The notes beneath the pieces are model-generated. The model did not search any database, was not told where the DNA came from, and saw only the letters and a program-made list of their open reading frames with translations. A stretch of 64,000 bases of DNA from Sulfuricurvum sp. 17-40-25 (GTDB taxonomy: Bacteria > Campylobacterota > Campylobacteria > Campylobacterales > Sulfurimonadaceae), in the NCBI GenBank assembly GCA_002282015.1, contig NCIJ01000002.1, positions 331,786 to 395,785 on the forward strand, read 5' to 3'. Positions 1 through 64,000 of this stretch are shown here, piece after piece. How positions within the stretch are numbered: position 1 is the first letter of the stretch; each line of letters opens with the position of its first letter. The translations under genes were made by a program, and so were the position numbers.

Positions 1-328
1 CCAATGAGCTCTCAGAACCTGGAACACGTATCATATCTCCCAACGTCAACAAAATCGTATTTCTCATACGCGCCAGATCAATCGCCTGATCAATGCGCTC
101 TTTGGGCATGATACACACAGGACATCCTGGTCCATGGATAAATTCTATCGTATCAGGCAGGAGCTGTTTTAGACCGTACTTCATAATCGTATGAGTATGT
201 CCACCGCACACTTCCATAATCTTCAGTGGCTGTGAAAGTTTTAGAGCTTCTTGATAGATTTTTCGTGACAATGCCTGAATCGTCTGAGGATGACGAAATA
301 TGTCAAATAACGCTTTATCGTCTTGCAT
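1..328 (-). CDS. hypD: HypD, hydrogenase maturation factor (partial, cut by window edge)
   Basis: Only the N-terminal ~109 codons are present; the gene runs off the left edge. Hand translation of the minus strand from the ATG at 328 gives a start MQDDKALFD, then the HypD signature MEVCGGHTHTI and the cysteine motif FIHGPGCPVCIMP. HypD carries a [4Fe-4S] cluster and, with HypC, holds the Fe(CN)2CO unit while cyanide and CO are attached to the hydrogenase iron. The start lies two bases beyond the hypC stop, so it is the next gene in the operon. hypE and hypA are not in view and probably lie further left. Confidence 0.93.
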   Translation of the reverse strand, partial: MQDDKALFDIFRHPQTIQALSRKIYQEALKLSQPLKIMEVCGGHTHTIMKYGLKQLLPDTIEFIHGPGCPVCIMPKERIDQAIDLARMRNTILLTLGDMIRVPGSESSL

Positions 329-330
329 GA

Positions 331-615
331 TCAAATACTTCGATTGGAACAATTATCATCTTGCTCAATCAATGAGCGGCGTTCTTCTTCATCCATGGCT
401 ATAATCATCTCTTCATATATCTTGAGACTTTCCAGTGCATCTTCTTCATCAATCTTACCCATCGCAAAACCGATATGAATCAGTACATAATCACCAATCG
501 CCACTACATCGGCCATCAGATCTAGACTCACTTTTCGCCGAACTCCCATCGTCTCTACGATAGCAATATTGTCCTCTTCTATCTCAACGATTTTGGAGGG
601 GATCGAGAGACACAT
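331..615 (-). CDS. hypC: HypC, hydrogenase maturation chaperone
   Basis: A 94-residue protein beginning MCLSIPSKI, the invariant MC(L/I)xxP start of HypC/HybG chaperones. The second-residue cysteine binds the iron centre and the large-subunit precursor. It partners HypD in moving the Fe(CN)2CO group into the hydrogenase large subunit in the cytoplasm. The ATG shares one base with the hypB stop (TGATG), which implies translational coupling. The protein is slightly longer than typical HypC (about 75-90 residues) because of an acidic tail ending in DDNCSNRSI, whose role is unknown. Confidence 0.95.
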   Translation of the reverse strand: MCLSIPSKIVEIEEDNIAIVETMGVRRKVSLDLMADVVAIGDYVLIHIGFAMGKIDEEDALESLKIYEEMIIAMDEEERRSLIEQDDNCSNRSI

Positions 616-1397
616 CAGTTTCTCATACTTTTTTTAAACGTGATCCACTGTATGACGTTTTGAATACTTTTGGGGTCTTTGATCGAGACTTCTAAAATAT
701 CCACAGAGGGTTTGAGCTTGCGAGCCTCTGCCTTGGCATGCGCCATGTCAAAATCGATGTAGGGAAGCAGATCACATTTGGTGATCAACACCAGATCAGC
801 TGTGCGAAACATCACGGGATATTTTTCGACTTTGTCCTCTCCCTCAGGGACAGAGACGAGAACGATATTGAGATGCGCACCCACATCGTAACTCGCTGGA
901 CACACGAGATTACCGACGTTTTCGATAAAACAAACCTCTAGGTCTGCAATAGGGAGTTCATGCAGTGCATGATGGACCATGAACGCATCGAGATGGCAGG
1001 CACTACCGGTTTGTATCTGATGTGCCGGGATTCCTTTGGCACGTATTCGATCAGCATCACGCGATGTCTCCAAATCTCCCTCAATGACTCCAAATTTAAA
1101 CGGTGCCGCATCCGCGATAGCTTCCAGTAAAGCTGTTTTTCCACTGCCAGGACTGCTCATCATATTGATAGCAAGAACACCGTGAGACTCAAAGTGCTCT
1201 CGGTTATGTTCTGCTTCATGATCGTTTTTGGCCAATATCTTGGTGATCACTGAAATCGTTTTAGGATCATTGAGCTGAGGATTATGATGTAGGGTCTCAT
1301 GTGTATGGTGATGATGTCCGTGTTCGTGGTCATGATGATGGTGGTCGTTGTGATCGTGATGATGATCCGTAATCGAACAGCCGCAATCTTTGCACAT
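615..1397 (-). CDS. hypB: HypB, nickel-binding GTPase for hydrogenase maturation
   Basis: A 260-residue GTPase that delivers nickel to the hydrogenase large subunit together with HypA. The start MCKDCGC is the CxxCGC high-affinity Ni site. It is followed at about residues 12-40 by a strongly His-rich stretch (runs such as DHHHDHNDHHHHDHEH), typical of HypB proteins that also store nickel. The P-loop SSPGSGKTALLEA lies near residue 80; ENVGNLVCP and the ITKCDL guanine-recognition motif follow. It sits one base after the permease stop and overlaps hypC by one base. The His-rich segment suggests buffering of scarce nickel, which is an inference. Confidence 0.96.
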   Translation of the reverse strand: MCKDCGCSITDHHHDHNDHHHHDHEHGHHHHTHETLHHNPQLNDPKTISVITKILAKNDHEAEHNREHFESHGVLAINMMSSPGSGKTALLEAIADAAPFKFGVIEGDLETSRDADRIRAKGIPAHQIQTGSACHLDAFMVHHALHELPIADLEVCFIENVGNLVCPASYDVGAHLNIVLVSVPEGEDKVEKYPVMFRTADLVLITKCDLLPYIDFDMAHAKAEARKLKPSVDILEVSIKDPKSIQNVIQWITFKKSMRN

Positions 1398-1398
1398 A

Positions 1399-1938
1399 CT
1401 AGTTCTCCATCACAGTGCCGTGCATTTGACGATACATGCTGATCTTTTGCATCCCTACAGCAGCCATTATTCCTAAAAGGTGCAAGATACCGGTAGTCAC
1501 TGTAAATCCAGTCGCATATCCTAGGCTTCCTATGTTCAATGGCATCTCAGAGACATGTGCAAATCCGTGAAACAGGGCAAAAAGAGCAACAGTAACGGTG
1601 CTAAGTGCTACCGATACGTTCAGTTTCATTACAATAAACACTCCAAGCAACAATACCGATACTGTAATCGCTTCTTCCACATACGGTACGTGCATCCCTT
1701 GCAAGCCGATCATCGCTCCAACACTCATCATACTCATAAAACTGACAGGAACCGCCCACAATGCACGTCCACCCATTTGTGCGGCCCAAAAACCTACGGC
1801 CAACATCGTCACAATATGATCACTCCCATGAAGCGGATGAGTCAGACCAGCCTGTAGACCTGACACACTTCCAACCCCTGCATGTGCCATTAGTGCTGCT
1901 TCTAGCACTAAAACAATAAGCATAATTTTTTTGATCAT
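1399..1938 (-). CDS. HupE/UreJ-type nickel permease
   Basis: A small hydrophobic protein of about 179 residues with a signal-like first segment ending near AHAG and about five further membrane segments. It has both HupE/UreJ hallmarks: HPLHGSDHI near the N-terminus and FHGFAHVSEMP in the second half. HupE-family proteins mediate nickel entry for hydrogenase or urease assembly. An upstream GTG at 1944 touches the Shine-Dalgarno (AAGGAG at 1945-1950 on the minus strand), so the ATG at 1938, six bases from it, is the likely start. Its position between hypF and hypB fits a nickel supply role for this hydrogenase. Confidence 0.88.
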   Translation of the reverse strand: MIKKIMLIVLVLEAALMAHAGVGSVSGLQAGLTHPLHGSDHIVTMLAVGFWAAQMGGRALWAVPVSFMSMMSVGAMIGLQGMHVPYVEEAITVSVLLLGVFIVMKLNVSVALSTVTVALFALFHGFAHVSEMPLNIGSLGYATGFTVTTGILHLLGIMAAVGMQKISMYRQMHGTVMEN

Positions 1939-1975
1939 AATCACTCCTTTATCCGTGTTCGTCTAATTATAAACA

Positions 1976-4216
1976 TTAAAGGTTATAAATACCCCACCAT
2001 GCCTGACCAAGTGCTATTGAACCATCGTTGATCGGAGTCTTTTGCTGAAAATAGAAATCTCGATGATTCAATGACATCTGCAGTTTTTCCATCAACGTGC
2101 GGTTTTGAAAAACCCCACCTGATACCACGATGGGAAGATCTGGATACCTCTGTGCAAAACTGCTAATGATGGCCTCCACCGTCGCCAAAAATCGGCTGGC
2201 AATAATACGTTTTGCTTCCTCTTTGTCAGACATCGACGATTCCAGCGCTATGATCTGAGCGATCATGGGTCTAACATCAATTTCTTCCCCGATAGTCAGA
2301 AATTCAAAGGGTTCGCACATAGCCTTATCCACGTATTTTTCGATCAATAACCCAGCCTGCGCTTCATACGCCAGAGTCTGAACAAAGCCACCCAAACTCG
2401 CAACAGCGTCAAACAGCCTGCCCATGGAACTGCACATGGGAGCATTGAGTTTTTGTGACCACATATAATGCAGCTGGCGTATCTCATAGGGTAAAAAAGC
2501 ATCTACAGCGGGAGATGAGAGCGATAATACTTCTTCCAACGTATGAGATTCAAACAACAATGACAGTGCAATACGGCGAGGCTCTTTGATAGCACGATCC
2601 CCTCCCAATAAGGCAAAAGGCTTCAGCCATCCGATGCGTTCATAGGAGTGAACATCCGCAATCATCACCTCTGATCCCCACAGCGTGTTATTGGTTCCAT
2701 ATCCGGTTCCATCAAACGCAAACCCCAAAACTTTTTGACTCAATGAATGTTCGGCCATACATGCCAACACATGCGCGTAATGGTGCTGGAGTTCATGATG
2801 TTCATAATTTGTTTCCAATGCATACCGTGTTGAATAATAGTGAGGGTGCATATCGTGTATCAAAACCATTCGTTGATCAGGATAGAATCGCTCGAACGTA
2901 TGGATGGTCCGTTCAAAATACTCCTGCGTTTGAATCGTCTCTAAATCCCCAATATAACCGCTTAACACGAGGTTTTTCTCAGAAGCTATCGCTATCGCAT
3001 TTTTTTGATGTGCACCCAGGGCTAAGATACGTTTGGTGACAGACTTTTTGGTTTGTACCGTATAGGGTGTATGCCCTCTACCCATGCGCAACATCACCGT
3101 TGTGTCATTGACCGCTTGAACAACCGAATCATCCAAAGCATTGACGATCACACGGTTATGGTTGATAATCCCTCCCAAGGAATTTCCAAAACATCCTAGG
3201 AGCTCTTTGGATCGGATCATCATCGGTTCATCGCTCACATTGGCACTGGTGACTATCAAGGGGAAATCAATCGCGTCCAATAGCAATCGATGCAATGGTG
3301 TATACGGGAGAAAGACCCCTATACGATCCAACCCAGGGGCTATATTAACCGATAGGTTGTTCGAATCCTTAGCATGGACGATGACGATAGGTTTGATGGC
3401 ATCGTCGATCAAATATTCTTCATATTTACTAATATTAGTATACTTATGGATCTCTTGCAGGGAATCAAACATCACAGCAAACGGCTTTCTGGGACGATGT
3501 TTTAATCGTCGCAGTGCTTGTATCGCATCATAATTGGTGGCATCACACAGCAGATTAAAACCGCCCAACCCCTTGAGCGCGATGATCTTCCCCGATACAA
3601 GCATTTTTACCGCTTCTTGTATCGGATCACCTTTTATTATCATCCCATCTGCATCCATAAAAGAGAGACTTGGCCCGCACTCAGGACACGCAATCGGTTG
3701 TGCATGGTAACGGCGTGAATTTGGATCCGTGTATTCACGCTCACAAGCATCGCACATCGTAAAGTGTTTCATCGAAGTACGGACGCGATCGTACGGAGGG
3801 ATTTGCATGATCGTATAGCGCGGACCGCAATCACTGCAGTTGATAAATGGATATCCAAACCGCCGATTTCTAGGATCTCGCAGCTCTCGTTCACACTCAG
3901 CACACAGTGCTGTATCCCTAGGGATAACCGTATTTCCATCCCCTTCTAAGCTTGAGCGAATCTCAAACTCTAAGTTGTGTCCCCCATTTATGGAAACTCT
4001 ATCCAATGAATCAATCCGAGCGCCACTGGGAAGATTCTCCCTTAGGCTATTTATGAATAACTCTGTATCGTGACCATGGATTTCGATAACTGCTCCGAAT
4101 GACGTATTGGCAACAAAGCCGGTGAGATTGTAACGTTTGGCCTCCCGATACACAAAGGGGCGAAAACCGACCCCTTGCACCAGACCTCTGATCTCGAGTC
4201 GCACGTGTTGCATCAT
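1976..4216 (-). CDS. hypF: HypF, carbamoyltransferase for hydrogenase maturation
   Basis: A 746-residue protein, the usual HypF length. Domains in order: an N-terminal acylphosphatase domain (RGLVQGVGFRPFVYREA, residues ~10-26); two zinc-finger-like blocks with repeated CxxC pairs (CAECEREL, INCSDCGP, CDACEREY, CPECGP, ~100-185); a YrdC-like domain that makes the carbamoyl adenylate; and a Kae1-like domain (HHYAHVLACMAEH). HypF makes the carbamoyl group that HypE converts to the CN ligands of the active site. The start ATGATG overlaps the protease stop by four bases, indicating coupled translation. Confidence 0.97.
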   Translation of the reverse strand: MMQHVRLEIRGLVQGVGFRPFVYREAKRYNLTGFVANTSFGAVIEIHGHDTELFINSLRENLPSGARIDSLDRVSINGGHNLEFEIRSSLEGDGNTVIPRDTALCAECERELRDPRNRRFGYPFINCSDCGPRYTIMQIPPYDRVRTSMKHFTMCDACEREYTDPNSRRYHAQPIACPECGPSLSFMDADGMIIKGDPIQEAVKMLVSGKIIALKGLGGFNLLCDATNYDAIQALRRLKHRPRKPFAVMFDSLQEIHKYTNISKYEEYLIDDAIKPIVIVHAKDSNNLSVNIAPGLDRIGVFLPYTPLHRLLLDAIDFPLIVTSANVSDEPMMIRSKELLGCFGNSLGGIINHNRVIVNALDDSVVQAVNDTTVMLRMGRGHTPYTVQTKKSVTKRILALGAHQKNAIAIASEKNLVLSGYIGDLETIQTQEYFERTIHTFERFYPDQRMVLIHDMHPHYYSTRYALETNYEHHELQHHYAHVLACMAEHSLSQKVLGFAFDGTGYGTNNTLWGSEVMIADVHSYERIGWLKPFALLGGDRAIKEPRRIALSLLFESHTLEEVLSLSSPAVDAFLPYEIRQLHYMWSQKLNAPMCSSMGRLFDAVASLGGFVQTLAYEAQAGLLIEKYVDKAMCEPFEFLTIGEEIDVRPMIAQIIALESSMSDKEEAKRIIASRFLATVEAIISSFAQRYPDLPIVVSGGVFQNRTLMEKLQMSLNHRDFYFQQKTPINDGSIALGQAWWGIYNL

Positions 4217-4758
4217 CCCTGCGCCCTAGTATACGGATCACGATACGATTCTATGACCTCATTTAGCTCAAATAGTTGTTCATTGACGGTTACAGTGACG
4301 CCGACTTCTTCCAATATTGCTAGAAGGGATTGGATAAATGTATCAAACCGTTTTTTGAGTATTGGACTTAAATCCATAGCAACGGTTTGGATGTCTGAGG
4401 GAATGATCCCTAGAACGCTGATGAGTGCCCTCACGTCCATCAACGATGCCAACTCGATCATTTGGGTTACTTCGACCTCATGAACCGTTTTACGTGTATC
4501 TCCAAGCCCCAGAAGAGCATCTGAGGGAAGATGGTAGATTGATCCTGCTTTTTCATCAATTGAGAGGGTATCGAGAAGTATGACGTGATCATAGTGGGTA
4601 AAGTACTGCATGAGATTAAATCCCAGCGTCCCCCCGTCTATGATCTCGATGGGCGGTTCAAAACCGTAGTTCGTTTCCAGATACTTCGCCGCATAGACCC
4701 CTATCCCATCATCGGTAAACAGTATATTTCCTACTCCGATGACTGCGATAGTATTCAT
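4213..4758 (-). CDS. [NiFe] hydrogenase maturation protease (HyaD/HupD-type)
   Basis: About 181 residues from the ATG at 4758 (MNTIAVIGVGNILFTDDGIG). The GxGNxLxxDDGxG motif is the peptidase M52 signature, and its acidic residue contacts the nickel. Other conserved blocks are EIIDGGTLG and DHVILLDT. The enzyme removes the C-terminal peptide of the hydrogenase large subunit after nickel insertion. An alternative start 17 codons upstream would overlap the large-subunit gene; the ATG used here matches the family N-terminus and leaves a 7-base gap. The partner gene directly upstream still encodes the tail to be cleaved. Confidence 0.93.
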   Translation of the reverse strand: MNTIAVIGVGNILFTDDGIGVYAAKYLETNYGFEPPIEIIDGGTLGFNLMQYFTHYDHVILLDTLSIDEKAGSIYHLPSDALLGLGDTRKTVHEVEVTQMIELASLMDVRALISVLGIIPSDIQTVAMDLSPILKKRFDTFIQSLLAILEEVGVTVTVNEQLFELNEVIESYRDPYTRAQG

Positions 4759-4765
4759 GCGTTTC

Positions 4766-6460
4766 TTATACAGAACAAACGGTCTGTATCTTGTAGTGTG
4801 AGAGTTCACGCCCCTTGGTATCGATTACATGAACCGCACAGGCCAAACACGGATCAAACGAGTGCACAACACGTAAGACTTCCAACGGACGCGTTGGATC
4901 AGTGAGTTTAACCCCGATGAGTGCTTCTTCATACGGTCCTCTCACGCCCGCAGCATCTTTGGGTGATGCGTTCCACGTTGTGGGTGCGACTACTTGATAA
5001 TTGGCGACTTTGCCCTCTTCGATGCGGATAAAATGGCTCAATATCCCTCGGGGAACTTCAAAGATACCATGACCTTTAGACGTTGTCGGCAACTCTTCAA
5101 ACACATACTTGGTCCAAGTGGTCTCATCGTAGTATTTGATGTTTTCGATCAATTCACTCATAAAATCAAAAAGATAATCACAACATATCTGCGCCTCAAC
5201 CGCACGTGCTGCATTACGCCCGACACTGCTGGAAAAATCGATCAGCTTCATCCCTGTTTGACTCATAAATCGGTCCATATAGGGTTTGATAACAGGAGAG
5301 TTCTTGACTGTTCCCACGATCATACGGGAAACTGGACCCACTTCCATCACTTTACCCTCATAGCGCGGCGCTTTTATCCAGCTGTATTTTCCCTCAGATT
5401 TAAGTGTCCCATCCTCATTGAGATCGGTATAAAACGGCGTGCTATCTTGATCGTAGGGTGAGGTCGTAGTATTGTTTTCATACCATGCTCGTGATGCTTC
5501 TTCCGTAATTTTTTCAGGATCAAACGCTTCTAGGGTATCAAAATCATGCCCCGTGATGACACCACCCTCAAACAACTGTTCTTTGTTAGGTAAACGATAT
5601 CCACCGCAGCACAAAAAGTTCCCGCTGCCACGACCCTCGCCACGTTTTATAGATTCACCATACGCTTTGACGACCATTTTGATATCGGGGATGTATGCTC
5701 GCTCTAAAAACTCCCGTACCTCTTTGATGATGAACATAAAATCATTCAGCCGTTGAGGATTGAGCATGTCCATAACACTTGTCACCCCGCCGACGACCAA
5801 GTTTTGAGGATGGGGTGTCTTGCCCGCAAAAATAGCAATCGCTTTGGAGATATCATGCTGTATCCGAAGCGCTTCGAGGTAATGGTTCATGTGCACCAGA
5901 TTCTCTTCGGGTGTCAGACGATAGGTCTCATGCCCCCAATAGCCGTTTGAAAATAGCCCCAAACGCCCTGCTTTGACAAAACTGCCCAGCTTCTCTTTGA
6001 CACTCTGTAAATGACCCTCAGAGTTACGATACGGATTCTCGTGATAGTGTTGCGCCATCGTGACTGCTTTCGCGCAATCCGCTTCCAACGCACTCGTAAT
6101 ATCGACAAAATCAAGCGAGTGAAGGTGGTAATAGTGAATAATATGATCTTGTACAAAAAGAGCTAGACTGACGAGATTACGAATGATCTCAGCATTTTTG
6201 GGAATAGTGATGGCATAGGCGTCTTCGACTGCACTGATGGAAGCGCGATAATGAACGTTGGTACACACACCGCATATACGCTGAGCGATTAAACCGACAT
6301 CTCTGGGATCACGCCCTTTTAGTATAATCTCAATTCCTCGAAACAGCTGTCCTGAAGCCCATGCTTCGGTGACGACATTATTCTCATCTACTTCTACTTC
6401 GATACGCAAGTGTCCTTCGATTCGAGTGACGGGATCGATGACTATTTTGTTCTTACTCAT
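4766..6460 (-). CDS. [NiFe] hydrogenase large subunit
   Basis: A 564-residue catalytic subunit. The N-terminal nickel motif is RICGVCTNVH (C63, C66, H70). The C-terminal motif is DPCLACAVH (C538, C541, H544), followed by a 20-residue tail beginning VIDTKGREL that the neighbouring protease should remove after the histidine. The N-terminus KIVIDPVTRIEGHLRIEVE is typical of the family. It overlaps the small-subunit fusion gene by four bases (ATGA). No membrane anchor or cytochrome b gene is seen in the operon, and the small subunit lacks a Tat signal, so a cytoplasmic enzyme of the group 2 type is inferred. Confidence 0.96.
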   Translation of the reverse strand: MSKNKIVIDPVTRIEGHLRIEVEVDENNVVTEAWASGQLFRGIEIILKGRDPRDVGLIAQRICGVCTNVHYRASISAVEDAYAITIPKNAEIIRNLVSLALFVQDHIIHYYHLHSLDFVDITSALEADCAKAVTMAQHYHENPYRNSEGHLQSVKEKLGSFVKAGRLGLFSNGYWGHETYRLTPEENLVHMNHYLEALRIQHDISKAIAIFAGKTPHPQNLVVGGVTSVMDMLNPQRLNDFMFIIKEVREFLERAYIPDIKMVVKAYGESIKRGEGRGSGNFLCCGGYRLPNKEQLFEGGVITGHDFDTLEAFDPEKITEEASRAWYENNTTTSPYDQDSTPFYTDLNEDGTLKSEGKYSWIKAPRYEGKVMEVGPVSRMIVGTVKNSPVIKPYMDRFMSQTGMKLIDFSSSVGRNAARAVEAQICCDYLFDFMSELIENIKYYDETTWTKYVFEELPTTSKGHGIFEVPRGILSHFIRIEEGKVANYQVVAPTTWNASPKDAAGVRGPYEEALIGVKLTDPTRPLEVLRVVHSFDPCLACAVHVIDTKGRELSHYKIQTVCSV

Positions 6461-8880
6461 TGAGGTTCCTTGGTAAGCGGTCGATGGTTGGCGTATTGAT
6501 CAAACGCAATTTTTCCCGCACCACAGGCAAAACATCCATGACCTACTTGGACAGGCCAACTGGTCCCCTCATTAAACTTCACCTGTGAGCAGTTCATCTG
6601 TGCATAGGGACCCTTACATCCCATCATAAATAAACACCATCCCTTTTTAGCCCCTTCATCTCCCCACTCCAAGACAAACTCACCCAGATCAAAATGACCG
6701 CGCCGTTCGCAGTTGTCATGCACTCTAGCTCCATACGCCCATACCGGACGATTTTTTTCATCAAGTTTTGGAAACTCCTCAAACATCATAAAATGCAAAA
6801 GTGTCCCGACGATATTGATAGGATTGACAGGACATCCCGGTAAATTGATGATATCGGTACGCCCAAGTGCTTCGGCTACACCCACAGCACCCGTAGGATT
6901 AGGAGCTGCCGCAACGACGCCTCCATCATACGCGCACGATCCTACAGCAATCACTGCCGCCGCATTTTGCGCTACACGTTTTAGTAGCGCATGCCCTGTT
7001 TCCCCTTTGGTACCGATACGCAAAAACTTTCCATCAAGCCCAAGAGGTACAGCCCCCTCGACGATAAGAACGTATTTTCCAGAATCATATTTTAAAATAT
7101 CATCTAGTACGGTCTCCGATTGATCACCAGAGCCTGCCATTAGCAGTTCATGATAATCCAGTGAGATATATTTCAAAATCAAATCGTCTATTTTCGGATG
7201 GGAGGATTTGATAAATCCTTCTGAGTTTCCACTGCAATCCGCAAGTTCCAGCCAAATGATCGGTATCTTATTGAGCTGTGACACACCTTCTTTGACCACG
7301 TCCTCGTATCCGGGGTGCAAGTTCATGGTTGCGGTGATCATCGAGACCCATTTGTTAAATTCCTGACTCATGTCAAAGGATTCCATTGCCTCTTCTAGAT
7401 TCTCAAAACTAAGCTGATTTTTGGGATGAATTTTATTGTATTTTTCAATGCGTCTACGCACCAGTGCCATCTCGGCTTCTTTTACATCCGCTTCTCGTTG
7501 TGTGTGTAGTTGTTGTGCCATCGCAGCATTCACTGGTGTCGCTGCAATCAATGCCGTGATATCTTGCTTACAGCGTCCGCATACCCGTCCAGCTTGGGTA
7601 TAGGGTTTGAGCTCTGAAAAAGAGGTAATAGCGTTTTGCTTGATGATATCAACAAGTTGCGATTCATAAACACTCTCACAGCTACATACAAGACGGCCTT
7701 TACCGCTATGCAGTCGATTGGAATATAAATAAGCCGCATCAATAGGCTTATCCATTTCAATAAGGCGCTTAAGATACATTAGATCAATATTGGTATTAAT
7801 TCCGATGAAACGTTTAAGCCTGTCATTGTTTACGATGTATTGATCAACACAGTTTTCATGGGTTATTAAAAGGGTTTCATTTCCGGAATCCTTTGGATCA
7901 TAACTGGGGGAACTGACATCGGCAAACAAAAATGAGCCTACTTTTAACCCATCAATCGCTACTTCTTGAGCAAACTGTTTGGTTTCTAATCCCAATATAT
8001 TGCCAATAGCCACATCTGCCTGCAACGTACACTCTTTGACCCGCCCTGCTATAAAACCACTGCTTCGTAGTTGTGCCGCTTCACCCACACAATAAATATC
8101 GGGGTTGGAAGTACACAAAGTGTCGTCCACCAAAATACCTTTATCACATTCCAAGGTTTGACGTGCAAAATCAATATGAGGTGTAATTCCAACACCAAAA
8201 ATAAGAAACGGATGTTCAATAATTCTATGATGTGTTTGCAGACTCGTAATGGTATTATTAGAGATGGTTTTATCGATGATCTCATCATTAAACTCAATGT
8301 GTATACGAGGGTCCTGTTCAAAAATTCCTTGAAGCAAGGAAATCCCCTCACGGCTCAAGTCCTGTGAATAAAGATACTCTTTTCGTGCCAGTAAAGTGAT
8401 TGATTTGGCCGATGGGCTTTGCATCAATGTGTCGAGCAATTCTAGACCAATCGGTCCAACACCAACGATGACTACATTTTTTCCGACAATCCCATCCGCT
8501 ATTTTTTCACTGTCTTTTTCACTGCGAAACGTTGAGGCATTGGTTATATGTTCTATATCAAACAGCGTTTTGGGATTCGATCCGGTCGCGATGATCAGTT
8601 TATCGTAGGCGAATACGGCATGCTCGCTGAAAATGCGTTTTGCTGAAATGTCGATACCAATAACGGTTTGGTTAAGTTCCAGACGTACTTTTGGATGAAG
8701 ATCCAGAGTTATGGATTTAATCGCTTGGCTTTTATTGACAAGGGCACACAAGTGAATACGATCATAGGGTGAATGCGACTCGTCCGATACGATGAGAACT
8801 TCAGATAAGGGGGATTTTTTCAGTATGGTATTGGCCAGGTAAACCGCAGATATACCGCCGCCGACAATCACAATTCGCAC
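6457..8880 (-). CDS. Flavoprotein / [2Fe-2S] BFD / [NiFe] hydrogenase small subunit fusion
   Basis: An 807-residue three-part protein. Residues 1-~310 form a pyridine-nucleotide-disulfide reductase fold: IVIVGGGISA (3-12) for FAD, VVIVGVGPIGLE (136-147) for NAD(P), and a C-terminal FAD block PDIYCVGEAA. Residues ~396-440 carry a BFD-type [2Fe-2S] site, C399xC401 and C434xxC437, as in NirB. A helical linker (~455-530) leads to a hydrogenase small subunit from ~538: C549-SGN, C649 (GSC), C683 (PGCP) for the proximal cluster; H721, C724, C749, C755 for the distal cluster; C764, P776, C783, C786 for a medial [3Fe-4S] type. There is no Tat signal. The start is GTG at 8880 behind AGGGGG. The fusion is continuous; no internal stop is present. 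Confidence 0.9.
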   Translation of the reverse strand: MRIVIVGGGISAVYLANTILKKSPLSEVLIVSDESHSPYDRIHLCALVNKSQAIKSITLDLHPKVRLELNQTVIGIDISAKRIFSEHAVFAYDKLIIATGSNPKTLFDIEHITNASTFRSEKDSEKIADGIVGKNVVIVGVGPIGLELLDTLMQSPSAKSITLLARKEYLYSQDLSREGISLLQGIFEQDPRIHIEFNDEIIDKTISNNTITSLQTHHRIIEHPFLIFGVGITPHIDFARQTLECDKGILVDDTLCTSNPDIYCVGEAAQLRSSGFIAGRVKECTLQADVAIGNILGLETKQFAQEVAIDGLKVGSFLFADVSSPSYDPKDSGNETLLITHENCVDQYIVNNDRLKRFIGINTNIDLMYLKRLIEMDKPIDAAYLYSNRLHSGKGRLVCSCESVYESQLVDIIKQNAITSFSELKPYTQAGRVCGRCKQDITALIAATPVNAAMAQQLHTQREADVKEAEMALVRRRIEKYNKIHPKNQLSFENLEEAMESFDMSQEFNKWVSMITATMNLHPGYEDVVKEGVSQLNKIPIIWLELADCSGNSEGFIKSSHPKIDDLILKYISLDYHELLMAGSGDQSETVLDDILKYDSGKYVLIVEGAVPLGLDGKFLRIGTKGETGHALLKRVAQNAAAVIAVGSCAYDGGVVAAAPNPTGAVGVAEALGRTDIINLPGCPVNPINIVGTLLHFMMFEEFPKLDEKNRPVWAYGARVHDNCERRGHFDLGEFVLEWGDEGAKKGWCLFMMGCKGPYAQMNCSQVKFNEGTSWPVQVGHGCFACGAGKIAFDQYANHRPLTKEPQ

Positions 8881-8993
8881 TGTATCCCCCTGTTGTATAA
8901 TGTATTATTATGACATAAAGTTCACAATTTTATTCACGTTCGTTAAAGCCTAGTAGCACTATTATAGCGCTTCTATTAACTTTGGAGCCAAAC
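8881..8993. promoter_or_regulatory. Divergent control region between the hydrogenase operon and the rhodanese gene
   Basis: This 113-base gap separates the minus-strand hydrogenase operon from the plus-strand rhodanese gene, so promoters for both should lie here. A 17-base near-palindrome at 8955-8971 (AGCACTAT / ATAGCGCT, one mismatch between arms) contains TATTAT on the plus strand and TATAAT on the minus strand. It could be a shared -10 or an operator. No clear -35 hexamer is seen. The GTG of the fusion gene has AGGGGG just upstream, and the rhodanese ATG has GGAG at 8984-8987. Confidence 0.4.
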
Positions 8994-9407
8994 ATGACAA
9001 AAAAACAAATCACCACTCTTTTCTATTATCTAGCGATTGCAGGTATCGCTGGCTATTTTGCCTATGTCAAAGGTTGGATCTTTTCAGATTTTGAATCTAT
9101 CTCTCCTAAATCAGCTTATGAACTGCTACAAAATGATACCAATGTAGCACTTTTAGATGTCCGAACCCCTGAAGAGTTTTCAAAAGAGCACATCGAGGGA
9201 GCTACACTCATCCCCGTGCAGGTATTAGCTCAAAACCTCTCAATGCTCTCAGAGGTCAAAGATAAAAAGATCATTGTCTACTGTCATAGCGGTAGTCGAA
9301 GCGTTGCTGCTTCACGTATCTTGGTTGATAATGGATTTATGCCTCTCAATGTTTCCGGTGGGATCACAGCATGGAAAGCGGATGGATTAAGCGTTACCCC
9401 ATTTTAA
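8994..9407 (+). CDS. Membrane-anchored rhodanese-like sulfurtransferase
   Basis: About 137 residues from the ATG at 8994 (GGAG six bases upstream); a TTG at 8982 precedes the ribosome site and is rejected. One N-terminal membrane segment (LFYYLAIAGIAGYFAYV) anchors a single rhodanese domain. The domain shows ALLDVRTPEEFSKEHIEGA, the active-site loop YCHSGSRS with the catalytic cysteine, and the terminal GGITAWKADG. Single-domain rhodaneses carry sulfane sulfur. The domain is likely periplasmic, given the short N-terminus and hydrophobic helix, though topology is an inference. In a sulfur-oxidising relative it may take part in sulfur handling. Confidence 0.88.
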   Translation: MTKKQITTLFYYLAIAGIAGYFAYVKGWIFSDFESISPKSAYELLQNDTNVALLDVRTPEEFSKEHIEGATLIPVQVLAQNLSMLSEVKDKKIIVYCHSGSRSVAASRILVDNGFMPLNVSGGITAWKADGLSVTPF

Positions 9408-9429
9408 AAAACTCACCTTTTGCCGATAT
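9405..9429 (+). promoter_or_regulatory. Possible sigma-28 (FliA) promoter
   Basis: GCCGATAT at 9422-9429 matches the flagellar sigma-28 -10 box, with TAAA at 9405-9408 as a candidate -35. The spacing from TAAA to CGAT is 15 bases, about two short of the E. coli arrangement measured to GCC. It lies 28 bases before a YjfB-like motility gene, which makes the match more believable. Confidence 0.4.
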
Positions 9430-9457
9430 ATCTTTAACTCCAAAAAAAGGGATAAAT

Positions 9458-9637
9458 ATGGATGCAATTAGCTCAAATACAGTGTCCAGTCCTGAAATAT
9501 TTGCACTAAAAAAAGCAATAGAGGTTCAGGAACAAGGAGTGATGAAGGTGTTAGAAAGTGCGCAAGCACCTGTTGCATCATCAAACTCAGGCTCTTCATT
9601 GACAGGAATCGGTCAAACTCTCGATCTTCGTGCCTAA
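9458..9637 (+). CDS. YjfB-like putative motility protein
   Basis: A 59-residue protein from the ATG at 9458, which has an A-rich AAAAAAAGG ribosome site just upstream. The longer reading frame from 9371 overlaps the rhodanese gene and is unlikely. The sequence (MDAISSNTVSSPEIFALKK, then QEQGVMKVLESAQ) resembles the short YjfB-type 'putative motility protein' family. These have a conserved alternating pattern, a single predicted helix, and a low-complexity Ala/Ser end. The function of this family is not established. A possible FliA promoter lies upstream and a hairpin terminator downstream, so it is probably transcribed on its own. Confidence 0.68.
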   Translation: MDAISSNTVSSPEIFALKKAIEVQEQGVMKVLESAQAPVASSNSGSSLTGIGQTLDLRA

Positions 9638-9640
9638 TTA

Positions 9641-9668
9641 ACAGACCCTGACAGGTCTGTTTAGATTC
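9641..9668 (+). terminator. Rho-independent terminator after the motility gene
   Basis: Perfect 7-base stem ACAGACC (9641-9647) / GGTCTGT (9654-9660) with a 6-base loop, followed by TTTAGATT. It begins three bases after the stop codon. Confidence 0.65.
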
Positions 9669-9699
9669 AATTAAACCTCTTAACTAAAGACACACCAAT

Positions 9700-10473
9700 A
9701 TGGATATATGGATTAAAATCGCCATCGTAATTGTATTTTGCCTACTTGTGTACCGAGAAATCTTAAAATCAGCAGCCCTAAGTCACACCAGTATATCAAC
9801 CTCTACAGCAAAAAACAAAGCTGGAATTATGAGCTTTATCCTAGTGGGAGCGTGTGTTGGTTTATTTGTCTATGTCGGACTTTCCATTACCAATATCCAA
9901 ACCAGAGATTTAAAACCTTATCGCTTACCAAACTCACCTGAATTCGTTAGTATTTTTGATAAAGGGGTTATTGAATTAAACGGTCACTACATCAAAACAA
10001 ATCTTGCTAAACCAGGAGAGCTGTCAGGGTTGGCAAGTAATTTAACCCAAAAATGTCATGGCAATAATGCATGTGAAATCAATACACTCTTTGATTATGT
10101 CACACACATACCCTATCGGACAGACCAAACCAGCCGCAGTCCAAAACAAGTATTGCAAACCAACTGGGGAGATTGCGATGATAAATCAAATTTGTTTGCT
10201 TCATTGCTTAACGAAAGAGGCTTTGACTACCGATTTGTGTATGTACCTCACCATGTATTTGTGGTCGTACAGGTTGAAGATGAAAGCTTACTACCCTTAT
10301 TAAGTGCCAATCTGACTATTGATGGGAAAAAGTACTATTACGCCGAGACAACGGCTAAAGGTTCACGTATAGGTGAGTTTAACGGTCAGTTCCCCTATAC
10401 ATTTGATGGTATCTACGATATTAAAAATGATAAAGCTGTTGATATGAACAACGTTTCTTTTAGGATGATGTAA
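9700..10473 (+). CDS. Membrane transglutaminase-like protein
   Basis: A 257-residue protein with two membrane helices (~4-20 and ~43-63) and a soluble transglutaminase-like domain. The triad is visible: C159 in NWGDCDDKSN, H184/H185 in YVPHHVFVVV, and an acidic residue in YYYAETTAKGS (E216, in the position usually Asp). Such domains can be proteases, amidases or crosslinkers; the substrate here is unknown. The conserved block around the cysteine, GDCDDKS, is shared with periplasmic transglutaminase-like cysteine peptidases. Its last 81 bases occur again at 10912-10992, so the gene or its tail has been duplicated. No operon partner is evident. Confidence 0.75.
   Translation: MDIWIKIAIVIVFCLLVYREILKSAALSHTSISTSTAKNKAGIMSFILVGACVGLFVYVGLSITNIQTRDLKPYRLPNSPEFVSIFDKGVIELNGHYIKTNLAKPGELSGLASNLTQKCHGNNACEINTLFDYVTHIPYRTDQTSRSPKQVLQTNWGDCDDKSNLFASLLNERGFDYRFVYVPHHVFVVVQVEDESLLPLLSANLTIDGKKYYYAETTAKGSRIGEFNGQFPYTFDGIYDIKNDKAVDMNNVSFRMM
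10393..10473 (+). repeat. Duplicated gene tail, copy 1 (3' end of the transglutaminase-like gene)
   Basis: This 81-base stretch, the last 26 codons plus stop, aligns without gaps to 10912-10992 at a constant offset of 519 bases. I count 6 mismatches in 81. Copy 1 is part of the intact gene. Confidence 0.9.
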
Positions 10474-10482
10474 ACAGGTTTC

Positions 10483-10905
10483 TTAACCTTCCCCTTTATT
10501 GACTTTCCCCCGCATCTTCTTAATATTCCCGTGCTTCGTCTTGCTGTCCATCCGCCGTTTCTGCGAGTTTCTCGTCGGTTTGGTCGCTGTGCGTTTTTTC
10601 TGGGTCACCATGACACTTTTGATCAGTTCTTTAAGCCGCTGTAACGCCGATTCTTTGTTCTCTTCTTGACTTCGCGATTCTTGGGATTTGATGTTTACGA
10701 TTCCATCTTTGGTAATCCGGTGATCCGTGAGAGCTAATAGCCGTTCTTTGTAGAGTTCGGGAAGTGTCGAGGTGTTGATGTCAAAGCGCAGGTGGATCGC
10801 AGTTGAGACTTTGTTGACGTTTTGCCCCCCTGCTCCTTGGGAGCGGATGGCAGTGATCTCGATCTCTGAATCAGGAATAGATACTGTGTGTGAAATTTGT
10901 AGCAT
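10483..10905 (-). CDS. arfB: ArfB/YaeJ peptidyl-tRNA hydrolase (ribosome rescue)
   Basis: A 140-residue release-factor-like protein. The catalytic GGQ motif is in IRSQGAGGQNVNKVSTAIHL (~residues 22-40), followed by KSQESRSQEENK. A strongly basic C-terminal tail (KTKHGNIKKMRGKVNKG) matches the tail that ArfB/YaeJ inserts into the mRNA channel of stalled ribosomes. Length and architecture match ArfB rather than a full release factor, since the codon-recognition domain is absent. It lies between the two copies of a duplicated gene tail and reads against them, so it may have arrived with that rearrangement. Its promoter must lie in or beyond copy 2. Confidence 0.93.
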   Translation of the reverse strand: MLQISHTVSIPDSEIEITAIRSQGAGGQNVNKVSTAIHLRFDINTSTLPELYKERLLALTDHRITKDGIVNIKSQESRSQEENKESALQRLKELIKSVMVTQKKRTATKPTRNSQKRRMDSKTKHGNIKKMRGKVNKGEG

Positions 10906-10911
10906 TTTTTA

Positions 10912-10992
10912 CCCTATGTATTTGAAGGCATCTACGATATTAAAAATAATAAAGCTGTTGATATGAACAACGTTTCTTTTAGGATGATGTAG
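10912..10992 (+). pseudogene. Orphan 3' fragment of a transglutaminase-like gene (duplicated tail, copy 2)
   Basis: In frame it reads PYVFEGIYDIKNNKAVDMNN then VSFRMM and a TAG stop, against PYTFDGIYDIKNDKAVDMNN VSFRMM and TAA in copy 1. Nothing upstream of it resembles the rest of that gene; arfB starts seven bases away on the other strand. Its last 14 bases overlap the 3' end of the MscS gene. It is a remnant of a duplication or replacement, not a working gene. Confidence 0.88.
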
Positions 10993-11905
10993 AGACCCTA
11001 TCAATTTCAACGTGTAATTTTGGAAAGGCGACTATTTCAGATGTTGCAGAAGACATTTGAATTTGCTTATTGCTCTTATCAACCTCTTCTAAAAAACGGG
11101 TATACATACGATCCCTGGTTGAACGCCGCTTTTTGAAATCCACAACATAGCGTAGGGTAAATGCGATCCAGTTATCATTTGCCACTATGGTTACCATCGG
11201 TGTTATTGTGGCATCTTCAACAGCATACGTTCTTGCCAAATTTTTCCAGCTTTTAGTGACGGATGCCGTAAAATCACCTACTACTTCGACCGCAATTGCT
11301 TCTAGTGTTTGACGCGTATACTCAACTGAGCTTCCATACCGTATAGGCAGTGTTATCTCATCCCACAAAAAAGGAAATTCTCCTGAGTAGTTATACACAG
11401 GATCTTTAAAAATAAAGCTGTTCGCTACACGAACAATCCGACCGTTATATAGATCGCTTTGAACCCATTCTCCACACTCCATGAGTGTTGTTCTTAATAT
11501 CCCGATGTCGATAACATCTCCATAAATGGAACCGATTTTAATCCGATCACCAACCCGGTAAAATGAAGAAAACGTGATGGCAAGCCATCCAGCGATACTG
11601 ATAATTACCTCTTGCAAAGCAAAGGCAATACCACCCCCGATAACCCCGATGGCAACAGCAAAACCGCTCATGTCTTTTTTAAACGTTGCAATGACAAAAA
11701 TAATAAAAATGGCATAAGCGACCATTGTCACTACTTTACGTACTTTATAACGTGTCGAACTCTCATCAACCAAGGTATTGACTCGTGATTTTACAACACT
11801 AACGATAGTCATAATTATAAAAAAAGCAAGAACAACAATAGTAAGTTTTGTAAGTAAGGGATAAAGCGTCATCAATGCATTCATTTCATGCAGAATATCA
11901 TTCAT
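10979..11905 (-). CDS. Small MscS-family mechanosensitive channel
   Basis: About 308 residues from the ATG at 11905, which has AGGGAG five bases upstream; a GTG at 11911 touches that site. Three or four membrane helices come first (to ~residue 120), including a glycine/alanine-rich pore helix (FAVAIGVIGGGIAFALQEV), then the MscS beta domain (RVGDRIKIGSIYGDVIDIGI) and a cytoplasmic alpha/beta domain. MscS channels open on membrane tension to release solutes. It sits 27 bases after proB, in an osmotic-stress setting. The last three codons and stop lie inside the copied 81-base tail, so the C-terminus may have been changed by that event. Confidence 0.88.
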   Translation of the reverse strand: MNDILHEMNALMTLYPLLTKLTIVVLAFFIIMTIVSVVKSRVNTLVDESSTRYKVRKVVTMVAYAIFIIFVIATFKKDMSGFAVAIGVIGGGIAFALQEVIISIAGWLAITFSSFYRVGDRIKIGSIYGDVIDIGILRTTLMECGEWVQSDLYNGRIVRVANSFIFKDPVYNYSGEFPFLWDEITLPIRYGSSVEYTRQTLEAIAVEVVGDFTASVTKSWKNLARTYAVEDATITPMVTIVANDNWIAFTLRYVVDFKKRRSTRDRMYTRFLEEVDKSNKQIQMSSATSEIVAFPKLHVEIDRVSTSS

Positions 11906-11931
11906 CAGCACTCCCTATAGCTTCATTTAAT

Positions 11932-12711
11932 TTATTTTTTTGGTTTAAACAATGTACCTAAATTATGTTCGCCTTTAAACAAATAATCTTCTGCAGCAGT
12001 GAGATCAAATCCGTTACATAAAAACATTTGATGTCCGCGTTTCATCAAGAAATCGGCAGCTTTGAGTTTCGTTACAATTCCACCTGTTGCAAAAGCATTG
12101 TTTGCAGTAGAATCATCGGCTAATGCCTCTTTTGGGATCTCTGTCATCTCTTTGATGATTTTTGCATCTTTAAAATCTCTCGGATTTTTATCGTAGTATC
12201 CGTCGATATCACTCAAGATAACTAATAGATCCGCACACGTAGCATAAGCTACATTTGCGGAAAGCTGATCGTTATCTCCAAATGTTTGCTCTGGCGTCGA
12301 GGTAATATCGTTTTCATTGATAATAGGGACAATGTCGTATTCAAGATGCGTATCAATAATCTCTTGAAACATAACGGTACGCTTACGTGAGTCAAAATCG
12401 TCTTCAGTCAAAAGGATCTGTGCTGTGTCCATCTCATAGATAGCAAACATGCTTTTATAGCTTGACATCAAAATCGGCTGTCCCGCTGCTGCCAATGCTT
12501 TTCTCCCTATTTGCTTACTTTTATCGAGTTTAAGTGCTGAATACCCTGCTGCAACAGCACCTGAGGTTACCAAAATAACATCATACGTTTTTTTAAGATT
12601 CGCGATCAAAGTCACGAGGTTCATCATCCGTTCTTTAGCGATAGTATTATTTTCATTCAAGACAGCGGTGCCGACTTTGATGACGATACGTTTTAATTTT
12701 TTAGTTGCCAT
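11932..12711 (-). CDS. proB: Glutamate 5-kinase
   Basis: A 259-residue amino-acid kinase, the short form without the C-terminal PUA domain. Motifs: KRIVIKVGTAVL for phosphate binding, LVTSGAVAAGYSAL, IINENDITSTPEQTFGDNDQLSANVA for glutamate and Mg, and FATGGIVTKLKAADFLMKRG. It phosphorylates glutamate in the first step of proline synthesis in the cytoplasm. It starts three bases after the proline transporter stop, so PutP and ProB are probably cotranscribed. Uptake and synthesis of proline next to an MscS channel suggests osmoadaptation. proA is not nearby. Confidence 0.95.
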   Translation of the reverse strand: MATKKLKRIVIKVGTAVLNENNTIAKERMMNLVTLIANLKKTYDVILVTSGAVAAGYSALKLDKSKQIGRKALAAAGQPILMSSYKSMFAIYEMDTAQILLTEDDFDSRKRTVMFQEIIDTHLEYDIVPIINENDITSTPEQTFGDNDQLSANVAYATCADLLVILSDIDGYYDKNPRDFKDAKIIKEMTEIPKEALADDSTANNAFATGGIVTKLKAADFLMKRGHQMFLCNGFDLTAAEDYLFKGEHNLGTLFKPKK

Positions 12712-12713
12712 AG

Positions 12714-14192
12714 TTAACTTCTTTTCGTTTTTAATTTTTTTTGAACTTCATCAAAAATTTTCTGTGTATGTTTAGAACTTTCATTCCCAACTTTACTCAC
12801 TACTATTATAGCACCCCAAGCTGCTATAAATCCTGGCAGTAGTTCATAGAGGTCAAAGAGACCTCCGTCCAACTGCTTCCAAATGATTACCGTAAGTGAA
12901 CCCGTAACCATTCCTGCTATTGCTCCTAGTCTAGTGATGTTGGGATTATATAAGGAGAGGATGATCAGTGGACCAAAAGCAGCTCCAAATCCTGCCCAAG
13001 CATACGCTACGAGCATCAAGACACTGGAATCTTGATCCGTAGAGAGGTACCATGCAATCACAGCTATCACGATAACTGTCGCACGCCCTACCCATACCAA
13101 TTCAGTGTTTGATGCCTCTTTACGTACTAGCGCATGATAAATATCACGTGTAAGCACCGATGAAGAGACCAGTAATTGTGAATCAATAGTACTCATAATA
13201 GCCGCGAGAATTGCCGCTAGTAAAAAACCGGCAATCCATGGGTTGAAGAGTAACTGGGAGAGAGTAATAAAAATTTTCTCACTGTCTTGAAGGTCTATCC
13301 CCTCAGACAATACGTACGCAAATCCAAAAAATCCTACCGCTAAAGAGCCGATGACCGATAAGATCATCCACGTCATACCAATCGTCTTAGCCCGGTTCAT
13401 CTCATCCTCATGACGAATCGACATAAAACGGACCAGAATGTGCGGCTGACCAAAATAGCCAAGCCCCCATGCCATTAATGACAAAATACCGATAAGCGAG
13501 GTTCCGCTCAATATATCCAGTTTAGCAGGGTCAACAGATTCAATAAGGGCTAACCCTTCGCTAATACCACCAATATGCATGATCACTACAATAGGGGTAA
13601 TGACCAAAGCCAGCATCATCAAAATACCCTGAATAAAATCAGTCCAGCTTACAGCGTTATACCCTCCTAAAAAAGTATAGGAGACAATGATAACACTACC
13701 AACCAGAAGAGATGTAGAGTAATCAAGGTGAAAGGTTGCTTCAAACAGTTTGGCACCACCGACAAGACCAGACGAGGTATAGAGAGTATAAAACACCAAT
13801 ATTACGACCGCAGTAACAATTCTCAACGTATTAGAATGATCTTCAAAACGGTTTGAAAAATAATCGGGGATCGTGATCGCATCGTTTAGATGATGAGTGT
13901 AAACACGCAGAGGTTTGGCAATATAATGCCAGTTCAAATACGCTCCTAAAATAAGCCCAACTGCAATCCAGCTACCGACAATTCCATCGCTGTACATCAT
14001 ACCTGGCAATCCCAAAAGCAGCCACCCGCTCATATCCGATGCTCCAGCACTGAGTGCAGTAACTCCAGGTCCTAATTGACGTCCTCCAAGAACAAAATCA
14101 CTGAGATCGTTGGTCTTGAAATAAAAATAAAGTCCTATCCCTACCATGACAAGCATGTAAAGGGTAAATGATATAAGTACCGGTGTTTCCAT
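12714..14192 (-). CDS. putP: Sodium/proline symporter
   Basis: A 492-residue sodium:solute symporter with about 13 membrane helices. The N-terminal region has FVLGGRQLGPGVTALSAGASDMSGWLLLGLPG, cited here in part: the SAGASDMSGW block is diagnostic for PutP. The family motif GGYNAVSWTDFIQG and the helix IMSTIDSQLLVSSS carry Na+- and proline-site residues. It imports proline with Na+ across the inner membrane. A clear AAGGAG lies nine bases before the ATG. No putA-like proline dehydrogenase is nearby, which favours use of proline as a compatible solute over use as carbon. Confidence 0.94.
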   Translation of the reverse strand: METPVLISFTLYMLVMVGIGLYFYFKTNDLSDFVLGGRQLGPGVTALSAGASDMSGWLLLGLPGMMYSDGIVGSWIAVGLILGAYLNWHYIAKPLRVYTHHLNDAITIPDYFSNRFEDHSNTLRIVTAVVILVFYTLYTSSGLVGGAKLFEATFHLDYSTSLLVGSVIIVSYTFLGGYNAVSWTDFIQGILMMLALVITPIVVIMHIGGISEGLALIESVDPAKLDILSGTSLIGILSLMAWGLGYFGQPHILVRFMSIRHEDEMNRAKTIGMTWMILSVIGSLAVGFFGFAYVLSEGIDLQDSEKIFITLSQLLFNPWIAGFLLAAILAAIMSTIDSQLLVSSSVLTRDIYHALVRKEASNTELVWVGRATVIVIAVIAWYLSTDQDSSVLMLVAYAWAGFGAAFGPLIILSLYNPNITRLGAIAGMVTGSLTVIIWKQLDGGLFDLYELLPGFIAAWGAIIVVSKVGNESSKHTQKIFDEVQKKLKTKRS

Positions 14193-14249
14193 TGTTTTTT
14201 GCTCCTTTTATTTCAAGCTCTTTTTAGAACTCTGTTTATTATGGAATTT

Positions 14250-15104
14250 TTACGCTATCGCCTCTTTAAACTCTTTTGAGTCTTTGATCCGATCAAATGA
14301 CGGTTCATTGACAATATCATCTCGTAGATTTGGATTTTTATGCAATGCTGTTTTCAAATCCATAATAGCATCACTACGATTATCCAGTTTTGCATTCGCA
14401 CACGCACGTTGCCAATAGGCATACCCGTAATCAGCATCAATTTCGATCGCTTTATTACTCAAATTAAGTGCCCATTCATACTCATCCAAATCCAATACGG
14501 CATCCGCTTTATACGCATAAGCTTCTGCATCGTCATTATTGACCTTTAATATCTCATCATAGACTTCGATCTTGGACTGCAAATTGGTTTCCAAGTTTGC
14601 ACGCATCCATAGCGAATGACTTAGTTGTGTATTATAGATTCTATTTTGATTAGCCAATATTTTTTTCGACTGATCGGTCAGACGCTGTTGGAGCAGCTCA
14701 AGCTCTTCATTGTACTTTTTCGTAATCTGTTCGACACGCACTTCAATGATCTCTTCTGTCTTTTGACGAATATCTCGAAGGGAATTCCACCCTGCAAAGA
14801 TTAAAAAAGACGTTGCCCCTGCGATAATATAAAAGATATTGCCGACAGTATCCGTAATATAGCGAGCAGCACGATCTGTTTGGGTTACTTCAGCCTTTGC
14901 GATACGCTTTTCAACATCACTGCGAATTCTCTGATTGTCCATTCGGACTTCTTTAAGTTCATCCAAAATATAGCGCTCAATAAGCGGTTCATACATAGGT
15001 TTTTGAATAGTGTCAACGGTTTTAGAATCTGAAGCTTGAATGTTTGATGTTAACAATAATGCGAGAATAGCCAAGAGTTTAAACATTTTTATATAATCCA
15101 TCAT
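14250..15104 (-). CDS. Membrane protein with coiled coil and TPR repeats
   Basis: A 284-residue protein not assigned to a named family. It has a signal-like N-terminus (LLAILALLLTSNIQAS), a charged helical stretch, one membrane helix at ~95-113 (IFYIIAGATSFLIFAGW), a coiled coil (EEIIEVRVEQITKKYNEELE), and two or three TPR units at ~170-270 (AEAYAYKADAVLDLDEYEWA; GYAYWQRACANAKLDNRSDA). It is probably a membrane-bound scaffold. The ATG at 15104 lies four bases after the NhaD stop and has no clear ribosome site, so a later Met (15086) is possible. Its place after nhaD suggests cotranscription. Confidence 0.7.
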   Translation of the reverse strand: MMDYIKMFKLLAILALLLTSNIQASDSKTVDTIQKPMYEPLIERYILDELKEVRMDNQRIRSDVEKRIAKAEVTQTDRAARYITDTVGNIFYIIAGATSFLIFAGWNSLRDIRQKTEEIIEVRVEQITKKYNEELELLQQRLTDQSKKILANQNRIYNTQLSHSLWMRANLETNLQSKIEVYDEILKVNNDDAEAYAYKADAVLDLDEYEWALNLSNKAIEIDADYGYAYWQRACANAKLDNRSDAIMDLKTALHKNPNLRDDIVNEPSFDRIKDSKEFKEAIA

Positions 15105-15107
15105 AGT

Positions 15108-16433
15108 CTAATAAACACCTAAAACCATAAATTGGAAATACCAAATACTAATAGATACACCGTAACCAACCAAAACTGTCCAAGCAAGTTTCACATGAGC
15201 AGAGAATGTGTAAATACCACGCATTCTGCCCATAACACCAACCCCAGCAGCACTTCCAAAACTGATCAGTGATCCGCCAATACCTGCGGTAAGGGTCAAT
15301 AGCATCCATTGTGCATGGTCAATAGCAGGGTTAGCTTTTAGCACTGCGGACATGACCGGTACATTATCAATAATAGCAGAGACAAAACCAATACCTATAT
15401 TGACATACATTGGATCATACGCATCATATAGTTGTGAAATATAATTTAAAAATCCGGCAAAATAAAGAGCACCAACTGCTGCCAAAATACCAAAGAAAAA
15501 GAGAAGCGTATTGTTTTCGATTTTACTGATGGATTTGAAGATATTAACATCCTGTTTATGACGTCGCTGCAGACTGTGTATGTACAACTTCAAAACAGAA
15601 AGTCCAAACAGCATCCCCCACATTGGAGGTAAATGCATCACCTGTTTAGCAATCACCGACATAATGATGGTTGCGATTCCAATCCCGATAATAACTTTTC
15701 CACCTTTGAGAATCTCAATTTTTTCAGCAAGTTGGGGATCACCATCTTTATTGGGATCCAGATCAGGTACATAGCGTACCAATAAATACGCCGTAACCAG
15801 CCACCCTATAAACGATGCTGGGAAAAGATATAAAAAGTCTGCAAACTGCCCCTTATGTGCTGTCCATGCCATAAGTGTTGTGATATCCCCAAACGGACTC
15901 CATGCACCACCTGCGTTCGCAGCAACAACCACATTGATCGCACTAGGAACCAAAAAGGCCTTGTCTTTTCGCTCAATTGTCACTAACACCGTGGAAAGGA
16001 TGAGAGCTGTTGTCAGATTGTCCGCAATCGGAGAGATAAAAAAGGCTAAAAATCCTGTAATCCAAAACAATTCTCGATAAGAGTATCCCTTGGCGATTAA
16101 CTTACCCTTGAGTGCATTAAACACTCCTCTCTCGATCAGCGCTTCAACAAAGGTCATCGCAACAAATAAGAAGAAAAATATCTCCGCAATCTCATAAACT
16201 AAATGGGTAATTTCCCTCGTAAAGGGGAGAAAGTTTAGGCCATAAAATGCATAGAATCCCCCGATAAGGATAAACATAAATGTTCCAATTAATAATGCGG
16301 GTTTGGACTTATCCAAATGATATTTATCTTCCATCGCAATGAAGTAATATCCGATGATAAAAATGAGCAGCAACATCCAGCCAAATGGATGTGTTGACAG
16401 ATCAATTCCGTCTAATGCTATGGGTTTAACCAC
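15108..16433 (-). CDS. nhaD: NhaD-type Na+/H+ antiporter
   Basis: A 441-residue ion-transporter-superfamily protein with about 12 helices. Conserved blocks include FFLFVAMTFVEALIERGVF, FFISPIADNLTTALIL, VVAANAGGAWSPFGDITTLM and FVSAIIDNVPVMSAV, which carry the buried Asp, Asn and Thr residues typical of NhaD. It exports Na+ in exchange for protons across the inner membrane. The start is GTG with AAGGAG upstream. It is the first gene of a run with the TPR protein; the DUF389 gene diverges from it. Confidence 0.9.
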   Translation of the reverse strand: MVKPIALDGIDLSTHPFGWMLLLIFIIGYYFIAMEDKYHLDKSKPALLIGTFMFILIGGFYAFYGLNFLPFTREITHLVYEIAEIFFFLFVAMTFVEALIERGVFNALKGKLIAKGYSYRELFWITGFLAFFISPIADNLTTALILSTVLVTIERKDKAFLVPSAINVVVAANAGGAWSPFGDITTLMAWTAHKGQFADFLYLFPASFIGWLVTAYLLVRYVPDLDPNKDGDPQLAEKIEILKGGKVIIGIGIATIIMSVIAKQVMHLPPMWGMLFGLSVLKLYIHSLQRRHKQDVNIFKSISKIENNTLLFFFGILAAVGALYFAGFLNYISQLYDAYDPMYVNIGIGFVSAIIDNVPVMSAVLKANPAIDHAQWMLLTLTAGIGGSLISFGSAAGVGVMGRMRGIYTFSAHVKLAWTVLVGYGVSISIWYFQFMVLGVY

Positions 16434-16606
16434 CTATTTCTCCTTTTTTTAGTAAAAATTCACTAATTATGATCCTATTAGTATAATACACAAAAGTAAA
16501 CATAAAGCCCTATTTTATTGCCTTCTTGACAATATAGGCTTAATTTTCTGAATAATATTGTATTATAATATAACTAACGCATATAACTTTCTAAGGATTA
16601 AGCAAT
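16434..16606. promoter_or_regulatory. Divergent promoter region, nhaD / DUF389 gene
   Basis: This 173-base, very AT-rich gap lies between two divergent operons. On the plus strand TATAAT at 16564-16569, within TGTATTATAAT, is the best -10 for the DUF389-ATPase-MscS operon; no -35 lies at the normal distance, although a TTGACA occurs at 16526-16531. On the nhaD side a small inverted repeat, TTAGT / ACTAA, lies near 16451-16468. AAGGA precedes the plus-strand ATG. Confidence 0.4.
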
Positions 16607-17971
16607 ATGACAAGCCTTGAAGAACACCGTTTTTGGATTAAAGCAAAAGAAATTTTTCGTGATATGTTAAGCCTCACTGAGGATAAAGCCGACGATGATG
16701 TGATTGATGACCGTATTCGCGGGGATGTCCATATGAAGGGGGCTAACCTCTGGATTTTGATGTTTGCTATTCTCGTCGCATCCATCGGTCTAAATGTCAA
16801 CTCAACCGCTGTTATTATCGGTGCCATGTTGATCTCACCTCTTATGGGACCTATTATGGGTATCGGATACGGTGCCGGGATTAATGATTTTTCGTTACTG
16901 CGCAGTTCATTTAAAAATTTATCCATTGCAACCCTTATTGGACTTCTTACTTCCACCCTTTATTTTCTGATCTCACCTTTAGATATAGCCCAGTCAGAAC
17001 TCTTGTCACGTACTACCCCAACGGTATGGGACGTTATGATAGGACTATTTGGCGGATTAGCGGGGATCGTTGCTGCAACGCGTAAAGAAAAAAGTAACGT
17101 CATACCGGGTGTTGCAATCGCGACCGCACTTATGCCACCTTTATGTACCGCAGGGTTTGGATTGGCGCTGGGAAATTGGAGCTACTTTTTTGGTGCTTTT
17201 TATCTTTATACTATCAACTCTGTTTTTATCGCGCTGGCTTCATTTTTGATTGTTCGACTTTTTAATCTCAGTGAAAAAAAATACGTTGATCCCCAAACGG
17301 CCAAAAAAGCGCAACGATATATCGCTATTATCGTCATCGTAACCATTCTTCCCAGCTCATATTTGGCCTATCATCTTGTTGAGGACCAGCTGTTTAAAGC
17401 TAAATCAAATAGCTTTGTTACTGAACATCTTCAATTTAAAAATACCGATGTTGCTCAAGTCAAAATAGATCCTAAGAACCGTATTATCAAAGTCTTTTTA
17501 ATCGGGGATCATGTCCCTAAGGGAGAGTTAGATCATATCAGTATGCGTATGATCAGTGCTGGATTAGACAATGCAAAGCTAAAGGTTTATCAAAACGGTG
17601 AACGTGATGATGTCGATGTCAGAACCTTAAAAGCTGATATAGTGACGGATTTGTATAAAAATACCAAAGCAGACTTAGACAATAAAGCAAAAGAAGTGGC
17701 AACACTCAAAGAACAGATTCGTCTTCTCTCCAGTGATCGTGAATATTATACAGCTGTTCCCAATGAACTAGAAACACTTTTTCCAAAAGTCAGAAATGTT
17801 ATCCTATCCCGAAATTATGATTCTTCTGCGCTTGATCGTAACCGTAGCGTAAACCGTTTGATCCTCAACGCAGACAGTAAAAAACGGCTTACTCGAAGTG
17901 AACAACAAAAGATCGAAACATGGCTAAAAATGAGAACTAAATCGGATAATGTCAAACTGATTGTTCGGTAG
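16607..17971 (+). CDS. DUF389 / TIGR00341-like membrane protein
   Basis: A 454-residue protein with about six membrane helices in residues ~45-255. It has the DUF389 hallmark blocks: SIGLNVNSTAVIIGAMLISP, LMGPIMGIGYGAGIND, and GVAIATALMPPLCTAGFGLA. The C-terminal ~200 residues are soluble and partly coiled coil (KADLDNKAKEVATLKEQIR), ending in a short domain that looks like an OmpA/BON-type fold, though that last point is weak. The function of DUF389 proteins is not established. It is followed after 25 bases by a cation-pumping ATPase and then a large MscS channel, suggesting a role in ion or turgor control. Confidence 0.85.
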   Translation: MTSLEEHRFWIKAKEIFRDMLSLTEDKADDDVIDDRIRGDVHMKGANLWILMFAILVASIGLNVNSTAVIIGAMLISPLMGPIMGIGYGAGINDFSLLRSSFKNLSIATLIGLLTSTLYFLISPLDIAQSELLSRTTPTVWDVMIGLFGGLAGIVAATRKEKSNVIPGVAIATALMPPLCTAGFGLALGNWSYFFGAFYLYTINSVFIALASFLIVRLFNLSEKKYVDPQTAKKAQRYIAIIVIVTILPSSYLAYHLVEDQLFKAKSNSFVTEHLQFKNTDVAQVKIDPKNRIIKVFLIGDHVPKGELDHISMRMISAGLDNAKLKVYQNGERDDVDVRTLKADIVTDLYKNTKADLDNKAKEVATLKEQIRLLSSDREYYTAVPNELETLFPKVRNVILSRNYDSSALDRNRSVNRLILNADSKKRLTRSEQQKIETWLKMRTKSDNVKLIVR

Positions 17972-17996
17972 AAAAACTTAAGGAGATCATACATAT

Positions 17997-20573
17997 ATGC
18001 AAGCATCCATAGAAGCTCCCCATTCAAAAACACCTGAGGAACTCTATCTTTTACTCGACAGTTCCCCATCTGGGGTTGAAGCATCCTCTGCACTACAACG
18101 TCAACGTCTTTATGGACGTAATCTTCTAAAAGATGAACAACGCTCTTATTTAGCCATTTTCATAAGCCAATTTATGAGTCCTATTGTCCTAATTTTAATC
18201 ATTGCGGCACTCTTATCCTTAGCAATGGGACACACTACTGACAGTATGATTATTATTGGAATACTGGTAATCAACAGTTTATTGGGTTTCGTTCAAGAAT
18301 ACCGTGCTGAAACATCGATACGTGCTCTTAAAAAACTCACTGAAACCCATGTCCGTGTACTGCGTATGGGAATGGAAGCCCTTATACCTTCAGATGACCT
18401 CGTCCCTGGAGATGTGGTGTTTTTAGGAGAAGGGGACCTTGTTTCAGCGGACATCAGGCTCATTGAATCACATGCTTTACAAGCCGATGAAGCAACCCTA
18501 ACGGGAGAATCTATCCCCAGTAACAAACAGTCTCTCCAACTTCTGCATGCAGATGCCCTTCCCTATGAGAGGAGTAATATGCTCTTTTCAGGAACGCATA
18601 TACTCAAAGGGGTTGCTACGGGTATTGTCACAGCAACTGGAGAGCATACCTATTTAGCCACCATTGCAAAAAGTGCGCAAGAGAAATCACCCCATTCTCC
18701 CCTCACTCGATCCTTAGCTATTTTTTCTAAACGTCTAATTATTATTTTAATCGCTATTTTATTCATTGTCGGGATCATCGGATTGCAACAGGGGCGAAGT
18801 ACTGAAGAGATAACGTCAATCTTGATTGCAGAACTGGTCTCTGCCGTCCCTGAAGGGCTGGCGATTGTCGTAACCTTGATTCTGGCATTGGGAGCCTACC
18901 GTCTCAGTCGTCATAAAGTTCTGGTTCGTCATCTTCCCAGTGTAGAATCATTGGGAAGTGCCTCGGTGATAGCTACGGATAAAACGGGCACTATCACCGA
19001 AGGATTTTTATCCGTTTCCACAATAGAAGCGCTGGACCAAGAGGGCCTAAAAATGTGTGCTGCTTTGTGTAACGACGCGACAGCCCAACACGGAGACTCA
19101 GTGGATATGGCATTGGTACGTTGGATTAACGATGAGTACAGCATCCTACGAGATAACAATCCACGTGTTTTTTATCATCCTTTTGATCCTACAACCAGAC
19201 TGATGGCTACCGTCAATCAAAATGAAAGTACAGAACGTCTCTATATCAAAGGAGCCTATGAAGCGCTCCTAGCACTATCTCAAAATAACTCTGAAGAACT
19301 AGAACAGCTCCGTAATGCCCATGATACGATGGCATTACAGGGATTACGCGTTTTAGCTTTCGGTATCAGTGATGAAAAATGGGAAGACCCCGCACAGTGG
19401 ACTATTCGTCTTGTAGGTTTGATCGGTTTTGCAGATGCCGCAAAGAGTGGTGTAGCAGATGCTGTTCAACAAGCTAAAGAAGCAGGGATACGCGTAATCA
19501 TGGTAACGGGAGATAATCCCCTAACTGCACAAGTCATCGCGAAAGAAGTGGGTATTTGGCAAGAAGGAGATACTGTTCTCAATGGCCATGATATCGAAGG
19601 TATGGATGATGAACAGCTTCAACACATCCTCCAAACATGTACGGTAGCCGCACGTGCACTACCTGAGCACAAATACCGAATTGTCAAGCTTCTCCAAGCA
19701 AAAGGTGAGATTGTCGCCGTCACGGGTGATGGGGTCAACGATGTACCTGCCCTCAAAGCAGCTGATTTGGGAATTGCGATGGGTAATGGAAGCGAGGCCG
19801 CAAAATCGACTTCCAAAATGGTGATTACGGATAATAATCTAGGCGTTATCGTCGATGCCATACGCCAGGGAAGGATTATCGCAGCTAACCTTCGTAAAGT
19901 TATCTTTTATCTTGTCGCTACGTGTTTTGATGAAATCATTATTATTAGCGGCGCCATAATAATGGGACTTCCTCTCCCAATTCATCCAACACAGATCTTA
20001 TGGGTCAATATTGTTACTGACGGAGTCACCGATAAAACATTTCCTATGTGCCATGAGGAAGGGAATGTGATGAAAAATACCCCTAGAAGACTTGATACAC
20101 AGTTTTTTGATCGCTGGCAAATAGCAAGAATTAGCTGGGTTTCATTGGTTAACGGATTAGTAACACTCGCTGTTTTCATCCACCTTCTTGACACTGGACA
20201 CACCTATGAATCTGCCCTAACAGTATCATTTTGTATCATTGTCACATCCCAATGGGTAAATGGCATCCTGGCTCAAAAAGAAGAAGAGCCTTTTTTTCTT
20301 AATATACGTCGCAGTCTGACGATCAATCCATGGATATGGGTTGGGATAAGCATCGGTATCGTACTTCAAGGTATTGCCTTATATGTAGTTCCACAGTGGT
20401 TCCATGCTATACCTCCTAACAAAGAGATGTTGATCTATATTGGTATTTCTACGGCCATTGTATTTCTCTTGATTGAAGCTTATAAGTGGGGTGAATGGGC
20501 GTTAAAAAAATCCATCGCGAATGCCAAAAGCATTAGCTATAATGCCGATCAAAATACCCAAAGGGCAGTTTAA
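17997..20573 (+). CDS. P2-type cation-transporting ATPase
   Basis: An 858-residue P-type ATPase with all core motifs: TGES at 169-172 (actuator), PEGL at 285-288 in the fourth membrane helix, the phosphorylation site D328-KTGT, MVTGDNPLTA, and TGDGVNDVPALKAADLGIAMG near the hinge. The PEGL helix and an N-terminal cation-ATPase domain place it among P2 pumps (Ca2+, Na+ or K+ types) and not the heavy-metal P1B group; there is no CPC motif. The substrate cannot be fixed from sequence: the sixth helix reads VTDGVTDKTFP, which differs from the SERCA DGLPATAL block. It overlaps the next MscS gene by one base. Confidence 0.9.
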   Translation: MQASIEAPHSKTPEELYLLLDSSPSGVEASSALQRQRLYGRNLLKDEQRSYLAIFISQFMSPIVLILIIAALLSLAMGHTTDSMIIIGILVINSLLGFVQEYRAETSIRALKKLTETHVRVLRMGMEALIPSDDLVPGDVVFLGEGDLVSADIRLIESHALQADEATLTGESIPSNKQSLQLLHADALPYERSNMLFSGTHILKGVATGIVTATGEHTYLATIAKSAQEKSPHSPLTRSLAIFSKRLIIILIAILFIVGIIGLQQGRSTEEITSILIAELVSAVPEGLAIVVTLILALGAYRLSRHKVLVRHLPSVESLGSASVIATDKTGTITEGFLSVSTIEALDQEGLKMCAALCNDATAQHGDSVDMALVRWINDEYSILRDNNPRVFYHPFDPTTRLMATVNQNESTERLYIKGAYEALLALSQNNSEELEQLRNAHDTMALQGLRVLAFGISDEKWEDPAQWTIRLVGLIGFADAAKSGVADAVQQAKEAGIRVIMVTGDNPLTAQVIAKEVGIWQEGDTVLNGHDIEGMDDEQLQHILQTCTVAARALPEHKYRIVKLLQAKGEIVAVTGDGVNDVPALKAADLGIAMGNGSEAAKSTSKMVITDNNLGVIVDAIRQGRIIAANLRKVIFYLVATCFDEIIIISGAIIMGLPLPIHPTQILWVNIVTDGVTDKTFPMCHEEGNVMKNTPRRLDTQFFDRWQIARISWVSLVNGLVTLAVFIHLLDTGHTYESALTVSFCIIVTSQWVNGILAQKEEEPFFLNIRRSLTINPWIWVGISIGIVLQGIALYVVPQWFHAIPPNKEMLIYIGISTAIVFLLIEAYKWGEWALKKSIANAKSISYNADQNTQRAV

Positions 20574-22489
20574 TGAAAGCTTTTATCTTACTATTTTTCA
20601 TTTTAATGGCTATTGCACAAGGCCTTAGTACATCCAATATAGCTTCCGAAACAGATAGCTCGTCTCCAACAGGCTATCCAGTAACCTTATATGGAAAAAA
20701 AGTTCTCACTATCTATGCTCCATTGGGCGTATTTTCAGCTCAACAAAGAGCTGAACAAATTACCAATACCTTAAATGAGATTTCCAAAAAAAATGATTTT
20801 GACCCTTCACATTTGATTGTTATGTGTAAAAGCAGCGATTGCTTGATCCGCTACGGTACCACATCCATTATGGCGGTAACAGCAGACGATGCAAACTACA
20901 GCCATAAAGATCTTCGAGAATTTAGCGATCAAACGGTAACATTATTACAAGACAGACTTCAAAACGAGCATGCTTCTCATAAAATAGAATATATATTTCG
21001 TCAAGTCGGCATAGTAGCTGGAATGCTAGTTGCGCTTGTAGCATTTCTATTTCTTCTCGAAAAGATTTTCAGCTACCTTTATAAAAGAGTAGGAAGCTCT
21101 TCTCTTTTCAAAACCCTTACATTCCGTAAATTTGAGATTATTCATGGTGAGACGCTTCGCTCTTTAACCATTACCATTACAAAGTTTACTCGCATCTCTT
21201 TGGGACTTCTATCCATATACTACTTTATGGTAACCAGTTTTACCTTATTACCGTGGACACAGGAATTTGATGCCAAACCCCTTTTACAAAAAGTCATGTG
21301 GGCCATTTTTTCAACCCTGATTGCCTTGTTTCTTATTCGTAGCAGTAGCATACTGCATATCACTCTTCTACGTAAACTCATGGAATTAAAAAAGACCTTT
21401 TTTAAACCTATAGAGCTGGGTGGATTGATCATAATATCCGTTCAAAAAGAGATGGAACTGCTCACGTTAATGGCGAAAGTAGTGATGTTTACCTTTGTGA
21501 TATTTGTAGCTTATAGCTATATCACTTTTCTCTTTAGCTTATTTGATTTTACCAAAACTTGGGCAGATACACTCATCACCTATGTTATGACACCTATCAA
21601 AGTCGTTATTAGTGCTATTATTGCCTTTATTCCTAATATTTTTTACATTTTCATTATCGTCTATGTGTTTCGATATCTGCTTAAAATGGTTCATTACTTT
21701 TTCTCTGAAATAGATAATGGAAATCTAAAATTTGAAGGTTTTTATCACGAGTTGGCACTGCCTACTTATGGGGTAATCCGTGTCATGATCATCATCTTTG
21801 CAGCGATTGTTATTTTTCCCTATCTTCCGGGATCAAATTCTCCCTTTTTCCAAGGAATATCTATTTTTATGGGATTATTGCTCTCTATGGGTTCGTCTTC
21901 AGCCATTGCCAACATCGTTGCAGGGATTGTACTGATCTATATGCGTCCTTTTAAAATCGGGGATCGTGTTAAGATCGCAGATACCATAGGAGATGTAGTC
22001 GAAAAAAACTTTTTGGTAACTCGAATACGTACCATTAAAAATGCCGATATTACAATTCCAAATTCATTAGTACTTGGCGGTCATATAATCAATTACAGCT
22101 CAAGCACAAAAGATGCCGGTCTGATTCTTAACACCACCGTTACCATTGGCTATGATGTACCCTGGAAAGACGTTCATGCATTACTGATCAATGCTGCAAA
22201 AGTAACAGACGATATTTTACAGCAACCTGCACCCTTTGTCTTGCAAACATCGTTGGATGATTTTTATGTCTCATATGAGCTCAATGCTTACACCGATAAA
22301 CCCGGTAAGATGGCACGTACCTATTCTGATTTACACTCAGCAATCCAAGATCGCTTTAATGAAGCTGGAGTTGAGATCATGTCTCCACATTACGGTACAT
22401 TACGCGATGGAAACGAGACGACTATCCCTGCTAGTTACCGTCCGCAAGGATATACTCCGCCTCCATTTGGCGTTCAGCTAAAAAACTAA
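20573..22489 (+). CDS. Large MscS-family mechanosensitive channel
   Basis: A 638-residue protein with a signal-like first helix (MKAFILLFFILMAIAQG), a periplasmic domain of about 120 residues containing two cysteines (MCKSSDCLIRYG), about six membrane helices, and a C-terminal MscS core. The core has the pore helix FMGLLLSMGSSSAIANIVAG and beta domain MRPFKIGDRVKIADTIGDVV. The start codon overlaps the ATPase stop (TAATG), so the two are translationally coupled. A channel and a cation pump made in step, behind a DUF389 protein, points to turgor or ion homeostasis. It is the second MscS in the window and much larger than the first. Confidence 0.9.
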   Translation: MKAFILLFFILMAIAQGLSTSNIASETDSSSPTGYPVTLYGKKVLTIYAPLGVFSAQQRAEQITNTLNEISKKNDFDPSHLIVMCKSSDCLIRYGTTSIMAVTADDANYSHKDLREFSDQTVTLLQDRLQNEHASHKIEYIFRQVGIVAGMLVALVAFLFLLEKIFSYLYKRVGSSSLFKTLTFRKFEIIHGETLRSLTITITKFTRISLGLLSIYYFMVTSFTLLPWTQEFDAKPLLQKVMWAIFSTLIALFLIRSSSILHITLLRKLMELKKTFFKPIELGGLIIISVQKEMELLTLMAKVVMFTFVIFVAYSYITFLFSLFDFTKTWADTLITYVMTPIKVVISAIIAFIPNIFYIFIIVYVFRYLLKMVHYFFSEIDNGNLKFEGFYHELALPTYGVIRVMIIIFAAIVIFPYLPGSNSPFFQGISIFMGLLLSMGSSSAIANIVAGIVLIYMRPFKIGDRVKIADTIGDVVEKNFLVTRIRTIKNADITIPNSLVLGGHIINYSSSTKDAGLILNTTVTIGYDVPWKDVHALLINAAKVTDDILQQPAPFVLQTSLDDFYVSYELNAYTDKPGKMARTYSDLHSAIQDRFNEAGVEIMSPHYGTLRDGNETTIPASYRPQGYTPPPFGVQLKN

Positions 22490-22498
22490 GAACAAACC

Positions 22499-22894
22499 TT
22501 ATCTGCAATTATAATCGTCATTACGACGATTATAACGATTATCACGGTTGTGATGCTTATGATGACGCGTATAGACTACTCGCGGTGCTTGTTGTACATA
22601 AACCGTTTGTGGCTGTACATAGTACACTCTCTGAGGTTCAACATACGTCACATAACGTCGTGGCGTGTATACACGATTGTCATAATCCTCATCATAGCTT
22701 CTGTAGTTACTATTACTACCTATCATCGTACCGATAACCGCACCGCCAATCGTTGCCGCAGTGTTACCATCACCTCTACCGAACTGATGCCCGATCACTC
22801 CACCCATAGTTCCACCAATTATCCCGCCAATAACATCATTAGCCACAACCACTGATGAAAATGTCAATGCCAACACCAATAGAATCTTTTTCAT
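22499..22894 (-). CDS. Small envelope protein with glycine zipper and Tyr/His/Arg-rich tail
   Basis: About 131 residues from the ATG at 22894 (MKKILLVLALTFSSVVVAND), nine bases after AAAAGG; an ATG at 22903 touches that site. A signal peptide leads to a glycine-zipper region (GGIIGGTMGGVIGHQFGRGD; GGAVIGTMIGS) like the 2TM glycine-zipper family of outer-envelope proteins. A tail rich in Tyr, Val and Pro (YVEPQRVYYVQPQTVYV) follows, with a His/Arg/Asn-rich end. There is no lipobox. The function is unknown; insertion in a membrane is likely. Its first 14 codons and upstream leader are copied at 24408-24507 beyond the toxin-antitoxin module. Confidence 0.75.
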   Translation of the reverse strand: MKKILLVLALTFSSVVVANDVIGGIIGGTMGGVIGHQFGRGDGNTAATIGGAVIGTMIGSNSNYRSYDEDYDNRVYTPRRYVTYVEPQRVYYVQPQTVYVQQAPRVVYTRHHKHHNRDNRYNRRNDDYNCR

Positions 22895-22957
22895 GGTATC
22901 CATCCTTTTAAAAACAAGTTATGCAAGTATCGGATGTGAATGTGGAGTAATTGTGAA
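22852..22957. repeat. Direct repeat, left copy, flanking the AbiEii-type module
   Basis: 106 bases covering the first 14 codons of the glycine-zipper gene and about 63 bases upstream of it. It is identical to 24408-24507 except for six extra bases here (AACACC). The two copies are in the same orientation and bracket 1450 bases that hold the toxin-antitoxin pair. Confidence 0.93.
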
Positions 22958-22994
22958 CTTTTTACGTACTATAAAATTATCCAAACTAAAAAAT

Positions 22995-23023
22995 TTGTAT
23001 AAATTCCGATATTCGGATATAAT
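22995..23023 (+). promoter_or_regulatory. Promoter with embedded operator for the AbiEii-type module
   Basis: TTGTAT at 22995-23000 and TATAAT at 23018-23023, with a 17-base spacer. The right end of the spacer is an inverted repeat, TCCGA (23005-23009) / TCGGA (23013-23017), that abuts the -10. A protein bound there would block RNA polymerase, which fits autoregulation by the first gene product. AAGGAGG follows before the ATG at 23054. Confidence 0.68.
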
Positions 23024-23053
23024 AACACTATAAATTTCAAGGAGGAGGGAAAT

Positions 23054-23662
23054 ATGACAACAGCAGAAATCACACAGTTTTTTCATATTGCTAATAGCAC
23101 GCTCAGTGATTGGGAATCCAATCCAAAACGTCAAAAGCTTTTTATCCTCCTCCGTACTATTAGCCTTGATGAAGCTGAAACCTATTTACAACCTAAAAAT
23201 ACACCATCAAAGTTTAGCCCTAAAACCCGTTTCATCAAACTTCGGAAAGAGTGGTTTACGATTGATCTACTATGGTCACGTCAAGATCATTCACTTATAG
23301 AGATTAATAGCCTCATTTGGATTTATCTCTCTACACCAAATCAAGAGGATACTCAAACACTGATCCGTCTATTTGGAATCGAACGAGTCCGTTCAATCTT
23401 GATGAAACTGGAAGATACCATGCCAATTGAAGATTATAATGAAGCTTCAGAACAGATTGAATTTTCCATAGACCCTGAAACCTATTTTGAAGTTCATCCA
23501 TTACCTTCACTAGAAGAACTTCTACGCCATCCTAAAAAACGTTACATTACCTATCTGAGCAAACAATACAGTGCCGATGAGTTGGTTAAAATGGCTAAAG
23601 AAAGAAAAGTACCGTTTAACACCCTCTTCCAAATTAAAAAGATGACAGGGCTTAGCGTATGA
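23054..23662 (+). CDS. Putative antitoxin/regulator of the AbiEii-type module
   Basis: A 202-residue protein that I do not recognise as classical AbiEi. The first ~25 residues (TTAEITQFFHIANSTLSDWE) look like a helix-turn-helix that reads DNA. The rest is charged and helical, with a tail SADELVKMAKERKVPFNTLFQ that may wrap the toxin. It has a very strong ribosome site (AAGGAGG), a promoter with an operator-like repeat, and overlaps the toxin gene by four bases (ATGA). Position first, tight coupling and the DNA-binding start argue for an antitoxin that represses its own promoter. The lack of the usual AbiEi winged-helix layout makes it worth a family search. Confidence 0.6.
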   Translation: MTTAEITQFFHIANSTLSDWESNPKRQKLFILLRTISLDEAETYLQPKNTPSKFSPKTRFIKLRKEWFTIDLLWSRQDHSLIEINSLIWIYLSTPNQEDTQTLIRLFGIERVRSILMKLEDTMPIEDYNEASEQIEFSIDPETYFEVHPLPSLEELLRHPKKRYITYLSKQYSADELVKMAKERKVPFNTLFQIKKMTGLSV

Positions 23663-24369
23663 CCGAAGCAATCAAACAGATTCTACCAATCATCCAAAAT
23701 CACGAGATTTTCAAAAAGCATGATTTTAGACTGGTTGGTGGAACCGCTCTTTCCTATCATATCAATCACCGTATATCTGAAGATTTAGACTTTTGTTTAA
23801 CTCAGGAGCTACCATTAGATGACATTCAAAAATTCATAGAATTTTGTATCGAGAAATTTGACATGAGTAATATCGACTATATCGAACCCTCACAGGCAAT
23901 CAAAGAAGATTTTTTACTTGCTGGTGACAATGTCGAATACTATCTCCAAACATGGATAGTTAACGGTATAAAAATTCAATTTTTCGATGGTGGTGGTAAT
24001 ACTGGCACCAAGGAATTTCTTTCTACTGATATTTATACAACCATCGGAAATATCAAAATATCTTCACTTGATACAATCTTTAAGATGAAATCTCTAATGT
24101 TCTACAAACGAACCAAATCACGAGACCTCTACGATATGCTCCAATTCTACGAACTGAATAATGACCGATTTACACCAGAAGCAACCAAGGCGTTAATTAT
24201 GCAACATGAGCCGCTTTATTACACGGAAGAATATTTCCAAACGATGTGGCTAGAGAGTTTTAAAACTAAAAAATATTTGGCGGAACGCGATGAGGGGTTG
24301 GCGGGATTAGTAGGTGAACTTCAAACATTTGAGGTGATGCGCATGAAGTTGGTAAAACTTTTTCAATAA
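23659..24369 (+). CDS. AbiEii/AbiGii-family nucleotidyltransferase toxin
   Basis: A 236-residue nucleotidyltransferase-like protein (DUF1814 / AbiEii group). Motifs: VGGTALSYHINHRISEDLDF (G27, G28; S40, D42, D44), which is the GG-T...S-x-D-x-D core of the family; a mid-protein block IKIQFFD carrying the third acidic residue; and KTKSRDLYDMLQF, which matches the K...RDLxD motif. These proteins are the toxic half of type IV-like toxin-antitoxin or abortive phage infection systems and are thought to transfer nucleotides to tRNA or other targets. The overlap with the upstream gene and the flanking repeats mark a mobile defence module. Confidence 0.86.
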   Translation: MTEAIKQILPIIQNHEIFKKHDFRLVGGTALSYHINHRISEDLDFCLTQELPLDDIQKFIEFCIEKFDMSNIDYIEPSQAIKEDFLLAGDNVEYYLQTWIVNGIKIQFFDGGGNTGTKEFLSTDIYTTIGNIKISSLDTIFKMKSLMFYKRTKSRDLYDMLQFYELNNDRFTPEATKALIMQHEPLYYTEEYFQTMWLESFKTKKYLAERDEGLAGLVGELQTFEVMRMKLVKLFQ

Positions 24370-24375
24370 ACTTTT

Positions 24376-24444
24376 TTATTGTATAAAAGTAGCCTGTCCC
24401 CTTTTTTCTGATGAAAATGTCAATGCCAATAGAATCTTTTTCAT
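24376..24444 (-). pseudogene. Truncated start of a second glycine-zipper gene copy
   Basis: Inside and just past the right repeat the minus strand reads MKKILLALTFSSEKRGQATF then IQ and TAA. This is the first 12 codons of the glycine-zipper signal peptide (two codons deleted) running into unrelated sequence. It keeps the ribosome site. It is the debris of the repeat, not a functional gene. Confidence 0.75.
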
Positions 24445-24507
24445 GGTATCCATCCTTTTAAAAACAAGTTATGCAAGTATCGGATGTGAATGTGGAGTAA
24501 TTGTGAA
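24408..24507. repeat. Direct repeat, right copy, flanking the AbiEii-type module
   Basis: 100 bases identical to 22852-22957 except for a missing AACACC hexamer. The lack of any substitution over 100 bases implies a recent duplication or insertion. Beyond the repeat, 24508-24584 holds no gene that I can see. The rest of the 24370-24696 gap is the 3' debris of the module, this repeat and a tRNA. Confidence 0.93.
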
Positions 24508-24584
24508 TTAATCTGGTTAGATATAGCATCTAATCATTAGTAAATTTAGTGAAGAAATTATATAAAATGAAGAAGATTTAAAGA

Positions 24585-24660
24585 TGGTGGGTCAAGCAGG
24601 ATTTGAACCTGCGACAACTCCGTTATGAGCGGAGGGCTCTAACCACTGAACTATTGACCC
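24585..24660 (-). tRNA. tRNA with CAU anticodon (tRNA-Ile2 or tRNA-Met)
   Basis: Folds by eye into a 76-base tRNA with encoded CCA. The acceptor is GGGTCAA / TTGACCC plus A discriminator, the anticodon stem is CTCCG / CGGAG around loop CTCATAA, and the T-arm is GCAGG TTCAAAT CCTGC. The D-arm TTCAGTGGTTAGAGC and the GTCGC before the T-stem resemble bacterial tRNA-Ile2, whose CAU is modified to lysidine, more than elongator tRNA-Met. I cannot settle which. Confidence 0.9.
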
Positions 24661-24696
24661 ATATGAATGTGGAGCGCAATTATAAGCGTTCTTTGA

Positions 24697-25758
24697 TTAG
24701 ACGAAGCTTTTTTTGCCGACCGCAAACAAGACCATAAAGTTCACAAAACTACTGCCTCCATAACTAAACATGGGCAATGGGACACCTACAACGGGGAAAA
24801 GCCCCATCGTCATCGCGATATTGATACTCATATAAATAAAAATCAAGAGCGATAAACCGCCTGAGACCACTTTGGTATAATAATCACTAGCCCAGGTAGA
24901 AAGCATCAGAAGATGCACAATAAGTGCTGCATACAAAGAAATAAGCATAAATCCACCCAAAAATCCAAAACGCTCTACAACATAGGCAAAAATAAAGTCA
25001 CTCGAAGCGATAGGGAGGAATTTCATCTGTGTCTGTGTTGCATCTTCTTTGTCTTTACCTGTAAAACCGCCTGAACCAATCGCAATAATGGACTGCTCGA
25101 CGTGATAACTTGGTTTTTCACTGACAAAATCCACCAAACGCTGTCGTTGATAATCATGTAACTGCGTGTATACAAGAGGCAACGAGATCAGAAATACCGT
25201 ACCCAATCCAATCCATACTTTCCAATGCACCCCGACCAAAAACAAAATCCCATACCCCAGTAATGCAAGGACAACAGCCGTTCCCAAATCAGGCTCTTTA
25301 GCAATAAGGATAAAAGGCAATAGGATAAAAAAGGATAACTTCATGAATTCTTTGAATCGGTAGCCATCTCGATCGGGAGGATTTCGACTGATTAGATAAG
25401 CCAACATCAAAACAAAGGCAGGCTTCAGTAGTTCTGAGGGTTGTAGTGTAAAGTGCACAAACGGAATTTCAATCCATCGTTTTGCCCCCAATCGTGCATG
25501 TCCTACAAACTCAACTGCGACAAGCAGTAATATACTCACCCAATAAAAAATAGGGATCATCCAAAACAGCCGTCGAACCGGCAATAAAAAAAGAGTTATA
25601 AAAACACCAATACCGATGACCACATAGGTCAGATGCTTTTGCCCAAGCACAGGATGAATCTCAGTAATCAACCAGCCTGAGAGAAAAATAATAGGTACCA
25701 GCAGCACAACCGTCACAAAGTCAAAGTGTGCTAAAATTCTACGATCAATATTGAGCAC
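24697..25758 (-). CDS. rodA: RodA, SEDS peptidoglycan polymerase of the elongasome
   Basis: A 353-residue SEDS-family membrane protein with about ten helices. Diagnostic blocks are LGAKRWIEIPFVHFTLQPSE (residues near 90-110), IAKEPDLGTAVVLALLG with the catalytic-type Asp, SYHVEQSIIAIGSGG, and the C-terminal VVGVPLPMFSYGGSSF. RodA polymerises glycan strands with a class B penicillin-binding protein during cell elongation. The start is GTG at 25758. It is transcribed toward the tRNA and diverges from the rluD-like gene. In Campylobacter a rodA/mrdB gene sits by the same neighbours, from memory, so this is likely ancestral order. Confidence 0.95.
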   Translation of the reverse strand: MLNIDRRILAHFDFVTVVLLVPIIFLSGWLITEIHPVLGQKHLTYVVIGIGVFITLFLLPVRRLFWMIPIFYWVSILLLVAVEFVGHARLGAKRWIEIPFVHFTLQPSELLKPAFVLMLAYLISRNPPDRDGYRFKEFMKLSFFILLPFILIAKEPDLGTAVVLALLGYGILFLVGVHWKVWIGLGTVFLISLPLVYTQLHDYQRQRLVDFVSEKPSYHVEQSIIAIGSGGFTGKDKEDATQTQMKFLPIASSDFIFAYVVERFGFLGGFMLISLYAALIVHLLMLSTWASDYYTKVVSGGLSLLIFIYMSINIAMTMGLFPVVGVPLPMFSYGGSSFVNFMVLFAVGKKSFV

Positions 25759-25845
25759 TGCAATCTCATCTTTAAATTAAATAATTTTGAATGAATTGTA
25801 GCATAAGGGGACTTAACCCCAAAGGCATCAATGCTAAGGAAATGA

Positions 25846-26814
25846 ATGGAACGTGAAAATATAACTTTTATGGTTGAAAAGGCTATGCGCCTTGACCTGT
25901 TTTTAGTCGAAAAGCTGGCACAAACACGTAACCAAATCGCTCAACTAATCGAGCAAAATGCCATTGAGATCAATGGTAAACGCTGCGCAAAACCTGGGGT
26001 AAAACTCAAAGAGGGACAATACGTTCAAGTACTTTTTCCAAAACCAAAATCAACACCGGCTATGGTGATTGATTTTGATGTTCAAATTTTATTCGAAGAT
26101 GATGACATTTTAGTTATCAATAAACCAAGCGCCCTTACCGTTCATCCCGCACCAAGTGTTAAAGAGCCCACCCTTGTGGATTGGCTTAAACACAAAGGAA
26201 TCAGCCTTTCAACCCTTAGTGGTGAAGAGCGTCACGGTATTGTCCATCGACTTGACCGTGGGACCTGCGGTGTTATGGTGGTAGCAAAAAACAACACAGC
26301 TCATGAAGCGCTTTCTCAGCAACTGCAAGACAAAAGCATGGGACGTTACTATCTAGCCGTGTGCACCCCTCCTCTCAAAGAAGAAGAGACAACGATTGAC
26401 AGACCAATCGGCAGAAGCGCCCAGAATCGTCTTAAAATGGCAATCAATGAAGCGGGTAAAAGTGCCAAGACGATGTTTCGAAAACTGCTCACTTCTCATG
26501 ATGGTAACAGTGAGCTTATCGTCTGTAAACTCTTCTCAGGACGAACACACCAAATCCGTGTTCACCTCGAGTCTATAAGCCGTCATATCCACGGTGATCA
26601 CCTCTATGGCGGGCAAGCAAAAGACATTAAGGTGGAACATATTTTGCTCCATGCTTACATGCTGTATTTGGTTCATCCAACCACGGGTGAATCTCTCCAT
26701 TTCAAAGCTCCTTTGGACAGTGTTATGGAGACTTATTTAAACAAACATTTTAATTTAAAGGAACTTCATGCGAACATCGATTCTATACGTTTTGAGCATC
26801 TCTTTAGCGCTTAA
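25846..26814 (+). CDS. RluD-like 23S rRNA pseudouridine synthase
   Basis: A 322-residue RluA-family enzyme. An N-terminal S4 RNA-binding domain (residues ~13-65) precedes the catalytic domain with the active Asp in HGIVHRLDRGTCGVMVV, and KLFSGRTHQIRVHLES later. The family isomerises uridines in large-subunit rRNA; the S4 domain makes RluD or RluC the nearest type. AAGGAA lies six bases before the ATG. The gene overlaps the following lipoprotein gene by 47 bases in another frame, so both belong to one transcript. Confidence 0.92.
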   Translation: MERENITFMVEKAMRLDLFLVEKLAQTRNQIAQLIEQNAIEINGKRCAKPGVKLKEGQYVQVLFPKPKSTPAMVIDFDVQILFEDDDILVINKPSALTVHPAPSVKEPTLVDWLKHKGISLSTLSGEERHGIVHRLDRGTCGVMVVAKNNTAHEALSQQLQDKSMGRYYLAVCTPPLKEEETTIDRPIGRSAQNRLKMAINEAGKSAKTMFRKLLTSHDGNSELIVCKLFSGRTHQIRVHLESISRHIHGDHLYGGQAKDIKVEHILLHAYMLYLVHPTTGESLHFKAPLDSVMETYLNKHFNLKELHANIDSIRFEHLFSA

Positions 26815-28021
26815 TCTTTTTACCGGTTGTAGCAAACTGCCAAAACCAGAGAAGACCATTACTGTTGATCCTAGCTTGAGTGTTCCTTCACTCAACGGTT
26901 CTTTGTCCGATATCACATCAACGGCATTTGAATGGAAAGCGATGGAAGACCCAAAAGTCAGCGGTTTTTATGTCTATCGTTCACTCCAAAGTAATGAGGA
27001 TCAAAAGCTGCAGCGCATCGCTACGATCGAAAGCCGTTTTGCAACGCACTTTGTGGATGAAAACCTAGTACCCAATACACAATATCAATATCGATTTTCA
27101 TCCAAGGGCACAGAAAATACGGAATCTCCTGCCAGTGAGACAATCAGTGTAAGTACTCTACCAATGATCGCACCTGTTAGCTTCTTCCAATCTGTAGGCA
27201 ATATGCCACGCAGTGCAAAACTTTTGTGGCGTCCGCATCCTAATGCAAAAATAAACAGTTATATTATTGACCGCCTGAATGTTAACGATCAAAAGTGGAG
27301 TGCAATAGCTACCATCACTGGACGCTTAAATGCTGAGTTTATTGACCGTGACCTCAAAGACGGTCAAGTGTATTATTATCGTGTACGTGCCGTTACCTAT
27401 GACAAACTGATCACTGACCCTAGTGAAACCAGTAAGGTCGTTACCAAACCATTACCACCTGAAGTCAAAAACATCACTGCTACTAGTGATCTTCCAAGAG
27501 CCATCTCGTTGAGCTGGGAAGCAACAAGTATCGATGATTTGGATCATTACAATATTTACCGTGCAAGTACTTCTAATGGTGCCTATGCCTACCATGTAAA
27601 ACTTAATGAGCCAAACTTCACCGATACTATCAAAGAAGACGGGGCTGTTTACTTTTATAAAGTCACAGCTGTCGATAAAGACGGTTTAGAAAGTCTTCAA
27701 AGTACTCCTACCGTTCAGGGATCAAGCCTGGTAAAACCAAAAACTCCAACCTCATTTGATGGAAAAATAAGTCCTAATGGTGTTGATTTAACGTGGGCAA
27801 ACAGTGATCCTAGAACCGTATCCTATACCGTTATTAAAACCACTAAAAAAAGTTGGATCGATCGTTTACTCGTAGAGATCAACAACATAACAGATACACA
27901 GTTCCATGATTCAGATGTGAATCCTAATGTCGAGTATCTTTATGAAGTCATCAGTGTTGATAAAGACGGTATCCGTTCTCTTCCAACCCTGCCGATCCCA
28001 CTTCACTATGAGACAAAATAA
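26768..28021 (+). CDS. FlpA-like lipoprotein with fibronectin type III repeats
   Basis: A 417-residue lipoprotein. The signal peptide ends in the lipobox LFTGC. The mature part is about four fibronectin type III repeats, each with the pattern of a Trp core (FEWKA, KLLWRPH, LSWEAT, LTWANS) and a YxYRV/YxYEV strand (QYQYRFSS, VYYYRVRA, VYFYKVTA, EYLYEVIS). The order rluD, this gene, trmB, ftsE, ftsX matches the Campylobacter locus of FlpA, an adhesin that binds host fibronectin. In a likely free-living organism the ancestral job is probably envelope-related. AAAGGAA precedes the ATG. Confidence 0.85.
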   Translation: MRTSILYVLSISLALNLFTGCSKLPKPEKTITVDPSLSVPSLNGSLSDITSTAFEWKAMEDPKVSGFYVYRSLQSNEDQKLQRIATIESRFATHFVDENLVPNTQYQYRFSSKGTENTESPASETISVSTLPMIAPVSFFQSVGNMPRSAKLLWRPHPNAKINSYIIDRLNVNDQKWSAIATITGRLNAEFIDRDLKDGQVYYYRVRAVTYDKLITDPSETSKVVTKPLPPEVKNITATSDLPRAISLSWEATSIDDLDHYNIYRASTSNGAYAYHVKLNEPNFTDTIKEDGAVYFYKVTAVDKDGLESLQSTPTVQGSSLVKPKTPTSFDGKISPNGVDLTWANSDPRTVSYTVIKTTKKSWIDRLLVEINNITDTQFHDSDVNPNVEYLYEVISVDKDGIRSLPTLPIPLHYETK

Positions 28022-28024
28022 TAT

Positions 28025-29200
28025 ATGCCGCATTTACACCTAGAATCGTTTCATCCTATCGCGCTTCCAGCTATCGAAGGGGATGTAGCCTTTGATTTTA
28101 TCGCTACGTCTCGCGGTGAGGGGAAAGAATCTTTAATCGCTACGCGTTTTCGAGATCGTGAGTTTTTCGTTCTGCACAAAATGAGCGGAGAAAAGCATCT
28201 CCTCAAAAGTGACAAAATCACCCGTCCATCACCCAATTATTTAATTAAACAAGCTCTTCTTGCCTACGCACGCCACTCTGGGATTACCATACTCGATTCT
28301 AATGTGGATACTGCTGGAGAAAATGTTCACCTCAAAACGCATGATGCTCTTAAATCCGTTGATTTTTTTGCAGACACTTTTCCAAGTGATCGTGAAGTTC
28401 GTGTTGAAGTAGGATTCGGATCAGCGCGACATCTGTTGCATCAAGCGCTTCTCAATCCTGATGTTTTATTTATCGGTCTTGAGATACATAAACCCTCTAT
28501 TGAACAAGCTCTAAAACAAATCACAATCCAAAAGCTTACTAATATAATGGTGTTAGATTACGATGCGCGTTTATTTTTAGAGCTTATCCCTTCCAATACC
28601 CTTAGCCGTATTTATGTCCACTTTCCCGTTCCATGGGATAAAAAACCTCACAGACGGGTTATCGGTGATGTTTTTGTCGAAGAAGCACTCCGTACATTAG
28701 CTGTGCAAGGGAGACTTGAATTACGTACCGACAGTGAAAACTACTATCGTTTCGCTCTTGAAACCTACTCTCATCCTTCGTATGCACGATTTGAAGTACG
28801 TAAAAATCAAGAGATTGCAATCGTCAGCAAATACGAAGACCGATGGAAGCGGATGGAAAAAAATATCTATGATGTAACGCTCATCAATGATTTCCAAAGT
28901 CCTGCAAAAGTATTAGAAGGGGAGTTCATCTTTAGCCAAACACCTATTAATGATGCTATACTCCCTAAACTAGAGCGTCAAACTTTTCGACGCGAATGGG
29001 GCTTTTTAAATGCAGAGGCTAGTTTTGATATAGATGGTGGAGGATGGATGCTTCGCCTTGCTATGGGAAGTTTCGACCGTCCAGAACATCTTTACTTGAT
29101 CGTTGAAAATGGAAAGGCTCGCTACTTTCCAACACAACCGGTTCGCTCAAGCGCTAATATAAAAGCCCACATCTTATTAAATGAGTTACTCAATGGATAA
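28025..29200 (+). CDS. trmB: tRNA (guanine-N7-)-methyltransferase, long form
   Basis: A 391-residue protein, far longer than the ~230-residue E. coli TrmB. The methyltransferase core lies in the middle: VEVGFGSARHLLHQALLNPD for SAM, FIGLEIHKPSIEQALKQI, and YVHFPVPWDKKPHRRVI, the family motif (usually FPDPW) that contacts tRNA. An N-terminal ~125-residue extension and a C-terminal ~100-residue domain are additional, as in other Campylobacterota. It makes m7G46 in tRNA. It starts four bases after the lipoprotein stop and overlaps ftsE. Confidence 0.92.
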   Translation: MPHLHLESFHPIALPAIEGDVAFDFIATSRGEGKESLIATRFRDREFFVLHKMSGEKHLLKSDKITRPSPNYLIKQALLAYARHSGITILDSNVDTAGENVHLKTHDALKSVDFFADTFPSDREVRVEVGFGSARHLLHQALLNPDVLFIGLEIHKPSIEQALKQITIQKLTNIMVLDYDARLFLELIPSNTLSRIYVHFPVPWDKKPHRRVIGDVFVEEALRTLAVQGRLELRTDSENYYRFALETYSHPSYARFEVRKNQEIAIVSKYEDRWKRMEKNIYDVTLINDFQSPAKVLEGEFIFSQTPINDAILPKLERQTFRREWGFLNAEASFDIDGGGWMLRLAMGSFDRPEHLYLIVENGKARYFPTQPVRSSANIKAHILLNELLNG

Positions 29201-29864
29201 AGTTATTATTGCCCAAAACCTTTCACTTTCGTACAAAGAGTTCGAAACTATTATTTCTAAAGCAACCTTCTCAATCGATGCAGGAAGCTTTGTTTTTATC
29301 ACCGGAGCCAGCGGAAGTGGTAAATCAACGCTTCTTAAATCCCTGTACGGTGCTATTGAACCAAAGCAAGGGCAGCTTACTGTCGGTGGTGTGAAGATGA
29401 ACCGTATCAGTACTTCTAAGCTTAATTTTCTACGCCGTCATATCGGAATCGTCTTCCAAGATTATAAACTGATCAAAGAGTGGACCATTGAGAAAAATGT
29501 AATGCTTCCTCTTATCATCTCAGGCTATACAAGCGATGTCAGTGGAACTCAGGTCCAAAAACTGCTCGGACATGTCAAACTCATCCATCAGGCGGGAAAA
29601 TACCCACTTGAGTTAAGTGGTGGAGAACAACAGCGTGTTGCAATGGCTCGGGCATTGGCACATAATCCTATTTTGATCCTTGCAGATGAACCGACGGGAA
29701 ATTTGGATGAATATTCCTCTTCCGTTATTTGGAGCTTGTTGGAGGGTGCAAACTCTCAACTCAAGACTACCGTAGTAGTTGTCACTCACCACATTCCAGA
29801 GACACTAAACGTCCCTTACAAACACTTTCATATTGACGCGGGTAACATCAATGAAATCGCTTAA
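29193..29864 (+). CDS. ftsE: FtsE, cell-division ABC ATPase
   Basis: About 223 residues from the ATG at 29193 (an in-frame ATG at 29181 is also possible; neither has a strong ribosome site). ABC motifs: Walker [11 protein letters not shown]-loop FQDYKLI, signature [15 protein letters not shown], Walker [13 protein letters not shown], and H-loop VVVTHH. FtsE with FtsX forms a type VII ABC complex that uses ATP to signal through the membrane to an EnvC-type activator of peptidoglycan amidases. It overlaps trmB by eight bases and ftsX by 14. Confidence 0.94.
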
Positions 29865-30663
29865 AAACCATATATCTCTTATTATCGCTCTTTTTACTGT
29901 TTTGGCATCGGTACAAATTTATGTTGCAGTTGATCGTACCATTGCAGCCTATGAAACCCGTCTCAAAGACGACTATTCTGTTATTGTTGTTGCCAATAAA
30001 GCATTCACTGCAGAAGAGTTTAAATCGATGAGCTCTATGATAGAACGCAGTGAGTCTATCAGTACAACCCAAGTGTTGGATCGTCTTAAAGGGGAAATGA
30101 GTCAAAAGAATCTTGAGCTTTTGCGATTAACCCTTCCTAAGTTTTATCGTATTTATCTTAACCGATACCCATCACCAAAAGAGATCAACAATCTCCAGCA
30201 TCTCTTACAGCGTAACCCTTCTGTTGAACGCGTTGAAGGATTTGCACAAACACACGATACTATCTATAAACTGATGCTACTATTTAAAAATGTAGTACAG
30301 ATTTTCTCTATAGCTATTGCTGCTGTTACGTCTATGCTTATTCTTAAAGAGATGCGTTTATGGCAGTTTCAACACGCTGAACGTATGAGTATTATGGCTT
30401 TATTTGGCGCACCGGTATGGCTTCGTTCTGCTGTCTTATTTCGTTTGGCAATTGTAGATGCAATTATTGCCACCATTATCTTGTCTTTTTCCTTTTTTCT
30501 TATCGATTACTACGGATTTTTAATCGCTCAGCTCAAGGCAATCGGTATTAGCGTACAGCTCTTTGACTTTGTCAATGATGCCCTGCGTTCATTGGTTATT
30601 GCGTTGGGAATCTCGATTACGTTAACCTTTATGATCGTTATTTTTCCTAACGAAGAGAAATAA
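29851..30663 (+). CDS. ftsX: FtsX, cell-division membrane partner of FtsE
   Basis: About 270 residues from the ATG at 29851 ([17 protein letters not shown]). Layout: one N-terminal helix, a periplasmic domain of about 120 residues, then three C-terminal helices with the FtsX/MacB-type block KEMRLWQFQHAERMSIMALFGAP. The periplasmic loop is the part that binds EnvC-like activators. The gene overlaps ftsE by 14 bases and the next gene starts directly at its stop, so all three products are made together. Confidence 0.9.
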   Translation: MKSLKNHISLIIALFTVLASVQIYVAVDRTIAAYETRLKDDYSVIVVANKAFTAEEFKSMSSMIERSESISTTQVLDRLKGEMSQKNLELLRLTLPKFYRIYLNRYPSPKEINNLQHLLQRNPSVERVEGFAQTHDTIYKLMLLFKNVVQIFSIAIAAVTSMLILKEMRLWQFQHAERMSIMALFGAPVWLRSAVLFRLAIVDAIIATIILSFSFFLIDYYGFLIAQLKAIGISVQLFDFVNDALRSLVIALGISITLTFMIVIFPNEEK

Positions 30664-31881
30664 ATGACCGTTTTAACCCGTTCACTTATTCTTGCAACCA
30701 TAATCAGCACTTCACTGTGCGCTGCCAAAATTGATGCACGCATACAATCAACCACCTCTAAACTTGATGCAGCCAAGCAAACCTACTCATCCCTAAACAG
30801 CAAACTCGAAGCTACTGCTCATAAAATACTTCAGCAAAAACAAGCCGTAGGTCTTCAGCAAGAAAAAATAAATACCCTAGTAACCGAACTTAACTCCAAA
30901 GAGAGTGTCTATCAAAGTAATAAGCTAACCCTTAATGGATTAGAAGTTCGACAAAATCAACTCATAAAAACCCAAAATGATATTGAGCAGCGCCTTGTCT
31001 TTGCCTTGGCTAGAAATACGTCTATTTCCCTGCTCATCAATGATGATCGTGCCAAAGAAGCCAATGCAATCATCACCGAAGAGGCATTAAAGCTCCATCT
31101 TAAACAAATAAAACAAGAGATCAAAGAGCTCAATGTGATCTTTGGTCAAAATGCCGCTAAAATTTCTGCACTTGCCAGTCAGACCACTGTTTTAAAGCAA
31201 TCCATTGCCATTATCGATAAACAAAAACAAAACGTATTACTTACAAAAAAGCAAAATGAAAAAGCCATCGCAACACTGGAAAAAGAAAAGCAAGCCTATA
31301 AACGCTCTCTTGGTCGTATTGTAAACCAACAAAAATCACTCCAAAATACTCTTGCAAGCTTAAATATCATTAAACAAGAAGCCCTCAAACCTAAAAAAGC
31401 ACCTCCACCTCTTGTAGCACCAAAACCTGGGTCTAAAGCACTTCCAGAAGGGGCGAAAGAAGCTATTTCTTCCTATCAGCCGTCTAAAACAGCGAACTAT
31501 AGTGGTGATCGTACGATTGCTCCACTCGATAGTTATGTTGTCACGAAGCGTTTTGGTCCCTATACTGATCCTGTTTACGGTATCAAGATTTACAATGAAT
31601 CTGTTTCATTACATCCAAATGAAGCCGATGCAAAAGTAAAAGCTATCTTTAACGGTAAAGTCATTTTTGCAAAATCCACAGCAATGCTTGATAATGTTGT
31701 CATCATTGAACACGATAACGGATTACATACGATCTATGCCCATATGGACAAAATTGCCCCTACTATCTCTGTGGGACAGCGATTAAAACAAGGGGCTATT
31801 ATTGGACGTGTTGCCCGTGAACTGCTCTTCCAGGTCACCCAACGCAATGCCCATATTGATCCATTAGAAGTCATACGATAA
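30664..31881 (+). CDS. EnvC-like murein hydrolase activator (coiled coil plus degenerate LytM domain)
   Basis: A 405-residue exported protein. Signal peptide (ILATIISTSLCAA), two long coiled-coil blocks (~25-110 and ~150-240), a proline-rich hinge (KKAPPPLVAPKPG), and a C-terminal peptidase M23/LytM domain (~280-400). The fold markers are present (NVVIIEHDNGLHTIYAHMDK), but the HxxxD zinc motif and one His of HxH are missing, since the positions read DPVYGIKIYNES and QRNAHID. This is how EnvC looks: an activator rather than an enzyme. Its place directly behind ftsEX supports that role. Confidence 0.88.
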   Translation: MTVLTRSLILATIISTSLCAAKIDARIQSTTSKLDAAKQTYSSLNSKLEATAHKILQQKQAVGLQQEKINTLVTELNSKESVYQSNKLTLNGLEVRQNQLIKTQNDIEQRLVFALARNTSISLLINDDRAKEANAIITEEALKLHLKQIKQEIKELNVIFGQNAAKISALASQTTVLKQSIAIIDKQKQNVLLTKKQNEKAIATLEKEKQAYKRSLGRIVNQQKSLQNTLASLNIIKQEALKPKKAPPPLVAPKPGSKALPEGAKEAISSYQPSKTANYSGDRTIAPLDSYVVTKRFGPYTDPVYGIKIYNESVSLHPNEADAKVKAIFNGKVIFAKSTAMLDNVVIIEHDNGLHTIYAHMDKIAPTISVGQRLKQGAIIGRVARELLFQVTQRNAHIDPLEVIR

Positions 31882-31911
31882 TCTTTCAAACTTTATTTCA
31901 ATTTTTTGTCT

Positions 31912-31917
31912 TATAAT
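31912..31917 (+). promoter_or_regulatory. Candidate -10 for the c-di-GMP gene
   Basis: TATAAT after a T-rich tract (TTTATTTCAATTTTTTG), in the style of Campylobacterota promoters that lack a -35 box. It lies 24 bases before the start codon. Confidence 0.4.
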
Positions 31918-31940
31918 AAGGCAGATTATGAATTAAAGAG

Positions 31941-34484
31941 ATGGACTATCCAAACATGCGCAGTTTATATAAAACAATTCTTTCAAAGTTTATTTGGGCA
32001 TCTCTAGTTCCAATACTGTTTATCGAAAGCTCTCTTATTGGTACACTTTTTTGGATGAACAATCGACAAACCAATGAAACAAAACTGGCATTGGCAACGA
32101 TTTCTACTGATTCCTTTACCGAAATTGCACAGCACACTTCAAAACAGCTTGAACAGCAATTAACTCAAGCACAAACTCAAATTGAGCAGCTTGATTTATT
32201 TGCTCAATCCCTATTCAGTAACCCTCAGCGCTATTCTTACCCACCGTTAACACTGTACTATGATCAAGGCTTTTTTAGAGACGGTGAACCGGGGGGATTA
32301 AGTTCTATTTACACCACCAACCACGCGGTACTCAACAACAATGATACCAAACCACTTGAGCTTCTCAGTTTGTTAATCCCACATATGCAGCAAATGGTAG
32401 ATTCCAACAAAGATATTTTTCAAGGTGCATGGATCAATCTCTCCAAAGATTACTCTTTATCCTATCCCCCTATCAATCCCGTCGATGAATTAACGCACGA
32501 TTTGGATGTAACACAAGAATCTTTTTATTATGCGGTTGACCCAAAGCACAATCCCGCTAAGGAACTCAAGTTTATCCCTCTATACCAAGAAGAATGGGCA
32601 TCAAGCCTAGGACAACTTGGCGCATATGAGTCCCCTTTGTATGCTAATGATACTTTTATCGGCGTACTTGGTGCCAGTGTCTCTATCAACAATGCTGCCA
32701 ATATCTTTCAACAAATGAAATTGCCTTTTAATGCTTATGCAATGCTTGTAGACAAGGAAAACCATCTCCTGCTCTCTTCAGATGAAAATCGTTCATTCAA
32801 AGAGACTCACGTCCAAAGTTTTTATGATATTTATAAACAAGAACTTGCCGGTATCTCGTCAAAATCTTTACAAAGCGTTAATCCAAAAATGTTTGAAACC
32901 GAAGGAAAAATTATATTTACGCAACCTGTCAGCGGAAGTGTTTTCAAAATCATATTTATCCTTAACAAAGAAGATATCTACGGTCCAGTAGAAGCACTGT
33001 CGAATACTGCCAATCAAATCGGTTATTACATTATTCTCACCCTTACCTTGTTCTACACTGTGTATTTTATAGCCATGATACGACGTGTACGGCACTTGGC
33101 ACTCAAAATATCCACACCAGTTGGGCAAATACTTTCTCTTTCTTCCCAGCTAGGTCAAGATGAATACCTTAGCCTTCCAAGCAGTGATATTGAAGAACTC
33201 GAATTACTCGCCACCAACCTCAATCACACACATAAAGAGCTTCTACACCTTATCAATTATGATGAAACAACGGCGTTATTTAATCATCATAAATTACTGC
33301 GGGATGTTACTCAATACGATACGTCAGCCCTGTTCTTTTTAAAAATCAATAATTTTAATCAATACAATGCTCTGTATGGTCCCGATGTCGGCGATGGTAT
33401 TTTGACACTTTTAATCAATTATCTCCTCGCTTACCCTATTGAAGGCACTTTTTATCGAGAAAATGAGAACACCCTAGCCCTTCGTGTTGACAAACAATCA
33501 TCCCAACATACAGAGTCTGCTTTACAATCCCTGCTGACTATCCTTACAAAAGAAAAGTTCCGTTATAACGATTTAGACATCCATTTTGTTATCACAGCAG
33601 GACTTACTCTGGGGACGCAGGATGATGGTATAGATATGATGGCGCAAGCACACATTGCACTAACCCAAGTTCCTTTTAACGCAGCAGGCACCTACGTCAA
33701 ATACGATGACATCCACGAAATAACCAAAGTGTATCAAGAAAATATGCTCTGGAGTAAAAATGTCAAAGAAGCACTTGAGGAGAATAGAATTATCGCCTAT
33801 TATCAGCCTATCTACGATTATAAGAAACAAAAAATTGAAAAATTCGAAGCTTTAGTTCGACTTGAACTGGAGGATAAAATCATCTCTCCCTTCAAATTTT
33901 TAACCGCAGCCAAATCAATTGGAAGACTTCATGACATTACCTTGGTGATGCTGGATCATGTTTTCAAGATGGCAGAACTTTATCCCGAAATAGAATTTTC
34001 GATCAATACTTCCTTTGATGATTTTGAAAAAGGAAGATTACTGGAGGTGGTCAAAACCAAACTTCACTCTAATCCCATCGATCCCACAAAAATTATTTTT
34101 GAAATCTTAGAAACCGATACCTACCGTGATGAAAACTCCGTGATGGAAATCATCAAAGAACTCAAAAAACTGGGCTTTAAGATTGCTATTGATGATTTTG
34201 GTACCGGTCATTCCAACTTCGCCCATTTAACACTCATGGAAGTTGAATACATTAAAATTGACGGAATGTTTATCAAAGATTTAGACACTAACGAGCTTAG
34301 TCAAAAGATGGTAGAGACAATAGTTACTTTTGCACGTCAGATTAAAGCACAAACGATTGGAGAGTTTGTTCATAATAGGGCCGTATTTGATCTCACACAG
34401 TCTCTAGGAGTAGATTATGCTCAAGGGTACTATAAAAGTGCTCCTGTATCGCAAAATGAGATTGCACAGCTTTTAGAACCTTAG
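31941..34484 (+). CDS. c-di-GMP phosphodiesterase: cache-like sensor, degenerate GGDEF, EAL
   Basis: An 847-residue membrane signalling protein. Helix at ~14-35, a large periplasmic sensor to ~355 (dCache-like), second helix (GYYIILTLTLFYTVYFIAMI), a HAMP-like stretch, a GGDEF domain whose signature is lost (YRENENTLAL where GGDEF should be), and a C-terminal EAL domain. The EAL motifs look intact: KFEALVRLE, FEILETDTYRD, AIDDFGTGHSNF, IKIDGMFIKD and AQGYY. So it should break down c-di-GMP in response to an unknown outside signal. It ends tail to tail with flgH, with four bases shared. The start could also be the Met at 31956. Confidence 0.88.
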   Translation: MDYPNMRSLYKTILSKFIWASLVPILFIESSLIGTLFWMNNRQTNETKLALATISTDSFTEIAQHTSKQLEQQLTQAQTQIEQLDLFAQSLFSNPQRYSYPPLTLYYDQGFFRDGEPGGLSSIYTTNHAVLNNNDTKPLELLSLLIPHMQQMVDSNKDIFQGAWINLSKDYSLSYPPINPVDELTHDLDVTQESFYYAVDPKHNPAKELKFIPLYQEEWASSLGQLGAYESPLYANDTFIGVLGASVSINNAANIFQQMKLPFNAYAMLVDKENHLLLSSDENRSFKETHVQSFYDIYKQELAGISSKSLQSVNPKMFETEGKIIFTQPVSGSVFKIIFILNKEDIYGPVEALSNTANQIGYYIILTLTLFYTVYFIAMIRRVRHLALKISTPVGQILSLSSQLGQDEYLSLPSSDIEELELLATNLNHTHKELLHLINYDETTALFNHHKLLRDVTQYDTSALFFLKINNFNQYNALYGPDVGDGILTLLINYLLAYPIEGTFYRENENTLALRVDKQSSQHTESALQSLLTILTKEKFRYNDLDIHFVITAGLTLGTQDDGIDMMAQAHIALTQVPFNAAGTYVKYDDIHEITKVYQENMLWSKNVKEALEENRIIAYYQPIYDYKKQKIEKFEALVRLELEDKIISPFKFLTAAKSIGRLHDITLVMLDHVFKMAELYPEIEFSINTSFDDFEKGRLLEVVKTKLHSNPIDPTKIIFEILETDTYRDENSVMEIIKELKKLGFKIAIDDFGTGHSNFAHLTLMEVEYIKIDGMFIKDLDTNELSQKMVETIVTFARQIKAQTIGEFVHNRAVFDLTQSLGVDYAQGYYKSAPVSQNEIAQLLEP

Positions 34485-35194
34485 AAAGGCCAAACGGCCT
34501 GAACCATCTTGCTTGCCCATCCTTGATTCACAGAACGGTCGATGTCTCCTTCATTAGCATACATGATTTTTGCATCGGAAATCTTGGCAGAACTTATTTG
34601 ATTGTTTTGATCAATATCGTATGGGCGTATAACACCGCTTAACTGCATGATTTGCTTTTGATCATCCACCATGATCTCTCTGCGTCCCACAATGAAATAG
34701 TTTCCATTGACCATTACTTTGACAATACGTGCGGATACCGTAGTCGTAAAGGTTGCATTTTTAGTTGCTAAACCTGAACCTGCATAATCCGATGTCGAAC
34801 CACCACTAAAACCTATATTGGCAACACCATTTAGCTTCGCTGTAGCTGAATTCAGTGCTGAATTGGTTCCAGCATTTGTAAATACACCCCCATTAAGACC
34901 TATTGTGTCTGCTTCGGTAAGTGTTTTTACACCTTGATTCGAACTTCTAGCGCTTTCAGAAATCACAACCGTCACAATATCATTCACATGCATCGCTTTA
35001 TGGTCTGAAAACAAAGGGCTGTCACCCTGTCCAAACAAGCTGCCACGTGCCGCGAAACTGCTCTCTTCTTCACGTGCAGGCATCTCTTCCACATACTTAG
35101 GCGGTGTAAAAGTTATCTCAGGTTCCGTGAGTCTAGCCATACATCCACTGATGAGCAACGATACGGCAACGAGAGAGAGGTAAGTTTTAGTCAC
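34481..35194 (-). CDS. flgH: FlgH, flagellar L-ring lipoprotein
   Basis: A 237-residue lipoprotein with lipobox LLISGC. Family blocks: SLFGQGDSPLFSDHKAMHVNDIVTVVISESA is cited in part, where the DHKAMHVNDIVTV segment is diagnostic, plus VMVNGNYFIVGRREIMVDD and GVIRPYDIDQNNQI with the end NQGWASKMVQAVWPF. FlgH forms the outer-membrane ring around the flagellar rod. The start is GTG at 35194. A sigma-54 type site lies about 40 bases upstream, as expected for basal-body and hook genes in Campylobacterota. Confidence 0.95.
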   Translation of the reverse strand: MTKTYLSLVAVSLLISGCMARLTEPEITFTPPKYVEEMPAREEESSFAARGSLFGQGDSPLFSDHKAMHVNDIVTVVISESARSSNQGVKTLTEADTIGLNGGVFTNAGTNSALNSATAKLNGVANIGFSGGSTSDYAGSGLATKNATFTTTVSARIVKVMVNGNYFIVGRREIMVDDQKQIMQLSGVIRPYDIDQNNQISSAKISDAKIMYANEGDIDRSVNQGWASKMVQAVWPF

Positions 35195-35225
35195 GATATT
35201 GATCCATTCAAGAAGGTTATTTAGC

Positions 35226-35231
35226 TATAAT
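35226..35231 (+). promoter_or_regulatory. Candidate -10 for yqeY
   Basis: TATAAT within AGCTATAATAAG, 27 bases before the ATG of yqeY; AAGGA follows before the start. No clear -35 is seen. Confidence 0.45.
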
Positions 35232-35232
35232 A

Positions 35233-35248
35233 AGCAAAAATAGTTCCA
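35233..35248 (-). promoter_or_regulatory. Sigma-54 (RpoN) promoter for flgH
   Basis: Read on the minus strand: TGGAAC-TATTT-TTGCT, with GG and GC exactly ten bases apart, against the consensus TGGCAC-N5-TTGCT. It leaves a leader of about 28 bases before the GTG of flgH. The divergent yqeY -10 (TATAAT at 35226-35231) lies immediately next to it. Confidence 0.68.
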
Positions 35249-35258
35249 AGGAATCCTA

Positions 35259-35702
35259 ATGAGTTTAAAAGAGCAAATCAATAATGACATTAAAACCGCT
35301 ATGAAAGAAAAAGAAGTCGTCAAACGTGATGCCTTACGTCTTCTATCCAGTGCTATGAAACAAATCGAAGTAGACGAACGCAAAGAACTAAGTGATGAGG
35401 ACATCATCAAAATCATCCAAAAACAGGTCAAACAACGTAACGATTCAATGACACAGTACAAAGAAGCAGGACGTGATGATTTATACGATGTAGAAGCTGC
35501 AGAAGCTGCTATCTTCGAGACCTATCTTCCTCAACAACTTAACGATGAAGAACTCGAAACCGCACTACGTTCTATTATCGCTGAAATAGGCGCTACGTCT
35601 ATTAAAGATATTGGAAGAATCATGGGAGCATCCTCCAAAAGTATTGGTGCTCTTGCTGATGGGAAACGGATCAACGAATGTGCCAAGAAGCTCTTGAGCT
35701 AA
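35259..35702 (+). CDS. yqeY: GatB/YqeY domain protein
   Basis: A 147-residue protein made of the YqeY domain, the tRNA-binding tail module also found in GatB: SLKEQINNDIKTAMKEKEVV, KRDALRLLSSAMKQIEVDER and IIKIIQKQVKQRNDSM in order. It ends with the GIGKVMG-like block IGRIMGASSKSIGALADGK. Free-standing YqeY proteins are thought to act with tRNA or aminoacyl-tRNA but have no settled role. AAGGA is well placed before the ATG. It converges on the AstE-like operon, with eight bases between stops. Confidence 0.9.
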   Translation: MSLKEQINNDIKTAMKEKEVVKRDALRLLSSAMKQIEVDERKELSDEDIIKIIQKQVKQRNDSMTQYKEAGRDDLYDVEAAEAAIFETYLPQQLNDEELETALRSIIAEIGATSIKDIGRIMGASSKSIGALADGKRINECAKKLLS

Positions 35703-35710
35703 GAAGCTAG

Positions 35711-36670
35711 CTACTTCTCAGTATCGATTTGACAACATAAGTCTACCGATGCGATTCTAAACACAATAGAATTTTGGAAGATGAGAGGATGAGCGTACTG
35801 ACACGTCACAATCCCCTCGCAAGGTGAGATCAATTTTTCAAGTCTCTCACCGCTCAGGGCATCTATGATTTTACCTAGAACCTTTCCCTTTTGAATATGA
35901 GTTCCACACTGCACTTTAGAAATAAGGATACCTGCACGCGATGCTTTGACTAAAGTGATCCGATTTGGATCGACTAGATTGCTCTTTCTTCCTTCAAAAA
36001 CAGGAATGTCGAGCATTTTACGTTTGGAAAGAAATCGTATAATTGCCGTATGCACTTCATTACTGGTACCTTGATCTATTGCTCCATTTTTTCCGAAAAC
36101 AATGGAAAATGCTTTCGTTTCCCACAGTTGCCAGTTATATTGAAGCATCGCTGTTTCAATGGGATCATGCGGACGGTAATGGATAAAACCCAATCCTAGA
36201 TCTTTGGTACATTCCAAATCCTCGTAACCGCTTTGCATCAGCTTTACATACGGAAGACACATGCTCTGATCACGACGACCTTCTAAGATAATCCCGTAAT
36301 CATATCCTTTGAGCTCCTCAAAAAGCCGTGATGCAATGCGTTGTGTCGTTTCACCTTGCGCATATCCTGGAAACATCATATTGAGATCCGTTTTGTCCAA
36401 TGGCCAATTTTTTTCACCCATATTAAGCGCATACGCATTAATCGCAGGAATCACGAGAATCTTCCCGATAATTAGCCCTTCTTCTTCTTTGGTACGTAAA
36501 TATTCCACCAAACCTGATGCTACATAAAGCTGATTGATATGATCCCCACTCATGGCACCAACGATAGCGACCGAAGGCCCTGTTGTAGTTTCATCACCAA
36601 ATAAAAAACCCTCAATTCGTAACGGTGCTCTATTAGGAGACTCAAGTGTTACTATGTCAAATCGTTTCAT
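35711..36670 (-). CDS. AstE/AspA-family protein with lost zinc site
   Basis: A 319-residue member of the succinylglutamate desuccinylase/aspartoacylase fold and a paralogue of the gene just upstream. The zinc ligands of active members are HGxE and a later DxH. Here the first site reads GAMSGDHINQ and the second GIILEGRRDQ, so both are lost. The general frame is kept (NAYALNMGEKNWPLDKTDLN; the C-terminal beta domain with AGILISKVQCGTHIQKGKVLG). It is probably a non-catalytic partner, perhaps regulating or binding the same substrate. It overlaps the active-looking paralogue by four bases. Confidence 0.8.
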   Translation of the reverse strand: MKRFDIVTLESPNRAPLRIEGFLFGDETTTGPSVAIVGAMSGDHINQLYVASGLVEYLRTKEEEGLIIGKILVIPAINAYALNMGEKNWPLDKTDLNMMFPGYAQGETTQRIASRLFEELKGYDYGIILEGRRDQSMCLPYVKLMQSGYEDLECTKDLGLGFIHYRPHDPIETAMLQYNWQLWETKAFSIVFGKNGAIDQGTSNEVHTAIIRFLSKRKMLDIPVFEGRKSNLVDPNRITLVKASRAGILISKVQCGTHIQKGKVLGKIIDALSGERLEKLISPCEGIVTCQYAHPLIFQNSIVFRIASVDLCCQIDTEK

Positions 36671-37605
36671 TGTTTTTCTCCAAAAATACGTCCAAGCAAT
36701 GAACCCTCATACACAATCGGATAGGCTCTGATGGTAAAAAGTATTCCAGCAATTGGAGCAATCACTTCATCCAATACTTCACCACTTAATGCACTCACGA
36801 TATGACCAACAACCGAACCTTTTTCAATAACCTGACAATGCTCAATTACAGGAACAAATAATCCAGGACACGCAGCATTTAGATACGCTACTTCACCTAC
36901 ATGCGATTGGATTGGAAAACGCACCTTTAACGGTTCGATATCCAATATTCCCTCATGTGCCATCAAATTAAGCAGTCCATCCAATAATTGGTGACCATAC
37001 GCCATACCTAAACGCATCCCCACACCCATTTCTACAACCAATGTTTTCGTACCAATCGTATTCATCGCATGAGCAAACGTTGATTCCAAAACCGTCACGG
37101 CATCATGTACCCAGACAAAATCAATGTTTAGTAAGTTCGCTAAAGGAACTAGGACATCTTCTTGAGATTTTGCAATACGTACCTGAGGAATCTCTCGTAA
37201 AAAGATATTACTGGAGTGTATGTCGATTGCAAAATCACTCCCTTGCATTGCATTCACAACTCCATCGGCAATCTGTGCCGGTAGAAAGTCATTTTTACTG
37301 CCAGGAAAGGTACGATTGAGATCAACATTGTAAAAAGGGACGGAACGGGTAATACTGTCGATTCCTAGACTGTTAATTGCAGGGTAAATATCAATGGTTC
37401 CCTTGATCGCTTCACGATGCTCTCGCAACCATTGTCCTAATAAAAAACAAACGTACTGGCCTTCTAACTCATCTCCATGGATACCGCTGACTACCGAGAT
37501 CCGTTTTGTCGGCTTCTCTTTTATAGGTGTATAACGACATCGCTGAATCCGGAAACTTTCTCCTACTGGCAATTCAATCGTTAATACTTCTTCTATCATT
37601 CCCAT
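36667..37605 (-). CDS. AstE/AspA-family zinc carboxypeptidase-like amidohydrolase
   Basis: A 312-residue protein of the succinylglutamate desuccinylase/aspartoacylase family. Zinc-site motifs are intact: VVSGIHGDELEGQ (HxxE) and DFAIDIHSSN (second His). NSLGIDSITRSVPFYNVDLN has the Asn/Arg substrate loop, and VVEMGVG the likely catalytic Glu. A C-terminal biotin-carrier-like beta domain (GSVVGHIVSALSGEVLDEVI) follows. Such enzymes cut amide bonds of N-acyl amino acids or act as carboxypeptidases; the true substrate is unknown. AAGGA precedes the ATG; it starts three bases after the alpha-E gene stop. Confidence 0.85.
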   Translation of the reverse strand: MGMIEEVLTIELPVGESFRIQRCRYTPIKEKPTKRISVVSGIHGDELEGQYVCFLLGQWLREHREAIKGTIDIYPAINSLGIDSITRSVPFYNVDLNRTFPGSKNDFLPAQIADGVVNAMQGSDFAIDIHSSNIFLREIPQVRIAKSQEDVLVPLANLLNIDFVWVHDAVTVLESTFAHAMNTIGTKTLVVEMGVGMRLGMAYGHQLLDGLLNLMAHEGILDIEPLKVRFPIQSHVGEVAYLNAACPGLFVPVIEHCQVIEKGSVVGHIVSALSGEVLDEVIAPIAGILFTIRAYPIVYEGSLLGRIFGEKQ

Positions 37606-37607
37606 TA

Positions 37608-38312
37608 TTATCCTTGTGTTTGCGACTCTTTTTCAACAGTATCAAATATACATGCTTTTTCTTCAATCACTTTATTGATTATACCGTTTACAAGAGCCAA
37701 AGCTTTGGTGAGATCTGACGTAAAAATTTTATTGAATTGATAGTCAGGGTTGAGTCGTTTTGCCAATGTATTCATAGCATCCAATTCAGCATTAACATAA
37801 TCAAATCCACCATACAGTCTCAAAATGAGGTCAAATCGTTCAACGTATTGCCCTAAGCGCACAAAATTATAGGCTTTTGTACGTCCTAGTTCTGAGGAAA
37901 AAATACCCAAAATAAAAGAAAGATCATCGATGAAGTCTTCTACCATAGCAGGAGTAACTTCTTTTCCTCGTGCACTTACAATACAATTATGAATCAAATT
38001 GAGCCGTGCAAATCCCCGCTCCTCCAAAAGATTACGTGCTTCGATTGCATTTTCTCTCGCCATCATTATGATAGAGGCAATAGAACTGCTATGATTACCA
38101 TAAACACCCTGATATATAAAATCGTAGGCATTACCATAATCAATCTCTATGTCTAATTTCGCGTAATGATATCGACCATAGTCGATATCTCGATCAATGA
38201 CATTATCATATCCGAGTAACAGTTCTTTGAGCATGGTCTGAGCACGCTGTACATAACGTCCTTTCCAATAAAGCCGCTGTGCCATATTAATCGTAATTGC
38301 TGTATCTATCAT
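37608..38312 (-). CDS. Alpha-E domain protein (DUF403)
   Basis: About 234 residues from the ATG at 38312 (MIDTAITINMAQRLYWKGRY), which overlaps the ATP-grasp stop by four bases (ATGA) and has GGTGG upstream; the longer frame to 38327 is less likely. The all-helical alpha-E family motif is visible: NMAQRLYWKGRYVQRAQTM, then FVRLGQYVERFDLILRLYG. Alpha-E proteins almost always sit beside circularly permuted ATP-grasp enzymes and transglutaminases. Comparative work (the Iyer/Aravind amidoligase study) predicts they join in making a peptide or amide-tagged product. There is no experimental function that I know of. Confidence 0.87.
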   Translation of the reverse strand: MIDTAITINMAQRLYWKGRYVQRAQTMLKELLLGYDNVIDRDIDYGRYHYAKLDIEIDYGNAYDFIYQGVYGNHSSSIASIIMMARENAIEARNLLEERGFARLNLIHNCIVSARGKEVTPAMVEDFIDDLSFILGIFSSELGRTKAYNFVRLGQYVERFDLILRLYGGFDYVNAELDAMNTLAKRLNPDYQFNKIFTSDLTKALALVNGIINKVIEEKACIFDTVEKESQTQG

Positions 38313-39673
38313 AGTTCCACCACCCACGTATCTTTAAAGCCTCCGCCTTGAGAAGAGTTCACCAAATAATTACCCTCTTCCATCGCATATCGGGTCAATC
38401 CGCCCATACTTACCGTAATTTCCTCACCATAGATCACATAGGCACGTAAATCTGCTTTTCGAGGCTCTATACCGCCATTTAACATGCAAGGCAGATCGTA
38501 AAACTCAATGACTTCTTGTGCAATAAAACGACGTGGATTTTCAATTATTTTTGCAATAATCTCTTCACGCTGCTGCGGTGTTAAACGATTACCAAACAAG
38601 ACACCGTATCCTCCTGCTTCCGCAACGTCTTTGATTACAAGCTTATCAATGTTAGCCAGTACATACTCACGATCTTTTTCATAATACGGTAAATACGTCG
38701 GTGCATTGGAAAGAATTGGCTCTTCTTTGAGATAATACCGGATCATTTCAGGAACAAAATAATAGATACCTTTATCATCTGCAACCCCATTTCCTATACC
38801 GTTCATAACTGCAACATTACCAGCACGATACGCACTCATCAAATGAGGAACCCCTATGAGGCTCTCTGCATCAAACTCTTGCGGATCAAGGAAGTCATCA
38901 TCCAATCGTCGATAAATAGCTCCAACACGCAAGCGTTCACCATTATAGCTTCTCAAATAAACGACTTTGTCCTCGATAATTAGATCATCACCGTTTACCA
39001 ATGTCGCTCCGGTGACTTTAGCCAAATAGCTGTGCTCATAAAATGCCGAGTTATACCGTCCAGGAGTCAAGATAACATTGAGCCCGCCAGTATTGACATG
39101 ATCCATTGCATCTTTGAGCTCGGTACCGTATTGGCGGATTTTAGAGATCTTCATCTGCTCAAAAAATTCCGGATAGGTATGACGAAACGCACGACGGATG
39201 GTGAGAGGATAACTCACCCCGCTTGGGACACGAAGATTATCTTCCAAGATTACCCACTCGCCGCTTACGGTATCTTTTACCAAATCAATACCGCTAATAT
39301 GCGTTCTAATCCCTTTTGGAGGAATAACCCCTTGAAAACTAGGTAAATATCCTGTAGCTGAATCTATGTATTCTTTTGGAACGATGCCATCGGCTACAAT
39401 CTTTTGATCGGTATAAATATCATTTAAAAAGGCATTAAGCGCACGAACGCGCTGAATAATACCCGCTTCTAAATGATCAAATTCTTTTTTTGGAATTATA
39501 CGAGGAATCATATCAAACGGAAAAGAGCGTTCGATAAAATTTCCCTCTTTAAAGAGGTTAAAATTTACGGCATTTGTTTCCAAAAAGTCTTTAAATTCTG
39601 AGACTTTACTTTGGTCAACGCCATCAAAAATATCGTAAAATTTTTGTAATTCAGGTGTAATAGGCTCTGTCAT
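38309..39673 (-). CDS. Circularly permuted ATP-grasp type 2 protein (DUF404/DUF407)
   Basis: A 454-residue protein with the family blocks RSFPFDMIPRIIPKKEFDHLE, GIDLVKDTVSGEWVILEDNLRVPSGVSY (cited only in outline: ILEDNLRVPSG), LVIKDVAEAGGYGVLFG for nucleotide binding, and PRKADLRAYVIYGEE, where the acidic and basic residues bind Mg-ATP. Circularly permuted ATP-grasps are predicted to ligate amino groups to carboxylates using ATP. The gene is first in a run with alpha-E and two AstE-like genes, overlapping by four bases, so the four products likely act in one pathway. The substrate is unknown. Confidence 0.9.
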   Translation of the reverse strand: MTEPITPELQKFYDIFDGVDQSKVSEFKDFLETNAVNFNLFKEGNFIERSFPFDMIPRIIPKKEFDHLEAGIIQRVRALNAFLNDIYTDQKIVADGIVPKEYIDSATGYLPSFQGVIPPKGIRTHISGIDLVKDTVSGEWVILEDNLRVPSGVSYPLTIRRAFRHTYPEFFEQMKISKIRQYGTELKDAMDHVNTGGLNVILTPGRYNSAFYEHSYLAKVTGATLVNGDDLIIEDKVVYLRSYNGERLRVGAIYRRLDDDFLDPQEFDAESLIGVPHLMSAYRAGNVAVMNGIGNGVADDKGIYYFVPEMIRYYLKEEPILSNAPTYLPYYEKDREYVLANIDKLVIKDVAEAGGYGVLFGNRLTPQQREEIIAKIIENPRRFIAQEVIEFYDLPCMLNGGIEPRKADLRAYVIYGEEITVSMGGLTRYAMEEGNYLVNSSQGGGFKDTWVVEL

Positions 39674-39773
39674 ACTTTCCCTTCACAAATAAAATGTTAT
39701 CTATCCATGGTATCGTAAATGACTGCTGTGTCTTGCTTAAAAAGTAAGCAAGTCCTTATATTTTATAGTTTAC

Positions 39774-40559
39774 TTACCCTTTTTTAAGTTTTTGCAGTGC
39801 TTCTTCGACATTGTCCTGACGCATAAGTGATTCTCCCACTAAAAAGGCATCTACTCCTGCCTTATTCAAATCTCCCAGTTGACCGTGCTCATAAATGCCG
39901 CTTTCAGCCACAATGATTTTTCCATTAGGAATAAGAGGGATGAGATCGTAACTGAGATTCATATTCATCTCAAATGTCTGAAGATTACGATGATTAATCC
40001 CAATGATATCAGCACCTGCATAGATCGCTTTGGTCAACTCCGTTTTATCGTGAATTTCTACCAATGCTTCCATCCCAAGATGACGCGTGTAGTTTAATAG
40101 TTCTTTGAGCTCGCCCTTGGAGAGTGCTGCCGCGATAAGGAGGACAAAATCAGCCCCATATACCAATGCTTCGAGAAGTTGATATTTGGTAACAATGAAG
40201 TCTTTACGCAATAACGGGATACCGACATAACGACGAATCTCAGCGAGATAATCAAGGTTTCCTTGAAAGAAATGGGGCTCTGTCAAAATCGAAATAGCGT
40301 TTGCACCCCCACGCTCATACCCTTGTGCAATGGCTACAGGATCAAAGTCTTCACGAATCACCCCTCTCGAAGGGCTCGCCTTTTTAACCTCAGCGATAAT
40401 GCGAAACGGTTCATCCTCTGTGGAGGTTAAAAATGAATACACATCACGTGGCGCTCTGGAGTTAAATGCCAACGATCGACCCAGCCAATCCATACTGAAC
40501 TTGGCTTCTCGCTCTTTGACATCTTCTCTCGTTTTTACCAATATGTCGTCTAAAATCAT
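39774..40559 (-). CDS. trpC: Indole-3-glycerol phosphate synthase
   Basis: A 261-residue (beta/alpha)8 enzyme of tryptophan synthesis. Motifs: [17 protein letters not shown] with the catalytic-type Lys and Ser, [34 protein letters not shown] with the second Lys, [10 protein letters not shown] and VAESGI. The enzyme closes CdRP to indole glycerol phosphate. It is monofunctional. It overlaps the TPR gene by four bases; in Campylobacter trpC is found next to similar TPR and methyltransferase genes, from memory, so the order is likely ancestral and not a trp operon. Confidence 0.95.
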
Positions 40560-41815
40560 TTCTTTTCCTTCGTTTTACAATTTTTGATTGCTTTTAGATG
40601 TTCTTTTACTTCTTGTTCATCTGCACCGATTATCGACTCCACTTGTTTTATCAAACGCAAGGCTTCAGCACATTCACCTAATTTGTATTTTCCCCATGCG
40701 AGTGAATCAAGATAAAAGGGAGAGTCGGGATGTTTATCGAGCGCTTTTTGAACGTATTGCATCCCCTCATCAACACCCAAGTCATGATCAATCATCAAAT
40801 AACCCAAATAGTTAAGATAGACAGGATCATCTATTTCTTCATTGGCCTGTTTTAACCCATCGATGACTTGTTTTAGTAACTGTGCGTCATTGTGATCCGT
40901 GGCAGCTTCATATTCAAATACCGAACTTTGTGCCAAATACAGAGGGTTGGCATCACGCTTATAGAGTTTACGCGCTAATACCGATGCTTTTTTAAACTCC
41001 TTCTCCCGAACATACAAGTCCAAGAGCATTGGATCATTTACTTCTGATTTTTCTAGTAAAATTCGTAGTTTTTGGAGCTCCCGCTGATAGGCATATACTT
41101 TCACAGCTTCTTGTGCGATCAAAGGATCATTGGTAAGTTCATACGTAGCCTCATAAATTTCTGCTGCATCTTCCAATGCACCGCTGTCCGCATACAGACT
41201 TCCTAGCCTTTTACCTATGACTTTCGAATTGCCATGGGCACTGATATGATCTTTTAAAAAGCTAATCGCTTCTTGTTTTTGCCCCAACTGCGTATACATA
41301 AGTAACGCCATACGATCAGCCGTTTCTTCATCATAGCTAATTTCATAGGCTTTTTTTAACTCACTGTAACCACTTTGATAATTACCAAGTTTTAATAATG
41401 CTTCTGCACGTAATAAATAGTCAGGACTCTCTTTTGTTTCTCGAGACAGCAAAAGCCCCTCATGAGAAGCTTCTGCGTATTTTCCTTCTTTGAGTAGAGA
41501 AATAAGTTGGAAGCGTAATAATATTTTATCCTTAGGATTATCACTCAGTGCTTCATCTATCGCATTCGAGAACAAACTACTGTCTTTAATGGATTCATAC
41601 ATACGTAATGAATCGTATAAGTACTCTTTTTGCCCTGTTTTTTCATATAAATACTTAAAATATTGCGAAGCTACATCGTGTTTTTGACGTACTTGAGCAT
41701 CCATCGCCGCCAAGACATACGTCTCGTCACTTATTCCTACTGGGGTGTTCAGCTTCATATTCGTTGCTTGTACTACTACAGCACACATCAGTAATATCCA
41801 TAAGCGCTTGTTCAT
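40556..41815 (-). CDS. Exported TPR-repeat protein
   Basis: About 419 residues from the ATG at 41815 ([20 protein letters not shown]), a signal peptide; this start overlaps the YkgJ-type stop by four bases (ATGA), better than the longer frame. Ten or so degenerate TPR units follow, for example [20 protein letters not shown] and [20 protein letters not shown], and a conserved block [20 protein letters not shown] near the C-terminus as in periplasmic TPR proteins. There is a single cysteine late in the chain ([11 protein letters not shown]). It is probably a periplasmic scaffold or assembly factor; its partners are unknown. Confidence 0.78.
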
Positions 41816-42189
41816 TCTATTATCCCTGGGCATTCAGCTTTTAGTTCATCCACTCTCTGACGAAAATAATCCCAAAAAGGAAAAGTTCGACACTGTAGAG
41901 GACGTGCTTGATATATACTACACCCATTTTGTGAACGATTGAAAAACACACAATCATGTGAACCGTTTACCATTTTTTCTTTGAGGGAATAACGGTAAGC
42001 AACTTTTCGTAGATAGGTACGGCGAAACTCACCCTCTTCCATTTCCAGTAATTTTGCAATAGCGGTTATTTCGGTGACAGAAACAAAAATATTGCCACTC
42101 TCACCCGTACAGCAATTACCCCCGCACGAGGCACATGCGCTTGGATCGAATGCATAGCTGAATCCTTCTTGTTTCATTAAATCTGACAT
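41812..42189 (-). CDS. YkgJ-family cysteine-cluster protein
   Basis: A 125-residue protein with the CxxCxxxCC-type pattern in CASCGGNCCTGESG, then DCVFFNRSQNGCSIYQARPLQCRTFPFW. This arrangement of eight cysteines is the YkgJ (CxxCxxCC) family, thought to bind zinc or an Fe-S cluster. Its function is not established. It overlaps the TrmN6-like gene by 13 bases and the TPR gene by four, so the three are translated together. Confidence 0.82.
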   Translation of the reverse strand: MSDLMKQEGFSYAFDPSACASCGGNCCTGESGNIFVSVTEITAIAKLLEMEEGEFRRTYLRKVAYRYSLKEKMVNGSHDCVFFNRSQNGCSIYQARPLQCRTFPFWDYFRQRVDELKAECPGIIE

Positions 42190-42869
42190 TTGATGCTGTG
42201 TGCCTTTGCCTTGTCATAAATCGCCTGTACGGCGGGTGTATACGAATCGTTTTCAAACGTAATGAGTGGGGCCCATACGTTCATCGCCGACTTGCTGTTT
42301 TTTTTAACTCGAAACATCACCAATGTACTGGGACGATCGCTCTTAGAATGGACGAATTGTACATCAACCACTCTTAATTTGACAGCTTCAAATGCACTGC
42401 ACAGTTGCGCGAATTGTCGTGCATCGTAACAGATCACGGCAGAACCTTGTGGTCGTAAAAGCTTGGCGATTTTTTGAGCATACTCAACTATCGGCATATG
42501 GACATTGTAACGGGCCTGATGGATTATCGGATTATCCGATCGAGCAGACCCTTCACTGTAAAAAGGGGGATTAGAGACGATCCAATCAAATCCATTTTTG
42601 TCCTCATATTCCAAAAAATCACACTCATGTAAACAATACTCTATGTTATTTATCTGTGCATTTCGTCTTGAAATTTGCGTATAAACACTCTGTTTCTCGA
42701 CTGCTTCCAGCTGGACATCACAATCACGACCTACCAATAGTCCTACGATACCGCATCCAGCACCTACGTCCAGCATTCTGCCTTTGGGATTGAAGTGTGT
42801 GATAAATCCGTACAACAATATCGAATCACTGTTGTAACAGTAACCGCCATCGGGTTGATAAAGGAGCAT
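42177..42869 (-). CDS. TrmN6-like tRNA1(Val) adenine-N6 methyltransferase
   Basis: A 230-residue class I methyltransferase of the TrmN6/YfiC type. SAM motif MLDVGAGCGIVGLLVG, acidic loop LEAVEKQ, catalytic IVSNPPFYSEGSARSDNPI with the NPPF of N6-adenine or N5-glutamine methylases, and a C-terminal block DRPSTLVMFRVKK. The N-terminus LLYQPDGGYCYNSDSILLYGF matches the YfiC group (Q-x-x-x-GYR-x-x-x-D). It likely methylates A37 of tRNA1-Val; which tRNA cannot be told from sequence. Confidence 0.85.
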   Translation of the reverse strand: MLLYQPDGGYCYNSDSILLYGFITHFNPKGRMLDVGAGCGIVGLLVGRDCDVQLEAVEKQSVYTQISRRNAQINNIEYCLHECDFLEYEDKNGFDWIVSNPPFYSEGSARSDNPIIHQARYNVHMPIVEYAQKIAKLLRPQGSAVICYDARQFAQLCSAFEAVKLRVVDVQFVHSKSDRPSTLVMFRVKKNSKSAMNVWAPLITFENDSYTPAVQAIYDKAKAHSIKCQI

Positions 42870-42923
42870 TTACGACTCTTTTCGTTATTATTTAGACAAT
42901 TATATCTTCAAGTAGGTCAAATC

Positions 42924-43643
42924 ATGATTATCATCCCTGCCCGTCTCGCTTCTACTCGTTTTCCACAAAAAGTTCTCGCAGATATCGGAGGACTTCCGAT
43001 GGTGATTCGTACCGCTAAACGGGTTGAATCCATCGACCGTGTGGTAGTAGCATGCGACGATGAAACCATTTTAGATGTCTGTGCCGCGCATGGCGTTGAA
43101 GCACGCCTCACCTCCACCACACATAAAAGCGGCACCGACCGTATCAATGAATGCGCGCAACTGCTTGATATTCCGGATGATGAACTCATCATCAACGTCC
43201 AAGCCGATGAGCCGTTTATTGAGACCGAAGTCTTAACACTCTTAATCCAACGACTTAATGAACTCAAAACTCAAAAAGCTCCGTTTATAATGGCAAGCTG
43301 TTACAATGCTATCAATACCGAATCAGCACAAGATCCCAACATGGTCAAGGTCATCACCGATGATGTCCATAATGCCATTTATTTCTCCCGTTCACCAATT
43401 CCCTTTAATCGCAGTGGTGAAGCGAACTATTTTGGACATATTGGGATTTATGGATTTACAAAAAAATCTCTACACGATTTCTGTGCCCTTGGTGAAGCAC
43501 CGCTCGAAGACATCGAAAAACTCGAACAGCTTCGAGCCTTGTACCACGGCAAAAAGATATCCATGGTAAAAGTAGCTAGTAGCGGATTTGGAATTGACAC
43601 GGTGGAAGATTTAGAGCGAGCTAAAAAGATTTTTGGTGTTTAA
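42924..43643 (+). CDS. kdsB: 3-deoxy-manno-octulosonate cytidylyltransferase
   Basis: About 239 residues from the ATG at 42924 (MIIIPARLASTRFPQKVLAD); the longer frame from 42795 overlaps the divergent gene and has no family match. KdsB blocks: the IPARLASTRFPxK CTP loop, VVVACDDETI, TSTTHKSGTDRINE, and NVQADEPFIE with the Mg-binding Asp. It makes CMP-Kdo for the lipopolysaccharide core. The organism therefore has a Kdo-containing outer membrane, as expected for a Gram-negative. The 5' end is head to head with the TrmN6-like gene, 54 bases apart. Confidence 0.95.
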   Translation: MIIIPARLASTRFPQKVLADIGGLPMVIRTAKRVESIDRVVVACDDETILDVCAAHGVEARLTSTTHKSGTDRINECAQLLDIPDDELIINVQADEPFIETEVLTLLIQRLNELKTQKAPFIMASCYNAINTESAQDPNMVKVITDDVHNAIYFSRSPIPFNRSGEANYFGHIGIYGFTKKSLHDFCALGEAPLEDIEKLEQLRALYHGKKISMVKVASSGFGIDTVEDLERAKKIFGV

Positions 43644-43696
43644 TATTTTCCTCAAATAAAAGCATAGCCATCCATAGTCTAAAAAGGAAGAAACGA

Positions 43697-44548
43697 ATGC
43701 AACGCTATAAAATCATTCATCGTACGTACTATAACTATTCTTCCAGTGTAATCCTAGAACCGCACACTCTTCTTCTGCGCCCAAGAGAAGACCATGAGCT
43801 TCGTATCGAATCTTTTGGATTAAAAACGACACCTTCTTCAACTTTAAATTGGCATCGTGACGTGGAAGGAAACTCGGTTGCAATCGCAAGTTTCACGGCT
43901 CCTACTACTCAGCTTTTAATTGAGAGTGAAGTCATCATCCAGCAGTTCAATGAAGATCCTCTGGACTTTATTGTTGAAGACTATGCTATAGATTATCCCT
44001 TTGTTTACCAAGGTGATGACCCTATTTTACTTTTTCCGTACCTGACATTACCTGATGCAAAAACAACCAATGTTGTAAACACATGGATTAGCAATTTTTG
44101 GCAACAAAATGAAAACATTCAGACTTACACGCTCTTACAACGTATAGCCAAGCATATTAATATGACACTTTCCTACCGTGTAAGAGAAGAACCGGGTGTT
44201 CAAACTGCTCTTGAAACACTCTCATTGGGTACAGGGTCATGTCGAGACTTCGCATTGCTTTTTATGGAGGCCATGAAGTGCTTAGGGCTTGCTTCTCGAT
44301 TTGTCAGTGGATATCTTCATGCGCCGTTAATGGTACAGGAAGTCGGATCAACTCACGCATGGGCTGAAGTGTATTTGCCAGGGGCCGGATGGAAAGGATT
44401 TGATCCAACCATTGGTGACATCGTTGGAAGCGATCATATAGCTGTAGCCGTTTCACGTTTAGCTCAATGCGTACCTCCTATAGCTGGAGCCTACACAGGT
44501 TCTGCCAAGTCAGAATTGGATGTGGGAGTATGGGTAAGCCTATTGTGA
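43697..44548 (+). CDS. Transglutaminase-family protein of the ATP-grasp / alpha-E group
   Basis: A 283-residue protein with the bacterial transglutaminase N-terminal domain (YKIIHRTYYNYSSSVILEPH, residues 3-22; LLLRPRE) and a catalytic core: GTGSCRDFALLFMEAMKCLG for Cys, GSTHAWAEVYLPGAG for His, and WKGFDPTIG for Asp. This two-domain kind is the usual genomic partner of alpha-E and circularly permuted ATP-grasp genes. Here those genes are 4 kb away on the other strand, separated by trpC, kdsB and others, so a functional link is an inference. AAAAAGGAAG precedes the ATG. Confidence 0.88.
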   Translation: MQRYKIIHRTYYNYSSSVILEPHTLLLRPREDHELRIESFGLKTTPSSTLNWHRDVEGNSVAIASFTAPTTQLLIESEVIIQQFNEDPLDFIVEDYAIDYPFVYQGDDPILLFPYLTLPDAKTTNVVNTWISNFWQQNENIQTYTLLQRIAKHINMTLSYRVREEPGVQTALETLSLGTGSCRDFALLFMEAMKCLGLASRFVSGYLHAPLMVQEVGSTHAWAEVYLPGAGWKGFDPTIGDIVGSDHIAVAVSRLAQCVPPIAGAYTGSAKSELDVGVWVSLL

Positions 44549-44607
44549 AAAAGACTTTAAAATTTATACCAAATCGCTTAAAAGCTAACATTGTACAAGG
44601 ATAAAAG

Positions 44608-45834
44608 ATGAATATTATAAACCTCTCAGTACAAAAGATTTTTAATAAAAAACACCAGATTTTTGCCTATGAACTCCTCTTTAAAGACAGCTCAAACAGG
44701 GATACCGGATTATCAGACAGCGTTAGAGGTACATCCCAGCTTATCATGAGTTCTATAACCAGTCCCGAACTCGACAAACTGCTTGGAAAAAAGAGTCTTG
44801 GATTTGTTAATATAGATGAATTTACCCTGACCAAAGGGATTTTGGATGTTTTGGATAAGGATCGATTTGTCCTCAATATCCACGAAGACATCAAGCTCGA
44901 TGAAACTATAGTCAATAAAATCATCCAGTACAAAAAAAGAGGGTTCATGCTCTCATTAGAGCGTTTTGACTCCAGTGCAGCTATGATCAATAAATTTAAA
45001 CAACTGTTCAACTTTATCGATATCATCAAAATGGATGTTGCCCTCTCACAACCCGAAAATCTAGAAAAAGTAATGAAAAAATTTGAAGGAACTCGTATTC
45101 AACTTTTAGCTCAAAATATTGAGACAAAAGAAGATTATAAAAAATGCCAAGATCTAGGGTTTCACTTGTTTCAAGGCTACTACTTGGACCGACCTGATGT
45201 GATCGAAATCATTGGTCCCAAAGAAGCTGCTCAATTTATCATTCTTCAACTCATTAAAATCATCAAAGAAGACAATACCGCCAATGAAAAACTGGAACAT
45301 TTTTTAAAAAAACAGGCTGATTTATCGTATAAACTGATCCAATTTTTCAATAACTCCGAAAAACTCAACGTTAAAGTCGAATCGTTGACCCAAGTGATCA
45401 ACCTGATGGGGAGACAAAAACTGCTTCGATGGCTGATGCTCTATTTATACTCGGAACTCTCTAAAAATCCTGCATCCAAGACACTGCTAGAACTCGCCAT
45501 AAAAAGAGCCGAAAGTATGGAAGCCGATGCATCACCGCAAAACAAAGATAAAGCTTATTTAGCAGGGATGTTTTCGCTTCTCAGCTCCATCTTTGAGACC
45601 AATATCAGAGAGTTGATGAACCACATCAATATGGACAGCGACATTACTTCATTGGTTCTTGATAAAAAAGGGATCTTTGCAGGAAGTTTAATGCGGGCGG
45701 AACAAGCAGAAAAAGAGTACCTTAGAAAAATCATGATTGCTAATTTTGATAAACTTTATACTACAGATTTGGTCAATACTCTGGAATGTGGCGGAATACC
45801 GATTGATAAGAATAAAATAGGAGATAAAAAATAA
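44608..45834 (+). CDS. EAL-HDOD signalling protein (YuxH-like)
   Basis: A 408-residue two-domain protein. Residues 1-~205 are an EAL-like domain: AYELLFKDS in place of EAL, a lost active-site row (FVNIDEFTL, LNIHEDIKL, LSLERFDSS), and the final FQGYYLDRP. Residues ~215-390 are an HDOD domain (QADLSYKLIQFFNNS, SLTQVINLMGRQKLLRWLMLYLYS), a helical HD-like fold without metal ligands. The YuxH/CdgJ family has this plan and controls motility in other bacteria, usually without enzyme activity. AAGGA precedes the ATG. It ends at a bidirectional-looking hairpin before rpsO. Confidence 0.85.
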   Translation: MNIINLSVQKIFNKKHQIFAYELLFKDSSNRDTGLSDSVRGTSQLIMSSITSPELDKLLGKKSLGFVNIDEFTLTKGILDVLDKDRFVLNIHEDIKLDETIVNKIIQYKKRGFMLSLERFDSSAAMINKFKQLFNFIDIIKMDVALSQPENLEKVMKKFEGTRIQLLAQNIETKEDYKKCQDLGFHLFQGYYLDRPDVIEIIGPKEAAQFIILQLIKIIKEDNTANEKLEHFLKKQADLSYKLIQFFNNSEKLNVKVESLTQVINLMGRQKLLRWLMLYLYSELSKNPASKTLLELAIKRAESMEADASPQNKDKAYLAGMFSLLSSIFETNIRELMNHINMDSDITSLVLDKKGIFAGSLMRAEQAEKEYLRKIMIANFDKLYTTDLVNTLECGGIPIDKNKIGDKK

Positions 45835-45843
45835 GAAAGTACA

Positions 45844-45867
45844 AACTACCTCAGTAAAGAGGTAGTT
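45844..45867 (-). terminator. Hairpin terminator of rpsO (possibly bidirectional)
   Basis: Perfect 9-base stem AACTACCTC (45844-45852) / GAGGTAGTT (45859-45867) with a 6-base loop. On the minus strand it is followed by a T-rich run (TTTGTACTTTCTTATTTTTT), 16 bases after the rpsO stop. On the plus strand it begins ten bases after the EAL-HDOD stop. Confidence 0.75.
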
Positions 45868-45882
45868 CTATCTAAAAGAAAT

Positions 45883-46158
45883 TTAGATATTGTCGCGGAT
45901 GTTAAGCTCAGCAATTAACTTGATGTAGCTTGGACGGTTTGTACGCTTCAAATAACGCATCAAACGACGACGTTGTCCAACTAATTTCAAAAGGCCCAAA
46001 CGTGAAGAGTGATCTTTTTTGAAAATTTTAAGGTGTTCTGTTAACTCAGCAATACGAGTTGAAAGAAGTGCGATTTGAACTTCACTTGAACCAGTGTCAC
46101 CTTCAGTACGTTGGTACTGTTTAATGATTTCTATTTTTTTAGCCGTATCTAAAGCCAT
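45883..46158 (-). CDS. rpsO: 30S ribosomal protein S15
   Basis: A 91-residue ribosomal protein of standard length. Family blocks: [40 protein letters not shown] and [21 protein letters not shown]15 binds the central domain of 16S rRNA early in 30S assembly. A strong AGGAGG precedes the ATG. It is divergent from flhA, as in other Campylobacterota, and is closed by the hairpin at 45844-45867. Confidence 0.98.
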
Positions 46159-46218
46159 AATAGCCTCCTGATGGGTAGTTTATTTACTCGAAAAATAATT
46201 TTCTCAAAGCAGGTCGCA

Positions 46219-46224
46219 ATTATA
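46219..46224 (-). promoter_or_regulatory. rpsO -10 element
   Basis: TATAAT on the minus strand within TTGGCTATAATTGCG, preceded by a T-rich tract and lacking a clear -35. It is about 61 bases before the rpsO start. Confidence 0.5.
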
Positions 46225-46328
46225 GCCAAAAAAAAACTTATTTACTATAAAAAGCACCCTAAAGTACCTCTAATAGTTTTAAGCTATAATGACCTTAATT
46301 AAATAACTTGAATTTAGAAGAGTAACGC

Positions 46329-48524
46329 TTGGCAAAAGTAAAAAAGAGAGCCATTAACGCCAGCACCATCCTTTCGGCAATATTTGCATCTCGTGACCTT
46401 AGTATGGTCGTTTTTGTCATGGCTATTTTGGCGATTATTATCGTCCCTTTACCCAGCGGAATGCTCGATATGCTGCTCGCGATTGTTATCGCAATTTCGG
46501 TTCTCGTCTTGCTTATTTCACTGTACATTCCACGTCCTACGGACTTGACAACCTTTCCAACACTTTTGCTCATTATCACCCTCTTTCGTCTCTCGCTGAA
46601 TATTGCCACCACAAGAATGATTCTCAGTCATGGTCATGAGGGACCAGAAGCCGTCAGTGATATCGTCACGAGTTTTGGAAATTTCGTTATCGGCGGCAAC
46701 TATGTCATCGGGATTATCGTTTTTAGTATCATCGTTTTGATCAATTTTATGGTTATTACCAAGGGTTCAAACCGCGTTGCAGAAGTCGCAGCGCGCTTTA
46801 CCCTCGATGCAATGCCGGGTAAACAGATGGCCATTGACGCCGATCTCAACAGTGGACTCATCGAAGAAGCTGAGGCCAAACGCCGTCGTGCTGAGATTTT
46901 ACAAGATGCCAATTTCTATGGAGCCATGGACGGATCGGGTAAGTTTATCAAAGGGGATGCGATTGCGGGGATCATCATCACCACAATCAATATCATCGGC
47001 GGTTTTTTAATCGGTATTTTTCAATTTGATCTGGATGTATCCGCAAGTGCACAAACGTATACCATACTCACTATTGGGGATGGTCTTGTCTCCCAAATTC
47101 CTGCGTTAATTATCTCAACAGCAACGGGTATCATGATCACACGTGCTTCCAACGATGAGGGCAATTTTGCCGAGGGAAGTATCAATCAACTCATGGGTAA
47201 TGCCAAAGTCATGATCATCGTGGGTGTGATCATGCTGATGTTTGCCGCTGTTCCTGGACTTCCAACGATCTCAATGGGCTTTGTCGGTTTGGTCTTTTTA
47301 GGGCTTGGTTACGCGTTGTATAAATTTGAAAAAGGGGACTTTGTCCTTACTAAATCCCCCTCAATCGGTGAATCAGGAACTTCTAATCCTTCAAGTGATG
47401 AGACTACTGAAGCCGGTGCCTCTGCTTCCTCCACAACACGCAAACGATCCAACGAAGAGATTGCCAAAGAAGAAGAAGCAGCACTGGAGGACATCCTCAA
47501 AATCGAGATGCTTGAACTCACCCTTGGCTATCAGCTCATCCGTCTTGCGGATGGAACACAAGGGGGAGATTTATTGGAGCGTATTCGCTCAATGCGCCGT
47601 AAGATCGCTTCTGATTTTGGTTTCTTAATGCCTCAGGTACGTATCCGTGATAATCTGCATCTCAAACCAAACCAATACTCTATTTTACTTAAAGGGGTCT
47701 CTATCGGTGATGGCATGATCCAGCCCGATCGTTATCTCGCTATGGACAGTGGAATGGCCATCGGAGAGCTTGAGGGCGGTGAACCGACCAAGGAGCCGGC
47801 ATTTGGGCTTGACGCCTTTTGGATTGCCCCAGAACAAAAAGAAGATGCGATCATCAATGGGTATACGGTTGTCGACCCTGCAACCGTTATCTCAACACAC
47901 ATGAGTGAGTTAATCAAGAAACATGCAGAAGAGCTACTAACCCGTCAAGAAACCCAAATACTCATTGATAAGATCAAAAATGATTATCCAGTCGTCATTG
48001 ATGACTTACTCAAAGTTGCCAACATCGGCTTGATCCAACGTGTGTTCAAAGGCCTTTTGCACGAACGTGTCCCTCTCAAAGACATGATCACCATTCTCGA
48101 AACCATAGCCGACGTTGCCGAATACACCAAAAGCGTGGACGTCATCACCGAACATGTACGGGCAAAACTTTCGCGTATTATCACCCAAGCCTATACTGGG
48201 GCTGATGGAATTATAAAATTGTTGACATTTGACGCTATGAGCGAACAACGATTACTTGAAAAATCTCAAGAACACGATGGCATTAAACAGCTGATGCTTA
48301 ATGTTGGAGAGATCAATGCCCTCATTCAAGCTACCAGTGAAAAAGCAAGTGAACTGCTGCAAAAAGGGGTATCACCCATCGTCATTATTGTTGATCCAAA
48401 ACTACGCCGACCGTTGGCAGAGATTTACGAACGCTTCAATCTTGAAATTATCGTCCTTTCGCATGCTGAAATCGACTCCAGTGCCAAGTTTGAAGTACTT
48501 GGCTCCATTACATTAAATAAATAG
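46329..48524 (+). CDS. flhA: FlhA, flagellar type III export gate
   Basis: A 731-residue export-gate protein. About eight N-terminal helices include LSIPxPTDLxxFPTxLLxxTLFRLSLNI-type sequence (here ISLYIPRPTDLTTFPT). The FHIPEP motif region AARFTLDAMPGKQMAIDADL is diagnostic. The cytoplasmic domain after ~residue 370 is joined by a Ser/Thr/Glu-rich linker and holds VRIRDNLHLKPNQY. FlhA docks export substrates and uses the proton-motive force. The start is TTG at 46329, supported by AGAAGAG seven bases upstream. A candidate -10 (TATAAT at 46285-46290) lies 38 bases before it. Confidence 0.97.
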   Translation: MAKVKKRAINASTILSAIFASRDLSMVVFVMAILAIIIVPLPSGMLDMLLAIVIAISVLVLLISLYIPRPTDLTTFPTLLLIITLFRLSLNIATTRMILSHGHEGPEAVSDIVTSFGNFVIGGNYVIGIIVFSIIVLINFMVITKGSNRVAEVAARFTLDAMPGKQMAIDADLNSGLIEEAEAKRRRAEILQDANFYGAMDGSGKFIKGDAIAGIIITTINIIGGFLIGIFQFDLDVSASAQTYTILTIGDGLVSQIPALIISTATGIMITRASNDEGNFAEGSINQLMGNAKVMIIVGVIMLMFAAVPGLPTISMGFVGLVFLGLGYALYKFEKGDFVLTKSPSIGESGTSNPSSDETTEAGASASSTTRKRSNEEIAKEEEAALEDILKIEMLELTLGYQLIRLADGTQGGDLLERIRSMRRKIASDFGFLMPQVRIRDNLHLKPNQYSILLKGVSIGDGMIQPDRYLAMDSGMAIGELEGGEPTKEPAFGLDAFWIAPEQKEDAIINGYTVVDPATVISTHMSELIKKHAEELLTRQETQILIDKIKNDYPVVIDDLLKVANIGLIQRVFKGLLHERVPLKDMITILETIADVAEYTKSVDVITEHVRAKLSRIITQAYTGADGIIKLLTFDAMSEQRLLEKSQEHDGIKQLMLNVGEINALIQATSEKASELLQKGVSPIVIIVDPKLRRPLAEIYERFNLEIIVLSHAEIDSSAKFEVLGSITLNK

Positions 48525-48533
48525 GATATATTC

Positions 48534-49610
48534 ATGAACAAGACCATTTACCACCTTTCGCATATCGACTTAGACGGCTACAGCTGTCAGCTCGTTATGG
48601 CACAAACAACACACACAATGATCAGTTATAACGCCAATTACGGTGCAGAAGTGATGGAGCGACTTACTGAGATCGTAGAGCTTATCAAAAAAGAGAAACA
48701 AGAAGCGACTATTTTGATCAGCGACCTTAATCTCTATCCCGAAGAGGCTAAATGGCTTAACAATGAGATTAACCGTCTCAATGATACCGGTTGGAAGATC
48801 ACCATCACCCTGCTCGATCACCACGGTAGTGGAAAAGATACTGCGGCTTTGTATCCATGGTATTTTCTAGATACTGAACGCTGTGCGACCAGGATCGTCT
48901 ATGAGTATGCTCAAGAGCATTACGGACTACAAAGCGGCGGATGGCTCGAAGCCTTTGTCAAAGTGGTTAACGCCGTTGATTTATGGCACCAAGACGAAGT
49001 AGAAGATTTTGAATACGGTAAAGTCTGTATGCGTCTCATCAGCGATGCCAAAGAGATCAATCGTGTTATGTTTGCCTCCGAAGATCGTGGCTATAAACTC
49101 GCTATGCTGGAACAAGCAGCACTTATGCGCTTTGCCCCTAACGCCAATATCGCGCTAGATGAAGCGCTTCATAAAATGAAAAAAGATTTTTTTAAAGACG
49201 GTGTGGACAATACTTTGGACAATCTTTCTACCAAACATATTGTTAGCTTATTGGGGACAAAACGCTCTGTTATGACCATCTATTACAAAGGATGGCGCGG
49301 ATTTTTGAGCTATGGCTTGGGTAATACTTCCATCATCGGAAACGGATTTTTGACTACCTATGGTGAGTTTGATTTCTTTTTAGATGTCGGAACACGTGGT
49401 ACGATGAGTCTTCGCGGACACAACCGTGTGGATGTCGCGATGATGTCCGGCGAATGGGTAGGCGGTGGTGGACACCCTAATGCCGCAGGTGGAAGAATCC
49501 AAGGATTCAAAGAGCAGTTTCGTTATGATAAGGTGAAACTTCAAATCGAAAACATGCTCTCTACTAAAGAAGCTATACATGGTAAACTCCCTCATAAAAT
49601 AGAAGAATAA
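48534..49610 (+). CDS. DHH-family phosphoesterase
   Basis: A 358-residue protein. The N-terminal metal site has HIDLDGYSC (first aspartates), ILISDLN, and LLDHHGSGKDT with the DHH motif. The C-terminal DHHA1 domain ends in GGGHPNAAGGRI. This layout is shared by oligoribonuclease NrnA and c-di-AMP phosphodiesterases; the first motif here is HxDLDG, not the usual DHDAD, so the nearest group is uncertain. Substrates could be short RNA or nucleotides such as pAp. It overlaps the ABC-F gene by one base (TAATGA), so both are translated together. Confidence 0.87.
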   Translation: MNKTIYHLSHIDLDGYSCQLVMAQTTHTMISYNANYGAEVMERLTEIVELIKKEKQEATILISDLNLYPEEAKWLNNEINRLNDTGWKITITLLDHHGSGKDTAALYPWYFLDTERCATRIVYEYAQEHYGLQSGGWLEAFVKVVNAVDLWHQDEVEDFEYGKVCMRLISDAKEINRVMFASEDRGYKLAMLEQAALMRFAPNANIALDEALHKMKKDFFKDGVDNTLDNLSTKHIVSLLGTKRSVMTIYYKGWRGFLSYGLGNTSIIGNGFLTTYGEFDFFLDVGTRGTMSLRGHNRVDVAMMSGEWVGGGGHPNAAGGRIQGFKEQFRYDKVKLQIENMLSTKEAIHGKLPHKIEE

Positions 49611-51442
49611 TGATCCAAATCAACAATCTCATTAAAAGCTACGGCACGCGAGTTCTCTTTGAGGACTTGTCCCTCAAACTAAATAGCGGTAATAAAGTTG
49701 GCTTCGTCGGACGTAACGGTACGGGAAAATCCACTCTTTTTAAAATCATTTTGGATGAAGAACATTACGATAGCGGCGAGATCATCATCCCCAAGAACTA
49801 CCGTATCGGCACGCTTCGTCAACATCTGCATTTTACCCATAAAACGGTGCGTGATGAGTGTGCTTCGGTCTTAGAAGATGATGCCCAACACGATGTCTAT
49901 AAAGTCGAAAAAATCCTCTTTGGTTTAGGATTCACGCAAGAAGATTTAGATCGTGATCCATTGAGCTTTTCCGGCGGGTATCAAATTCGTATGAACCTCG
50001 TCAAACTCCTCGTCACTGAACCCAATCTCCTGCTTTTGGACGAACCGACCAACTACCTCGATATCGTCTCTTTACGATGGCTTGGTGCCTTTATCCGTTC
50101 GTTTGAGGGCGAAGTGATCCTCATAACCCACGATCGTGATTTCATGGACTCCGTGAGCACACACACGATGGGTCTGCGCCGTAAAAATGTTTCGATCATC
50201 AAAGGAAACAGTGTCAAATATTATGAGATGATGGCACAAGAAGATGAACTGTACCTCAAAACAAAAATAAATCACGATAAAAAGCGTGAAGAACTCATCG
50301 ACTTTGTAGCTCGTAACAAAGCCCGTGCTTCCACGGCCGTCATGGCACAATCCAAACAAAAAGAGCTCGATAAAATGGGGATTATGGAAAATCTGGAAAA
50401 CGATAGCGACCTATCGTTTTCATTCTCCTATTCCCCTACTCCTGCCAAAGTGATCATGAGCGTCAAAGACCTCTCTTTTGGATACAACGCCAACGAATTG
50501 CTCTTTGAAAATCTCACTTTTAATTTAGAAAAAAACAAGTGCCTCGCCATCATCGGTAAAAATGGTAAAGGAAAATCAACCCTGCTCAATGCAATAGCAG
50601 GTGTGTTAACGCCAAACGGTGAGATCACGATGCACCCATCAACTGCCATAGCCCATTTCGGTCAGACCAATATTGAGCGGCTTAATACCAACAGTACCAT
50701 CATCGATGAAATTCAAAGCGCGGACAATACCCTGCCCAATGTCAGAGTGCGCGGTATCTGCGGAACGATGATGTTCAGTGGCGATGATGCCGAAAAAAAG
50801 ATCAGTATCCTCTCAGGGGGAGAGCGCAGCCGTGTCATGCTGGGTAAGATCATCGCTACTCCTGCCAACCTCCTGTTCCTCGATGAGCCGACCAACCACC
50901 TCGACATGCAATCCATCGATTCACTCACCGATGCGGTCAAACGTTTTGAAGGCTCTACGGTCATCGTTACCCACTCTGAAATGCTGTTACGTGAGCTGGC
51001 TGATCAGCTTATCATTTTCCGTGAGGGCGGTGCAGAATTTTTCAACGGTACCTACGATGAGTTTTTAGAAAAAATTGGCTGGGAAGACGATATCAGCGAT
51101 GCGCCAAAAGCACCAAAACCAGTACAACAAGGTTCCAAGAAAGAGCAAAAACAACAACGTGCAGAGATAGTCCAAGAACGTTCTCGTCTCTTAAACCCTC
51201 TCAAAAAAGAGATCGATCATTGTGAAAATACCATTATGAAACTCGAAGACAAACTCAAAACTTCCCACGAACAACTCATCACCTATTCCAATAACGGCGA
51301 TAGTAGTAAACTTATGGAAGTGTCCAAAAGCGTCGCTGCGGATGAGAAGATGATCGAGGAGCTATTTGAGCGTCTCGAAGTTGCCAGCAATGAATTTGAG
51401 CGTATTACCAAAGAAACCGATGAAAAACTCAACGCCCTCTAA
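49610..51442 (+). CDS. ABC-F ATPase (Uup/YheS-like translation factor)
   Basis: A 610-residue protein with two ABC domains and no membrane part. First domain: GRNGTGKSTL, SFSGGYQIRMNL, LLLLDEPTNYLD. Second: GKNGKGKSTLL, LSGGERSRVMLG, LLFLDEPTNHLD. The linker between them (KTKINHDKKREELIDFVAR) and a C-terminal coiled coil (EIDHCENTIMKLEDKLKTS) match housekeeping ABC-F proteins such as Uup and YheS, which act on stalled ribosomes. The signature of domain 1 is degenerate (SFSGGYQ), as is usual in this family. Resistance types cannot be ruled out by sequence alone. Confidence 0.9.
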   Translation: MIQINNLIKSYGTRVLFEDLSLKLNSGNKVGFVGRNGTGKSTLFKIILDEEHYDSGEIIIPKNYRIGTLRQHLHFTHKTVRDECASVLEDDAQHDVYKVEKILFGLGFTQEDLDRDPLSFSGGYQIRMNLVKLLVTEPNLLLLDEPTNYLDIVSLRWLGAFIRSFEGEVILITHDRDFMDSVSTHTMGLRRKNVSIIKGNSVKYYEMMAQEDELYLKTKINHDKKREELIDFVARNKARASTAVMAQSKQKELDKMGIMENLENDSDLSFSFSYSPTPAKVIMSVKDLSFGYNANELLFENLTFNLEKNKCLAIIGKNGKGKSTLLNAIAGVLTPNGEITMHPSTAIAHFGQTNIERLNTNSTIIDEIQSADNTLPNVRVRGICGTMMFSGDDAEKKISILSGGERSRVMLGKIIATPANLLFLDEPTNHLDMQSIDSLTDAVKRFEGSTVIVTHSEMLLRELADQLIIFREGGAEFFNGTYDEFLEKIGWEDDISDAPKAPKPVQQGSKKEQKQQRAEIVQERSRLLNPLKKEIDHCENTIMKLEDKLKTSHEQLITYSNNGDSSKLMEVSKSVAADEKMIEELFERLEVASNEFERITKETDEKLNAL

Positions 51443-52145
51443 ACAGAGACTCGATCAGCTCCTCACGAGCCTCGGATACGCAAGCCGTAATGAGTCTAAA
51501 AAGCTCATTGCCTCAGGGCATGTCACTGTTGAGGGAAAACAAGTCAAAAAAAGCGACTTCAAAGCCTTTCATCATGATGTACAATTTAACGGTGAACCTC
51601 TTGATCCCTTGCAAGGAATCGTTATTCTAATGAATAAACCTGTGGGCCTAGTCTGTTCTCATGATGATGGAGAGGGGCAACTTGTCTATGATCTGCTTCC
51701 CACTCGATGGCGAAATCGTGATCCCAAAATCTCCACAATCGGACGGTTGGACAAAGAGACCAGCGGGCTTTTATTACTGACGGATGATGGTCAATTACTT
51801 CATCGCCTCACCTCCCCCAAATATCATGTCCCAAAGTTGTATGAAGTAACACTGGATAGACCGTTAAAAGGGAATGAAGCAGAGATATTTAGCGCTGGAA
51901 GCCTCATGCTCAACGGTGAAAAAACCGCGTGTCTACCTGCAAAACTCAGCATCATAGATGAGACCCACGTAACACTCGAGATCACTGAGGGGCGCTACCA
52001 TCAAGTGCGTCGCATGTTTGCCGCTGTTGGCAATCATGTCACCGCATTGCACCGTACTCGTATCGGTAATTTAACGCTTGGGGATTTAAAGGTTGGAGAG
52101 TATCGATTATTATCCTTAGATGAATTATTAACCGTGAGCCTTTAA
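51420..52145 (+). CDS. RsuA/RluB-type rRNA pseudouridine synthase
   Basis: About 241 residues from the ATG at 51420 (MKNSTPSKQRLDQLLTSLGY), overlapping the ABC-F end by 23 bases; the longer frame has no ribosome site. An S4 domain (~8-60) is followed by the catalytic core ISTIGRLDKETSGLLLLTDD with the active Asp, and TEGRYHQVRRMFAAVGNHVTAL. This is the RsuA family; RsuA targets U516 of 16S rRNA and RluB/E/F act on 23S. The length favours RsuA. Its last 18 bases overlap the end of the opposite-strand brnA gene. Confidence 0.9.
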   Translation: MKNSTPSKQRLDQLLTSLGYASRNESKKLIASGHVTVEGKQVKKSDFKAFHHDVQFNGEPLDPLQGIVILMNKPVGLVCSHDDGEGQLVYDLLPTRWRNRDPKISTIGRLDKETSGLLLLTDDGQLLHRLTSPKYHVPKLYEVTLDRPLKGNEAEIFSAGSLMLNGEKTACLPAKLSIIDETHVTLEITEGRYHQVRRMFAAVGNHVTALHRTRIGNLTLGDLKVGEYRLLSLDELLTVSL

Positions 52146-52385
52146 GCCATCCGCAATCAACATCTTGAGATACGATTGATACGGAATATCATTTTTATTT
52201 GCTTGAATTTTCAACGTTTCAATCATATCAATAGGCATACGAATCGAGATTGTTTTCGCGCTTTTTTGCAACTTTGTAAGACGCATCGGTTTGGCTTTGT
52301 CCCAGTCGATGTATTCGGTAGAGTCATGCTCGTCCCAAAATATTGCTGTCTCTTCTTCTGTTTTTAATTCAGGAATTTTTTTCAT
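52128..52385 (-). CDS. brnA: BrnA-family antitoxin
   Basis: An 85-residue protein. The N-terminal part has TEEETAIFWDEHDSTEYIDW, the toxin-wrapping block common to BrnA antitoxins, and the C-terminal half a ribbon-helix-helix DNA-binding motif (TISIRMPIDMIETLKIQANK). It is encoded after the toxin and overlaps it by 17 bases, the normal BrnTA order (toxin first). The pair should repress its own promoter, where an inverted repeat sits over the -10. The 3' end runs 18 bases into rsuA, which suggests it was placed next to that gene. Confidence 0.88.
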   Translation of the reverse strand: MKKIPELKTEEETAIFWDEHDSTEYIDWDKAKPMRLTKLQKSAKTISIRMPIDMIETLKIQANKNDIPYQSYLKMLIADGLKAHG

Positions 52386-52677
52386 AATAGCTTCTCTCCT
52401 TTTTACTCATAGCGCGTGCCGAAATTACTCTGATCTTTTGCTCCCGTACAGTGAAAGCAACAAAAAGATATTGAGTATCATCGGTCTTTCCGAGTGCATA
52501 GCATCGACATTCTTCTTCTGAGTGTGCTGTGTCTTCATAAACGAGTAATGGTTCGTTAAAAAATATCGCTTCAATCAGCCAAAAATCGAGTCCATGCTTG
52601 AGTTTATTTTTTTCGATGTTGCCATCATCCCATTCAAATCCACGTAATCGTTCGACATTCAGACAATCAAACATCAC
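52369..52677 (-). CDS. brnT: BrnT-family ribonuclease toxin
   Basis: About 102 residues. BrnT blocks are clear: FEWDDGNIEKNKLKHGLDFW, FFNEPLLVYEDTAHSEEE, RCYALGKTDDTQYLFVAFTV and RVISARAMSKKERSYYEK. BrnT is a RelE-like RNase that stops translation under stress. An AAAAGG lies a few bases before the ATGATG start. It is the first gene of the pair, read from a strong sigma-70 promoter. Confidence 0.92.
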   Translation of the reverse strand: MMFDCLNVERLRGFEWDDGNIEKNKLKHGLDFWLIEAIFFNEPLLVYEDTAHSEEECRCYALGKTDDTQYLFVAFTVREQKIRVISARAMSKKERSYYEKNS

Positions 52678-52689
52678 CGACCTTTTACT

Positions 52690-52732
52690 AAATGTATGTA
52701 ATGATTATATACATTTAAATCTATCAAGTCAA
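52690..52732 (-). promoter_or_regulatory. brnTA promoter with overlapping operator
   Basis: On the minus strand: -35 TTGACT (52727-52732), 17-base spacer, -10 TATAAT (52704-52709). An inverted repeat with perfect 8-base arms, AAATGTAT (52690-52697) and ATACATTT (52709-52716), straddles the -10 with 11 bases between arms. This is a good target for autorepression by the ribbon-helix-helix antitoxin. Confidence 0.72.
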
Positions 52733-52754
52733 GTCTAAGCAACTATCCTTTCGC

Positions 52755-52760
52755 TATAAT
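52755..52760 (+). promoter_or_regulatory. -10 element six bases before the ATG (leaderless candidate)
   Basis: TATAAT ends six bases before the ATG at 52767, so transcription would start at or next to the start codon. No Shine-Dalgarno is present. Confidence 0.45.
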
Positions 52761-52766
52761 CTCATC

Positions 52767-53432
52767 ATGACAATTATATGTGACCATCCCTCATTTATCA
52801 TCGCTGTAAAAAATGCAGGAGTCAATTTTCATTCCGAAGAAGAGGCAGGATTTGTCGTACAGGTAAGCCAAGAGGTTGGCATACCCCTCTTCCCCGTCCA
52901 CCGTCTGGACAAGATGACCTCAGGCTTGGTCATACTCGCCAAAACCTCCGAAGCCGCCGCACAGTTTGGCAAAATGTTTGAAAACCGTGAGGTCGAAAAA
53001 TACTATCTCGCCATCAGCATGCGAAAACCAAAAAAGAAACAAGGCTGGGTAAAAGCAGACATGGGAGCCGCAAGACGCGGTGACTATAAACTTCTGCCTA
53101 CCATGGACAATCCCGCTATCACACAGTTTATCAGCTGTGCATTGCGTACCCACGAACGCTTTTTTCTCATCAAACCCCATACCGGAAAAACCCACCAAAT
53201 CCGCGTCGCCCTCAAAAGTTTAGGCTCTCCGTGTGCTGGAGATGAACGTTACGCCAATGCTGACGAAGCACGGAAAGAAGATCGTGGCTATCTGCATGCG
53301 TATGCCCTACGTTTTAGACTATATGATGAAACATTTGAGTTTGTTTCACCGCCCGATGAAGGAGAGCGGTTTTTGAGTCCTGAGTGTACTAAAAAGCTTG
53401 CACTATGGAACAAGCCGTGGGAACTGTTTTAA
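52767..53432 (+). CDS. Short RluA-family pseudouridine synthase
   Basis: A 221-residue protein without an S4 domain. The catalytic Asp is in PLFPVHRLDKMTSGLVILAK; later blocks are REVEKYYLAISMRKPKKKQG and HTGKTHQIRVALKSLGSPCAGD. The C-terminal HAYALRF is typical. This size and sequence match the small RluA-like proteins (TIGR01621 type) that may act on tRNA or rRNA. It lies between BrnTA and the Fic module, so it could be a host gene around which both toxin pairs inserted, or cargo. Confidence 0.85.
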   Translation: MTIICDHPSFIIAVKNAGVNFHSEEEAGFVVQVSQEVGIPLFPVHRLDKMTSGLVILAKTSEAAAQFGKMFENREVEKYYLAISMRKPKKKQGWVKADMGAARRGDYKLLPTMDNPAITQFISCALRTHERFFLIKPHTGKTHQIRVALKSLGSPCAGDERYANADEARKEDRGYLHAYALRFRLYDETFEFVSPPDEGERFLSPECTKKLALWNKPWELF

Positions 53433-53467
53433 TCTAATGATGAGTTAACATTACTAACACAATAAGT

Positions 53468-53509
53468 GTAAGAAACTTACTTCTTGGTATTTTGTATTTA
53501 TGCTACAAT
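53468..53509 (+). promoter_or_regulatory. Candidate promoter and operator of the Fic module
   Basis: Inverted repeat GTAAG (53468-53472) / CTTAC (53476-53480) with a 3-base gap lies just upstream of a -10-like TACAAT (53504-53509). TTCTTG at 53481-53486 is at 17-base spacing but a poor -35. It is 29 bases before the antitoxin start. Confidence 0.4.
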
Positions 53510-53538
53510 AAGACAATAAATTGAATTAGGATAAGCCA

Positions 53539-53670
53539 ATGAGCAAGCCTCCATTTTCAGCACATAAAGCTCTTAAAGCCGTCAATGTTTCTCAGATGAT
53601 CGAAGGGTACAAGCCTACTGATAAAAAAGAAGTGAAAGAGCAAGTTAAAAAAATACTTTCGCATAAATGA
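53539..53670 (+). CDS. VbhA-like antitoxin of the Fic toxin
   Basis: A 43-residue protein, read by hand (MSKPPFSAHKALKAVNVSQM then IEGYKP). It contains S18-QMI-E22-G23, which matches the inhibitory (S/T)xxxE(G/N) motif of class I Fic antitoxins such as VbhA. The Glu of this motif points into the Fic active site and blocks ATP binding. The rest is a short helix plus a basic tail (KKEVKEQVKKILSHK). AGG lies about nine bases before the ATG, and the stop overlaps the fic start by four bases (ATGA). Small size makes it easy to miss by automatic gene finding. Confidence 0.82.
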   Translation: MSKPPFSAHKALKAVNVSQMIEGYKPTDKKEVKEQVKKILSHK

Positions 53671-54281
53671 AATACTACCCACCTTCCAATCATATCTATT
53701 ACGAAAACAGCGACATTCCAATCAATAAACTCAATATTCATGATTCTCAACTCATACATGAGCTTGAGCGTGAACTCCTTCTTAAAAGCTATGAGTATTT
53801 TCACACGAACTTAACAGAGGGTACTTGCTTCGACCAAAACTACCTTCAAACAATCCATAAGCATCTATTCGAAACACTTTATGCATGGGCAGGAGAATAT
53901 CGTGCCGTGAATATTTCAAAAGGGACAAGTATGTTTTGTCCCTATATGAATTTGGACGGATTTTCGGAAGATATTTTTAAACAACTTGAATCAGAAAATT
54001 ATTTACGTGATTACGAAGACGAATCAACTAAAGAAAAGTTTGCCAAACGTTTGGCATATTACATGTGTGAGCTTATCGTCTTACATCCATTCAGTGAAGG
54101 AAACGGAAGGTCATTACGGCTTTTCTTTGATATGATCGTCACATATAATGGATATGAGTATATAGATTATGCAGATACTCTGAACGATGACGCATTTATT
54201 ACTGCATCCATAGATTGTATGCAAACCGATTGTTCGAAAATGGAATTAATCATTTTAACTGGTTTGAGCAAATCTCACTAA
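53667..54281 (+). CDS. Fic-domain AMPylating toxin
   Basis: A 204-residue Fic protein. The catalytic motif is HPFSEGNGRS (H140, then the anion-binding GNGR) with the usual preceding helix (AYYMCELIVLHPF). The flap that docks targets lies near residues 75-95. Fic enzymes usually transfer AMP to target proteins, for example topoisomerases in the VbhT and FicT cases. Since the inhibitory helix is on a separate small protein immediately upstream, this is a class I pair. No DNA-binding or secretion-signal domain (BID) is attached, so the toxin should act inside the same cell. Confidence 0.9.
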   Translation: MKYYPPSNHIYYENSDIPINKLNIHDSQLIHELERELLLKSYEYFHTNLTEGTCFDQNYLQTIHKHLFETLYAWAGEYRAVNISKGTSMFCPYMNLDGFSEDIFKQLESENYLRDYEDESTKEKFAKRLAYYMCELIVLHPFSEGNGRSLRLFFDMIVTYNGYEYIDYADTLNDDAFITASIDCMQTDCSKMELIILTGLSKSH

Positions 54282-54298
54282 ATAAGCCAGATATTTAT

Positions 54299-55225
54299 AT
54301 GACTTTAGACGACTTACAACATCACTTAAAAACCAATGCCACTACCGTAACAACAGAGTACACACGTCTCTTTCATGGGAGAGGAAATGCCTATGACGGA
54401 TACAGTTTTCTCACGGTTGACAGCGTAGACAAAGTCCTCTTTGCTGTGTTATTTGACATGGATGACGAAGAAGAAGCAATTGTCTCAATGTTACGTGATT
54501 TCTATACGGCTGAAGGTAAATGGGAAGCATTGGTAGTTCAACAACGCTATACTAAAGATGCCCCATCAACGATAATAGCAGGGGAAATACCTACGCAAAC
54601 CTTTGCCATCGAAAATGACCTCAAATACCATATTAACTTCCTTAATGCTCAAAACATCGGATTTTTTCCCGATATGACAATCGGACACACCTTTGTCCGT
54701 GACCATGCAAAGGGTAAAAATGTTCTAAACCTCTTTTCCTACACCTGCTCATTCTCTGTTGTGGCAATCGAGGGAGGGGCAACATCAGTTGTCAATGTCG
54801 ATATGAATAAAAATGTCCTCACCACAGGACGAGAAAATCACAGACTTAATGGTCTTGATACCAAAAAAGTGCAGTTCATGCCCTATAATATCCTTAAATC
54901 ATGGAGCCGTATCAAAAAAGCGGGACCGTATGATCTCATCATCATCGACCCCCCCAGTTTTCAAAAAGGCTCTTTTGCGGCAACAAGCGACTATGCGAAG
55001 ATCATCCGAAGACTTCACGAGTTCGCCGCCGAAGAATGCACCGTCTTAGCCGCACTCAATGCTCCTGAGTTGAATACAGCATTTATCAAAGAGCTTTTTT
55101 ACGAAAATGCCCCTGAATTTAGCTATATTAAGAGACTGGAAAATTTAGCGAGTTTCCCTGCAATAAATGAAGAACGAAGTCTCAAAAATTTGATATTTAA
55201 AAAAGGTATACCTCATGAATCTTGA
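54299..55225 (+). CDS. RlmI/RlmK-like class I SAM methyltransferase
   Basis: About 308 residues from the ATG at 54299, the best start after the fic stop; the longer frame overlaps fic. Motifs: NVLNLFSYTCSFSVVAIEGGA for SAM, VNVDMNKNVLTTGRENHRLNG, and DLIIIDPPSFQKGSF with the DPPS loop. This matches the RlmI and RlmL-C group that methylates 23S rRNA; the PUA domain of RlmI is absent and replaced by a ~95-residue N-terminal part. Its exact target cannot be read off. It overlaps the YedF gene by 11 bases. Confidence 0.85.
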   Translation: MTLDDLQHHLKTNATTVTTEYTRLFHGRGNAYDGYSFLTVDSVDKVLFAVLFDMDDEEEAIVSMLRDFYTAEGKWEALVVQQRYTKDAPSTIIAGEIPTQTFAIENDLKYHINFLNAQNIGFFPDMTIGHTFVRDHAKGKNVLNLFSYTCSFSVVAIEGGATSVVNVDMNKNVLTTGRENHRLNGLDTKKVQFMPYNILKSWSRIKKAGPYDLIIIDPPSFQKGSFAATSDYAKIIRRLHEFAAEECTVLAALNAPELNTAFIKELFYENAPEFSYIKRLENLASFPAINEERSLKNLIFKKGIPHES

Positions 55226-55805
55226 CTGCAAAGACTTAGACTGTCCAAAACCTGTGCTGGAACTCAAAAAAGCCCTCGAATCACTCCCCCAAGACGGGAT
55301 TATCGATCTCGAGCTAAACAGTGTATCATCCGTGGAAAACTGCCGAAGATTTGCCCTTTCTCAAGGGTGTACTTCCACTGAAGAAAAACGCCCATACGGG
55401 GTAACTGTGATGAGAATCGTCAAAGGATTTGGCTGTGATGTCGTCGAGCATACTAGTGAATCTACTCTTTTAAATCGAACTATATTTGTCAAAACGGATC
55501 GAATCGGCAATGGAGAACTTGGCAAAAAACTGATGAATGGATTTTTAAAAACAACCTTGGAATTTGAAGCACTTCCTCGATACATCATCTTTGTAAACGA
55601 AGGGGTACTGCTCACAACACAAGTAGAAAACAGCGAGATTATCGCATCGTTGCAAGCTCTTGTAGGTCGCGGTGTTACGGTTTATACCTGTGGACTATGT
55701 CTGAGTGATTTTGGAATCAATCCTACTGCTGTTAGTGTTGGTGAGATCGGTAATGCTTACGACACAATGCGTATCTTACTCTCTACAAACGTGGTATCGC
55801 TATAA
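55215..55805 (+). CDS. yedF: YedF-type protein: TusA-like plus DsrE-like domains
   Basis: A 196-residue fusion of a SirA/TusA-like domain (LDCKDLDCPKPVLELKKALE, with the CPxP motif, residues ~1-75) and a DsrE-like domain (~90-196) that has GRGVTVYTCGLCLSDFGI with two cysteines. This architecture is the 'sulfurtransferase-like selenium metabolism protein YedF' family, found near selenium genes in many bacteria. It likely passes sulfur or selenium. No selD or selA is in this window. It is cotranslated with the methyltransferase upstream. Confidence 0.88.
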   Translation: MNLDCKDLDCPKPVLELKKALESLPQDGIIDLELNSVSSVENCRRFALSQGCTSTEEKRPYGVTVMRIVKGFGCDVVEHTSESTLLNRTIFVKTDRIGNGELGKKLMNGFLKTTLEFEALPRYIIFVNEGVLLTTQVENSEIIASLQALVGRGVTVYTCGLCLSDFGINPTAVSVGEIGNAYDTMRILLSTNVVSL

Positions 55806-55862
55806 TCGTTCACCGTATTGTGCTAAACTATTCTAATCTAAGCTCTTAAAAAAGGATTTATC

Positions 55863-56141
55863 ATGCAACAAACTTTTGAAGTTCTTAATGTTAAATGCGG
55901 AGGATGTGCCAATACGCTTATGAAAAGCCTGGCAGATGATTTTGGCGAAGTGAGCGTTGATCTCGAGTGTGAACCACGCAAGATCACGTTGAACATCGAA
56001 GACAATCAAATGGAGAAGCTCAAACTAAAACTGAGAAGTCTGGGCTATCCATTAACAACCGATGAACTCAATACCCTGCAGACACTGACAACTAGCGCCA
56101 AGAGTTTCGTCTCATGCGCTATTGGCAAGATGGATATTTAA
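55863..56141 (+). CDS. Heavy-metal-associated (HMA) domain protein
   Basis: A 92-residue protein with an HMA fold: QTFEVLNVKCGGCANTLMKSL carries the metal site CGGC (the usual is MxCxxC), then VDLECEPRKITLNIED and LKLRSLGYPL. Such proteins carry copper or other soft metals. A C-terminal extension of about 25 residues has one more cysteine. AAAAAAGGATTT precedes the ATG. It meets the cytochrome P460-type gene tail to tail with no gap. Confidence 0.85.
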   Translation: MQQTFEVLNVKCGGCANTLMKSLADDFGEVSVDLECEPRKITLNIEDNQMEKLKLKLRSLGYPLTTDELNTLQTLTTSAKSFVSCAIGKMDI

Positions 56142-56651
56142 TTAATACGTCTTTTGAAAACTTGTAAAGAGGTAATCATCTGACGCAACCGATGCATGAC
56201 AGGCAACACACTCTGAAGAACCTTTTGCATACGGTACATAGGTATCCCCTTTTTTAACGTATCGTGCATATCCCCAATGATCGCCGTTTTGATTATAGTT
56301 TTTTGAGTCTTTTACCATGTATTCGACCCGTTGAAGCTGATCAGCTTCAAGTGCATCTGGAAATGTTGCCATCGGTTTCACACTCCATGCGACCTTCACG
56401 ATCTTACTTCCCTCTGGAAGCGGCTGTTTTTTTGCCATAAGCGCTTCCATGGCGATTGGATTTGCCATAATATAGCGCAACTCTTTTTTGTCAGTACGAA
56501 AATGCGTAGCAACAATCTTATAATCCTGATACCCTTCTACCTCACGAAAAGACAACCCATTATCGGGCATTTTAATGTCAGGAAGTGACGCTGCGATTAA
56601 GACAGATGAAAAAAGAAATGCTGTTGAAAGTACAATAGAACGTGAAAACAT
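56142..56651 (-). CDS. Cytochrome P460-family c-type cytochrome
   Basis: A 169-residue exported protein: signal peptide (SIVLSTAFLFSSVLIAASL), then the P460-type block GLSFREVEGYQDYKIVATHF, WSVKPMATFPDALEADQLQR, and a C-terminal heme c site SSECVACHASVASDDYLFT (CVACH). Cytochromes P460 can oxidise hydroxylamine when heme is crosslinked to a Lys; many relatives are only electron carriers. No lysine crosslink can be assigned here. It is likely periplasmic. There are no neighbouring nitrogen-oxidation genes. Confidence 0.87.
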   Translation of the reverse strand: MFSRSIVLSTAFLFSSVLIAASLPDIKMPDNGLSFREVEGYQDYKIVATHFRTDKKELRYIMANPIAMEALMAKKQPLPEGSKIVKVAWSVKPMATFPDALEADQLQRVEYMVKDSKNYNQNGDHWGYARYVKKGDTYVPYAKGSSECVACHASVASDDYLFTSFQKTY

Positions 56652-56726
56652 GAGAATCCTTTTAGTATTATTTGATAGATTCTACCCAATGATTATCAAA
56701 ATAGTGTAAAAACACACTCAATATAC

Positions 56727-57335
56727 TTAATCCACCAACACAATCCCCATCGTTTCGAGTAAAAATAGTGCCTCGTAACGGCTGAAAATTGCACCCTTGA
56801 GATGGTTGGAACGTATGTCTATCGAGGTGTTTTGTGCATTCGTAAAATCGGCACCTTCAAGATGAGTATTGGCAAACAATGCACCTTTAAAATCCGTACC
56901 TGTAAAATTACCGTTTATAAGTATCGCGTTACTAAAATCAACCTCTTTAGCTCGGCATTCCGTCACCACTATGCGCTCCAACGTCAAACCCAAAAAATTG
57001 CTGTCATTGAGAATGCACTGCGTAAATCGCAAAGGCTCAGCAGTGAGTAAACTCTTCCAATCCCCCATCGTCCAATCGATCCCAATCATCTTGCACGACA
57101 AAAAATCAACATCGCTCATCTTGGTATTGGTCAATTTCATCACACTCATATTACAGTTTACAAAACGGCATTCGACAAACTTACACGCGAAAAAAAAGGT
57201 CTCACTAAAATCGCAAGAGATAAACGTACAGTCTTCAAACTCCGATTTACTGATCTTCTGGCCATGCAGGTCGATCCCCTCAAAGTTTTCTGCAAAAACG
57301 TCCATATTGTCGGTGATATTATTTTGAATACTCAT
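56727..57335 (-). CDS. Pentapeptide-repeat protein (Qnr-like)
   Basis: A 202-residue protein built almost wholly of A(D/N)LxX-type pentapeptides, for example FEDCTFISCDFSETFFFACK, FVECRFVNCNMSVMKLTNTK and FSNAILINGNFTGTDFKGAL. These form a right-handed square beta helix. A non-repeat loop lies near residue 90-105 (IDWTMGDWKSLLTAEPLRF), which is where Qnr proteins have their loops, and the end resembles the Qnr C-terminal helix. Qnr proteins guard DNA gyrase from quinolones; many relatives have other roles. It overlaps the acetyltransferase gene by four bases. Confidence 0.82.
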   Translation of the reverse strand: MSIQNNITDNMDVFAENFEGIDLHGQKISKSEFEDCTFISCDFSETFFFACKFVECRFVNCNMSVMKLTNTKMSDVDFLSCKMIGIDWTMGDWKSLLTAEPLRFTQCILNDSNFLGLTLERIVVTECRAKEVDFSNAILINGNFTGTDFKGALFANTHLEGADFTNAQNTSIDIRSNHLKGAIFSRYEALFLLETMGIVLVD

Positions 57336-57745
57336 AAAATTTCTTTATAACTGTCCAATACCCATGCCGATGAGTGTTGTGAAAAACCAATTTTTGGATA
57401 ATACTCTACAGCCGAGGGAGCAGAGAGTAAAATCATTTTACATTTTGAACCCAATTGTTCCCTCATTTTTATGATGAGCATTTTACCTACCCCATGATGT
57501 TGGAGCTCAGCATCTACTGCCAAATCCGACAAATAGCAGCAATAACTAAAATCTGTAACGGCTCGTGCTACCCCTACAATCTTATCATCAATTACCGCTG
57601 TAACAATAATATCAGCATTTTTAATCATATTCTCGATGCATTCTAAATCATCAATAGGTCTGCGTTCTCCAAGCGTTGAATGACTTAAAATATCAATAAA
57701 TTCTTTAGTAGAGAGTGTCGGATTGATTTGATAGTTAATGTTCAT
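57332..57745 (-). CDS. GNAT-family acetyltransferase
   Basis: A 137-residue GNAT enzyme. The acetyl-CoA motif is in LAVDAELQHHGVGKMLIIKM (Q/R-x-x-G-x-G/A), with the preceding strand CCYLSDLAVD and the late YYPKIGFSQHSSAWVLD. The short size fits a stand-alone small-molecule or aminoglycoside-type acetyltransferase, substrate unknown. It overlaps the pentapeptide gene by four bases; the pair is probably one transcript. Immediately upstream is a fragment of a transglutaminase gene. Confidence 0.85.
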   Translation of the reverse strand: MNINYQINPTLSTKEFIDILSHSTLGERRPIDDLECIENMIKNADIIVTAVIDDKIVGVARAVTDFSYCCYLSDLAVDAELQHHGVGKMLIIKMREQLGSKCKMILLSAPSAVEYYPKIGFSQHSSAWVLDSYKEIL

Positions 57746-57768
57746 GCAACTCCTTTGATGTGACTCTT

Positions 57769-57846
57769 ACTGATCATTATCACTCGTACTACACGTTGTG
57801 ATTCCCTCACCTGCATCACACATATAGTGGATCTCATTCAATACTT
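57769..57846 (-). pseudogene. Fragment of a transglutaminase gene
   Basis: The minus strand reads NEIHYMCDAGEGITTCSTSD then NDQ and a stop, against DEIRHTGDAGEGVTTCSASE in the intact gene at 59224-59793. Over 57 bases (57781-57837 against 59604-59660) I count 12 mismatches with no gap, mostly at third codon positions. So it descends from a once-coding copy and has lost both ends, including the catalytic Cys block. It lies upstream of an acetyltransferase gene. Confidence 0.8.
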
Positions 57847-57924
57847 TTATTTTAACATTCAAATCCTAATTTAGAGAATTGCAACTAAAAATCGATATAC
57901 TTTCTCATTACAAAAAGGATTACC

Positions 57925-58467
57925 ATGGGTAGCCAAAACGCATCACTAAACGATCAGGACAAAGCGTTTATCGCCGAGCAGAAAATGTTCTTCATCGCAA
58001 GCAGTAGCGGTGAAGAAGTCAACCTCAGTCCTCGGGGATATGACTGTTTCAAAATAACCGGTGATAATGAAGCAGTATTTCTCGACTATGCCGGAAGTGG
58101 AAATCGCACGGCTCGAGACAGTGCAGCCCATGGAGAAATAACAATTATGTTTTGCTCATTTACAGATAATCCTATGATTTTACGTCTCTTTTGCAAGGGC
58201 GAAACAATCGATAAAAAAGATACAGAGCTGCAAGAGTTATTTCATTCTTCTGATCTAAAAGGGATGCGACAATTTATTAAACTCACAATTTATTGCGTCG
58301 AACACAGCTGTGGCATGAGCGTACCACGATACGAATTCATTAACCAACGCAATGATCTCAAAGAGTGGTGCCATGATGAGGATCGTGCAGGTAGGCTTGA
58401 CGGATACATACAACGCAAGCTTATTCCTCTGGATTTAAGTACATTCAAACCAGGAAAAAATGTATGA
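57925..58467 (+). CDS. Pyridoxamine 5'-phosphate oxidase-family flavoprotein
   Basis: A 180-residue split-barrel protein. LNDQDKAFIAEQKMFFIASS and VNLSPRGYDCFKITGDNEAVFLDYAGSGNRTA (shown in outline) match the PNPOx-like group that binds FMN, with the N-terminal SPRG and the later barrel strand GEITIMFCSFTDNPMILRLF. It ends CGMSVPRYEFINQRNDLKEW. These small enzymes often reduce or protect against toxic compounds; no activity can be assigned. AAAAAGGA precedes the ATG. It overlaps the following NAT gene by four bases. Confidence 0.82.
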   Translation: MGSQNASLNDQDKAFIAEQKMFFIASSSGEEVNLSPRGYDCFKITGDNEAVFLDYAGSGNRTARDSAAHGEITIMFCSFTDNPMILRLFCKGETIDKKDTELQELFHSSDLKGMRQFIKLTIYCVEHSCGMSVPRYEFINQRNDLKEWCHDEDRAGRLDGYIQRKLIPLDLSTFKPGKNV

Positions 58468-59210
58468 CCTCATCCAACTTCTCCCTCCCTGACTATCTTA
58501 ATCGTATTGGTTATAGTGGTGATATGTCTCCCAATCACATAACGCTCACAGCGCTTATGAGCCATCAGCTCCAATCCGTACCGTTTGAAAACACAACGGT
58601 ACAAGCGGGCAAAATTCCCTCACTCCTTCCCGAAGATATCTACACAAAAATCGTCACCGATTCACGGGGCGGATACTGCTACGAAGTCAACGGTCTGTTT
58701 GCGATGGCACTCACTGCTGTGGGATTTGAATGGTATTTCGCAGGGGCGCGTCCGATGTTTTATCCTACTCGCCGTCCAAAAACTCATATGGTCGTTATCG
58801 TCACTATCGAAGGTAAAAACTACCTATGCGATACAGGGTTTGGCGGATACGGTTTGCGTGAACCGATGCGGATTGCACATGAGGAACATGCCGATCAAAA
58901 CGGCGATCGATTTTTACTTGAACTACGGGATGATGAATATGTGCTTACCTCATTGGTTAATGATGAATGGACACCGCAATACGGCTTTGCCCTTACACCA
59001 CAGGAGTGGATCGAGTTTAGCCTGAGCAACTATTTTAACGCTACCCATCCCGATACCATATTTACCCAAAAGAAACTCGCCGTCATGCAAACCGCCACTG
59101 GCCGCAAAATTCTCATGGACAATAGCCTAAAGATCATCGATAACGGTATTATAACCCTCACCGACGTTGATTATGATTCCGCTGCACGTGAATATTTTGG
59201 ATTAATTTGA
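58464..59210 (+). CDS. Arylamine N-acetyltransferase
   Basis: A 248-residue NAT. The Cys-His-Asp triad is visible: DSRGGYCYEVNGLFAMAL with the active Cys, RPKTHMVVIV with His, and YLCDTGFGGYG with Asp. The N-terminal YLNRIGYSGDMSPNHITLTA and SVPFENTTV are typical of the family. NATs move acetyl from acetyl-CoA to aryl amines and hydrazines. It is an accessory enzyme not expected in every Campylobacterota genome, so transfer is possible but untested. It overlaps the flavoprotein by four bases and converges on the transglutaminase gene. Confidence 0.92.
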   Translation: MTSSNFSLPDYLNRIGYSGDMSPNHITLTALMSHQLQSVPFENTTVQAGKIPSLLPEDIYTKIVTDSRGGYCYEVNGLFAMALTAVGFEWYFAGARPMFYPTRRPKTHMVVIVTIEGKNYLCDTGFGGYGLREPMRIAHEEHADQNGDRFLLELRDDEYVLTSLVNDEWTPQYGFALTPQEWIEFSLSNYFNATHPDTIFTQKKLAVMQTATGRKILMDNSLKIIDNGIITLTDVDYDSAAREYFGLI

Positions 59211-59223
59211 TAATCCTTGATTA

Positions 59224-59793
59224 TCATTTTATATCCGGAAAATTCCCGACCATTTCAGTATAATTTTTTCGGGTTTTAAGAGCTTTAACTACTACATCAA
59301 GAGGCTCAGCGTAGAGCTCGCTCAAATCGTATTCATTCTCACCAAGCTCAAATGCGAGTTTTTCATGAGGTGGGTTGAACTGTGCATCTACTCCCGCTTT
59401 ATTGCCACGTGCATCGATACGGTACCAGCCATACTCTTTTAGATACACAGCATTCAGTCCATGGAGACAGTAAACTCCTTGTGTATATTCCGAACAACTG
59501 AGTCGTTGATAGCATAATGCTGTAGGTATTCCATTAACACGTAGCAATGCCGCTAACAGATGGCTTTTAGCATAACACCATCCCGTCTTGTATTCGAGGA
59601 CTTCACTCGCACTGCATGTCGTGACTCCTTCACCTGCATCACCCGTATGACGTATCTCATCGCGAACGAACTCGAAACACCGCTTGACTGTCTCTGTCTC
59701 GCTGTTACACCCTTGGGTTAATTCACGAGCTTTGGCACTAACGAAAGGATGGCTAAAGTCGATGATGTCTGATGACTCTAAAAATTTCTCCAT
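59224..59793 (-). CDS. Transglutaminase-like protein (single domain)
   Basis: A 189-residue protein with a transglutaminase core: YKTGWCYAKSHLLAALLRVN for Cys, YCLHGLNAVYL for His and WYRIDARGNKAG for Asp. The N-terminal helical part (CFEFVRDEIRHTGDAGEGVT) is the piece that survives as a fragment at 57769-57846. This small, apparently cytosolic family is uncharacterised. It starts right after the GNAT stop and is probably cotranscribed with it. Confidence 0.82.
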   Translation of the reverse strand: MEKFLESSDIIDFSHPFVSAKARELTQGCNSETETVKRCFEFVRDEIRHTGDAGEGVTTCSASEVLEYKTGWCYAKSHLLAALLRVNGIPTALCYQRLSCSEYTQGVYCLHGLNAVYLKEYGWYRIDARGNKAGVDAQFNPPHEKLAFELGENEYDLSELYAEPLDVVVKALKTRKNYTEMVGNFPDIK

Positions 59794-60276
59794 TTAGATT
59801 AACACCTTTAACTTACGTCCACCCGAAATCTCAAATTTTTCTCGCTCATAAAATGCCAATGTAGCATCAAACTCTGGCAGAGGAGGAGTCGTTACCTCCA
59901 GACGTTTCCAGCTTCTCTCATTACCGAACTCTTTGACCGATCGAACCAATATCTTACCAATACCTCTTGAACGATACGCTGATCGAACATATAACTCCGC
60001 CATCGTGCCAAATGCCCCCTCGGCATAAAGGGCATACCCCTCATACACCGTTACAAAACCAATAAGTTCATCTGTAGTTTTATCTTTTGCTACAAAAACA
60101 AAATTTTTCTCATTGATAATAAAATCTTCCAATCGCTGTGTCGTTTCTTCTAAATCAAAATTAAAAGCGACAATGCCTATACGGTTCATGATCTCATGTA
60201 AAAGTTCACCTACCAATGTCGACACTTCTCTAGAATCTATTTTAGTGGCTCTATAAATACTTAGTGTCTCATTCAT
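59794..60276 (-). CDS. GNAT-family acetyltransferase
   Basis: A 160-residue GNAT enzyme. Acetyl-CoA motif in MAELYVRSAYRSRGIGKILV, then SVKEFGNERSWKRLEVTTPP and the late AFYEREKFEISGG. The N-terminal YRATKIDSREVSTLVGELLH is common to the family. Substrate unknown. It ends one base before the transglutaminase start. The upstream region (60332-60355) shares 22 of 24 bases with the region upstream of the transglutaminase fragment at 57849-57872. Confidence 0.86.
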   Translation of the reverse strand: MNETLSIYRATKIDSREVSTLVGELLHEIMNRIGIVAFNFDLEETTQRLEDFIINEKNFVFVAKDKTTDELIGFVTVYEGYALYAEGAFGTMAELYVRSAYRSRGIGKILVRSVKEFGNERSWKRLEVTTPPLPEFDATLAFYEREKFEISGGRKLKVLI

Positions 60277-60377
60277 AGTAACCCTTTAGAAGTTTTTTTA
60301 ATTTTAACTACAATCATCAAATAATAATTTAATTTTAACATTCCAACCCTAATTTTAAAACTGCACTCGCAATATGC

Positions 60378-60383
60378 TACAAT
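60378..60383 (+). promoter_or_regulatory. Extended -10 six bases before the ATG (leaderless candidate)
   Basis: TGC-TACAAT ends six bases before the ATG at 60390, with no Shine-Dalgarno between. Confidence 0.45.
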
Positions 60384-60389
60384 CCCATC

Positions 60390-60914
60390 ATGATCTTCCG
60401 ACACGCCACCATAGATGATATTGAAACCCTCACTTCCCTGCTTAACCGATCCTATCGCGGTGAAAGTTCTCGTGCAGGATGGACAAGCGAAGCAGATCTA
60501 CTCAGTGGTAAACGCATTGATGAAGCAGGGTTATTTCAACTGTTCAATGACCCTGATTCACTCATCTTGATCGCTCAAACCAATGAAATCATTACCGCTA
60601 CTATCCATGCACATCGCAAGCTAGATAGCGTCCACTTCGGACTTTTCGCCGTCGAACCAACCCTACAAGGAAACGGAATCGGAAAAGCGATGTTATCCTA
60701 CGCGGAATCTGAAGCTAACCATACATGGAAAATAAACACTGCCATTATGGAAGTCATCACTCACCGTGTAGAACTCATCGAATACTATGAGCGAAGAGGC
60801 TATAAAAGAACGGGAGAAGTGATCCCATTTCCAAAATCTGATTTATGGGATATACAAGTCGATTCACTGGAATTCGCTATTCTGAGCAAAGAGTTTAAGA
60901 GTATCTACTCATAG
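60390..60914 (+). CDS. GNAT-family acetyltransferase
   Basis: A 174-residue GNAT enzyme. It begins MIFRHATIDDIETLTSLLNR and has a SYRGESSRAGWTSEADLLSG block. The acetyl-CoA motif is in FGLFAVEPTLQGNGIGKAML, and LIEYYERRGYKRTGEVIPFP is the late helix. The second block is common to a group of uncharacterised GNATs. Its start likely defines a leaderless transcript. The neighbours suggest an accessory block; substrate unknown. Confidence 0.86.
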   Translation: MIFRHATIDDIETLTSLLNRSYRGESSRAGWTSEADLLSGKRIDEAGLFQLFNDPDSLILIAQTNEIITATIHAHRKLDSVHFGLFAVEPTLQGNGIGKAMLSYAESEANHTWKINTAIMEVITHRVELIEYYERRGYKRTGEVIPFPKSDLWDIQVDSLEFAILSKEFKSIYS

Positions 60915-60936
60915 TGAAAATCGTTCTCATCTATGA

Positions 60937-60942
60937 TAAAAT
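60937..60942 (+). promoter_or_regulatory. Extended -10 six bases before the ATG (leaderless candidate)
   Basis: TGA-TAAAAT ends six bases before the ATG at 60949, with no Shine-Dalgarno between. Confidence 0.42.
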
Positions 60943-60948
60943 CGCACC

Positions 60949-61875
60949 ATGAAAACCTTCACCTCCCAATCTCTCAGTGATATACTCGCATGGGCTCACG
61001 AAATGCTCAAAGAAAACGATTCTCTCACTTTTGAAGTCATTAATCCCGATATAAGTCGCGGGAACTATGCTGGAGAGTCGGTATCCATTGATGATGTCAA
61101 CTACATCTATCGCAGCTATAAGGCATGGAGTGATCTAGGCGAACTGCTTTTTTGCCGAATGCTGACACCCAAGATTGTTTCGGAATATACCGTACAACTG
61201 ACGTATGAGAAATTAGATCTCAGTGATTCCTTTCATCACAGTGATGCCAAAGAAGAAAAATACGGGGTAGAATCTCGTTTTAGTGCCATTCATAAAAACG
61301 AAGAGCTAGCCTTTTTATCTCCCTATCTACGAGCACTACGAAGTGTCCGTGTGGGTGAACGAAAACGGATTTTAAATCTGGGGATCAATACGGGGGATGA
61401 GTTTGATCTTATTCGTAAAATCCTCTCAGAAGAAGAATATTACAACATAGAGCTCGTAGGTATCGATCACTCTGTCTCAGCGATTGAAAAGGCACGTGAG
61501 CGATTTAATGAGGGCAATACCACTTTCTACGTCCATGATATCAACGACCTTTCTTCTCTAGAGCTGGGACACTTTGATCTCATCATCACTATTGGGACGC
61601 TTCAGAGTCCTGGTATTGAGTTCAAACCGCTATTTATGAGGCTCGTCCAAGAGTATCTGACACCTAGTGGTGCACTGATCTTAGGCTTTCCAAACTGTCG
61701 ATGGATGGGAGGGGAGATGATTTATGGAGCAAAAGCGCCTAATTATGCTTATTCGGAGATGACGCTGTTGTACAAAGATGTCTATTATTGTAAAAAATAT
61801 TTACAGCAGAAGAAATTTCGAGTAACCCTAACGGGCAAAGATTATGTATTTTTAACGGCTACGAGAATCAAATAA
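60949..61875 (+). CDS. Class I SAM-dependent methyltransferase, uncharacterised
   Basis: A 308-residue protein. An N-terminal ~135-residue domain (SQSLSDILAWAHEMLKENDS) of unknown type precedes a methyltransferase core: RILNLGINTGDEFDLIRKIL for SAM, LVGIDHSVSAIEKARERF, and FDLIITIGTLQSPGIEFKPL as the motif IV region, then FPNCRWMGGEMIYGAKAPNY. The target is unknown. It ends nine bases from the convergent small gene. Confidence 0.8.
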   Translation: MKTFTSQSLSDILAWAHEMLKENDSLTFEVINPDISRGNYAGESVSIDDVNYIYRSYKAWSDLGELLFCRMLTPKIVSEYTVQLTYEKLDLSDSFHHSDAKEEKYGVESRFSAIHKNEELAFLSPYLRALRSVRVGERKRILNLGINTGDEFDLIRKILSEEEYYNIELVGIDHSVSAIEKARERFNEGNTTFYVHDINDLSSLELGHFDLIITIGTLQSPGIEFKPLFMRLVQEYLTPSGALILGFPNCRWMGGEMIYGAKAPNYAYSEMTLLYKDVYYCKKYLQQKKFRVTLTGKDYVFLTATRIK

Positions 61876-61883
61876 TACAGACT

Positions 61884-62114
61884 CTACACCCATTCTTCAG
61901 CAGTCACGCAATAAAGCTCATAATCCACATTATGTTTAACAACTACTTCTTTGATCTCTAGAGACAACGCGTACTCTTGGATAGCGGTGACTACTTTTTC
62001 TTCTTTGGCAATGATTTTTACCATCAAATCACCTTTGTATCCTGAATACGTGTGGACATCCTTGATATCATAATTCAAGGCATACTGAAGAATTTTTTTC
62101 CGTTCTTCTTGCAT
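61884..62114 (-). CDS. Small protein of unknown function
   Basis: A 76-residue acidic protein (MQEERKKILQYALNYDIKDV at the start, HNVDYELYCVTAEEWV at the end). I do not recognise a family. The predicted beta-alpha-beta pattern (DLMVKIIAKEEKVVTAIQEY; LEIKEVVVKHNV) suggests a small ferredoxin-like fold. AAGGA and AGGCGG lie before the ATG, which supports real translation. Confidence 0.6.
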   Translation of the reverse strand: MQEERKKILQYALNYDIKDVHTYSGYKGDLMVKIIAKEEKVVTAIQEYALSLEIKEVVVKHNVDYELYCVTAEEWV

Positions 62115-62207
62115 CCGCCTATCCTTTCTACTTTTACTAAAATAATATATTGTTTATATTCGTTATAGTATCGTCTTTTTCACACTCATTCATTAATTTG
62201 CCCTAGA

Positions 62208-62738
62208 TCACTGCCATATTTCTTGTGTGATAACCACATCACCAAGCTCACTGTGCATGGTCAATTCCCCATCCGCGATGTTACACTGTAACCGCATAGT
62301 ACGTGCACACAGTTTGTCTATTCCCTCAGCATTCAAATGCCTAACACTGAGATTTTTAAATCGTGCATACGTAGTACTGTTTTGTCGCCACCATGCTTGG
62401 GCACTTTTTTGATTGTAGGTATAGACGATTACCTGCTCAGCTCTTCCGCATGCTTTTCGCAGTCGTTTTTCATCGACCTGTCCTAGATCAATCCATAGCT
62501 CGATGTCACCGCCATAGTTTTTGTCCCATAACTCAGGTTCTTCATCCTCTCCGCCGATTCCCTTACAAATCGTTAACCTATCAGCCGCATTGAGTGCAAA
62601 TGCTGCCAATCGGATCATTAAACGTTGTTGTGTCTCAGAGGGGTGTTGCGCAATCGTTATTTCATGCGTCTCATAATAATTTCGATCCATATCAGCCATA
62701 CTCAGCTGTGCTTTGCAAATCGTCGATCCAGCGGCCAT
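62208..62738 (-). CDS. yaeQ: YaeQ-family protein
   Basis: A 176-residue protein. Family blocks: STICKAQLSMADMDRNYYET, LTIAQHPSE-like ITIAQHPSETQQRLMIRLAA, LTICKGIGGEDEEPELWDKN, and IELWIDLGQVDEKRLRKACG. YaeQ has a PD-(D/E)XK nuclease-like fold, with D and E-x-K residues present here in ELWDKN and IELWIDLG, but no activity is established. A strong AAGGAG precedes the ATG. It lies 47 bases after the tssK-like gene. Confidence 0.9.
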   Translation of the reverse strand: MAAGSTICKAQLSMADMDRNYYETHEITIAQHPSETQQRLMIRLAAFALNAADRLTICKGIGGEDEEPELWDKNYGGDIELWIDLGQVDEKRLRKACGRAEQVIVYTYNQKSAQAWWRQNSTTYARFKNLSVRHLNAEGIDKLCARTMRLQCNIADGELTMHSELGDVVITQEIWQ

Positions 62739-62785
62739 TAGGACTCCTTATAATGGCGCAACTATGACACAACAGTACTTACAAC

Positions 62786-63907
62786 CTAGTCGTTATTTCC
62801 TCGAATGGCCCATAAATGGTATTCAATGCCTTCTATCTCACCGGTTAAATGCAGTGCCATTCCTCCAGAGGTATGCAAAACTTTTTTCTCTTCCGCAGAG
62901 ATGTCGAGTTGAAAATACGTATGATTAACACGATAAGGGATTTGTCTTGGAGCCGTTGGTAGAACTTTGATTTTATATCCTGCCAAATGATAGTTGACCA
63001 AGTCCCGTATGGTTTCAATGGTTCCGATTTTTAGATTGTCCATTACCATTTTTTTGAGCTTTTCAGGTGGGATGTCTGATGAAACCGCTAAAACAAATCC
63101 ACAGGTATCTATGAGTGTTTTGTCTTCGATTTTTGAAACATAAATACCGTATTTACGTGCCTCAATTGGCATTTTGATACTGTTTTGTTCTAAAACAGCA
63201 CTTAGCATGGTTTTAAGCTCATGCAACAACAGCGCAAAACTCTCTTTTTGTAACTTATGATTGTATTGAAAATCACCGTTGATATGTTTTTCTTTTTTCA
63301 TAAATATGGAGAGTTCAGAAGCAAGAGAAATAAGCTCTAAATAAATCTCTTGAGGATGCACTTTTTCTTGGGAGAGAAAGAAATGAAATCGATTGTAATA
63401 ACGATTAATCAATCCAAGCATCAGGTAATCACCCAATTCAGCTACTTGAATAGTACTGTCACTTAACTTTTCAGAAAGTTTTACAATACGAAAATTGAGG
63501 ATATTGTTCAGCTCTTTTAGTTGAGCTACTAAAAATAAATTTTTATGGCTGTGCAAATAGGTTGGAACAAATACTGAATCCAGAGTAACAGACCCACTGT
63601 CCGCTACTGCCCCGATTTGCGCAATTGGCATAACACTGTAGCCTTCGTTAAGCTCTTCTTCACGTAAAAGTAAAAAATTATGCCGTGTCACTACGATATC
63701 TGCCACACTGTTCTCGCCAGAATTTGTGTTAGGAACATCCCGTTCACGTTTTGCAATAAGACGTGCCAAGTGAACTTTATCTTCTTCAAAACACAGTATA
63801 TCGGTACGATCAATGTCTAATGCTAATGCTAAATAGATGGTTTTTCCTGCATCTGATGGCTCTATAGTAATAACCAGATTATGGGATTTTGTCGTAATAT
63901 CTGTCAA
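62786..63907 (-). pseudogene. tssK: TssK, type VI secretion baseplate protein, 5'-truncated
   Basis: 373 codons that match TssK from its first beta domain on: FVPTYLHSHKNLFLVAQLKE, LMLGLINRYYNRFHFFLSQE, KVHPQEIYLELISLASEL, ARKYGIYVSKIEDKTLIDTC, and KVLPTAPRQIPYRVNHTYFQ in order. TssK joins the baseplate to the membrane complex of the T6SS. The normal N-terminal ~75 residues (with WxEGMFLxPQHFQ) are missing: the frame has a stop 12 codons above, the only start is TTG at 63907 with no ribosome site, and the bases to 64000 do not encode them in any frame. No other T6SS gene is seen. Confidence 0.75.
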
Positions 63908-64000
63908 CGGCGGAGTTAAAATGGGCAGTATAAAAAGCTGCTAAAAAGTAGTTTTTACAACCAAAAGCTTAAAGAAGCAAATTAAATTTGCTAAAGTCTC
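63908..64000. other. No feature seen at the right edge
   Basis: 93 bases of AT-rich sequence that encode no recognisable part of TssK on the minus strand and no open frame of note on the plus strand. It may be a breakpoint next to the truncated gene. Confidence 0.5.

Follow-up and report, generated by a model that had tools for sequence, protein, structure and literature searches.

In related sulfur bacteria, the fusion of an oxidoreductase domain to the small subunit of a [NiFe] hydrogenase has already been published (Hansen and Perner 2016, PMC4744846). In the 'cluster II' group 1b enzyme of Hydrogenovibrio (Thiomicrospira) crunogenus XCL-2 and SP-41, the small subunit is 813 aa long and includes a pyridine nucleotide-disulfide oxidoreductase domain, while a Tat signal and a cytochrome b subunit are lacking; the enzyme is also covered by Gonnella 2019 and, as cited in this literature, by Scott 2006. 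Hansen and Perner described an NADH-binding site and named S. kujiense, Sulfurovum sp. AR, S. autotrophica, A. nitrofigilis and T. microaerophilum as carriers (PMC4744846). H2 uptake was absent from every fraction of XCL-2, which has the fused gene type, in a methyl viologen assay, and the apparent loss of Tat signal, cytochrome b and cluster sites led these authors to raise the idea of a relic (PMC4744846). In SP-41, which also has a group 1d enzyme, H2 activity was located in the membrane fraction, and the large-subunit gene of the fused type was expressed most highly with H2 as the only electron donor (PMC6501319). Both papers report the missing Tat motif, a Tat remnant not being mentioned in their available parts; PMC4744846 contains none of the words BFD, NADP, 2Fe-2S, flavoprotein and FAD, and PMC6501319 neither BFD nor pyridine. 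The enzyme is a published puzzle, conserved, transcribed in SP-41, with no activity assigned and suspected to be broken, and we found no published assay of it in the open-access literature.

NirB and NasB, the large subunit of NADH-nitrite reductase and the electron transfer subunit of assimilatory nitrate reductase, likewise place an FAD/NAD fold before a BFD domain. The group 3d Hox enzymes likewise couple H2 to pyridine nucleotide in the cytoplasm, the reaction predicted below for the fused enzyme, with separate, NuoF-related HoxFU diaphorase subunits. Here we describe a fused gene in a 64,000-nt window of Sulfuricurvum sp. 17-40-25 (contig NCIJ01000002.1, positions 331,786 to 395,785), to which all coordinates refer. 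We predict that its 807-residue product and the adjoining large subunit form a cytoplasmic H2:NADP+ oxidoreductase, a reading to which we give a probability of roughly 0.6.

Results

The fused gene (6457..8880, minus strand) begins with GTG and runs in a single frame without internal stop, as the preliminary description had stated. Pfam analysis of the 807-aa protein gave the order Pyr_redox_2 (1-269), Fer2_BFD (397-446), Oxidored_q6 (549-696) and NiFe_hyd_SSU_C (716-788). On the minus strand, the NirB/BphA4-type FAD and NAD(P) domains (residues 1-390, 7711..8880), recognized by Pfam, AlphaFold and Foldseek, are followed by the BFD [2Fe-2S]-type domain (residues 397-446, 7543..7692), a linker aligned with the leader of periplasmic small subunits (residues 455-535, 7276..7518) and the small subunit (residues 538-788, 6517..7269). 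The BFD cysteines C399, C401, C434 and C437 stand where they had been proposed and are kept in 176/176 fused sequences. In the AlphaFold model, the ten-residue mean pLDDT of residues 1-390 is at least 88 in 37 of 39 stretches, and the top Foldseek matches of the flavoprotein part are putidaredoxin reductase and BphA4; for the whole protein the pTM is 0.61, with low confidence across much of the hydrogenase part and values below 50 at 719-789. The Pfam scan found a single FAD/NAD(P) module and a single BFD domain; neither the protein nor the operon proteins scanned showed a further flavin or ferredoxin domain.

This protein shows no basic difference from the long small subunit of XCL-2 and SP-41: an oxidoreductase domain is fused before a group 1 small subunit in about 810 aa, and Tat motif and cytochrome b subunit are both lacking. 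The novelty first implied for a small subunit with a built-in flavin module was overstated, the architecture being in PMC4744846. Like NirB and NasB, the protein combines an FAD/NAD fold with a BFD domain and is co-linear with them over residues 3-456; unlike them, it has no siroheme nitrite/sulfite reductase domain in the Pfam scan, and its score of 129.9 bits lies below the NirB cut-off of 578.

Full-length relatives of the fusion were found in 26 of 36 same-genus genomes, with fragments in 5 others, and in 1 of 23 further genomes of the order, none of these matches containing a stop. Intact frames are present in 21 of 298 genomes of the phylum that are at least 90% complete, and they span 10 genera, carriers including Thiomicrospira microaerophila and a Hydrogenovibrio. 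The preliminary description had proposed a check for a lost stop between two genes; the stop-free relatives within the genus and the intact frames across the phylum rule out both this and a sequencing error. The dN/dS ratio was 0.053-0.073 for the whole gene (6 of 7 pairs computable) and 0.07-0.12 for the linker (5 of 7), and as judged by these ratios the fused gene is under purifying selection.

When the small subunit was aligned with solved hydrogenase-2 chains, 10 of the 11 cluster ligands were present. The second Cys of the proximal CxxC is Asn552 (CSGN; codon 7225..7227, minus strand), so that the earlier claim that the small subunit is complete in all three of its cluster-binding sets falls one ligand short, whereas the fusion and the BFD site were borne out. 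Asn occupies this place in 175/175 readable fused sequences, and the other ligands are invariant wherever the letter is readable. Of 38 distinct periplasmic relatives with a Tat motif, 27 have the same Asn; because it is both invariant in the fused family and common among these relatives, we disfavour decay as its cause. Nor is it unprecedented, the available part of PMC5364354 reporting an Asn variant of the proximal ligand in group 1f and 2a hydrogenases, although a literature search aimed at asparagine-ligated proximal clusters gave no papers; the available part of PMC10811913 had no bearing on the fusion. According to the available part of PMC4463661, Nostoc HupS, with cluster motifs unlike those of earlier enzymes, carries two [4Fe-4S] clusters and one [3Fe-4S] cluster.

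The large subunit (564 aa, 4766..6460, minus strand) overlaps the stop of the fused gene by 4 bases at its start and contains RICGVC and DPCLAC, with a 20-residue tail beyond DPCLACAVH. A hydA-type small subunit paired with a large subunit bearing RICGVC and DPCxAC agrees with group 1b, a label taken here from PMC4744846 and not from a classifier; the four-Cys proximal site of that group is broken by Asn552, and its Tat export and cytochrome b link to the membrane are absent. With the periplasmic group 1b-like HydA proteins of Campylobacterota (CAGN type) the small subunit mostly shares 51-55% identity, and these proteins likewise have Asn for the second Cys. They possess a Tat motif and a C-terminal hydrophobic stretch and no flavoprotein, the fused protein being the opposite on each count.

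The motif RRxF[LMI]K occurs in 43/43 periplasmic rows (38 distinct) versus 0/176 fused sequences, and no Tat motif stands in the fused small subunit at the position aligned with the periplasmic leader. At the remnant of the Tat core (residues 505-520, 7321..7368, minus strand), S-QEFNKWVSM is read here against DRREFMKWASA in a periplasmic relative. The looser pattern RRx[FLVIMY]x[KRQN], present in 6 of 176, matches RRRIEK in the linker, off the aligned Tat position. Leader hydropathy has a median of 0.34 in the fused proteins and lies at 1.20-1.59 in 10 periplasmic ones, and AlphaFold predicts the linker to be mostly helical. The linker thus resembles a Tat signal that has lost its function. 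Sequence comparison found no C-terminal hydrophobic tail, a median of 20 residues following position 788 in the fused sequences.

In the flavoprotein part, GxG is kept at 7/9 in 165/165 readable and at 140/142 in 176/176 fused sequences. Arg166 (codon 8383..8385, minus strand), an NADP-type residue closing the second strand of the NAD(P) fold, is found in 173 of 176; two of the four gammaproteobacterial loci carry Ile instead and locus L051 carries Gln, so that these may prefer NADH. An acidic residue ending this strand marks NAD enzymes, according to the available part of a review (PMC5817062), and at position 165 none occurs in 176 fused sequences, whereas 47 distant NirB-type homologues have Glu in 29 and Asp in 1, with Arg at 166 in 12. 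The same part of the review lists changes from NAD to NADP in S. mutans NAD(P)H oxidase (D192A/V193R/V194H/A199R) and E. coli dihydrolipoamide dehydrogenase (E205V/M206R/F207K), and structure 4h4x, titled as the BphA4 E175A/T176R/Q177G mutant, reads ARG where our protein reads ARK. The NAD(P) motif of our protein is GxGxxG (third place in the family: 99 Gly, 75 Ala, 2 Ser), an NAD-type motif according to the available part of PMC5817062. NADP is the more likely cofactor on the residues present, although GxGxxG points the opposite way. Cys45 (170/170 readable) and Cys284 (175/175) are invariant in the fused flavoproteins; residue 45 is never Cys in the 47 distant homologues, which mostly have Glu165 and Thr/Ser45.

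On the minus strand, the large-subunit gene is followed by a HycI-family hydrogenase maturation protease (4213..4809, a mechanical start, the true one probably lying later), hypF (1976..4216), hupE (1399..1944), hypB (615..1397) and hypC (331..615). A hypD gene overlaps window positions 1-352, and hypE and hypA come next beyond the window edge in locus L073, so the maturation genes stand in the same row as the fused gene. The genome encodes one [NiFe] large subunit, and the small-subunit family matches only the fused gene and a NuoB-like 169-aa frame; the fused enzyme is the sole [NiFe] hydrogenase found there. No genome match was obtained for PF01512 (NuoF/HoxF), leaving the HoxF/NuoF-type diaphorase of Hox without a counterpart, nor for an [FeFe] hydrogenase (PF02906), PntB (PF02233) or a HydC-type cytochrome b (PF01292). 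An NADP-dependent isocitrate dehydrogenase (PF03971) and an AclB-like protein are encoded.

Discussion

In the favoured reading, H2 would be cleaved at the NiFe site and its electrons would pass from the proximal cluster (three Cys and one Asn) over the medial and the distal one to the [2Fe-2S] cluster of the BFD domain, and on to FAD and NADP+, a route resembling the front half of NirB in reverse with the hydrogenase in place of the siroheme domain. Direct transfer between H2 and pyridine nucleotide without Hox or diaphorase subunits had been suggested at the outset, and it fits the absence of PF01512, the NirB-like wiring and the lack of Tat motif and C-terminal tail. The BFD domain would then be the missing link and NADP+ the likely acceptor. 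Several points weigh against this reading: XCL-2 fractions took up no H2, SP-41 activity lies in the membrane fraction (though SP-41 also has the group 1d enzyme), the GxGxxG motif is of NAD type, Hansen and Perner wrote of an NADH-binding site, and the AlphaFold model is of low confidence over much of the hydrogenase part. The BFD link, the Tat remnant, the NADP-type site and Asn552 across the fused family, all read from sequence, appear to be new relative to the open-access literature. If correct, the enzyme would represent a class of [NiFe] hydrogenases that is linked to a flavin yet lies outside group 3, and would give bacteria with a complex I devoid of the NADH module their route from H2 to NADPH. 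This bears on NADPH supply in Campylobacterota without NuoF that use H2 as donor; an H2-driven NADPH regenerator as compact as this could also be of use in biotechnology.

The fusion may have arisen from a small subunit of periplasmic, group 1b-like type that lost its Tat motif and C-terminal tail and was joined, once, behind a NirB-like flavoprotein, the old signal peptide persisting as the predicted helical linker. That one fusion turned a periplasmic respiratory hydrogenase into a cytoplasmic NADPH maker, with a killed Tat signal as linker and half a nitrite reductase as outlet, is a tentative proposal, to which we give slightly less than an even chance. In the tree, 54 fused rows form a single group with support 99/69, below the starred threshold, and the fused rows group together in 100% of bootstrap trees. 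The fused, CxxN and CxxC groups join at an open split that does not resolve the sister periplasmic clade; the common Asn and similar flanks link the fused group to the CxxN clade. Among 73 close flavo-BFD rows, from a search whose length limits exclude full-length fusions, 20 extend through the whole hydrogenase domain, 18 stop within it and 35 before it, many looking like contig-end pieces.

The same wiring could run towards H2 evolution, as a redox valve through which surplus NAD(P)H would be disposed of in the form of H2. In principle the parts can work both ways and we found no sequence feature that sets the direction, but with standard potentials of -414 mV for H2 and -320 mV for NADP+, the step from H2 to NADP+ is downhill except at very low H2. 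Together with the peak of the SP-41 large-subunit gene on H2 (PMC6501319), this makes a valve unlikely.

A somewhat smaller chance falls to a cytoplasmic hydrogenase whose flavin module serves ferredoxin, rubredoxin, polysulfide or a thiol species. The invariant Cys45 and Cys284, which otherwise lack an explanation, would suit such an acceptor, for which the conserved Rossmann glycines and Arg166 would be superfluous.

A decaying relic without activity, as suggested for XCL-2 from its inactive fractions and off-consensus cluster motifs (PMC4744846), seems improbable for this family. Purifying selection, intact frames in 10 genera and the 10 invariant ligands speak against it, as do the group 1f and 2a precedents for Asn (PMC5364354, available part), the clusters held by Nostoc HupS despite its differing motifs (PMC4463661, available part) and the position of the gene, with its maturation genes, as the only [NiFe] hydrogenase found in the genome. 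What the sequences show speaks for an enzyme that functions and is kept by selection.

Least probable is flavin-based bifurcation, the other half of the initial interpretation, in which NAD(P)+ and ferredoxin would be reduced together for the reductive TCA cycle: that cycle requires reduced ferredoxin and the AclB-like protein agrees with it, as had been proposed, but the protein has a single FAD/NAD(P) module, and RuBisCO occurs in 4/4 gammaproteobacterial versus 0/5 Campylobacterota carriers (genome completeness not given), so that carriers of the fusion are not confined to ferredoxin-dependent fixation of carbon.

Conservation and distribution of the fused gene

Read on the minus strand from a GTG start, the fused small-subunit gene (6457-8880) codes for an 807-residue protein with no stop inside. 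Its Pfam domains are Pyr_redox_2 (residues 1-269), Fer2_BFD (397-446), Oxidored_q6 (549-696) and the small-subunit C-terminal domain (716-788). A four-base overlap at the fused gene's stop joins it to the large-subunit gene (4766-6460), after which come genes for a HycI-type protease, hypF, hupE, hypB and hypC, the row continuing past the window edge with hypD, hypE and hypA. The closest named relatives of the fused gene are from Sulfuricurvum MAGs (91% identity). A first set of 60 genomes covered the source genome, 36 of the same genus and 23 others of the order. The source genome, 26 of the 36 and 1 of the 23 carry the fusion at full length, with no internal stop in any full-length match; another five of the 36 carried pieces. 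The preliminary description had proposed one continuous frame and a search for its layout across genomes, and both the Pfam domain order and the stop-free, full-length relatives in those 26 genomes back the fusion.

A phylum-wide count gave the fusion in 21 of 298 genomes that are at least 90% complete (the source genome and three others already seen included) and in 10 of 58 genera. Named carriers among 49 loci include Sulfuricurvum, Sulfurovum, Arcobacter, a Hydrogenimonas MAG, Thiomicrospira, Thiomicrorhabdus and Hydrogenovibrio. Whole-gene dN/dS was 0.053-0.073 in the six of seven pairwise comparisons that yielded a value, several pairs being near saturation at synonymous sites; nonsynonymous change in the fused gene is held down.

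The fusion is real and conserved, and it was previously described: the architecture is already known from Hansen & Perner 2016 (PMC4744846) and Gonnella et al. 2019 (PMC6501319). The former, crediting Scott et al. 2006, describes in Hydrogenovibrio crunogenus XCL-2 a small subunit of 813 aa that has a pyridine nucleotide-disulfide oxidoreductase domain and an NADH-binding site but neither Tat signal nor cytochrome b, lists the same type in S. kujiense, Sulfurovum sp. AR, S. autotrophica, A. nitrofigilis and T. microaerophilum, and reports no activity of XCL-2 fractions with methyl viologen. The latter reports that the SP-41 large-subunit gene of the fused type is expressed, most highly with H2 as only donor, and suggests that the enzyme may additionally act as a soluble hydrogenase. 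Our searches of open-access papers turned up no biochemical test of the fused architecture.

Two genomes, the MAG FK_Sedi_A_Bin.72 (loci L024 and L026, of equal identity) and G023 (contamination rated 8%), carry the fused gene on two contigs each, which may reflect strain mixing. Five public records of fusion members or pieces (P0112, P0138, P0150, P0160 and P0161) are named hyaluronate lyase, an apparent annotation error, and the fused gene of L056, a MAG filed as Helicobacter pylori PMSS1, groups with an Arcobacteraceae MAG, the label being apparently wrong.

Cluster ligands of the hydrogenase half

Alignment with hydrogenase-2, whose aligned residues we take to be cluster ligands, matched ten of eleven positions (C549, C649 and C683; H721, C724, C749 and C755; C764, C783 and C786). 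The small subunit had been described as complete with all cluster sets, which stands for these ten, but Asn552 replaces the eleventh. Asn occupies that place in all 175 fused sequences with a letter there, and 27 of 38 distinct periplasmic relatives (group 1b-like HydA small subunits with a Tat motif and without the flavoprotein) share it. PMC5364354 reports this Asn for group 2a and for HupS of mesophilic verrucomicrobial methanotrophs, and either Asn or Asp for group 1f; PMC4463661 assigns two [4Fe-4S] and one [3Fe-4S] cluster to Nostoc HupS, although its cluster motifs differ from those of earlier enzymes. The judgement in PMC4744846 that the Fe-S sites of the XCL-2 type are not conserved therefore appears less worrying. 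Among 43 distinct full-length large subunits more than 60% identical to that of the window, RICGVC and DPCxAC are conserved, and the tails measure 16-23 residues.

The flavoprotein and BFD half

Co-linearity with NirB spans the first 456 residues, BFD domain included (129.9 bits), NirB sharing the order flavoprotein then BFD. With residues 1-449 as query, the best 120 of 267 matches comprised fused proteins or shorter pieces at no less than 45% identity and, below these, NirB/NasB-like and related flavoproteins at 23-31%. Of 73 close matches, 35 stop before the hydrogenase domain ends or begins to be complete: 18 inside it and 35 ahead of it, with 20 extending to its end, so a rare stand-alone flavoprotein-BFD form may exist. 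A structure search assigned the fold to the type seen in BphA4 and putidaredoxin reductase, both flavoenzymes that exchange electrons with [2Fe-2S] partners. The four-cysteine BFD site claimed earlier is invariant in all 176 distinct fused sequences, a set that takes in partial copies and one piece of the gene in the window, shorter fragments having been dropped beforehand. Two further cysteines, in the flavoprotein part, are invariant in the fused family, C45 (8746-8748; 170/170) and C284 (8029-8031; 175/175); position 45, presumably the counterpart of the NADH oxidase redox cysteine, holds Thr or Ser in 37 of 47 distant homologues.

Predicted cofactor and function

Glu stands at the end of the second NAD(P)-fold strand in 29 of 47 NirB-type relatives, and Arg at the next place (166) in 12; among the 176 fused sequences, residue 165 is never acidic and residue 166 is Arg in 173. 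The ARK of the window protein aligns with ARG of 4h4x, titled BphA4 E175A/T176R/Q177G, a mutant that we take to prefer NADPH. According to a review (PMC5817062), an acid is usual at the second-strand end of NAD enzymes; its listed NAD-to-NADP changes include, for S. mutans NAD(P)H oxidase, D192A/V193R/V194H/A199R and, for E. coli dihydrolipoamide dehydrogenase, E205V/M206R/F207K/D208H/P212R. The same review classes GxGxxG as an NAD motif and GxGxxA as an NADP motif. The window motif, GVGPIG, runs counter to NADP+ (third motif place in the family: 99 Gly, 75 Ala, 2 Ser), as do Ile at 166 in two of four gammaproteobacterial loci and Gln in one Sulfurovum locus. From these residues we predict NADP+ for the window protein; loci with Ile or Gln at 166 possibly use NAD+.

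The source genome (2.3 Mb, 50 contigs, completeness rated 99.99%) encodes one [NiFe] large subunit, and its only small-subunit family matches are the fused gene and a 169-aa NuoB-like frame in a nuo cluster. Pfam searches of it for PF01512 (NuoF/HoxF), PF02906 ([FeFe]), PF02233 (PntB) and PF01292 (HydC-type cytochrome b) gave no match, controls in named genomes matching each time. It also encodes an AclB-like 605-aa protein and a PF03971 isocitrate dehydrogenase, of a family that we assume to use NADP. Likewise, no other small subunit was found in four relatives at least 97% complete (G003, G010, G031 and G047) by a search that may miss distant types. All four gammaproteobacterial carrier genomes have RuBisCO and NuoF; both are absent from all five Campylobacterota carrier genomes. 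Both carbon-fixation types of carrier need NAD(P)H, which would count against a ferredoxin-tied role. The fused enzyme is likely a cytoplasmic H2:NADP+ oxidoreductase. Frame, domains, residues, distribution and gene content are direct observations; we infer the electron path, direction, cofactor, localisation and origin.

A nuo cluster at L074:1283-10360 has NuoA, B, C, D, G, H, I, J and K-like frames (named by eye); the source genome gave no NuoF match, and an extra 297-aa frame precedes the 828-aa NuoG-like one.

Linker and origin

In alignments, the linker (residues 455-535) falls on the leader of periplasmic small subunits (typically DRREFMKWASATTAMLMLPP; in fused proteins, S-REFNRWVSMITASMHLHP). 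RRxF[LMI]K occurs in 43/43 periplasmic sequences (38 distinct) versus 0/176 fused; the looser RRx[FLVIMY]x[KRQN] matches six of the 176, RRRIEK of the window included, within a charged segment that lies upstream of where the Tat motif aligns. Median linker hydropathy is 0.34 in fused proteins versus 1.20-1.59 in ten periplasmic sequences, and the C-terminal hydrophobic tail is absent (median 20, maximum 32 residues past position 788; 59-65 in the eight complete of the ten periplasmic sequences). AlphaFold models the linker segment as helical at moderate confidence, and Trp511 is kept in all 176 fused sequences. Taken together, these features suggest that the Tat export signal is dead, and it looks to have been kept as a structural segment.

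A tree built from 100 small-subunit domains puts the 54 fused sequences in a single group (99/69; recovered as such in 100% of bootstrap trees). The CxxN periplasmic (27), CxxC periplasmic (11) and distant third-type (8) sequences likewise each make up one group, the last joined by long branches (tool warning); the tree does not fix the branching order of the fused, CxxN and CxxC groups. The four gammaproteobacterial sequences cluster together (99/100), which agrees with the transfer that Hansen & Perner proposed. A PF01058 search found no third-type small subunit in the source genome. In relatives, third-type small subunits lie within a few kb of the fused gene (L046:12726-13622, L037:12718-13614 and L038:12747-13706); they have 298-319 aa and a CNGN proximal motif, and the eight form their own group.
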